Assembly: GCF_002078605.1 (NCBI RefSeq)
Contig: NZ_MSJR01000005.1
Location: 189,922 to 223,142, forward strand
Source: Salegentibacter sediminis
GTDB lineage: Bacteria > Bacteroidota > Bacteroidia > Flavobacteriales > Flavobacteriaceae
Direction of reading: 5' to 3'
Length of the DNA: 33,221 nucleotides
Below the pieces are notes generated by a model. The model was not told the DNA's origin. It saw only the letters and a program-made list of their open reading frames with translations, and ran no database searches. Positions 1 to 33,221 of this stretch are shown piece after piece; the stretch's first letter is position 1; every line of letters starts with the position of its first letter. The translations under genes and the position numbers were made by a program.

Positions 1-333
1 CCAGGTTGTTTTTGCCTCAACTAAAACTTTCCCGGTTTTTGCATTTTTGATGATCACGTGGCGAATAGATTTTACGTGGGTAGTTTCTGATACATAAGTC
101 TGTAACAGAATCTCTTCGTTTAAAAAAGCCTGTTTTTTGTAATCGATCTCGTGGCGAACTACCACCCAAAAGTATTTCTCCTGAAATTCCCGTGGCGCAC
201 GGCTTTCCCAGTGCGCTTTAGCCACGTCCTGTACCCATTGCACGTATTGTACGTTGTTCACGTGGTTTTGCTCATCGAGATGCGATTGCTCTACCTTAAG
301 TTTTTGCTCAAATATTTCAGGGTTTGCAGCCAT
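1..333 (-). CDS. acyl-CoA thioesterase, hotdog fold (partial, 3' end cut by window)
   Basis: This reading frame enters from the left edge, and 111 residues are visible from the ATG at 331-333 (minus strand). The protein begins MAANPEIFEQKLKVEQSHLD and continues with an H-V-N-N-V-Q-Y-V-Q-W segment. This is the D/E-x-x-x-H-V-N-N-x-x-Y signature of 4-hydroxybenzoyl-CoA thioesterase-like hotdog proteins, in which the residue before HVNN takes part in thioester hydrolysis. The expected product hydrolyses short- or medium-chain acyl-CoA in the cytoplasm. Its substrate cannot be read from the fragment. The ATG overlaps the TAA of the upstream glutaminyl cyclase gene (TAATG on the minus strand), so the two genes are probably one transcript and translationally coupled. 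The C-terminus lies outside the window. Confidence 0.85.
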   Translation of the reverse strand, partial: MAANPEIFEQKLKVEQSHLDEQNHVNNVQYVQWVQDVAKAHWESRAPREFQEKYFWVVVRHEIDYKKQAFLNEEILLQTYVSETTHVKSIRHVIIKNAKTGKVLVEAKTTW

Positions 334-1388
334 TATTTCTCTTTTATTTCAACCTCAAAAAGCTTATCCCAGTTCTTTCCTGTTACATAAAGTTTCCGGG
401 AATTGGGGTTCCAGGCAATTCCGTTTAGAACATCCAGCTTATCGTGCTGGGTAACTTTATCTCTTAGACCGCGAAAATCTATCAGGCCTTCAATTGCACC
501 GTTTTCAGGATTGATGATGGCCACCCCGTCTTTTTGGTAGGTGTTGGCATAGATCTTCCCATCTACCCATTCCAGTTCATTCATGCGGGAGACGATGCTT
601 TTATGTGTGACAACCTGGATGAAGTCTTTTTCAGAAAGGGTTTCGGCATCAAGGATCCATATTTTTTCGGTTCCGTCACTCTTATAGAATTTCTCTCCAT
701 CGTTACAAAGGCCCCAGCCTTCTTTACTTTGATTATAACCAAAACTCCCTGTTTGTTCGAAATTCTCAAGATTATAAATGAGGCCTTCCTCAGCATTCCA
801 GGTGAGTTGGTAGATCTTCCCGTTGAGAATGGAAAGGCCTTCTCCGAAATAATTATCTGAAAGCGCTTTTTTCTGAAGCACTTCTCCTGTTTTATGATAG
901 GTTTTTCTCAGGCTGGAAGAACCATACTGGCCAGTGCTTTCATACAGGGTGTCGTTATAGAACTCCAATCCCTGGGTATAGGCATCCTGATCGTGCGGAA
1001 ATTCGTTTATAATTTCATAGGTATAAGAAACCGGCGCCGCATTGTTATAGATCTTAACACTTGAAGTGATAGTGTCGGTTTTACCTTCGTAGAATACCAC
1101 CGCTTCGAAAATATGTTTCCCAAGTTTTACTTTTTCAAATTTGAAGGACAAACCTGTTTCGGTATTTGGTTTTATTTTCTTCTGCTGAAAATAGTAAAGG
1201 ACAGAATCTATTTCCCGCTCTTTTTTGTTTTCAAGATTAAGCTTCAGGGTCTCTCCCAGCTGAAATTCGTTTTTATTTTCCTCGATTTTCAGGGAGAAAT
1301 CAGAAGATTTTTTCGCCGAATTGCTTCCGCAGGAAAAAATGGAAATACTTAATAATAACAGTAACAGGGACTTAAATTTGCTTATCAT
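333..1388 (-). CDS. glutaminyl-peptide cyclotransferase, lipoprotein
   Basis: The gene encodes 351 residues. The N-terminus is a lipoprotein signal (MISKFKSLLLLLLSISIFSC) with a lipobox ending at Cys20, so the enzyme is probably anchored at the outer face of the cell. About 100 residues of Ig-like beta sequence follow. The remainder matches the plant/bacterial glutamine cyclotransferase family (five-bladed beta-propeller): it contains FPHDQDAYTQGLEFYNDTLY, YGSSSLRKT, GEGLSILNGKIYQLTWN, and near the end NGIAWNPNSRKLYVTGKNW. These enzymes convert N-terminal glutamine to pyroglutamate on exported proteins. The stop codon overlaps the start of the thioesterase gene by one base. I saw no strong TAnnTTTG box upstream. 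The family assignment is firm, but the physiological substrate is unknown. Confidence 0.9.
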   Translation of the reverse strand: MISKFKSLLLLLLSISIFSCGSNSAKKSSDFSLKIEENKNEFQLGETLKLNLENKKEREIDSVLYYFQQKKIKPNTETGLSFKFEKVKLGKHIFEAVVFYEGKTDTITSSVKIYNNAAPVSYTYEIINEFPHDQDAYTQGLEFYNDTLYESTGQYGSSSLRKTYHKTGEVLQKKALSDNYFGEGLSILNGKIYQLTWNAEEGLIYNLENFEQTGSFGYNQSKEGWGLCNDGEKFYKSDGTEKIWILDAETLSEKDFIQVVTHKSIVSRMNELEWVDGKIYANTYQKDGVAIINPENGAIEGLIDFRGLRDKVTQHDKLDVLNGIAWNPNSRKLYVTGKNWDKLFEVEIKEK

Positions 1389-1439
1389 TTCTAGCTGTAT
1401 TTTCTCTGGCTAAATTAACCATTTCGTATTAAAATTTAC

Positions 1440-1470
1440 TTGCCAGAAGTAGGAAAGATTGTATATTTGC
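1440..1470 (+). promoter_or_regulatory. promoter of the SRP RNA (Bacteroidota type)
   Basis: The -7 box TATATTTGC (1462-1470) matches TAnnTTTG(C) exactly. A TTG -33 element lies at 1440-1442, 19 bp upstream. The RNA's first paired base (1474) lies 5 nt after the G of the box, which is the expected start-site distance. This makes the promoter a useful ruler for others in the window. Confidence 0.8.
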
Positions 1471-1473
1471 ACC

Positions 1474-1567
1474 GGCAAGTCCCACACAACCAGCTCCTGC
1501 TGAATCCCCCAGGGCGGGAACGCAGCAAGGGTAGGCGGTCGTAGCGGTGTGATGTGGGTAGCTTGCC
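1474..1567 (+). ncRNA. ffs: signal recognition particle RNA, small bacterial type (4.5S)
   Basis: This is a stem-loop RNA of about 94 nt. The ends pair perfectly (GGCAAG at 1474-1479 with CTTGCC at 1562-1567). The apical domain carries the conserved SRP helix 8 asymmetric-loop and tetraloop core around 1506-1535: CCAGGGCGGGAACGCAGCAA followed by GGGTAGG. It binds Ffh and, in this window, its receptor partner FtsY is encoded at 20.9 kb. A promoter ends 3 nt before the RNA, and a T-run (1569-1574) follows the closing stem. There is no reading frame of interest across it. Recognition is by the core motif and pairing, and the exact ends could shift by 1-3 nt. Confidence 0.93.
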
Positions 1568-1601
1568 ATTTTTTGTATCTGGAATTCTCCTAATTTTATC
1601 G

Positions 1602-1610
1602 CATCTTTGC
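1602..1610 (+). promoter_or_regulatory. -7 box for the SDR gene
   Basis: CATCTTTGC differs from TAnnTTTGC at one base. By the SRP RNA ruler the transcript would start near 1614, 2 nt before the ATG at 1616. It overlaps the alternative TTG start at 1607, which argues for 1616. No good -33 TTG is visible. Confidence 0.45.
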
Positions 1611-1615
1611 GAGGT

Positions 1616-2437
1616 ATGAAAACAGATAATCCTCCCCAAAAAATAGTATTGATAACCGGAGCTTCTTCCGGAATCGGAAAATCTATAGGCGACTTTCTTC
1701 AGGATAAAGGTTTTAAAGTGTATGGAACCAGCAGAAACCCAAAAAAAGTTACCGGGAGCAAATTTCCATTGCTCGCTCTTGATGTTACCAAAACCGAAAC
1801 TATTTCTTTAGCAGTAAATGAATTGATTGAAAAAGAAGGTAGGCTGGATGTGCTGGTGAATAATGCAGGGGTGGGTATCACGGGCCCCATTGAGGAAACC
1901 CCCGATGAAGAAATAAGAAAAGCCTTTGAAACCAATTATTTTGGACCTATTAAAGTGATCAAGGCTGTATTACCAATTATGCGGGAACAAGGTTCGGGCC
2001 TAATTATAAATATCACCTCAATTGCAGGTTATATGGGCTTGCCTTACCGGGCAATTTATTCGGCTTCCAAAGGTGCCCTGGAACTTACCACGGAAGCTTT
2101 TAGAATGGAACTTAAAGATTTCAATATCGAAATGACCAATGTGGCTCCAGGAGATTTCGCTACCAATATTGCTGCGGGACGCTATCACGCCCCGGTGCTG
2201 GAGGATTCGCCTTATAAAAAAGCCTATGGGAATACCCTGAAACTTATGAATGAGCATGTAGATTCGGGAAAAGATCCTAATATGATGGCCAGGGCAGTCT
2301 ATGAGATTATTAATACTCCAAAACCAAAGGGGCATTATAAGGTAGGGGAGTTACTGCAAAAATTTTCTATTGCCCTTAAACGCATCCTGCCCGATAAAGT
2401 TTACGAGAGAATGTTGCTAAAACATTATAAATTGTAA
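1616..2437 (+). CDS. short-chain dehydrogenase/reductase (SDR) family oxidoreductase
   Basis: With the ATG at 1616 the protein has 273 residues (an upstream in-frame TTG at 1607 would add three, but lies inside the likely promoter). It is a classical SDR: nucleotide-binding TGASSGIG (14-21), NNAG (82-85), and the catalytic set Ser135, Tyr148 and Lys152 (Y-S-A-S-K). It should be a cytoplasmic NAD(P)-dependent carbonyl or hydroxyl oxidoreductase. The C-terminal part (residues 190-273) resembles the SDR subgroup often annotated as retinol dehydrogenase-like, but the substrate cannot be inferred. It lies between the SRP RNA and the aldolase gene, and its TAA forms part of the next gene's -7 box. 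Confidence 0.9.
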   Translation: MKTDNPPQKIVLITGASSGIGKSIGDFLQDKGFKVYGTSRNPKKVTGSKFPLLALDVTKTETISLAVNELIEKEGRLDVLVNNAGVGITGPIEETPDEEIRKAFETNYFGPIKVIKAVLPIMREQGSGLIINITSIAGYMGLPYRAIYSASKGALELTTEAFRMELKDFNIEMTNVAPGDFATNIAAGRYHAPVLEDSPYKKAYGNTLKLMNEHVDSGKDPNMMARAVYEIINTPKPKGHYKVGELLQKFSIALKRILPDKVYERMLLKHYKL

Positions 2438-2443
2438 TTTTGC
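2414..2443 (+). promoter_or_regulatory. promoter of the aldolase gene
   Basis: TTG at 2414-2416 and TAATTTTGC at 2435-2443 are separated by 18 bp, giving a full match to the Bacteroidota consensus. The TA of the -7 box is the start of the SDR stop codon, so the promoter is embedded in the end of the preceding gene. The predicted start site is near 2447, leaving a leader of about 46 nt. Confidence 0.65.
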
Positions 2444-2492
2444 AAACCAGAATCCGGTAGCCCGGAAATACTAAACTTTTAAACACACAACT

Positions 2493-3149
2493 ATGAAATT
2501 TTTTATTGATACCGCTAACCTGGATCAGATTAAAGAGGCCAGAGATCTTGGGGTTTTGGATGGAGTGACCACCAATCCTTCCCTTATGGCTAAAGAGGGA
2601 ATTACCGGAAAAGACAATATTCTAAAACACTATAAAGCGATCTGTGATCTGATAGACGGAGATGTGAGCGCCGAGGTTATCGCAACCGATTTTGAGGGTA
2701 TGATAAAAGAAGGCGAAGAGCTTGCAGAACTGCACGAACAGATTGTAGTGAAGGTTCCTATGATAAAAGAAGGAGTTAAGGCTATCAAATACTTTAGCGA
2801 TAACGGAATAAGGACCAACTGTACCCTGGTATTTTCTGCAGGACAGGCTCTTTTAGCCGCTAAAGCCGGAGCTACTTATGTTTCTCCCTTTATCGGACGC
2901 CTGGATGATATCTCCACCGATGGTTTGAATCTTATCGCTGAAATTAGATTGATCTATGATAACTACGGCTTTGAGACTGAAATTCTTGCCGCATCTGTAC
3001 GTCACACTATGCACGTGCTTGAATGTGCGAAATTAGGTGCCGATGTGATGACCGGACCACTTTCATCTATTGAAGGTTTACTGAAGCATCCGCTTACCGA
3101 TATAGGACTGGAAAAATTTCTTGCTGATTATAAAAAAGGGAATAGTTAA
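2493..3149 (+). CDS. fsa: transaldolase / fructose-6-phosphate aldolase family protein
   Basis: The protein has 218 residues, the size of the short TalC/FSA-type transaldolases. It starts [20 protein letters not shown], followed by [14 protein letters not shown], which is typical of the family. The Schiff-base lysine is in IVVKVPM (Lys87), and the C-terminal ADVMTGPL and [15 protein letters not shown] segments are also family hallmarks. Members either transfer dihydroxyacetone between sugar phosphates (pentose phosphate pathway) or cleave fructose 6-phosphate. Sequence alone does not separate the two, and in flavobacteria a true transaldolase role is plausible. The gene has its own promoter and a strong terminator, so it is probably monocistronic. 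Confidence 0.9.
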
Positions 3150-3170
3150 TTAGCTGGATAACATAAAATA

Positions 3171-3199
3171 AAAAAACCGCTCAGGTAGCGGTTTTTTTA
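3171..3199. terminator. bidirectional rho-independent terminator
   Basis: CCGCT-caggt-AGCGG hairpin flanked by A7 and T7. It can end the aldolase transcript (plus) and the thioredoxin-fold lipoprotein transcript (minus), which converge here. Confidence 0.85.
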
Positions 3200-3219
3200 T
3201 TGATAAATTTTAAAATCTT

Positions 3220-4641
3220 TTAATTATACCTGTTCAAAAACTCAAGGACTTCTCTTTCAAAAGACTTGGAATTTAATTGTGAACTTCCCCTGGCGATCTC
3301 ACCTCCGGTATCTAAAAAAAATGTCTTATTTAAATATGCTTTGAGTAAATCCTTATCTATACGGGTAAAGCTTAGATGAAACTCCATTTCAGGATTTGTA
3401 GTTTGGGTTTTCACGATCTCTGCCCAGTCGGCATGGGTGTTATTGTCGATATTTATTCCTACAAAATCTATTTCGGGGTATTTCTTTCTTAAATTATCGA
3501 TAATGTTTTGTTGCCAGCGAAAATGGTTCTTCGAAGACATTGACCAGTGGTAGGTAATCATAGGCCTGTTGGAAATTTCTTTCAATCTTATGGTATCGCC
3601 CTTAACATTCCTTAATGCAAGGCTTCCGATATTATTTCCGGGTAAAAGACTCTTTTGAACCGCAGCCATCTGCTTTAGTTTATTGAGGTTCTCTTTATCA
3701 TAATCTGTTTTCTCCAGTAAATTGATGACCGAGTCAATCGATTCAGCTTTCCGGGAAAAAGTAACCCCTTGTGAGCCCAAACGGTCGTAGTAGCTATTCT
3801 TTATTTCCTGACTTTCAATGAGAGAGTCTGCCAGGATAATTTTATAGCTAATATTGCCTATAGAATTCAGGTCGAAACAATCAGCGCTGGGAGGGAGTTT
3901 AGGGTCGCAACGTTCAATAGCTTTGGTCCTGAAATAATCATCGATAAAATTGGTGTAAACGTAATAGGTATTTAGGTTTTCACTTTCAAAATTTATCTTT
4001 TCTCTGTAATCGTGGAAGTCTTCCGGAATTTCCTGGGCTAATTCCTTAAAGTATTTTCGGGTTAAAAAAGCATAACGTTCTTTAAAGTGATAGTACTGGT
4101 AGTCTATCCCCGCTCTTGCGATCTCGATAAACTTGTCTGAAAAATCCTTTTTTTCAATTAATTTATTGAGTTGTTTGGTCTTTGCCTGGAAAATTGAATC
4201 TATTTTTTCAGAAAATTCATCAGGATGATATTTATAATAGGAAAGAATCATTTCACTCTCATCCTGGTTAGCCAGATAAAGATCCAGTAAAAAATCACTC
4301 TTTTTAGCTCCCTGCCCGCTAAAATTTATGGACTCATCAAATGCCAAAGTGTTGAGCCAAATTAGAATACTATCCCCCGGCTGTAAGTATAAAACCTGAT
4401 TTTCGGGTGGATGGTTAAACCGGTAAATCCCTTCCTCCATGTCTTCAAAATATTTTCCGAATTGGTTATTCTGATTCAGATACAGGGTGTCTATTGTGGT
4501 GTTGTTTTTAGACAGAATGAAATATTCTGATTTTGGATTAACGATTTCCCCGCCAATAAAGGTAGATTGGGCTTCTTCTTCAGATTTACATCCGAGAAGA
4601 CCAAGGCTTATTAAGGAAATCAAAAGCAATTTAAACTTCAT
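3220..4641 (-). CDS. thioredoxin-fold lipoprotein lacking the CXXC motif
   Basis: The gene encodes 473 residues. A lipoprotein signal ends in the lipobox LLGC (Cys18). Residues 25-110 look like the N-terminal beta domain common to DUF4369/TlpA-like proteins. A helical middle part (about 110-330) follows, with two cysteines (245, 255) in a short loop that could form a disulfide. The C-terminal part (about 335-473) has thioredoxin-fold strand and helix patterns (F-V-G-I-N-I-D-N; later T-F-F-L-D-T-G-G-E-I-A-R). The position of the usual W-C-x-x-C is W-S-M-S-S (366-370), so the redox dithiol is absent. Such a protein should be envelope-located and non-catalytic as a disulfide reductase, perhaps a binding or chaperone-like relative. 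It has a clear promoter (4692-4700) divergent from the ABC-F gene. Confidence 0.75.
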   Translation of the reverse strand: MKFKLLLISLISLGLLGCKSEEEAQSTFIGGEIVNPKSEYFILSKNNTTIDTLYLNQNNQFGKYFEDMEEGIYRFNHPPENQVLYLQPGDSILIWLNTLAFDESINFSGQGAKKSDFLLDLYLANQDESEMILSYYKYHPDEFSEKIDSIFQAKTKQLNKLIEKKDFSDKFIEIARAGIDYQYYHFKERYAFLTRKYFKELAQEIPEDFHDYREKINFESENLNTYYVYTNFIDDYFRTKAIERCDPKLPPSADCFDLNSIGNISYKIILADSLIESQEIKNSYYDRLGSQGVTFSRKAESIDSVINLLEKTDYDKENLNKLKQMAAVQKSLLPGNNIGSLALRNVKGDTIRLKEISNRPMITYHWSMSSKNHFRWQQNIIDNLRKKYPEIDFVGINIDNNTHADWAEIVKTQTTNPEMEFHLSFTRIDKDLLKAYLNKTFFLDTGGEIARGSSQLNSKSFEREVLEFLNRYN

Positions 4642-4691
4642 GTAGGGCTCTCAATAGTTAGGCGGATTTGTAGCTTTAATAGTAGTTAACC

Positions 4692-4700
4692 GCAAATATA
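4692..4700 (-). promoter_or_regulatory. -7 box for the thioredoxin-fold lipoprotein gene
   Basis: On the minus strand this reads TATATTTGC, a full consensus match. The predicted start is near 4688 with a 46-nt leader to the ATG at 4641. No clear -33 TTG at the right distance. Confidence 0.55.
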
Positions 4701-4779
4701 GTAGGTGCAAAAAGCGATGAATGTTAATTGGTCGTTAAAAGAATATTTAAATCGTTAATCTTTAAATATTTGGGCTTAA

Positions 4780-6450
<1,671 letters not shown>

Positions 6451-6477
6451 CTGAAAGAGAAAAATTATTATTGAAGC

Positions 6478-6507
6478 AAAAAATCCCGCTATTTGCGGGA
6501 TTTTTTG
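6478..6507. terminator. bidirectional rho-independent terminator
   Basis: TCCCGC-tattt-GCGGGA hairpin flanked by an A-run and T6, placed between the convergent ABC-F and TonB receptor genes. It serves both directions. Confidence 0.85.
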
Positions 6508-6526
6508 TTTCAGGTTTCGCGCAGAA

Positions 6527-8809
6527 TCAGAAATTGTAGTTCACAAATAGCGTGAAATTCCTTCCCGGTTCTGTAATGGGTTGCCGGCCGAAGTTGGCTT
6601 GATTGTTAAACGCGAAATTCAGATGACTGTGATAATATTTATCGAAGACATTTAACACTCCAACACCTATATTCAGGTTTTTAATAGCTGTGGTACCTGC
6701 CTTTAAATCCATTAAGCTATACCCCGGGGTTCTGGTTTCGCCAAAAGACGGAGCAATATTTTCCTGGTCGGCGGTGATGTTGTAATAAACGCCTCCCCAG
6801 AATTTATCATTTTCATATTCAACCCGTGAGCGGCTTACCAGGGGTGGAGATAGTGGCAAAGATTCTCCAAGATCTTCATTTTGGGTATAGGTGTAAGCCA
6901 GATCCGTTCCCAGTTTAAAACCGGAGGAAATAGCCAGTTCTCCCGAAAGTTCAAAACCGGTTTTGTAGGCATCATCTAGATTTCTGAAAACTTTAGGATG
7001 AACCGGAGGTTGGTTCGGCATATTTCTTCTTGTTAAAGTTTCATCCACCAGACCAACGATATAATTTTCATAAATAGAATAGAACGCACTTGCTGAAAAG
7101 CTAAAATGCTTCAGGTTCCCGGAATATTCCTCTTTTCCCTTAAACCCGATTTCAAATTGGTTATTTACCTCTGCTTTCAGGTTTGGATTCCCTACATACT
7201 CATAAGGATCTCGTCCAATATTGAAAAACGCGATATAGCGTTCTTCCATATTTGCAGGCCTGGCACCTCTTCCGTAGGAAAACTCCAGGGAATAATTGTC
7301 TTTCAAGATGCGTTTGTACGCCACGGTACCACTAAAAAGCTGCTCGTCGATTTTGCCGGTTTCGGGGTATAGTTCAGCAAAGCCCGCATCCGGATCTTTG
7401 CTTTCAGCAACAATATGGTCCAGACGGGCTCCAAAGTTGAAGATATCCTTTTCGCTTAAGCTAAATTTGGCCTCGGCAAAAAGCCCGTAATCGTTCACGT
7501 AGCTATCCTGCCATACCTTATCCTGAAATTCCATGGGCATTGCCAGAGGTTCCCCGGCCATATTCATTTTAACCAGGCGCTCTCTTTGCCCGTCACGGGA
7601 CAAATTTGTCACATCTACACCGGTAAAGAGTCGCCATTTGTTGTTTAGTCTCCATTCGGTTTCCAGTTTTCCGCCATAGGTGGTTGCGTCTACCCTGGAA
7701 ATAGCCGCCGTGCGATTAAATGAGGGACGAGTATAATTGTTCATAATATGGTCTACAAAAGAATAGTAAGTCTTAGCGGTAAAACCTCTGAACTTACCCT
7801 CGTCCGACCTGTAATTATAGTCCAGGCTAAAGATACTACTGTTGTCCTCATCGGTATCCATCATTAATCCCGCGTGTTTTACATCACGCCCAAAAGATTG
7901 TCTGAAACCGGCTTTTAGCCTGTTATTTTCGTTAAAGGTATAGCCTGCTTCCAGGTTATAACCCAGGCTTCGGAAAGAGGAAGGGATACTTCGGCCCTCG
8001 CCGTCTTCATAATCGCCATAGTCTCTGTGACTAAAATTACCCGACAGGTTCAGTTTATTCAGATTTCCCTGAAGCTGAACCATATTTACCATAGAATTTC
8101 CGTTGCTCTCGTAACCTGAAGAAACGCTTCCCGAAAAATTATCGGTGGTTTGCACTGCATTATCGGTCACCATGTTAATAATCCCACCAGAGGTATTTCC
8201 GTAGCGAACACTGAAGGGACCTTTTATAATTTCAATTCTACTAACCTCTTCTGGATTCACCAGGGTGGTGATAGGGTCCATACGGCTTGGGCAGGCGTGC
8301 ATGGCCTTAACGCCACCGTCAAACTGAATATTTAATTGTTCGTACTGGCTGGCCCGCATACTGGGATCCATAGCATAGCTGCCTCGTTTAATTAAGGCAA
8401 ATCCATTGATGTCCCCAAAAAGTTCCCCAACATTTTTAGGCTGCACCACTTTCTCCCTGAAATTTGTTTTCACCAGGCTTTGTGCAGGATCTATTTGGGG
8501 GTTTCCGTATAAAAGAATCTCACTGATTCTAAAAGTTAACCTTTCAAGATAGATTAGCGCTCCGGGTTGAATGTTGGTAAGACTTTGTTTTCTGTATTTT
8601 AAATGACTTATCTGAAGGGTGTCGTCTTCAGAAAATTCTATAAAAACCTCTCCATTTTCATTGCTAACGGCAGCTTTGTTAGTGCCTTTAATTTGGATAG
8701 TTGCATTTTCTATGGGTTCCATACTTAGCTCGTCGAGAAGGCTTACTTTCGATTGGGCTTGCAGTAATAGCGTTGAGGATAGGAAAATTAATATGCTTAA
8801 AATTCTCAT
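6527..8809 (-). CDS. TonB-dependent outer-membrane receptor, OprC-like (probable copper uptake)
   Basis: The gene encodes 760 residues. There is a signal peptide (about 1-19, ending LQAQS), a CarboxypepD-regulatory-like beta domain (about 20-90), a plug (about 110-220, with R-I-E-I-I-K-G-P-F-S-V-R-Y-G at 191-204), and a 22-strand-type barrel ending in the aromatic FVNYNF. The plug carries HACPSRMDP, i.e. a C-x-x-x-M (Cys173, Met177). The barrel has VDHIMNNY, i.e. H-x-M (His354, Met356). This pair, with 181 residues between Cys and His, matches the CxxxM/HxM copper site known from Pseudomonas OprC at nearly identical spacing. The inferred role is import of copper across the outer membrane using TonB energy. 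It lies 86 nt downstream of a small cysteine protein gene in the same direction, probably in one operon. Confidence 0.88.
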   Translation of the reverse strand: MRILSILIFLSSTLLLQAQSKVSLLDELSMEPIENATIQIKGTNKAAVSNENGEVFIEFSEDDTLQISHLKYRKQSLTNIQPGALIYLERLTFRISEILLYGNPQIDPAQSLVKTNFREKVVQPKNVGELFGDINGFALIKRGSYAMDPSMRASQYEQLNIQFDGGVKAMHACPSRMDPITTLVNPEEVSRIEIIKGPFSVRYGNTSGGIINMVTDNAVQTTDNFSGSVSSGYESNGNSMVNMVQLQGNLNKLNLSGNFSHRDYGDYEDGEGRSIPSSFRSLGYNLEAGYTFNENNRLKAGFRQSFGRDVKHAGLMMDTDEDNSSIFSLDYNYRSDEGKFRGFTAKTYYSFVDHIMNNYTRPSFNRTAAISRVDATTYGGKLETEWRLNNKWRLFTGVDVTNLSRDGQRERLVKMNMAGEPLAMPMEFQDKVWQDSYVNDYGLFAEAKFSLSEKDIFNFGARLDHIVAESKDPDAGFAELYPETGKIDEQLFSGTVAYKRILKDNYSLEFSYGRGARPANMEERYIAFFNIGRDPYEYVGNPNLKAEVNNQFEIGFKGKEEYSGNLKHFSFSASAFYSIYENYIVGLVDETLTRRNMPNQPPVHPKVFRNLDDAYKTGFELSGELAISSGFKLGTDLAYTYTQNEDLGESLPLSPPLVSRSRVEYENDKFWGGVYYNITADQENIAPSFGETRTPGYSLMDLKAGTTAIKNLNIGVGVLNVFDKYYHSHLNFAFNNQANFGRQPITEPGRNFTLFVNYNF

Positions 8810-8844
8810 TTAATTTTGATTAAAAATTGATATAAGTAGAGTAT

Positions 8845-8868
8845 ATCCACCGGTTTATACCGATAGAT
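8845..8868. promoter_or_regulatory. imperfect dyad in the 86-nt gap of the copper operon
   Basis: CGGT-ttat-ACCG (8851-8862) with symmetric ATC/GAT outer triplets (8845-8847, 8866-8868). It sits between the cysteine protein stop and the receptor start. It could be an operator for a second promoter, an mRNA hairpin, or chance. Confidence 0.3.
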
Positions 8869-8895
8869 TTTATAATAATTCTGAAAAAATCAAGC

Positions 8896-9270
8896 TTAAA
8901 GAGATGGGGGATGAGTTATCCTTGGTAAGTGTTGGTATTTGTAATTATTTAAATAGGCCATTGCAGGTGCCTGCTCTTCCGAAAATTGAAAGACTTGCAG
9001 GTGTAGCACAGGATTAAAAAAGAGAACTACCTGTTCCTGCAAAAAATCAAGCTGCGAAGGTTTTCCCTTAGTGGTGGAATCTTTATTTAATTTAGAAAGC
9101 TCACACTTTCCGTTACATTCCATTTCAGGTTTGTCCTGGTTTACACAAAATAACTCTGTAAAACTCGAATTATCTACCAGGTAAAAACTTATCATGAAGC
9201 CACTTTTTATGCTGTTAAACAGCATAACTACTACAAAAAGCAGAACAATAAGTGTACTTCTTTTTTCCAT
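8896..9270 (-). CDS. small membrane-anchored cysteine-rich protein (putative copper-handling partner)
   Basis: The gene encodes 124 residues. One hydrophobic segment (about 7-32) acts as an uncleaved anchor or signal. After it comes a metal-binding-like stretch with Cys42, Met50, Cys52 and Cys56 (F-C-V-N-x-D-x-P-x-M-x-C-N-G-K-C). A polar linker (57-75), a second hydrophobic stretch (about 76-95) and a tail with His90, His114 and His120 follow. I do not recognise a named domain. From memory, similar short proteins with C-x-x-x-C preceded by a further Cys occur beside copper-type TonB receptors in flavobacteria, but this was not checked. The Cys/Met set suits Cu(I). It is the first gene of the operon with the OprC-like receptor and has its own strong promoter and a CRP-like site. 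Confidence 0.7.
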   Translation of the reverse strand: MEKRSTLIVLLFVVVMLFNSIKSGFMISFYLVDNSSFTELFCVNQDKPEMECNGKCELSKLNKDSTTKGKPSQLDFLQEQVVLFFNPVLHLQVFQFSEEQAPAMAYLNNYKYQHLPRITHPPSL

Positions 9271-9276
9271 TTACGC

Positions 9277-9285
9277 GCAAAGATA
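9277..9285 (-). promoter_or_regulatory. -7 box of the copper operon
   Basis: On the minus strand this reads TATCTTTGC, a full consensus match. The predicted start near 9273 leaves only about 3 nt before the ATG (9270). There is no convincing TTG -33 element, which fits a promoter that depends on an activator. Confidence 0.65.
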
Positions 9286-9307
9286 AGCTTATTATAGGCT
9301 TAGAAAA

Positions 9308-9323
9308 TGTGACCTTAATCACA
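9308..9323. promoter_or_regulatory. CRP/FNR-family-type palindrome upstream of the copper operon
   Basis: TGTGA-CCTTAA-TCACA is a perfect match to the half-sites of the E. coli CRP consensus. Its centre (9315.5) is about 42.5 bp upstream of the predicted start site, the position of class II activator sites. The expected number of such perfect 10-base matches in 33 kb of random sequence is about 0.03. Confidence 0.55.
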
Positions 9324-9349
9324 AATGGAAAAATATTGGCCTATAAATA

Positions 9350-9383
9350 AAAAAAGGCCCGGCTATTTCCCCGGGGCCTTTTC
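9350..9383 (-). terminator. rho-independent terminator of the outer-membrane beta-barrel gene
   Basis: GGCCCGG...CCGGGGCC hairpin with one bulged base, followed on the minus strand by a T-run (A-run at 9348-9355 on the plus strand). It lies about 33 nt after the stop of the gene ending at 9416, and just upstream of the CRP-like site, insulating the copper operon. Confidence 0.75.
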
Positions 9384-9415
9384 AAACTAACCAACTTAAC
9401 TAAAAAATGAAATTT

Positions 9416-11773
9416 TTAGAAAACCCCGCCGCCCTTGGCCTGGTTGTCATCTCTCTGTTTTCTTTGCAAAGCTTTATTTTTTCCGCCCCCAAAGCGATAG
9501 GAGAAACCTAAATACACAGTTTGTGATTCTCCTTTAAACCTGCCTTCCTGTGGCATAGGCCTGCCGTTAATGAAACTGAATTCCTGGGTGTTAAAGATGT
9601 CATTGAAATTCAGGCTCAGGCTGGCTTTATCCTCCCAAAAGGAATAGCGACCTCCCGCATTCATGAAATACATGGGTTCCATATCCATTTGCAGGTTCTT
9701 GCTTTTTCCACGGTAAAATCCGAAAAGTTGAAAACTTAAGTGCTCCGAAGCTTTGAAATTATGGCTACTTCTTGCGGTAAATGCCGTGTTATCCATTTCA
9801 AGGTAGTCGGTGCCTACTAATCCTTTTAGTTGTTGACTGTAAACTTCGAAACTGGAATTAGTGCTCCACCATTTGGTGAATTTGTAATTGGTAGATAATT
9901 CCAGCCCATAAGAATTGTTATCTTCAAGGTTTGCAAAAGAAAGCAGCAGGGATCCCGGGTCGTTAGGATCTTCCACAAAAACCTGACTTATTTCGTCGTT
10001 GATATTTCTGAAGAATATTCCTGCGCTTATACTACCCTTTGTTTCAAATTTCCTGGTGTAATTAAATTCCAGGGAATTGGTGAATTGAGGTTGTAGATCG
10101 GGGTTACCAGATACTGTTAATCTCGGGCTGCTTACTTCCCGTATGGGGTTTACCTGGGAGAAGCCTGGCCGGTCTACCCTGCGGCTATAACTTAGCTGAT
10201 AGGTGTTCTTTTCTCCGGGAGTATAAGTGATAGATCCTGAAGGATACAGGTTTAAATAATCATCGGTAAAAACTTCTTCTCCATTATAAATAGCATTTAC
10301 CTTAAAATTCTCCAGCCTGGCTCCAAGTTGATAGGACCATTTTTCAAAATTCTGGCCATAGGTGGTGTAAAAACTGTAAATGTCTCTTTTAAACTGATAG
10401 GTGGCATTGTTCATCTCCACATTTGTTGTGGTAAAGGCATTATCGGTATCGAGGATTCTTGCTTCAGCCCCCATTTCCAGCTTGCTGTGTTCATTTAAAG
10501 GATTCTCATAATCCAGGTTTAGCGTGAGGTTCTCCCTTTTATTCTTTACATGATCCCGATATGCTGCCAGGTTTCCGGTGTTTCCGTCAAAGGTGAAACT
10601 GGAATTTTCATCTTCATCAAAGTAGTTGTAATTGCTCTCCAAAAGAATCTTGTGTCCCTCATCATTGAACTTATGGTCGAAAACGAAATTATAGGTAGAA
10701 TTCTGATTTTCGAAATACAGATCCAGGTTTTGGGTAAGATTGTTTTCCGGGTTATTGGGATAGAGGAGCTGAAGTGCCCCTTTCGGCCCACCCTCAAAAG
10801 GGTTTTGATTAGTATAAAAGGAGAAGGTGTTCCTGTCGTTTAGATAAAAATCGACACCCACTTTAAAGAGCAGGGAACGTCTCTTGAAATCCAGATCAAA
10901 GTTCTGGCGGTAATTATCTTCGGTGAGGTAAATGCGGCCAAAATTAAAACGTTCTCCCCATTGTGCGCCAAAATTTCCGAAAAAATTGAATTTGCCTTTA
11001 CGGTAATTTAAGTCAAGAGAACTATTATAGCGGGTATTCTCTCCAATGGTCACCCCAGCGTCCAGATTTCCGTTGAAGCCGTCTTTGGCATTCTTATGCA
11101 AAACGATATTGATGATCCCGCTCATGCCTTCAGGATTATGTTTTGCTGAAGGATTGGTGATGAGTTCAATGCTTTTGATGGAGGTAGAAGGGATCTGCCT
11201 TAGCAGCTGCGCCGCATCCATATTGGTAGGACGCCCGTCAATTAAAATCTTCACATTGGAATTTCCCCTGAGTGCGATATTTCCGTTTTGGTCTACACTT
11301 ACTGAAGGGATATTATTCATAATATCAGATGCGCTGGCACCCGTGGTGGTTAGGTCTTTCCCAACATTGATCACCTTTCGGTCTACGCGTTGTTCAATGG
11401 TGGTTCTTTCAGCAACCACGGTGACCCCGTCCAGCATAGCAACATCAGGCTTCAGATAGATCTTCCCTATGTTAATGTTGGAATTTCTACTGTTGATGTC
11501 TATTTCCCGGTTGAAGGTTTTATACCCCATAAATTGCACCTGGAGCATATATTTTCCTGCTGGAAGTTTTTCTATGACAAAACTGCCATCTCCGTCCGAG
11601 GTGTTTCCCGAGATAAGATTCCCTTCCATATCATTTATTACTACCGTGGCATAAGGAATGGGTTCCTTTAATTCCTCGTCTATGACCTCCCCGGTAATAT
11701 TTCCGAAGACTTCGTTGTTTGCCAGGGAAATGGCGGATGAAAAAAGGGCGATGATTAAAAATAACTGTTTCAT
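9416..11773 (-). CDS. outer-membrane beta-barrel protein, TonB-receptor family (OMP_b-brl_3 type)
   Basis: The gene encodes 785 residues. There is a signal peptide (about 1-18), and a CarboxypepD-regulatory-like domain (about 24-110: ITGEVIDEELKEPIPYATV, LPAGKYMLQVQFMGYK). The plug (about 110-230) carries I-L-I-D-G-R-P-T-N and S-I-E-L-I-T-N-P-S-A-K, followed by a large barrel rich in N-Y-N-Y strands and ending Y-L-G-F-S-Y-R-F-G-G. The tail after the barrel is basic and glycine-rich (K-G-G-G-V-F), so the usual terminal aromatic residue is displaced by about 24 residues. This architecture is that of the flavobacterial outer-membrane beta-barrel family, often linked to uptake of peptides or siderophores. 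No SusD partner is adjacent, so it is a stand-alone receptor of unknown ligand. I found no clear TAnnTTTG box upstream. Confidence 0.88.
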   Translation of the reverse strand: MKQLFLIIALFSSAISLANNEVFGNITGEVIDEELKEPIPYATVVINDMEGNLISGNTSDGDGSFVIEKLPAGKYMLQVQFMGYKTFNREIDINSRNSNINIGKIYLKPDVAMLDGVTVVAERTTIEQRVDRKVINVGKDLTTTGASASDIMNNIPSVSVDQNGNIALRGNSNVKILIDGRPTNMDAAQLLRQIPSTSIKSIELITNPSAKHNPEGMSGIINIVLHKNAKDGFNGNLDAGVTIGENTRYNSSLDLNYRKGKFNFFGNFGAQWGERFNFGRIYLTEDNYRQNFDLDFKRRSLLFKVGVDFYLNDRNTFSFYTNQNPFEGGPKGALQLLYPNNPENNLTQNLDLYFENQNSTYNFVFDHKFNDEGHKILLESNYNYFDEDENSSFTFDGNTGNLAAYRDHVKNKRENLTLNLDYENPLNEHSKLEMGAEARILDTDNAFTTTNVEMNNATYQFKRDIYSFYTTYGQNFEKWSYQLGARLENFKVNAIYNGEEVFTDDYLNLYPSGSITYTPGEKNTYQLSYSRRVDRPGFSQVNPIREVSSPRLTVSGNPDLQPQFTNSLEFNYTRKFETKGSISAGIFFRNINDEISQVFVEDPNDPGSLLLSFANLEDNNSYGLELSTNYKFTKWWSTNSSFEVYSQQLKGLVGTDYLEMDNTAFTARSSHNFKASEHLSFQLFGFYRGKSKNLQMDMEPMYFMNAGGRYSFWEDKASLSLNFNDIFNTQEFSFINGRPMPQEGRFKGESQTVYLGFSYRFGGGKNKALQRKQRDDNQAKGGGVF

Positions 11774-12009
11774 TTTTTGATTGATTTTGATGATTAGTAT
11801 TTATTAGATGATACCTTGTTATGCATATTAATTATAAATTTGTTTCCCTGAATTAGTCTCCTTATGCTAACTATTCAAAAGGGATTGTCTCTCTAATTCT
11901 TATAGGTTTATGTATAACAATGTACTTTGCAATACATAATAAAAGACCATAAAATTTCGCAATTTATTAAAAGCCTTCACTATAAAAGACGCAGGAAATT
12001 CTGGAATGT
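11774..12009. other. AT-rich intergenic stretch without a recognised gene
   Basis: These 236 bp are the left part of a 412-bp gene-free gap between the receptor gene (minus) and the CoA-binding gene (plus). It must hold the receptor promoter on the minus strand, but I see no consensus box. Short frames here look spurious. Confidence 0.5.
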
Positions 12010-12059
12010 TACACTTTTTTTTTAAAAAATAAACCCATACCGGTAATTTGGTATGGGTT
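12010..12059 (-). terminator. minus-strand terminator hairpin downstream of the CoA-binding/symporter overlap
   Basis: AACCCATACC (12032-12041) and GGTATGGGTT (12050-12059) form a perfect 10-bp stem with an 8-nt loop. On the minus strand it is followed by TTATTTTTT, so it terminates leftward transcripts. The only leftward gene to its right is the symporter, ending at 12519, beyond the CoA-binding gene. Confidence 0.65.
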
Positions 12060-12150
12060 AAGGAAAAATCCCCTGGTCCCAACACTAACCATCACATTAT
12101 ACCGGGATATCGGGGAGGTCTCCTGTTTAAAAGACAATACCATAATTTTC

Positions 12151-12181
12151 TTGTTACACTTAAGCAGAAAATTTACTTTTG
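12151..12181 (+). promoter_or_regulatory. promoter of the CoA-binding protein gene (leaderless)
   Basis: TTG at 12151-12153 and TACTTTTG at 12174-12181, spacing 20 bp. By the SRP RNA ruler the start site is 12186, the A of the ATG. Confidence 0.65.
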
Positions 12182-12185
12182 TTAT

Positions 12186-12548
12186 ATGAAAAAGAAAACT
12201 TTAGTTATAGGCGCTTCCTTAAAAGCCTCCCGTTATTCTAATATTGCCATAAAGCGCCTGGTCCATCACGATCAGCCTACAGTTGCAATTGGTTTGCGCG
12301 AAGGAGAGGTAGAAGGTGTAAGAATAGAGAAAGATAAACCTCCGTTTGAAGATATAGATACGGTGACTTTATACTTAAGTCCTCCACGCCAACCTGAATA
12401 TTATGATTATATTCTCTCCTTAAATCCGGAAAGAGTAATCTTTAACCCCGGCACAGAGAATCCGGAATTCTATGAGATTCTGAAGAAAAACCATATTGAA
12501 GTAGAGCCGGCCTGTACTTTAGTGATGCTTTCTACGAATCAATACTAA
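12186..12548 (+). CDS. CoA-binding domain protein (YccU-like)
   Basis: The gene encodes 120 residues from the ATG at 12186. A longer in-frame start at 12048 lies upstream of the promoter and within a hairpin, and is rejected. The protein begins MKKKTLVIGASLKASRYSNI, a Rossmann-type GAS loop typical of CoA_binding_2 proteins related to succinyl-CoA synthetase alpha subunits. The ending C-T-L-V-M-L is family-typical, with the conserved P-A-C-T before it. The molecular role of these small cytoplasmic proteins is not known, but they bind CoA or acyl-CoA. Its 3' end overlaps the symporter gene tail-to-tail by 30 bp. The transcript is predicted to be leaderless. Confidence 0.85.
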   Translation: MKKKTLVIGASLKASRYSNIAIKRLVHHDQPTVAIGLREGEVEGVRIEKDKPPFEDIDTVTLYLSPPRQPEYYDYILSLNPERVIFNPGTENPEFYEILKKNHIEVEPACTLVMLSTNQY

Positions 12549-13964
12549 GCCCAGGAAGCTTAAGGCTCCATTTAATATCAGGATAAAAAACCCGAATTCG
12601 AATCCGAACCAGTTAAGGCTGTTAAGGCTTATTAAATACGATAGGATCGGGGCCATGATCGCTACTACAGGCACAAGTTTATCTTTTATTTTCCAATTCG
12701 TAAAGAGGCCCAAACTATAGAGACCCAGTAAGGGGCCATAAGTGTAACCGGCAAATTCAAAGAGTTTATTGATCACGCTTTTGTCGGCGATGGCATATTT
12801 AAAGATCAGCATTACAAGGATCATCAGGATAGAGATCACAATGTGTATCTGTTTTCTAATTCTTATTTGTTTCTTCTCGTTGTAATACTTTTCGATTTCC
12901 AGTATATCTATACTAAATGACGTGGTGAGCGCGGTTAGAGTACCATCGGCACTGGAATAGGCTGCAGCGATCAATCCCAGCACAAAGAGTATGGCAACGC
13001 CCATCCCAAGTTCTCCACTGGTAGCAATTGCAGGAAAAAGGTCATCTTTTATGGCGTCTATCCCGTTAAGATCGGCGTATTGGGTGAGAAGCACCCCGAG
13101 AATTAAAAAGAGCATATTTACTATAGTGAGTACAATGGTAAAGGAGAACATGTTTTTTTGCGCATCTTTCAAGTTCCTGCAGGTGAGGTTTTTCTGCATC
13201 ATATCCTGGTCGAGCCCGGTCATTACTATGGCTATAAAAGCTCCGCTAACAAATTGCTTAATAAAATGATGACTGCTTTTCCAATCCTCAAAAAAGAAAA
13301 TTTGGGTCAACCCGGTATCCGAAAGATAATTGATCATTCCAGCCCCTGAGACTCCTAGTTCTTCTGAAAGCACCACCAGGGTAATTCCCAGGGCCAGGAG
13401 CATAAACAAGGTTTGTAGCGTATCTGTCCATACCACTGTTTTAATTCCGCTTCTGAAAGTGTATAGCCAGATAAGAAATATGGTCACCGTGACCGTTGCA
13501 TAGTACGGAATTCCCAGTCCGTCAAATAGTATAAGCTGCAAAACATTAGCTACCAGAAAAAGCCGGAAACTCGACCCTACAATCCTGGAAAGCAAAAAGA
13601 ATGAAGCCCCGGTTTTATACGAATATTTTCCGAAGCGGGAGTCCAGGTAGGTATAGATAGAGGTGAGGTTGAGGCGGTAATATAGAGGCAGCAACACCAA
13701 GCCTATCACGGCATAACCCACAGTATATCCCAACACCACCTGAAAATAACTAAAACTATCAGTAGTAACGGTTCCGGGAAGAGAAATAAAGGTCACTCCG
13801 CTCAGGGAGGCTCCAATCATCCCAAAGGCTACGATATACCAGGGCGATTGCCGGTTTGCCCTGAAGAATTCAGCATTACTGCCGGCGCGACTGGAAAAAA
13901 AAGAAATTAAAAACAAGACACCGAAATAGGCGGCAATCAGGAGCAAGATTTGGTAAGGCTGCAT
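12519..13964 (-). CDS. sodium:solute symporter (SSS family)
   Basis: The gene encodes 481 residues with about 13 hydrophobic segments, no signal peptide, and an inner-membrane location. The segment G-M-I-G-A-S-L-S-G-V-T-F-I-S-L-P-G (about 52-68) is the TM2 signature of the SSS family, including the serine/threonine positions that help bind Na+. G-A-F-I-A-I-V-M-T-G-L-D-Q-D-M-M-Q-K-N-L (about 241-260) and A-A-A-Y-S-S-A-D-G-T-L-T-A-L (about 333-346) are also family motifs. The transported solute (sugar, amino acid, sialic acid, etc.) cannot be read. It is divergent from recR with a 94-bp gap, where a TAAATTCG box (13985-13992, minus) may serve it. Its 3' end overlaps the CoA-binding gene and no terminator is found before that gene. 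Confidence 0.9.
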   Translation of the reverse strand: MQPYQILLLIAAYFGVLFLISFFSSRAGSNAEFFRANRQSPWYIVAFGMIGASLSGVTFISLPGTVTTDSFSYFQVVLGYTVGYAVIGLVLLPLYYRLNLTSIYTYLDSRFGKYSYKTGASFFLLSRIVGSSFRLFLVANVLQLILFDGLGIPYYATVTVTIFLIWLYTFRSGIKTVVWTDTLQTLFMLLALGITLVVLSEELGVSGAGMINYLSDTGLTQIFFFEDWKSSHHFIKQFVSGAFIAIVMTGLDQDMMQKNLTCRNLKDAQKNMFSFTIVLTIVNMLFLILGVLLTQYADLNGIDAIKDDLFPAIATSGELGMGVAILFVLGLIAAAYSSADGTLTALTTSFSIDILEIEKYYNEKKQIRIRKQIHIVISILMILVMLIFKYAIADKSVINKLFEFAGYTYGPLLGLYSLGLFTNWKIKDKLVPVVAIMAPILSYLISLNSLNWFGFEFGFFILILNGALSFLGLVLIRRKHH

Positions 13965-14046
13965 AAAATTTTTTTCTGAAAAGGCGAATTTACAAATTCA
14001 GGTTAAACTTGGGAGTTTTCGGCTAAAATTCGTCCGGTAAAAATCT

Positions 14047-14055
14047 TAACTTCGC
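14047..14055 (+). promoter_or_regulatory. -7 box for recR (leaderless)
   Basis: TAACTTCGC differs from TAnnTTTGC at one base. The predicted start is 14059, the A of the recR ATG. No TTG -33 element at the usual distance. Confidence 0.45.
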
Positions 14056-14058
14056 GCT

Positions 14059-14676
14059 ATGGATTTTTCATCAAAATTGCTGGAGCAGGCTGTAGACGAA
14101 ATGTCTCAATTACCGGGTATTGGGAAACGTACCGCCCTTAGGCTGGTTTTGCATCTCCTGAAGCAACCGGAAACACAAACCCAAAACCTGGCTTCTGCCT
14201 TAACAAAACTACGCGGCGAGATTAAACTCTGTAAAAATTGTTTTAATATCAGTGACACCGAACTTTGTGATATCTGTGCCAATCCTGCCAGGAATGAGGA
14301 GCTCGTTTGTGTGGTAGAAGACATACGCGATGTGATGGCCATTGAGAACACCGGGCAATATCGGGGGCATTATCACGTCCTGGGAGGGAAAATAAGCCCT
14401 ATGGATGGGGTGGGGCCCTCGCAACTTAATATTCATCCACTCATAGAAAAAGTGAAGGCAGGGAAAGTTGAGGAGATTATTTTTGCACTTAGCAGTACCC
14501 TGGAAGGAGATACCACAAACTTTTATATTTTCAAGCAGCTGGAAGGTACTAATATTAAAACCTCTACCATTGCCCGCGGAATTTCGGTAGGAGATGAGCT
14601 GGAGTATGCCGATGAGGTGACTTTGGGCAGAAGCATCGCCAATCGGGTACCCTTTGAAAGCTCTCTTAAAGGCTAA
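14059..14676 (+). CDS. recR: recombination mediator protein RecR
   Basis: The protein has 205 residues, a normal length. An N-terminal helix-hairpin-helix (L-P-G-I-G-K-R-T-A at 18-26) is followed by a C4 zinc finger (Cys58, Cys61, Cys70, Cys73). The Toprim domain starts near 81 ([10 protein letters not shown]). The C-terminal [16 protein letters not shown] segment has the Walker-like family signature. RecR works with RecO (and RecF) to load RecA on SSB-coated single-stranded DNA during gap repair. Codon usage and base composition match the neighbours. In many bacteria recR follows dnaX, but here it stands alone between a symporter and an E2 gene. Confidence 0.97.
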
Positions 14677-14797
14677 TAAAAGTGCCTGCTTCGTTTTTTT
14701 TCGGGTAAAAATTTAGTTTCAGCCTTTGAAATTGTAAATTTACCCGAATCTCGATGTACCATTAACTTCAAAAAATCATCGCTAAAATCAAGTTTTA

Positions 14798-14830
14798 TTG
14801 ATTTTTTAATATTTAAATGGAGTAATTTTG
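14798..14830 (+). promoter_or_regulatory. promoter of the E2 gene
   Basis: TTG at 14798-14800 and TAATTTTG at 14823-14830, 22 bp apart. The predicted start near 14835 gives a 42-nt leader. A second, weaker box TAAATTCGC (14832-14840) follows directly. Confidence 0.45.
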
Positions 14831-14876
14831 GTAAATTCGCAAATACAAATCAAAAAATTAGCGTTCTAATATAGAT

Positions 14877-16208
14877 ATGGCAAAATTCGAACTTAAGCTA
14901 CCCAAGATGGGGGAAAGTGTTGCCGAGGCAACCATTACAAGTTGGTTAAAAGAGGTGGGAGACACCATTGATGCCGATGAACCTGTGCTGGAAATAGCAA
15001 CCGACAAAGTTGATAGTGAAGTCCCAAGTGAAGTGGAAGGGAAATTAATAGAAAAACTCTTCGATATTGATGATGTGGTGCAGGTGGGGCAGACTATAGC
15101 TATTATTGAAACAGATGCTGAAATCTCAGCAGGTGATGATGAGCTTGAAATGGACCTCGATGGAGAAGACTCTGAAGATGCGCTCACCGAAGAGGTGGAA
15201 GCCAGCGTGGAGTCAGCAAAGGCAACTGCAGGGAGTGAAGATTTTTCAGATTCTGATCGTTTTTATTCTCCGCTGGTAAAAAATATCGCCAGGGAAGAAG
15301 GAATTAGCTTCGACGAACTGGAAAATCTCGAAGGAACAGGCAAAGATGGTCGCGTAACCAAAGATGATATCTTAGCTTATGTGAAGGCCAGGAAAGAACA
15401 GCCTGCTCAGCCAAAACAGGCTCAGCCTAAAGCAAAACCAATAGATACCGGTAAACTTGAAGGTGCGATGACAGGGGAGGAAACCCCTATGCCTTCCGGC
15501 GAAGATGAAATTATTGAAATGAGCCGAATGGGTAAGATGATTGCTCACCACATGGTTCAAAGTAACCAAACCTCGGCGCACGTTCAATCTTTTATAGAAG
15601 TTGATGTAACCAAAATCTGGAACTGGAGAAATAAACATAAAGCTGAGTTCGCTAAAAGAGAAGGTGAAAAATTAACCTTCACCCCAATCTTTATGGAAGC
15701 CGTAGCTAAAGCAATACGCGATTTCCCGATGATCAATATCTCTGTGGATGGGGATAAGATCATCAAAAAGAAAAATATTAACCTAGGGATGGCAGCTGCC
15801 CTTCCCGATGGGAATCTTATTGTACCGGTTATCAAAAATGCCGACAGGCTTAACCTTGTAGGAATGGCCAAGGCGGTGAACGATCTTGCAGGGCGTGCCC
15901 GTCAAAACAAATTGAAACCGGATGAGATTCAGGGAGGTACTTATACTGTTACCAATGTAGGGACTTTTGGCAGTGTAATGGGAACTCCAATTATCAACCA
16001 GCCACAGGTTGGAATCCTTGCACTTGGTGCAATTAGAAAAATGCCTGCTGTAATTGAGACTCCCGAAGGAGACTTTATAGGGATAAGGTATAAAATGTTC
16101 TTATCGCACAGCTACGATCACCGCGTGGTAAATGGAGCCCTGGGTGGACAGTTCGTACAACGCGTAGCTCAATACCTGGAAAGCTTTGATAGCGACAGGG
16201 CTATTTAG
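14877..16208 (+). CDS. 2-oxoacid dehydrogenase E2 (dihydrolipoamide acyltransferase)
   Basis: The gene encodes 443 residues. A lipoyl domain (1-80) carries the lipoyl lysine Lys44 in A-T-D-K-V-D-S-E. A long acidic linker (about 82-128) leads to a peripheral-subunit binding domain (130-168: Y-S-P-L-V-K-N-I-A-R-E). A second linker is rich in Q, P, A and K. The catalytic domain (about 210-443) has the active-site histidine in D-H-R-V-V-N-G (His415). It is the acyltransferase core of a pyruvate, 2-oxoglutarate or branched-chain complex. The GKxxP-type details do not settle which, and branched-chain/pyruvate type is most likely. The usual Asp of H-x-x-x-D-G is Asn419. No E1 or E3 gene is adjacent. 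Confidence 0.92.
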   Translation: MAKFELKLPKMGESVAEATITSWLKEVGDTIDADEPVLEIATDKVDSEVPSEVEGKLIEKLFDIDDVVQVGQTIAIIETDAEISAGDDELEMDLDGEDSEDALTEEVEASVESAKATAGSEDFSDSDRFYSPLVKNIAREEGISFDELENLEGTGKDGRVTKDDILAYVKARKEQPAQPKQAQPKAKPIDTGKLEGAMTGEETPMPSGEDEIIEMSRMGKMIAHHMVQSNQTSAHVQSFIEVDVTKIWNWRNKHKAEFAKREGEKLTFTPIFMEAVAKAIRDFPMINISVDGDKIIKKKNINLGMAAALPDGNLIVPVIKNADRLNLVGMAKAVNDLAGRARQNKLKPDEIQGGTYTVTNVGTFGSVMGTPIINQPQVGILALGAIRKMPAVIETPEGDFIGIRYKMFLSHSYDHRVVNGALGGQFVQRVAQYLESFDSDRAI

Positions 16209-16222
16209 AAATTATAGTACTC

Positions 16223-16260
16223 AAAAAAAAAAGCTGCAATTGATTTTGCGGCTTTTTTTT
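16223..16260. terminator. bidirectional rho-independent terminator (E2 / BLUF)
   Basis: A10-GCTGCAA...TTGCGGC-T8, an A/T-flanked hairpin with one G-T pair. The stop codon of the BLUF gene (16259-16261) overlaps the end of the T-run. Confidence 0.8.
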
Positions 16261-16675
16261 ATAGATTTTTAATAAAGGACTTGAGCAACTGCAAGGCCGG
16301 GTGATTTTTATCTATTGCTTCTGAAAAAAGAACCTGCCGGTTCAGGTTTTTATACCCGGTTATTTCCCTGGCTTCTTCAGGCTTAAGTCTTTCAAAAGCC
16401 ATCGACCAGTCTGCGAAGCTTCTGGTTTCAGAATGTCCATAATCCAGGATCAGGATTTCCTGGTGCCTTTTGTCTTTTGATATTTTTTCGAATAAGCGGG
16501 TGATAGCCCCTTCTTCTCCTTCCAGATATTGAATGAACAAACCTTCATAACAAATCAGCATGCCGGTAATACCGGCCGCCTCATTGCTTGATCTGGCCTG
16601 GAATAGCATTTTTTCCAGGGCAGCTTCGGTTAAAGAATGAGATTGCTTACTAACGTAAGAGAGATATTTTAACAC
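16259..16675 (-). CDS. short BLUF-domain blue-light sensor protein
   Basis: The gene encodes 138 residues, which is essentially one BLUF domain plus a C-terminal cap of about 45 residues, with no output domain. The flavin-binding photocycle residues are present: Tyr7 (L-S-Y-V-S), Asn31 (S-S-N-E-A-A-G-I-T-G-M-L), Gln49 (F-I-Q-Y-L-E-G), and the D-W-S-M segment (Trp90, Met92). Short BLUF proteins bind FAD non-covalently, respond to blue light by hydrogen-bond rearrangement around the Gln, and signal through partner proteins. No partner gene is adjacent on its strand, and it is divergent from the exonuclease operon. A consensus -7 box lies at 16699-16706. It is probably functional as a photoreceptor. 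Confidence 0.9.
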   Translation of the reverse strand: MLKYLSYVSKQSHSLTEAALEKMLFQARSSNEAAGITGMLICYEGLFIQYLEGEEGAITRLFEKISKDKRHQEILILDYGHSETRSFADWSMAFERLKPEEAREITGYKNLNRQVLFSEAIDKNHPALQLLKSFIKNL

Positions 16676-16698
16676 TGTTAAAAAGTTTCAGAACTATT

Positions 16699-16706
16699 CA
16701 AAGATA
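16699..16706 (-). promoter_or_regulatory. -7 box for the BLUF gene
   Basis: On the minus strand this reads TATCTTTG, a full consensus match. The predicted start near 16694 leaves a 19-nt leader. Confidence 0.6.
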
Positions 16707-16789
16707 TAAAATCCCTTTTTGAAAATCATTTCCGGAGAATAAGGAGTTCTTCTCTGTGTTTCCGGCTAATGCAACCGGCTAAATTATGG

Positions 16790-16798
16790 TATATTTGC
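16790..16798 (+). promoter_or_regulatory. -7 box for the exonuclease-FAH-Hpt-cinA operon
   Basis: TATATTTGC is identical to the SRP RNA box. The predicted start near 16802 excludes the upstream in-frame ATG at 16786 and supports the ATG at 16816 (14-nt leader). Confidence 0.65.
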
Positions 16799-16815
16799 TC
16801 AAAAGAAGCTTTCCT

Positions 16816-17592
16816 ATGGAATTAAACTTAACCAAACCTATATGTTTTTTTGATCTTGAAGCCACCGGAACAAATCTGGCAAAAGATCGTATTGTTGAAA
16901 TCGCCATTTTAAAGATATTTCCCAATGGCAATAAAGAAAGTAAAACCTGGCTGGTAAATCCTGAGATTAAAATTCCGGAGGAAGTTATCGCCATTCATGG
17001 AATTTCCAATGAAAAGGTGGCCGATGAGCCAACGTTTAAGGAGTTGTCTTTCAGAATTTACGAAATGATAAGAGGCTGCGACCTTGCCGGCTATAATTCT
17101 AACCGTTTTGATATTCCCCTCCTGGTGGAAGAGCTATTACGGGCAGGGATAGACTTTGATATGAAGAATGTTGTTGCGGTAGATGTACAAACAATTTTTC
17201 ATAAAAAAGAACAACGAACCCTGTCTGCAGCCTACCAGTTTTACTGCGGAAAAAATCTTGAAGATGCTCATACCGCTGAAGCCGATACCAATGCAACCTA
17301 TGAAGTGCTGAAATCTCAGTTGGAGCGGTATGAAGATCTTGAAAACGACATAAAGTACCTCGCGGATTATTCAGCAAGAAAACGCTTTGCCGATTTTGCA
17401 GGCTTTGTGGTATACGATAAAAAAGGGGAGGAAGTATTTGGTTTTGGAAAGTTTAAAGGAAAGAATGTAGCAGAGGTTTTGGAAAAAGAACCGGGTTATT
17501 ATGGCTGGATCCAGAATGCCGATTTTCCGCTGTACACCAAAAGAGTGCTAACGGCGATTAAACTAAGAAAACTCAACACCAAAATTAAGTAG
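16816..17592 (+). CDS. DEDDh 3'-5' exonuclease (DNA polymerase III epsilon-like) with C-terminal DUF3820-like domain
   Basis: The gene encodes 258 residues from the ATG at 16816. The exonuclease domain (about 8-170) has Exo I D-L-E (Asp13, Glu15), Exo II N-S-N-R-F-D (Asp99) and Exo III H-T-A-E-A-D (His152, Asp157), a complete DEDDh set for two-metal hydrolysis. After a linker, residues about 200-250 (F-G-F-G-K-F-K-G-K-N-V, Y-Y-G-W-I-Q-N-A-D-F-P) look like the small DUF3820-type domain fused to similar exonucleases. It could be a proofreading-like or RNase T-like nuclease in the cytoplasm. It is the first gene of a four-gene operon, with 12 bp to the FAH gene. Confidence 0.88.
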   Translation: MELNLTKPICFFDLEATGTNLAKDRIVEIAILKIFPNGNKESKTWLVNPEIKIPEEVIAIHGISNEKVADEPTFKELSFRIYEMIRGCDLAGYNSNRFDIPLLVEELLRAGIDFDMKNVVAVDVQTIFHKKEQRTLSAAYQFYCGKNLEDAHTAEADTNATYEVLKSQLERYEDLENDIKYLADYSARKRFADFAGFVVYDKKGEEVFGFGKFKGKNVAEVLEKEPGYYGWIQNADFPLYTKRVLTAIKLRKLNTKIK

Positions 17593-17604
17593 AAGTCTCC
17601 TGCT

Positions 17605-18219
17605 ATGAAGATTATTTGTATAGGTAGAAATTATACCGAACACATTGCCGAACTTGAAAATGAAAAACCCGAAGATCCGGTTATCTTTCTGAAACCAGAT
17701 ACGGCCATTCTGCTTAAAAAACAGCCCTTTTTTATTCCTGATTTTTCTCAAGAGGTACATTATGAGGTTGAGGTTTTAGTGAAGATCAAAAAAGTGGGAA
17801 AACATATTCAGTCTAAATTCGCTCATAAATATTATGATGAGATCGGTTTGGGAATAGATTTTACTGCCCGGGATCTTCAGAAGAAATTGAAAGAGAAAGG
17901 CTTGCCCTGGGAAAAAGCAAAGTCCTTTGACGGGGCAGCCGTAATTGGAGAAAAATGGATATCCAAAAAATCGTTTCCCGATATAAATAATATTAACTTT
18001 AGTCTTTTGAAAGACCAGAAGAAGGTGCAGCAAGGCAATACCTCTCATATGTTGTGGAAAATCGATGAGTTGATTGCTTATGTCTCAGAGTTTTTCACCC
18101 TCAAGATAGGGGACGTTATTTTTACAGGAACTCCTGCGGGAGTAGGGAAAGTTGAAGTCAACAATAGGTTGACTGGATTTTTAGAAAAGGAAAAAATGTT
18201 TTCAATCAATATTAAATAG
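17605..18219 (+). CDS. fumarylacetoacetate hydrolase (FAH) family protein
   Basis: The gene encodes 204 residues. It has the FAH catalytic core only: C-I-G-R-N-Y at the start, P-V-I-F-L-K-P-D-T-A, H-Y-E-V-E-V (metal-binding Glu pair), D-F-T-A-R-D-L-Q, K-S-F-D-G-A-A-V-I-G and F-T-G-T-P-A-G-V-G. Short members include acylpyruvases, oxaloacetate decarboxylases and oxaloacetate tautomerases, and the sequence does not choose among them. It is cytoplasmic and needs a divalent metal. It is second in an operon, 12 bp after the exonuclease gene and 4 bp before the Hpt gene. Confidence 0.88.
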   Translation: MKIICIGRNYTEHIAELENEKPEDPVIFLKPDTAILLKKQPFFIPDFSQEVHYEVEVLVKIKKVGKHIQSKFAHKYYDEIGLGIDFTARDLQKKLKEKGLPWEKAKSFDGAAVIGEKWISKKSFPDINNINFSLLKDQKKVQQGNTSHMLWKIDELIAYVSEFFTLKIGDVIFTGTPAGVGKVEVNNRLTGFLEKEKMFSINIK

Positions 18220-18223
18220 CGAT

Positions 18224-18565
18224 ATGAGCAGTTACAATTTAGAGGGCGTAGAAGAGATGGCTGGGGGTGACAAGGAATTCATGAAAGTGGTGGTACAGAC
18301 TTTTTTAGAAGAAATTCCGCCGGATGTAGAGGCGATGAATGAAGCTATTTCTAACGGTAATTCTACCCTGGCATACCAGTATGCCCATAAGATGAAACCT
18401 AACCTGCAATTGTTCGGTCTCGAGCTTATGAATGAGGTGAAAGTGATAGAAAGCTGGGCGAAAACAGGGAGGAAGAAGGATGAAGTTCCACAAGCGGCAG
18501 CGAAGATCACCAAAAAAGTGAAGGTGGCGGGTATCGCCCTAAAAAGAGATTTTGAACTCGAATGA
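18224..18565 (+). CDS. stand-alone histidine phosphotransfer (Hpt) protein
   Basis: The gene encodes 113 residues and is predicted to be an all-helical four-helix Hpt fold. The phosphoacceptor is His55 in Y-A-H-K-M-K-P-N, replacing the usual H-K-L-K-G/S, with the lysine two residues downstream (Lys57) kept. The N-terminal G-G-D-x-E-F-M-K-V-V-V-x-T-F-L segment is typical. It would relay phosphate between receiver domains of a hybrid kinase and a response regulator encoded elsewhere. No kinase or regulator is in this window. It sits inside the exonuclease-FAH-cinA operon, and its stop overlaps the cinA start (ATGA). Confidence 0.85.
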
Positions 18566-19818
18566 AGGCAGAGATAATAACCATTGGCGACGAGATATTA
18601 ATAGGCCAGATTATAGATACCAATTCGGCTTTTCTCGCGGCAGAGTTAAATAAGATTGGGATTGCCGTACACCAGATCTCGAGTATAGAAGATAAAAGCT
18701 CCCATATTCTTACCGCCTTGCAGGAGGCTTCTCAAAGGGCCGAAATTGTGCTCATAACCGGGGGGTTAGGTCCCACCAGGGATGATGTTACCAAATCCAG
18801 CCTCTGTAACTATTTTGAAGATGAGCTTACCGAAAATAAAGTGGTGCTGCAGCATATAGAACAGCTCTTTGAAAAATATATTGAAACTCCAATTTCTGAT
18901 CTAAACCGAAGGCAGGCCCTGGTGCCTGGTAAGGCCGAGGTGCTTTTCAATAAATACGGTACCGCGCCGGGGATGTTATTTCGCAAAGATGGGGTGATGT
19001 ATATCTCGCTGCCGGGTGTTCCCTTTGAAATGAAGGAGCTGGTTAAGAATGAGGTGCTGCCCAGGTTACAACAGGAATTCAAGCGTCCGGTGATTCTTCA
19101 TAAAACCGCGATTACTTATGGCCTTGGTGAGAGTGCCATTGCCGAGAAAATATCAGATTGGGAGGATGAGCTTCCTGAAAATATTAAATGTGCTTACCTG
19201 CCAAATTTTGGAAAGGTAAGGATAAGGCTTACCGCCATTGGAGATAATGAGCAGCACCTCCAAAACTCTATTGATGGTCTGCTCACCGACCTGCATCAGT
19301 TGATTGGGGATATTATTGTGGGCTATGAAGACGATGAACCGGTAGAGATACAAATAGGCAGATTGCTTTCATCGGCCAGGCAAACCATCGCTACCGCCGA
19401 GAGCTGTACCGCCGGCCGTGTCGCTAATTTGCTGGCTTCTCCACCTGGAGCCTCGGTATATTATAAAGGCAGTGTGGTGAGTTATGCTACCGAAATAAAA
19501 AAAGAAATACTCAAGATTCCTGCAGAATTAATAGAAAAATATAGCGTGGTTAGTGCAGAGGTAGCCGAAGCCATGGCAAAGAATGCACGCTCACTTCTTA
19601 AGACCGATTTTGCTGTTTCCACTACCGGAAATGCAGGTCCCTCAAAAGGAGATAGCGATGCAGAGATCGGCACTGTTTTTATTGGCATTGCCACCCCTGA
19701 AGCCGTATATTCCAAAAAATTCATCTTTGGAAATCACCGTGAGAAAGTGATCGGGAAAACCGTACATAAAAGTTTAGAGCTTATTTTAAGTGAAATTCTT
19801 AAATTTGCAAAAACATAA
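18562..19818 (+). CDS. cinA: CinA-like protein, competence/damage-inducible protein A (NMN deamidase domain)
   Basis: The gene encodes 418 residues with the full two-domain layout. The N-terminal MoCF/COG1058 domain (about 1-170) contains [14 protein letters not shown] and [13 protein letters not shown]-like linker follows. The C-terminal CinA domain (about 255-415) contains A-E-S-C-T-A-G and S-T-T-G-N-A-G-P-S. The C-terminal part hydrolyses nicotinamide mononucleotide to nicotinic acid mononucleotide (NAD salvage), and the N-terminal part has ADP-ribose pyrophosphatase activity in studied homologues. It overlaps the Hpt gene by 4 bp, so it is translationally coupled. Confidence 0.95.
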
Positions 19819-20011
19819 TTTTTTCAGGCTTCCAGATGCATTCTGCCGTTTTTTAGGCAAGGATGAGGCACCTGAAAGCAAATATTTTGCTTAACACCTG
19901 TGAATTAAGGGGGTAGCTTTTTGAATGAAGCCTTAAAAACAGAGGGATGGAAGGAGCCGAAATTCAGAAGAAGAAAAAAATAAAGTCCACGAAATATTTT
20001 TAAAAAATGAG

Positions 20012-20043
20012 TTGGCGATTAGGTAAAAAAATCGTTAATTTGC
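20012..20043 (+). promoter_or_regulatory. promoter of the rpmB-rpmG operon
   Basis: TTG at 20012-20014 and TTAATTTGC at 20035-20043 (one mismatch to TAnnTTTGC), 20 bp apart. The predicted start near 20047 leaves a 33-nt, A-rich leader. The rest of the 261-bp gap after cinA shows no gene. Confidence 0.5.
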
Positions 20044-20079
20044 AGCCTGTTTTGAAATAACAAGATAAAGAATAGAACA

Positions 20080-20319
20080 ATGTCAAGAGTTTGTGAACTT
20101 ACGGGAAAAAAGGCGATGGTAGGAAACAATGTTTCTCACGCGATGAATAAAACCAAGCGTAAATTTAACGCCAATCTGGTTAAAAAACGTTTTTTTATTC
20201 CTGAAGAAGACAGATGGGTAACTTTAAAGGTTTCTACTTCTGCACTTAAAGATATTAATAAAAAAGGCATCTCTGCTGTAATGAAAGAGGCAAGGGAGAA
20301 AGGCTTTTTCAAGAAATAA
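20080..20319 (+). CDS. rpmB: 50S ribosomal protein L28 (bL28)
   Basis: The gene encodes 79 residues. It starts MSRVCELTGKKAMVGNNVSH and continues A-M-N-K-T-K-R-K-F-N-A-N-L, the standard bL28 opening. Cys5 is the only cysteine, so the zinc-binding set of C+ paralogues is absent and this is the C- form. It is the first gene of a ribosomal cluster (rpmB-rpmG-DUF4295), 24 bp before rpmG. Confidence 0.97.
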   Translation: MSRVCELTGKKAMVGNNVSHAMNKTKRKFNANLVKKRFFIPEEDRWVTLKVSTSALKDINKKGISAVMKEAREKGFFKK

Positions 20320-20343
20320 TCCCGGGCATAAAAACATAGAACA

Positions 20344-20526
20344 ATGGCAAAGAAAGGCAACAGAGTACAGGTAATTTTAGAGTGTACAGAGCATAAGGAG
20401 TCTGGGCAACCAGGAACTTCAAGATACATCACTACCAAGAATAAAAAGAATACACCGGATAGAATGGAGCTGAAGAAATTCAACCCTATTCTTAAAAAAA
20501 TGACGGTTCACAAAGAGATAAAATAA
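20344..20526 (+). CDS. rpmG: 50S ribosomal protein L33 (bL33)
   Basis: The gene encodes 60 residues, [17 protein letters not shown], ending [16 protein letters not shown]. It has a single cysteine (Cys14) and no C-x-x-C zinc pairs, so it is the C- form. The neighbours are rpmB and the 50-residue DUF4295 gene, 8 bp downstream. Confidence 0.97.
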
Positions 20527-20534
20527 TTTGAGTC

Positions 20535-20687
20535 ATGGCAAAGAAATCAGTAGCATCTATACAAACAGGGTCTAAAAGATTGACCAAAGCGATAAAAATG
20601 GTTAAATCTCCAAAAACCGGTGCCTACACCTTTGTAGAAGCAATTATGGCTCCGGAAGACGTGAACGACTTTTTAAAGAAAAAGTAA
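20535..20687 (+). CDS. DUF4295 protein, likely Bacteroidota-specific ribosomal protein bL38
   Basis: This 50-residue gene is easily missed. It starts 8 bp after rpmG, reads MAKKSVASIQTGSKRLTKAI and ends D-V-N-D-F-L-K-K-K. It is strongly basic (about 10 Lys) and has no cysteine. The sequence and place (rpmB-rpmG-x-ftsY) match the DUF4295 family restricted to Bacteroidota. The cryo-EM structure of the Flavobacterium johnsoniae 70S ribosome showed a new 50S protein, bL38. I believe it is this family, but I cite that from memory. A terminator follows at 20716-20753. Confidence 0.88.
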   Translation: MAKKSVASIQTGSKRLTKAIKMVKSPKTGAYTFVEAIMAPEDVNDFLKKK

Positions 20688-20715
20688 TTTAGTACTTTAG
20701 TACAAAGACATTATA

Positions 20716-20753
20716 AAAAGCCGTCTGGATTAGCTCCGGGCGGCTTTCTTTAT
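20716..20753 (+). terminator. rho-independent terminator after the ribosomal cluster
   Basis: AAAGCCG...CGGCTTT hairpin with additional inner CTGG/CCGG pairing, followed by CTTTATTT. It separates the ribosomal operon from ftsY. Confidence 0.75.
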
Positions 20754-20896
20754 TTAAAACATTTTTATACCGGAAATTCAGGTTCCCATTTTCTGTATCG
20801 GCAGGCTGGGGTATGAGAACCCATTTATGTATATTTACACTTATTATTGCTGAATTTCTCTTGCCGGAAATTCCTTTTTTTAAACCAAACCAAAAA

Positions 20897-21850
20897 ATGA
20901 GCTTATTCAAAAAAATATTTTCCAAGGATAAGAAAGAAAACCTGGATAAAGGCCTCGAAAAAACCAAATCCAGCTTCTTTGATAAAATGAGTAAGGCTGT
21001 TGCCGGAAAATCTAAAGTAGATGATGAAGTTTTAGATGACCTGGAAGATGTGCTGGTAAGTAGCGACGTTGGAGTTGCAACTACAATTAAAATCATTAAT
21101 CGCATAGAAGAAAGAGTAGCCCGGGATAAATATCTGGGCACTGATGAGCTTAACAAGATCCTGCGGGAAGAGATCGCTGCCCTTATGGCTGAAACCGAAG
21201 CCGGAGAAGCTGCGAATATCCAGTTGCCTGATGTGAAACCCTATGTGATCATGGTGGTAGGTGTAAATGGCGTTGGTAAAACCACTACCATAGGAAAACT
21301 GGCGCATCAGTTTAAAAGCGCCGGAAAAAAAGTGGTGCTTGGAGCTGCCGATACTTTTCGGGCTGCAGCTATAGACCAGTTACAGATCTGGGCTGATCGC
21401 ACCGATGTTCCTATTATAAAACAAAAAATGGGAAGTGATCCTGCTTCTGTAGCTTTTGATACCGTGCAAAGCGCCGTTAAAATGGATGCCGATGTGGTAC
21501 TTATCGATACCGCCGGGCGCCTGCACAACAAGGTGAATCTCATGAACGAGCTTAGCAAGGTGAAACGGGTGATGCAAAAGGTGATCCCCAATGCTCCACA
21601 CGAAGTGCTCCTGGTTTTAGACGGCTCTACCGGCCAGAATGCCTTTGAGCAGGCTAAACAATTTACAGCGGCTACCGAGGTGACTTCTCTGGCTGTAACC
21701 AAGCTTGACGGTACCGCCAAAGGTGGTGTGGTCATCGGTATTAGCGACCAGTTTAAAATCCCGGTAAAATATATTGGTGTGGGCGAAGGCTTGGAAGACC
21801 TCCAGGTTTTCAATAAATACGAATTCGTCGATTCCTTCTTTAAACAATAA
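20897..21850 (+). CDS. ftsY: signal recognition particle receptor FtsY
   Basis: The gene encodes 317 residues from the ATG at 20897 (MSLFKKIFSKDKK). A frame-compatible start at 20813 adds an untypical hydrophobic stretch and is rejected. The N domain (about 1-100) is followed by the GTPase G domain with G-V-N-G-V-G-K-T-T-T (G1), D-T-F-R-A-A-A-I-D-Q-L (G2), D-T-A-G-R-L-H-N (G3) and T-K-L-D-G-T-A-K-G-G (G4). The acidic A domain of E. coli FtsY is lacking and a short basic N-terminus replaces it, as in many non-enteric bacteria. FtsY docks SRP-ribosome complexes at the inner membrane. A weak box TATATTTAC (20830-20838) could be its promoter. Confidence 0.96.
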   Translation: MSLFKKIFSKDKKENLDKGLEKTKSSFFDKMSKAVAGKSKVDDEVLDDLEDVLVSSDVGVATTIKIINRIEERVARDKYLGTDELNKILREEIAALMAETEAGEAANIQLPDVKPYVIMVVGVNGVGKTTTIGKLAHQFKSAGKKVVLGAADTFRAAAIDQLQIWADRTDVPIIKQKMGSDPASVAFDTVQSAVKMDADVVLIDTAGRLHNKVNLMNELSKVKRVMQKVIPNAPHEVLLVLDGSTGQNAFEQAKQFTAATEVTSLAVTKLDGTAKGGVVIGISDQFKIPVKYIGVGEGLEDLQVFNKYEFVDSFFKQ

Positions 21851-21860
21851 AAGCCCTCTT

Positions 21861-23492
21861 ATGAAAAAACTTATACTCCTGCTTAGCCTCCCGTTGTTTA
21901 TTGCCTGTGGCGATAAAGAAACCGAAAATGAAACTTCAGAGAATGTCAATGACACGCTTACGCAACCGGAAGAGATGGAGTATAAGGTCCTGGACTCAGA
22001 ATTTATTCTATTGGATTCCCTTTGGGCGCCATTCGAGCAGGAGCTCAGGGAGTTTGCCGGAAGCAGGTATTCTGAATTAAAAGGAAAGCTTCTGGAAGCC
22101 GATATTCCCGCCATTCAGGAGCAGATCAAAAATGGAGAGCTTTCCTACGAAGAGCTGGTTTTATTCTATCTGCATCGTATCAAAAAATACGACCGGGAAA
22201 ACGAACTTTCCCTGAACTCGGTTATTTCCCTGAACAAAGATATTCTGAAAGAAGCCCGGGCAAAAGATGAGGCTTTGAAAGACGGCGGCGACCGTCATCC
22301 GATCTTTGGAATTCCGGTTCTGTTGAAAGATAATATTAATGCTGAAATTGCTTCGACTACCGCAGGTGCTGTGGCATTGCAAAATAATAAAACCCAGGAT
22401 GCTTACATCGTAGAGCAGTTGCAGAAGAATGGTGCCCTTATTTTAGGAAAAGCAAACCTAAGTGAATGGGCGTATTTCTTTTGTGGCGAATGCCCAAGTG
22501 GATATTCGGCTATTGGGGGGCAAACCCTTAATCCTTACGGGCGAAAGATATTTGATACCGGCGGTTCCAGCTCCGGAAGTGCCGTTGCCGTGGCTGCTAA
22601 TTTAGCACCCGTGGCTGTAGGCTCTGAAACTTCAGGTTCTATCCTGTCGCCATCCAGCCAAAATTCCCTGGTAGGACTAAAACCTACTATTGGGCTGCTA
22701 AGCCGCGGTGGGATCGTTCCTATTTCTGGAACGCTTGATACGCCGGGACCGATCACCAAATCGGTGATAGACAACGCGATTCTGTTATCGGCTATGGCGG
22801 GGAAAGATGAAACCGATCCTGCTTCTGAAGGATTCGCAGCTCCTGTGCAGGATTACTACAGCGCTCTGGAAAATGCAAGCCTAAAGGGAAAACGCTTTGG
22901 CGCGATTAAAGGATTGATGGACGACTCGCTGTATGTTCAGGCCGTAGAAGATCTTAGGAAAGCAGGGGCCGAAGTGGTGGAATATGAAGCCGAAGAAGTT
23001 CAGCTCCCTAATTTTGTTAGACTCCTGAACCTGGATATGAAGACCGATCTCCCCGAATATTTTGACAAATACGGAGGAAACACCGGTTTTTCTTCCGTAG
23101 AAGATCTCGTAAAATTTAATATCGAAGATTCAACTTTAAGAATGCCCTATGGCCAGGCTTTATTTGAAGGTATCCTCCAGGATTCGGCTTCCAAAGAAGA
23201 TTTTGCCGCTATAAAAGATACCCTAAGCCGCAATGGGAAACAGTTTTTTGATGTGCCTATGAAGGAGCACGATCTTGATGCCGTGCTTTCCATAAATAAT
23301 TATCATGCAGGCTTCGCCGCGGTAGCCAAATACCCTGCGATTACCGTGCCTATGGGTTTTGCTGAAGACGGCGCGCCAAAAGGGCTAACGATAATCACTG
23401 CCCCCCACGGGGAGCAGGACCTGCTAAACTGGGCTGCGGCTTACGAAAAGCAATCTAAGAGACGTAAAGCCCCCGAAAATTACACCGACTAA
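21861..23492 (+). CDS. amidase-signature family lipoprotein
   Basis: The gene encodes 543 residues from the ATG at 21861, 10 bp after the ftsY stop. The lipobox L-F-I-A-C puts the lipidated residue at Cys16, so it is an envelope enzyme. The amidase-signature core is clear: L-L-K-D-N-I-N (catalytic Lys156), G-G-S-S-S-G-S (cis-Ser region 234-240) and S-E-T-S-G-S-I (nucleophile Ser260). [11 protein letters not shown] and D-T-P-G-P-I-T-K-S follow. The usual R after G-S-I is L. Homologues hydrolyse amides, and an extracytoplasmic lipoprotein may act on peptide amides or a host or algal amide. The gene follows ftsY closely and may be co-transcribed. Its stop overlaps the next start (TAATG). Confidence 0.9.
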
Positions 23493-23770
23493 TGCGAAGT
23501 AATTATCTCTCGCTCATCTCGAAGATTATTTTCTTTTACAGCATTTTTTATGTGGTGATGAAACTTATCGCCGCCCTGGGTGGAAATGCTTCCTATGCCA
23601 ATTTAATCCTGGCTTTGCCTTATCTTGTTTTTGGCGTAATTGGCTGGGTGATGGTCAAAAAGAATAGCTACAACTGGGCCTACGTGATCGCAGGAGCGAT
23701 TCTCATCAGTCTGGTGCGGTATTTTGAACAGGATTGGATGATTGCCATTGAAAATTATTTCGGAGGTTAA
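23492..23770 (+). CDS. small membrane protein of unknown function
   Basis: The gene encodes 92 residues with three hydrophobic segments (about 7-28, 36-55 and 62-78), starting [14 protein letters not shown] do not recognise the family. The TAATG overlap with the amidase gene indicates translational coupling and a common transcript. It could be a membrane partner of the amidase, or simply a passenger. Base composition fits the neighbours. Confidence 0.75.
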   Translation: MRSNYLSLISKIIFFYSIFYVVMKLIAALGGNASYANLILALPYLVFGVIGWVMVKKNSYNWAYVIAGAILISLVRYFEQDWMIAIENYFGG

Positions 23771-23810
23771 GAGCCGGAGGTTAAATAGGTACTTTATTCC
23801 GTTCCGATAG

Positions 23811-23904
23811 CTTTAGGGATGACCCGGAATCTCCTCCTGCCTGGTTTTATTTTTGGATGTTTTTGAATCACTCGAATGAGACCCTGAATCAAGTTCAGGG
23901 GGAC
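23811..23904. repeat. degenerate leftmost copy of the composite palindromic repeat
   Basis: The right half (from GACCCGGAAT at 23821 through CCCTGAATCAAGTTCAGGG at 23882-23900) matches later units, but the left arm (ATTCCGTTCCGATAGC) and the linker have drifted. It is the eroded border of the cluster. Confidence 0.8.
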
Positions 23905-24307
23905 GCCAGACCAAAGAAGCAATCGTCATTCCGGGCGTGACCTGGAATCTCATCCTGATTGATTTTGTTTTTGAGATGTTTCCGACTTACTCGAATGAGA
24001 CCCTGAATCGAGTTCAAGGTGACGGTAGGTATTTCAAACGTCATTCCGGGTGTGACCCGGAATCCCATCCTGCTTGATTTTGTTTTTGAGATGTTTCCGA
24101 CTCACTCGAATGAGACCCTGAATCAAGTTCAGGGGGACGCCAGACCAAAGAAGCAATCGTCATTCCGGGCGTGACCTGGAATCTCATCCTGATTGATTTT
24201 GTTTTTGAGATGTTTCCGACTTACTCGAATGAGACCCTGAATCGAGTTCAGGGTGACGGTAGGTATTTCAAACGTCATTCCGGGTGTGACCCGGAATCCC
24301 ATCCTGC
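23868..24307. repeat. 206-bp segment duplicated at a 234-bp period inside the cluster
   Basis: Bases 23868-24073 and 24102-24307 are identical except for A at 24017 versus G at 24251. The duplicated segment spans a spacer-1 and a spacer-2 interval, so the cluster grew by copying a two-unit block. Confidence 0.85.
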
Positions 24308-24617
24308 CGGTTCTCCGTTTTGGATTCTGAAGTTCTCGGTTGCTCACTCAGGTGAGACCCTGAATCAAGTTCAGGGGGACGCCAGACCAAAGAAGCAATC
24401 GTCATTCCGGGCGTGACCCGGAATCTCATCTGCTTGATTTTGTTTTTGAGATGTTTCCGACTTACTCGAATGAGACCCTGAATCAAGTTCAGGGTGACGC
24501 CAGACCAAAGAAGCAATCGTCATTCCGGGCGTGACCCGGAATCTCATCCTGATTGATTTTGTTTTTGAGATGTTTCCGACTCACTCGAATGAGACCCTGA
24601 ATCAAGTTTAGGGTGAC
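23925..24617. repeat. cluster of six composite palindromic repeat units
   Basis: The units lie at 23925-24023, 24040-24138, 24159-24257, 24274-24380, 24401-24498 and 24519-24617 (98-107 bp, period 115-127 bp). Each opens with GTCA and closes with TGAC or GGAC, and contains two hairpins. The first is ATTCCGGG-cgtga-CCCGGAAT. The second is CCCTGAA-tcaag-TTCAGGG. Read on opposite strands, both arms share the frame GTCA-hairpin-TCTCAT, so the unit is two related elements head to head around a T-rich linker of about 40 bp. Two kinds of spacer join units: a 20-bp spacer (type 1) and a 16-bp spacer (type 2). No coding frame is credible. Similar palindromes are dispersed in many bacterial genomes, and no transposase is present. 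Confidence 0.92.
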
Positions 24618-24762
24618 TCGAGACTTCATTAGGTTTCCCATCCAGATCTTCCAGGCTCAATCATTGGAGACGGATTAACCTGCTTATCGCGAAAAAACAT
24701 TTTCTTTTTAAGCTGATTTTCCGGGTATTTTCCGATTTTTACTTCAACAAAAACCTACTCTT

Positions 24763-25623
24763 GTGAAAACTAAAAAATCCTACCCCCAGGAAGTTTACCT
24801 GAATGGCAGCTGGCTTAAGCCGGAAAAGGCTCAGGTTTCTGTATTTGACCGTGGCTTTATGTTGGGCGATGGGATCTATGAGGTGAGTCCGTTTTATAAG
24901 GGGAAGGCTTTTAAGCTTCAGGAACACCTGCAGCGGCTTCAGTATTGCCTGGATGAGATAGGCCTTGATTTTGATGCTTTCTCTTTAGAAGAGATCATTT
25001 ATGAAGCTATAGAACGCGCAAAACTTTCTGATGAAGATTGCGCGGTGTATATGCAGGTAAGCAGGGGAACGGCTCCCAGAAGCCACTTCGTCCCCGAAAA
25101 GATTGAAGCTACAATTTTGCTGTATGCCTTCCCCGTTACTTTAGAAGGCTTTGAAAAAAAGACCTGGGACGTGATGGCTACGGAAGATAAGCGCTGGCAT
25201 CGTTGTGATATTAAATCTACCGCCCTTTTGGCCAATGTAATGGCCAACGAAGAAGCCATCGCTGCCGGTTTCGCTGAAAACCTGCTGGTACGCAAAGGAT
25301 ATTTTACCGAAGGTTCCCACTCCAGCCTCTTTTTTATAAAATACGGAGTGGTGCATACCCATCCCGAAGGTCCCGAGATCCTCTCGGGCATTACCCGGGC
25401 CGAAGTGATTAAAATCTGCAACGACTTAGGAATCAAAGTGCGGGAAAAAGCCGTTCATATTGACGAACTGGTGGAAGTAGAAGAAATTTTTGTTACCGGC
25501 ACCACCACGCAAATTATACCCGTAAGTTCCATTACCCACAATAACAAAAAGGTTTATAGCGCCAGCAAAGACAGCATTACCAAAAAATTACAACAGGTTT
25601 TTATAGAACGCACCAGAAGCTAG
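24763..25623 (+). CDS. class IV PLP aminotransferase, probably D-amino-acid transaminase-like
   Basis: The gene encodes 286 residues with a GTG start at 24763; no ATG occurs near the expected N-terminus. Fold type IV motifs are: G-F-M-L-G-D-G-I-Y-E-V at 31-41, R-C-D-I-K-S with the PLP lysine near 158, A-N-V-M-A-N-E-E-A, E-G-S-H-S-S-L-F-F, S-G-I-T-R and T-G-T-T-T-Q-I-I-P-V. The lysine context R-C-D-I-K-S resembles D-alanine aminotransferases more than BCATs, which would supply D-Glu/D-Ala for peptidoglycan. 4-amino-4-deoxychorismate lyase is less likely. It lies 145 bp after the repeat cluster. A TACTCTTG sequence (24756-24763) overlaps the GTG and so is probably not its promoter. Confidence 0.85.
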   Translation: MKTKKSYPQEVYLNGSWLKPEKAQVSVFDRGFMLGDGIYEVSPFYKGKAFKLQEHLQRLQYCLDEIGLDFDAFSLEEIIYEAIERAKLSDEDCAVYMQVSRGTAPRSHFVPEKIEATILLYAFPVTLEGFEKKTWDVMATEDKRWHRCDIKSTALLANVMANEEAIAAGFAENLLVRKGYFTEGSHSSLFFIKYGVVHTHPEGPEILSGITRAEVIKICNDLGIKVREKAVHIDELVEVEEIFVTGTTTQIIPVSSITHNNKKVYSASKDSITKKLQQVFIERTRS

Positions 25624-25700
25624 GCTTTTAAAAGACTTGCCAGGCCTTTGTTCTTTGTGAAAATAGGTAGAATGAGTCACGACCAGCTTTAAAATGGGAT

Positions 25701-27164
25701 TTATTCTTCAATAAATTTTTTATAGTGCTCGTAGCGTAAAAATATATCCCTTACATAATTGTATGGCTCTCTTCCTCTCACAAAACCGTGTCTAACCACA
25801 TCATCCAGGTAGTATTTCTTATCCTTTAATTTCAGTATATATTCTTCTACATTTTCATCCCATACATGCGGGTTCCTGCCATTTTTTTCTGCCAGGCGCA
25901 TAGCATCATATACATGACCTGCCCCACAGTTGAAGGCGGCTAAAGTGAACTTTATTTTTTGGATTGAGTCTTTTACAACTTCAAAATTATCACGCATCCT
26001 GTCTAAGTATTTTACGCCTCCTGCTACATTTTGTTCCGGGTTGTGATTGTTGCTCACGCCAACTTCTTTGGCCGTAGCCGGCATTAGTTGTATTAGTCCG
26101 GTTGCTCCTGCCCAGGATTCTGCTTTAGGGTCAAACCTGGATTCCTGGTAAATCTGGGAAGAAAGAAAACGCCAATCCCATCCTATTTCAGAAGCATTTG
26201 CTTTAATAATATCGTCGTACTTACTAATCTTATTGCTGTTTTTACTGTAGAAATCGCTTTTAATCCTACTTCTATTAGATCTGGTGTTTTTAAAGTACTT
26301 ATTGTAAATCACATAGTAATCGTCTGACTTTTTCTCTTTTTCAATCCATTTGTTTATCGCCTTGAGCAGCTGGGGAGAATTCTGTCTTACCGCCCAGGCT
26401 ATGCGTTGTGAGAAGGAAACCCTGGTGTCGATATTTAGAATAGGGTAGTAGGTTTTATTGATAGCCGCAATATTGTGATCTGCAACGGTTCTTTCAATTT
26501 CACCATCCACTACCATTTTAATTATTTCATCTGTAGTAACATTTCCGTTAATATGTGCTATCGGAATGTCAGCACCAATCTCATTCTCTAAGTTTTTAAT
26601 TCTTTCAGCATAAGATGAATTTTCTCTAACCCACACGGTATCGTTGCTTAATTCAAGCGTGTTTGAAATCAGCTGTTTATCGATCTTGTAGCCGGGGAGG
26701 GAGCGCCAATTGTCAGGCATTCGCTGTACCAAAGCCTGGTGGGTTACGTAGTGGTTTTCTGTAAAACTCACCAATTTTTTTCTGGGCTCAGTGATGGTTA
26801 AACCATAAGCAATTAAATCGCCTTCACCCTTGTTCAGCATCTCAAATAGGTCATCGATATCTTCAGCGATTGTGATTTTAAGCTCTAAGCCTAAGTTTTT
26901 GGCCAGGCGCGATAACAACTCATATTCAAAGCCCATGGGCATTCCTTTATACAGGAAATAACTCGTGGAATTGTATATGCTTATCGCATGTAGCACCCCA
27001 TCTTTCTTTATAGCCTCCAGATCTCTGGAAATTTTATAAGGTTTAGGGACTTGTTGGGTTCCAGCCAGGCCATCCCCGGAGCCATTATCTCCTTGAGAAC
27101 AAGCTGCAAAAATTATAAAAACAACTATGAAAAGAGCGCTTCTTTTTAACTTCATAGCCTTCAA
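25701..27164 (-). CDS. MltF-like membrane-bound lytic murein transglycosylase, lipoprotein
   Basis: The gene encodes 487 residues (an alternative ATG lies 9 bp downstream). The lipobox F-A-A-C puts the lipidated residue at Cys22. Residues about 45-290 form a periplasmic solute-binding-protein-3-like module (G-V-L-H-A-I-S-I-Y-N-S-T-S-Y, G-F-E-Y-E-L-L-S-R-L-A). The SLT domain (about 325-470) has the catalytic glutamate in Y-Q-E-S-R-F-D (Glu341), then G-A-T-G-L-I-Q-L-M-P-A-T-A and A-A-F-N-C-G-A-G-H. This is the MltF architecture: a regulatory binding module fused to a lytic transglycosylase that cleaves glycan strands to 1,6-anhydro-MurNAc. It is likely attached to the outer membrane. It is a single gene, convergent with the aminotransferase. 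Confidence 0.93.
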   Translation of the reverse strand: MKAMKLKRSALFIVVFIIFAACSQGDNGSGDGLAGTQQVPKPYKISRDLEAIKKDGVLHAISIYNSTSYFLYKGMPMGFEYELLSRLAKNLGLELKITIAEDIDDLFEMLNKGEGDLIAYGLTITEPRKKLVSFTENHYVTHQALVQRMPDNWRSLPGYKIDKQLISNTLELSNDTVWVRENSSYAERIKNLENEIGADIPIAHINGNVTTDEIIKMVVDGEIERTVADHNIAAINKTYYPILNIDTRVSFSQRIAWAVRQNSPQLLKAINKWIEKEKKSDDYYVIYNKYFKNTRSNRSRIKSDFYSKNSNKISKYDDIIKANASEIGWDWRFLSSQIYQESRFDPKAESWAGATGLIQLMPATAKEVGVSNNHNPEQNVAGGVKYLDRMRDNFEVVKDSIQKIKFTLAAFNCGAGHVYDAMRLAEKNGRNPHVWDENVEEYILKLKDKKYYLDDVVRHGFVRGREPYNYVRDIFLRYEHYKKFIEE

Positions 27165-27533
27165 AATACAAATAAATAGGGGAGTTGCGGAAAATTTTGT
27201 TAAATAATAAAATATTTGACACTTGTTTAAGGCCGGGCTTTTTCCTGGTTTTAAATCTGTATCAGCAAATTCCCTATGTGATTTTTTAAGCAGTAAAGCC
27301 TAAAGATTACTCCCTGGTCCCCGATTCTACTTCTGATTAAAAGATTAACTAAAATCCAGCTAAATACCTGCTTAATAGATTTTTATGCTGAGATATATCA
27401 TTTTTAAAATAGTTGATGCATCATATTTTTAATAAAAAATTTGTTACAAACTAAATCATTTCAAAATGGGGCATCTGTCCCTATCCTGAGTCTGCGGTTA
27501 TGGGAGTTCTATGTTTTTTAATAATACACCACG
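27165..27533. other. gene-free intergenic region between divergent genes
   Basis: These 369 bp lie between the MltF gene (minus) and a membrane protein gene (plus). The region is AT-rich, with a palindrome TTTGTTACAAA at 27440-27450. I find no consensus -7 box for either gene, no credible small gene and no RNA motif. Confidence 0.5.
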
Positions 27534-28193
27534 ATGAAGAAAATCTACAACATAGGTTTTATAGCCGGGATGCTTGCATTTACGGCAAACGTATTTTTTA
27601 TAATTGCTCAAATCCTGCAACTTTTGGGTTTGCTTAGCTATCCTTATGATGAAATTTCAATCTACGGATTTTCTCTCTGTATCGTGATTCCGTTTTTATT
27701 AGAGATCTTAGCGCTTCATTATGTTACACCTAAGCAGAAAAAATTCTGGAGCCACGCTGCGCTTATCTTCACGGTGATCTACGCGATTTTTGTTACTGCA
27801 AATTACGTGGTGCAGCTCGCCACGGTTATTCCTTTTACCTTACAGGGCCGGGCCGACCAAATTGAAGTGCTCGTACAGTATCCACATTCCCTGTTTTGGA
27901 ATTTTGATGCTATAGGTTACATCGCTATGGGGATAGCTTCTTTTTTCGTGCTTCCTCTCTTTAAAAAGCAAAGATTCGACAAGTGGGTTCGGGCTGCATT
28001 TTTGGCAAATGTACTGGTCACACCACTCATCGCGTTTGTGTATTTCTACCCAAATTTTTCTGAAAAAATATTACTACTTGGCATCCCCTGGATAATTACC
28101 GCTCCATTAATGATGCTTTTACTGGCGCTACGTTTCAGGAAACAAAAAATAAAACATTTTGGAAACCAACAAAGAATGAAACAAAGCAAATAA
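27534..28193 (+). CDS. polytopic membrane protein of unknown function
   Basis: The gene encodes 219 residues with about six hydrophobic helices and a very basic tail (K-Q-K-I-K-H-F-G-N-Q-Q-R-M-K-Q-S-K). No signal peptide cleavage site is evident. I do not recognise a specific family. General resemblance is to small DUF4386-like or DoxX-like membrane proteins, but no motif supports a name. The gene stands 77 bp before the nitroreductase gene, which has its own box, so they may be separate transcripts. Confidence 0.75.
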   Translation: MKKIYNIGFIAGMLAFTANVFFIIAQILQLLGLLSYPYDEISIYGFSLCIVIPFLLEILALHYVTPKQKKFWSHAALIFTVIYAIFVTANYVVQLATVIPFTLQGRADQIEVLVQYPHSLFWNFDAIGYIAMGIASFFVLPLFKKQRFDKWVRAAFLANVLVTPLIAFVYFYPNFSEKILLLGIPWIITAPLMMLLLALRFRKQKIKHFGNQQRMKQSK

Positions 28194-28257
28194 AACCAGT
28201 GGCGGACTTAAATCAGAGCCTTGTTTCTACCAAAAAGTAAGAATTAAATAACTCCTT

Positions 28258-28265
28258 TAAATTTG
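28258..28265 (+). promoter_or_regulatory. -7 box for the nitroreductase gene (near-leaderless)
   Basis: TAAATTTG is a full match to TAnnTTTG. The predicted start is near 28270, one base before the ATG (28271). No TTG at the usual -33 distance. Confidence 0.5.
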
Positions 28266-28270
28266 AAATT

Positions 28271-29242
28271 ATGAAAACTCCGGAGCACATAAATGAAATC
28301 ATCGAATACGGAACCAAAGCACCTTCCGGCCATAATACTCAGCCCTGGAAGTTTTTAGTTAAGGAAAATGAGATCCATATATACCCTGATTTTGACAGAG
28401 AATTACCCATTGTAGATCCAGATAATCACGCTTTATACATTAGCCTGGGATGCGCTGCAGAAAATATGCTTTTAGCAGCAAAACATTTTGGGTATGATTG
28501 TACAATTAATCTTGTAACAGACGATAAAGACATATTCATTAAACTATCCTTGAGAAAAAGAGGATCTATAGAGAAGGATAATTTGTTCGACTATATTCAC
28601 ATCAGACAATCCACCCGGAATTTATATACGAATGATAAAGTTTCTTCCTCACATATAGCAGCCCTAAAGGAATCCTTCAATTTTAAAGGCATTGAAATTT
28701 TAATGTTTACCACTGCTGAAGAAATTGAAAAATTAGAAGCATTTATTATTGAAGGGAGTAACAGGCAGTTTCAAAATAAGGATTTTGTTAAGGAACTTGT
28801 CTCCTGGATTCGTTTTTCCAAAAAGGAGGTAGCACAAAAAAGAGACGGGATATGGCAGGCGAGTATGGGAATGCCGGAAGTTGGGAGAACATTGGGCAAT
28901 ATCATTATGAAAAATTTTGTTTCCGCAAGCAGTGAGGCAAAGCGATGGAAAAAACAAATAGAGGCTTCTGCAGGTTTTGCTTTATTTACAGTCGAAAAAA
29001 ATGATTTGGCTCATTGGGTTTTGCTGGGAAGAGCTTTTCAGCGTTTTGGCTTAACAGCCACCCAATTAAATATTAGCCATGCCCACGTAAATATGCCTTG
29101 TGAAGAAATACAGGTTCGAAATAAAATGGCAAAACAATTTGAGCTCACAGGGCATCCCTTGCTATTGATACGTTTTGGATACTCTAAAAAGATGCCCTAT
29201 TCCTACAGGCGGCCTTTGGCCGATGTTGTGGAAACTACTTAA
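28271..29242 (+). CDS. nitroreductase-fold protein, Acg type
   Basis: The gene encodes 323 residues. It starts I-I-E-Y-G-T-K-A-P-S-G-H-N-T-Q-P-W, the nitroreductase FMN-binding opening, and continues with D-x-D-x-x-x-L-P-I-V-D-P, Y-I-S-L-G-C-A-A-E-N-M-L-L-A-A and I-R-Q-S-T-R-N-L-Y. This long form with an internal repeat resembles the Acg family (mycobacterial Rv2032), whose members bind FMN under an occluding lid and have no known reductase activity. It may sequester FMN or serve in stress tolerance. Base composition is AT-richer than most of the window. It has a near-leaderless promoter prediction. Confidence 0.85.
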   Translation: MKTPEHINEIIEYGTKAPSGHNTQPWKFLVKENEIHIYPDFDRELPIVDPDNHALYISLGCAAENMLLAAKHFGYDCTINLVTDDKDIFIKLSLRKRGSIEKDNLFDYIHIRQSTRNLYTNDKVSSSHIAALKESFNFKGIEILMFTTAEEIEKLEAFIIEGSNRQFQNKDFVKELVSWIRFSKKEVAQKRDGIWQASMGMPEVGRTLGNIIMKNFVSASSEAKRWKKQIEASAGFALFTVEKNDLAHWVLLGRAFQRFGLTATQLNISHAHVNMPCEEIQVRNKMAKQFELTGHPLLLIRFGYSKKMPYSYRRPLADVVETT

Positions 29243-29347
29243 TACGGATGCCGGCTTAAGCCCTGGTTTGTTGAACAGGTTAATTATTTTCTTTCTAGGG
29301 ATGCCGCCTATTCGCATTATGTGCTGTGTGAACTGTGAAAGTGAAAA

Positions 29348-30352
29348 TTATTTAAGATGTTCTTTGATTTCCTTCTCTAAGTCATCTCCTCTAAGGTTCC
29401 TCGCAACTATCTCTCCATTTTTATCGATTAAAAAGTTAGTTGGAGTGGAATGAATTCCATAGCCACTAAAGATCTTTCCATTCCAGTTGTCCAAATTACT
29501 TAGTTGAGGCCAGGTTAAATTATCTTCTTTAATTGCTTCTATCCAATTAGATTTCTTAACATCATTTGAAACGCTAATTATTTCGAATCCTTTAGGATGA
29601 TATTTTGAATATACCTGAGTCAATTTTTTATTCATACCTCTACTGTGGCTACAAGATGAAGACCAAAATTGAAGTAGAGTTAATTGTCCTTTAAGTTCGG
29701 AAATTTTTTTTTCGATACCCATAGGGTTTGGTGCACTAAAATCATTATATTTTTCTCCAAGATCGGGAATATCTTTATCTAAATCATTTTTGATCTTCTG
29801 TCCAATAGAGGATACTTGAACATCTCTTGAAAGTTTTGAAAAATATTCTCCGATTTCATTCTGGCTCCATCGTTGGTTGCCATCCAGGATATAAGCGCTA
29901 AGTACAGAATTGGGATTTAGATTAATAAACTTCTTTTCTCTTAGCTTCAAAGAGTCCTTAGGAGTAGATTTTACATTAGCATAAACTGTTTGCTGCATCT
30001 TTGTAGACAAATTTTGAGTTTCTGAACCGGTGACTTTCGCATTTATAAACGTATTCTTTGTGGCATTAAAAGTCATAGGGTTCTTTTCAAGCCATAAATC
30101 TTTGAAGTTCTTGCGATCTTTTGTGAAGATCATTACATATAAAACAGGTTCCGGTAAATTTGTATTTAATAAAAATTCATTGTCTTTAACCAGTGCTGAA
30201 TCTATATTCCCTCCGTTAACAAGATCTCTTAAATAAAGGTAAGTTCCATCTTTAATACCAGAGGTTTTTCCTGATAATGAAAAGTCGTTCTTCTGAGCCA
30301 AAACAACATTAAAGCTTATTAAGCTTAGTAGAATTAATTTTTTTGAAATCAT
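29348..30352 (-). CDS. DUF4369/TlpA-like thioredoxin-family protein with a single cysteine
   Basis: The gene encodes 334 residues. A Sec signal peptide (about 1-20, ending V-L-A-Q) leads to a DUF4369-like beta domain (about 22-115). A helical stretch (115-200) and a thioredoxin-fold AhpC/TSA-like domain (about 205-334) follow. The active-site segment is F-W-S-S-S-C-S-H-S (Cys234), so the second cysteine of C-x-x-C is replaced by Ser237. Cys234 is the only cysteine in the protein. The cis-proline is kept (S-T-P-T, Pro304), and the segment F-L-I-D-K-N-G-E-I is typical. It could act as a thiol peroxidase-like or mixed-disulfide protein, but not as a classic dithiol reductase. A near-consensus box TAGCTTTA (minus, 30373-30380) lies 16 nt upstream of a predicted start. 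Confidence 0.82.
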   Translation of the reverse strand: MISKKLILLSLISFNVVLAQKNDFSLSGKTSGIKDGTYLYLRDLVNGGNIDSALVKDNEFLLNTNLPEPVLYVMIFTKDRKNFKDLWLEKNPMTFNATKNTFINAKVTGSETQNLSTKMQQTVYANVKSTPKDSLKLREKKFINLNPNSVLSAYILDGNQRWSQNEIGEYFSKLSRDVQVSSIGQKIKNDLDKDIPDLGEKYNDFSAPNPMGIEKKISELKGQLTLLQFWSSSCSHSRGMNKKLTQVYSKYHPKGFEIISVSNDVKKSNWIEAIKEDNLTWPQLSNLDNWNGKIFSGYGIHSTPTNFLIDKNGEIVARNLRGDDLEKEIKEHLK

Positions 30353-30547
30353 AAATTATTTGGAATTTGATTTAAAGCTAATAAAATTATCTGGAGCATT
30401 GTCTACATGGTTCCCGGATAATGCAAGTGGCGGGTTTTATGGATGCAGATTTGTGGACTGGGTTATTTTCTTGCCTGATTTCTAAAATTACACTTTTTAA
30501 GTGATAAGCCTTAGATGCGATGAGCCGTTGGGGTGCGACGTTTTTTA

Positions 30548-31312
30548 TTATTCTATTTCTTTTCTAATCAAATGCAAAATAGTGTCCAGATCATCCATTA
30601 TGGGATTATAATGTGCGTGTTCTGTCGCATAACTAGTGAAAATAAACATCAGAATATTGTTTTCAAATTCTGTGGAATTTAATAAATGTAAGTTGCTAAC
30701 CTCATTTTTACTTTTTGGTAAACCAATCTGACTATATACTCTTGTTTGTCCTAAAATTGTTCTAAGACTGCTTTTATCTGTTCTAAACATGTCCAGTACC
30801 TTTTCTCGTTGAACGCTTAATTCCTTCTCCTGTCTTGAAACATCTTCCATGGTAGACAGCCAGTTAGTCAATTGTTTTCTTAGTTCGGTATTGGAGAGGT
30901 TTTTGAGATTACCGGAATTAATCATTTCATTCAAGAGTGAATTATTTGGATTAAATGCGATATCACTAGAAAAGGTATTATAAAGAAGACTTGAAAAGGC
31001 TGTTTCAGTTGGAGTTTCATTCTTGTAGGTAATAAATTCTAATATTTTTTTAGAGTTATTAGAATTGCTTTTATTTACTGCAATCAATTCTTTTAACTTC
31101 GATCTACTGGTTTCAAATTCTTGTTCCAGGCCAAGTAAATATGTTTGTTCATAATTATTGTTTATTCGATTTTGATTAGCATTGTTGATCGCCAGGGCAA
31201 TTAAAATCCCAATAACCACCAGGATGATCTCTCCCAGCGCATAGAATAAGTATTTGGTAAACCTTTTCTCTGTTAGTAAACTTAGCCTGATCTTTCTGAA
31301 AATCTTTATCAT
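30548..31312 (-). CDS. DUF6090 family membrane-anchored protein
   Basis: The gene encodes 254 residues. A basic N-terminus (MIKIFRKIRLSLLTEKRFTK) is followed by one membrane helix (about 25-45, I-I-L-V-V-I-G-I-L-I-A-L-A-I). A long helical, coiled-coil-like extracytoplasmic part (46-254) comes next. This is the pattern of the DUF6090 family, which is common in Flavobacteriia and has no known function. It lies 4 bp after the DUF4386 gene in the same direction, so they form an operon. Confidence 0.82.
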   Translation of the reverse strand: MIKIFRKIRLSLLTEKRFTKYLFYALGEIILVVIGILIALAINNANQNRINNNYEQTYLLGLEQEFETSRSKLKELIAVNKSNSNNSKKILEFITYKNETPTETAFSSLLYNTFSSDIAFNPNNSLLNEMINSGNLKNLSNTELRKQLTNWLSTMEDVSRQEKELSVQREKVLDMFRTDKSSLRTILGQTRVYSQIGLPKSKNEVSNLHLLNSTEFENNILMFIFTSYATEHAHYNPIMDDLDTILHLIRKEIE

Positions 31313-31316
31313 CTGT

Positions 31317-31940
31317 CTAAATTTCGGCGGTACTCTTACCTCCTTTTAAAATAAGCCATATAGCAAATGACATTTCGCCTAAAATGCTTGGAATAGCTAC
31401 AAGTATCAAAAATATCGATTGATAATCACTATAATTTGAAATTAAAAAATGTGCAGAAGTATCAAGGATATACATAATTCCCGCAATCATAAGGAAAAGT
31501 GCAATAACTAAAGGTTTCCTGATAATTATGCCTAAAAGGATCAGGTGTATCCCAAAAAAGAATAAACCAATTAGCCAGATTGTGTTGAAAATATCAACCT
31601 GTCCAAGAATTTCCGCTTCTGTGGTTGATTTTATTGCAAATGGGAGCGCAAATATGGCTACACCCATAATGGCCGCGTGCATCATCCTGAAAGATATGCT
31701 TAAACCGGTCCAGGGATTTTCTTGATATAACTTATAAAGTCCCCAGGCCACCACCACATCAAACACCACAGTAATCAGAAATGCCAGGATGCCAAATCTG
31801 ACTAATAAAGCATTATTCTGAAGGGTTGCCATAGGCGATTCGCGTAGAGCTTCAAGAACAAAAAAATTAGCAAATATGGCAGCAAAAAATATTATCCAAT
31901 AACTTACGCCCGTAATTATTGATAAGGTTCTTGGTTGCAT
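31317..31940 (-). CDS. DUF4386 family membrane protein
   Basis: The gene encodes 207 residues with six hydrophobic helices. It begins M-Q-P-R-T-L-S-I-I-T-G-V-S-Y-W-I, and the D-V-V-V-A-W-G-L-Y and R-M-M-H-A-A segments are typical of DUF4386. The function is unknown. It is the first gene of a pair with the DUF6090 gene (4-bp gap) and lies 114 bp downstream of the serine hydrolase gene. Confidence 0.82.
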   Translation of the reverse strand: MQPRTLSIITGVSYWIIFFAAIFANFFVLEALRESPMATLQNNALLVRFGILAFLITVVFDVVVAWGLYKLYQENPWTGLSISFRMMHAAIMGVAIFALPFAIKSTTEAEILGQVDIFNTIWLIGLFFFGIHLILLGIIIRKPLVIALFLMIAGIMYILDTSAHFLISNYSDYQSIFLILVAIPSILGEMSFAIWLILKGGKSTAEI

Positions 31941-32054
31941 TTAAACATGTTAATTTTTAGTGATTCATTAGGTATAGCAACGGGAAATGGGGCGTTAAGC
32001 TACTGTATTGTAGTTGTTTGCCAATAAAATTAATATATTTTTTTAAATTTTCGA

Positions 32055-33092
32055 CTATTCTTTTTTACTAACTATTTTTAGGATTCGATTATACATTATT
32101 TCGGATAAGTTCCAGTTGTAACCCTCGAAGTTAACCGTGTTTGTAAATTGTATAATTACAGCATCAATATCCTTATGATATTTAGCAATAGTTTGATATC
32201 CTGGTATTAAGCCAGTATGCTCATACTTATAAATGGAAGAATATATCTCTTGTTCCTTCTTATTTCTAAAAGCGGAACCATCATTTAAGGCTCGAATAAA
32301 TTTGCTTAGATCTTCTGCGGTCGCAAGCATTGAGCCTACATTATCCGTTTTTAAATCCTTATCATAGCCCACATAGTAACCGCTCATCACATTATTTATG
32401 TTTACATCCTGAATTGATCTAAAGGTATGTTTTAGGTTCAAAGGATCTATAATCTCTTTTTGAATATATTCGAATTTATCATATCCAAGAACCCGGTTCA
32501 TTATTCTTCCAAGCAGTAGGTAATTGGTATTGGAATATTCATAATCTTCATTGGGTTTAAAGTTGGCAGGTTTATCCAAAACCAAGGCAAGTTGTTCATC
32601 TGCAGTTTCTTTAGGAACAGCCCAATACATATAGGTATCGGTAAAGTTGGGAATACCACTTCTATGCTGTACCAACATTCGTAAAGTGATTTTATCAGCA
32701 TATTCTATTCTCCCTTTTAATTCTGGTAAATAATCTGAGAGTGTTTTCTCCAATGATAACTTTCCATCATTCACCAGCTTCGCAACAGCTAAGGCATTAT
32801 ACAACTTACCTACACTAGCAATTTTAAATAATGAATTTGGGTCGGCGGGGGTTTTATTTTCCCTGTTTTTATAGCCCGAAGTATAAAATTCTGATTGATT
32901 CCCTTTTTTGTTGATACAAACAATTATACCATCAAATCCGTAATCCTCCGCTTTATTTACTTGTTTCTGAATGGAATCAGGTAACGGAGCTATCCAGGCT
33001 TTTACTATAGGCCAGGGCACAAAGTATAGGGAAACAATTGTTGCGGCGAACAATAGTATTCTAAGTATTACAGTCCTGGTTTTCCTTTCCAT
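32055..33092 (-). CDS. class C beta-lactamase-like serine hydrolase
   Basis: The gene encodes 345 residues. An N-terminal hydrophobic segment (about 8-30) serves as signal or anchor. The penicillin-binding-protein/class C fold has all three catalytic motifs: S-V-G-K (Ser93, Lys96), Y-S-N (Tyr186, Asn188) and H-T-G (His292-Gly294). The length is close to class C lactamases, but the family also includes esterases and D-amino-peptidases. A beta-lactam resistance role cannot be concluded. It acts outside the cytoplasm. Base composition is AT-rich, like the neighbouring genes. Upstream (33093-33221) shows no other gene. Confidence 0.88.
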   Translation of the reverse strand: MERKTRTVILRILLFAATIVSLYFVPWPIVKAWIAPLPDSIQKQVNKAEDYGFDGIIVCINKKGNQSEFYTSGYKNRENKTPADPNSLFKIASVGKLYNALAVAKLVNDGKLSLEKTLSDYLPELKGRIEYADKITLRMLVQHRSGIPNFTDTYMYWAVPKETADEQLALVLDKPANFKPNEDYEYSNTNYLLLGRIMNRVLGYDKFEYIQKEIIDPLNLKHTFRSIQDVNINNVMSGYYVGYDKDLKTDNVGSMLATAEDLSKFIRALNDGSAFRNKKEQEIYSSIYKYEHTGLIPGYQTIAKYHKDIDAVIIQFTNTVNFEGYNWNLSEIMYNRILKIVSKKE

Positions 33093-33221
33093 AGTATTTC
33101 GGCACCTATTAATAATTAGCTAAAACTGTCTTGGTTATCCCCGGTTGGAGTAGTAGAGGACATGCGGCTCGGTTGGCTTAATTTTAGTTTGTTGGTAAAT
33201 TTAATTATTTTCTCTCTAAGT

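Follow-up and report, generated by a model that had tools for sequence, protein, structure and literature searches.

A probable copper-acquisition operon in Salegentibacter sediminis, with an OprC-type receptor and a proposed copper-sensing leader

The 33,221-nucleotide stretch of the Salegentibacter sediminis genome analysed here (the window) carries on its minus strand two neighbouring genes that, taken as a whole, are probably best explained as a copper-acquisition operon consisting of a copper receptor and a leader switch. The receptor gene (6527..8809, minus strand) encodes a 760-aa TonB-dependent receptor of the OprC type, made up of a carboxypeptidase-regulatory-like domain at the N-terminus, a plug, and a barrel, and we predict with high confidence that it imports copper ions. 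The gene at the head of the operon (8896..9270, minus strand) is a 124-aa ORF of an unnamed family, and its conserved position, helix, and cysteine and Pro-Pro motifs mark it as a proposed copper-sensing leader. By analogy with described leaders, we hold such a mechanism for this ORF with moderate confidence.

The 124-aa ORF is unannotated, and 86 nt separate its end from the receptor start. At E 0.001 it matches neither a Pfam nor an NCBIfam family, and the ORF together with 26 relatives gave no credible Pfam/NCBIfam match even at E 1. Its structural model contains a confident N-terminal helix at residues 2-32 (block pLDDT 83-98) that is hydrophobic by eye, followed by no confident structure past approximately residue 40, although low confidence could also be caused by the shallow alignment. 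Cys42, Cys52, and Cys56, arranged as C-x9-C-N-G-K-C, form the proposed copper-sensing motif (9103..9147, minus strand), and Pro121-Pro122, two residues before the stop (THPPSL-stop; 8905..8910, minus strand), form the proposed arrest motif. The ORF also has the size and Pro-Pro position of the CutF-like proteins considered below (124 aa, with a limit of under 150; PP at 121-122, within the last 15 residues), and a gene on the same strand follows within 1000 nt, the distance in the window being 86 nt.

These elements recur throughout the family, in which leader starts were set by a script that took the Met closest to a point 44 residues ahead of the Cys stretch. PP is present in 178 of 179 distinct members, where about 0.03 would be expected in the last residues; it lies 2-5 residues before the stop in 163 of the 179 and is directly preceded by His in 113. 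The sole member without PP (L068) lacks it because its listed ORF ends early, and FHPPQV-stop can be read a short way further on in a different frame. Between PP and the final Cys of CxGKC, or of a close variant of it, the spacer measures 62-71 residues in 171 of 173 sequences, and an extra Cys precedes CxGKC by 10 residues in 164 of 171 leader sequences (not made distinct). CxGKC itself is absent in 10 of 80 further leader loci.

The position of the leader is equally regular. In 109 of 110 related receptor loci a homologue directly precedes the receptor on the same strand, and the exception (L050) is a locus that begins 88 nt before the match. ORF-to-ORF distances from leader to receptor range from -165 to 315 nt, and 20-317 nt lie between the leader and the first ATG of the receptor frame (109 loci). 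Of 199 Flavobacteriaceae genomes, 115 contain the leader family, as do 102 of 198 sampled from the class (profile, E 0.001); the OprC-type receptor was detected in 75 of the 199 (single sequence, E 1e-20; 38 at no less than 32% identity) and 12 of the 198 (family model TIGR01778, E 1e-40); since these leader and receptor searches differ in sensitivity, their counts are not strictly comparable.

The leader family also keeps other company. We sampled 40 leader places irrespective of receptors, one per family from 40 families of the class, and found a putative outer-membrane protein with a CxxC-like N-terminus in 26, an MbnP-like gene in 20, an MbnH-like di-heme gene in 13, and an OprC-type receptor in 5; two places had none of the families searched. 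In 20 further places, picked from Flavobacteriaceae genomes without a receptor match, the neighbours included 15 CxxC proteins, 9 MbnP, 9 MbnH, 5 other receptors, and 4 PepSY_TM, with receptor and PepSY_TM occurring together in 4 places. These neighbour families were defined with home-made profiles, one to three representatives of each being checked against Pfam/NCBIfam, and single representatives received the names MbnP, CCP_MauG/MbnH, PepSY_TM, and YtkA. The YtkA profile was loose and also matched 9 MbnP loci; with this loose profile, all 12 loci examined from a second Bacteroidota receptor lineage have a same-strand YtkA-like gene, which in some of them (e.g., L181 and L194) stands between leader and receptor. 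Upstream of proteobacterial receptors, an annotated DUF2946 gene occupies the leader position in two of five records, while L127 has an annotated hypothetical protein ending RGPP-FVA there and L129 an unannotated ORF ending RAPP-VNA. Read by eye, the operon in relatives is often found near opposite-strand genes for cytochrome bd, peroxiredoxin, and sulfur oxidation.

From this anatomy and context we infer translation arrest and copper sensing, and by analogy with CruR and CutF the 124-aa ORF is most likely a cis-acting copper sensor. It is conceivable, if distinctly less probable, that the ORF is a working protein and not a leader, namely a copper chaperone or receptor accessory anchored in the membrane, which would take the receptor's copper via CxGKC. 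Conserved cysteines, a single N-terminal helix, and the frequent accompaniment of copper genes would all suit such a protein, but besides the cysteines it is the terminal Pro-Pro that is most constant in the family, at a near-fixed spacing from the Cys motif, whereas the residues in between are mostly variable and modelled at low confidence. Moreover, CruR and CutF, which have the same layout and neighbours, act in cis.

The receptor is clearly related to OprC. A phmmer comparison with OprC chain 6fok gave E 2.7e-48, and in a Foldseek search of the PDB the 27 best matches of the receptor model were all OprC chains (E down to 2.3e-39), with heme receptors as the best non-OprC matches. The AlphaFold2 model (48 rows) has a mean pLDDT of 76.7 and a pTM of 0.75, and pLDDT falls below 50 at residues 168-180, the loop of Cys173; alignment to the solved OprC site was used in place of ligand geometry in the model. 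The N-terminal carboxypeptidase-regulatory-like domain scored 27.6 bits, which is below the Pfam gathering score of 32.2. The five closest receptor loci are from Salegentibacter, at 86-92% identity.

Against the curated equivalog model TIGR01778 the receptor scored 248.5 bits with a cut-off of 472.45, and filing under this equivalog was rejected on score; we thus name the receptor OprC-type and not a TIGR01778 equivalog. The same cut-off was reached in none of the 198 genomes of the class. Among four proteobacterial receptors scanned with the model, L126, L128, and L130 passed with more than 800 bits, and L127 failed with 463.1. A second OprC-type receptor in the genome was considered and rejected, as the only other matches were weak (E 4.8e-6 and 1.4e-5) and had neither of the two motifs described below. 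A quick tree built from 55 rows placed the second Bacteroidota lineage in one group and the proteobacterial receptors in another; the lineage of the window's receptor grouped with intermediate receptors (support 81), and the Bacteroidota receptors stood apart from the proteobacterial ones, with forks joining the lineages being weak or open.

The initial annotation had singled out Cys173-x3-Met177 and His354-x-Met356 as an OprC-type copper site, and both motifs are indeed encoded in the receptor ORF. Cys173 is the sole cysteine of the protein, which contains one CxxxM and one HxM in total. The OprC ligands that the annotation had named (Cys143, Met147, His323, and Met325) agree with those described in PMC8610252, and its claim of nearly equal spacing is borne out, with 181 residues from Cys to His in the receptor and 180 in OprC. 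Alignment with OprC (6fok, phmmer), which pairs ACPSRMD with ACPNRMD and DHIM with DHIM, places all four ligands in register: Cys173 (codon 8291..8293) with Cys143, Met177 (8279..8281) with Met147, His354 (7748..7750) with His323, and Met356 (7742..7744) with Met325, all on the minus strand and each in an invariant column.

Conservation among homologues was assessed in two sets. The close set comprises the window and 110 loci (111 rows; the loci contain 100 distinct receptor ORFs and include the window's own gene as L001), and the wide set comprises 150 rows (140 distinct) from Bacteroidota and Proteobacteria, from which L001, L113, and L114 were dropped as duplicates. The four ligands are kept in 111 of 111 and 150 of 150 rows, respectively; the loss among close homologues that the initial annotation had named as refuting its reading was thus not seen. 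Only 10 columns are invariant across the wide set (C173, M177, D178, Y267, G270, M317, D318, H354, M356, and G379), and all four ligands are among them. Met317 (codon 7859..7861, minus strand), likewise invariant in 150 of 150 rows, corresponds, by counting on the alignment, to Met286 of OprC, which belongs to the methionine track and coordinates silver there (Ag2 site). A further 38 of 38 rows keep the four ligands; they cover intermediates, the second Bacteroidota lineage, and five plasmid-borne proteobacterial receptors, and include L114 (the window's own gene) and L113 (a repeat of L026). The second Bacteroidota lineage is approximately 27% identical to the window's receptor, and its plug reads CTDKMDP. 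Conversely, both motifs are absent from three other TonB-receptor-like proteins of the genome (the second one of the window, L002, and L003), and four TonB receptors that adjoin members of the leader family (L179, L182, L196, and L197) do not have the four residues at the ligand columns.

Ligand register, invariance, homology to OprC, and overall fold together support the specific prediction of copper uptake that the initial annotation had made, in which copper binding and transport would be the functions of the receptor. We think it improbable that the same pocket serves another cargo, for example zinc or a copper-chelate. Such a role would find parallels in ZnuD, whose zinc site nearly coincides with the copper site of OprC (PMC8610252), and in CrtA, of a separate copper receptor family, which takes chelated copper (PMC12914433); it would also be in keeping with the absence of the methionine loop of OprC, as loop 357-371 of the window's receptor, which corresponds to the extracellular methionine-track loop, contains no Met (1-3 Met lie between the columns of this loop in 91 of 111 rows). 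However, the soft Cys-Met-His-Met set agrees with the solved copper site at each residue, and copper ions are favoured by the invariance of the ligands and by the copper genes that accompany the leader family. A chance occurrence of the motif in an otherwise generic TonB receptor can be dismissed as next to impossible, because CxxxM followed by HxM 170-190 residues on arose with a frequency of 0.00015 when this protein was shuffled 20,000 times and because conservation refutes it, the ligands making up 4 of the 10 invariant columns in 150 rows.

Upstream of the leader we identified a palindrome, TGTGATTAAGGTCACA (9308..9323, minus strand), which is a putative CRP/FNR-type operator and the sole exact TGTGA-N6-TCACA in the genome. 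A box, TATCTTTG (9278..9285, minus strand), starts 38 bp after the palindrome start and is a perfect match to TAnnTTTG, which we take to be the Bacteroidota -7 promoter element; this would place the palindrome at about -41. If the box is a -7 element, that position would be right for activation by a member of the CRP/FNR family. The pattern is shared in the family as TGTGAC-N4-GTCACA at 37 or 38 bp before TAnnTTTG. When up to 3 mismatches in total and spacings of 35-39 were allowed, operator and box occurred together in 46 of the 109 regions upstream of leaders, or 42 of 99 once duplicates are removed, and none of 545 Markov shuffles had the pair; 63 of the 109 regions are without a good operator. 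Among further leader loci, an operator within 3 mismatches occurs in 2 of 80 (L143 and L172), and the palindrome was thus rejected as a general feature of the leader family. An operator regulon in the genome was also rejected, the exact palindrome being found only once.

The 86-nt gap between leader and receptor contains a hairpin with a 10-bp stem and a 4-nt loop (8845..8868, minus strand; z -3.4). Across 88 distinct leader-receptor gaps the mean folding z was -1.65 versus -0.50 for coding controls, and 34 of the 88 gaps versus 6 controls had z under -2, with z of -2 or higher in the other 54. In five distinct Salegentibacter rows 90% of cells are paired, and no covariation of the stem was seen in these rows. 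The hairpin starts 27 nt after the leader stop, which probably puts it beyond the footprint of a stalled ribosome and too far away for direct opening.

In the mechanism that we propose, the genes at 9270-6527 would form a two-gene copper-acquisition operon. Copper would be held between the plug (Cys173 and Met177) and the barrel wall (His354 and Met356), as in OprC; TonB would then free it, and the receptor would carry copper ions across the outer membrane. The nascent chain of the leader would enter the membrane via its N-terminal helix, CxGKC would encounter copper on the outer side of the membrane, and the C-terminal Pro-Pro would slow or arrest the ribosome, whose state would set the expression of the receptor beyond the hairpin-bearing gap. 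For an importer the logic of CruR would be expected, with arrest and expression when copper is absent, and release and shut-off when it is present. A CRP/FNR-family protein, as we presume the regulator at the palindrome to be, would probably activate transcription. Given a hairpin that lies 27 nt past the stop and shows no covariation, the route from arrest to expression could be any of several, with Rho termination (the route taken by CruR), alternative pairing, and decay of the message as candidates.

The genome offers possible users of imported copper. A 676-aa frame matches nos_propeller and represents NosZ, which provides at least one likely client for a copper importer. PF00115, the model of the heme-copper oxidase superfamily, has three matches in the genome; this model also covers copper-free NO reductases. 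The proposed reading of the leader gives a testable function to a small unnamed gene family present in about half of the sampled class genomes (102 of 198) and, if it is true, these bacteria sense copper at the ribosome. Furthermore, OprC-type copper uptake, whose founding paper concerned Proteobacteria, would reach into Bacteroidota, where two divergent lineages keep the site invariant. On a wider scale, we see roughly even chances that Bacteroidota possess widespread nascent-chain copper switches (helix, Cys-x9-CxGKC, a spacer of 62-71, and HPP-stop) which have no detectable DUF2946 kinship and independently head OprC-type, MbnP/MbnH, and receptor-PepSY operons, the flavobacterial OprC-type operon adding a CRP/FNR-type operator.

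Parts of this picture are already in print. A flavobacterial OprC-type receptor has been described in Bizionia argentinensis (PMC11213822), and the Bacteroidota share of the CutF-like set (PMC9973294) means that such leaders in Bacteroidota have been published as well. Within a literature that covers few subscription journals, we found no published description of the CxGKC-HPP anatomy of the leader family and no publication tying this family to flavobacterial OprC-type receptors.

Among known systems, OprC of Pseudomonas aeruginosa, to which NosA is kin (PMC8610252), is closest to the window's receptor in its fold, in its CxxxM-HxM ligands in register, and in the equivalence of its Met286 to Met317, and some of its proteobacterial relatives are also preceded by a small leader gene. 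Nevertheless, the two proteins are only approximately 23% identical by structural alignment, and the window's receptor has an extra N-terminal domain, scores below the TIGR01778 cut-off, and lacks methionines in the loop that carries Met339/341/343 in OprC. The TonB receptor G2EC70 of Bizionia argentinensis is likewise flavobacterial with a reported CxxxM-HxM, although the account of G2EC70 in PMC11213822 names no upstream leader, operator, or wider family. CrtA is comparable as a TonB receptor for copper whose gene comes after a CruR leader and adjoins PepSY_TM, but it belongs to a separate receptor cluster, has no conserved Cys or Met, and transports chelated copper (PMC12914433).

For the leader, the nearest parallel is CruR of Bordetella pertussis, an exported DUF2946 protein that heads a receptor operon, has a CXXC, a 45-residue spacer, and a C-terminal RAPP, and occurs in the company of PepSY_TM, OprC-type, and MbnPH genes (PMC9426467). 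Its translation arrest is released by copper (PMC9426467) and was later demonstrated in vitro (PMC12992588). Both are small ORFs heading a receptor operon, with a Cys motif, a near-C-terminal Pro-Pro, a fixed spacer, and the same neighbour families; they differ in that CruR has CxxC, RAPP, and a 45-residue spacer, whereas the window's leader family has CxGKC, HPP, and 62-71 residues. We found no homology between the leader and DUF2946: comparison of the family with four DUF2946-type sequences gave an hhalign probability of 0.1, Pfam DUF2946 matched none of 27 family members at E 1, and the window's leader ends THPPSL, not RAPP or RGPP. The likeness observed is therefore one of layout and context.

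The CutF-like set, named after CutF of Rhodobacter capsulatus, shares with the leader a length of less than 150 aa, a PP no more than 15 residues from the end, a Cys motif, and a short gap; it also has an N-terminal signal and a stem-loop, to which the helix and the hairpin of the present case may correspond (PMC9973294). CutF itself heads a copper oxidase gene and turns that gene on in the presence of copper, unlike the present proposal for an importer. After normalisation, 40% of CutF-like proteins come from Bacteroidota, and TonB-like genes, which also neighbour members of the set, are among the commonest neighbours overall (PMC9973294); the words OprC and MbnP are absent from the main text of that paper. 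Finally, Bacteroidota ORFs with a C-terminal proline upstream of Sec genes have been put forward as candidate arrest peptides (PMC10987492).

A regulator gene, read by eye as CRP/FNR-family, lies near the operon formed by the leader gene (the small, proposed copper-sensing ORF) and the OprC-type TonB-dependent receptor at L066 (12760-13398, minus strand), at L067 (12874-13518, minus strand) and at nine more of the compared loci, and 8 of the 11 copies contain a TCAMTLSCC stretch. This regulator is a candidate reader of the palindrome upstream of the leader gene. As a separate observation on the flanks of L038-L112, genes read by eye as cydA, cydB, peroxiredoxin, sulfide:quinone-type oxidoreductase and cytochrome c often adjoin the operon on the opposite strand, each neighbour cluster being present at 35-42 of 80 loci.

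Within the window, a second outer-membrane receptor-like protein (OMP_b-brl_3; 9416-11773, minus strand) is encoded upstream of the leader gene; it has zero cysteines and lacks both copper motifs, the plug CxxxM and the barrel HxM. Between the receptor and a convergent ABC-type ATPase gene, a hairpin seen by eye (AAAAAATCCCGC-TATTT-GCGGGATTTTTTG, ~6478-6507) probably serves as a two-way terminator. A BLUF blue-light sensor domain protein is encoded at 16259-16675 (minus strand).

The OprC-type receptors of L139-L150, L172, L181, L194 and L199 form a second Bacteroidota lineage, in which the plug motif is mostly CTDKMDP (CTDRMDP in L194). Same-strand loci of this lineage carry a gene for a Met- and His-rich YtkA-like protein, placed in some of them between the leader gene and the receptor. 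In Lacinutrix jangbogonensis, represented by two contigs with identical receptor sequence (L068 and L072), the listed leader ORF ends early and FHPPQV-stop follows just downstream in a different frame, while the receptor frame farther downstream is open.

The leader gene also occurs with other partners. MbnP and MbnH accompany it at L204 (5586-7447) and similar loci, many of which add a putative outer-membrane protein of ~310-350 aa with a CxxC-like N-terminus, for which no Pfam family was found in L175 and no NCBIfam family in L175, L180 and L224. In four Flavobacteriaceae loci (L217, L218, L223 and L225, the Pfam check covering L217), the leader gene is followed by a different TonB receptor and then by PepSY_TM, the same gene order as in the cruR-crtA-PepSY operon of Bordetella.
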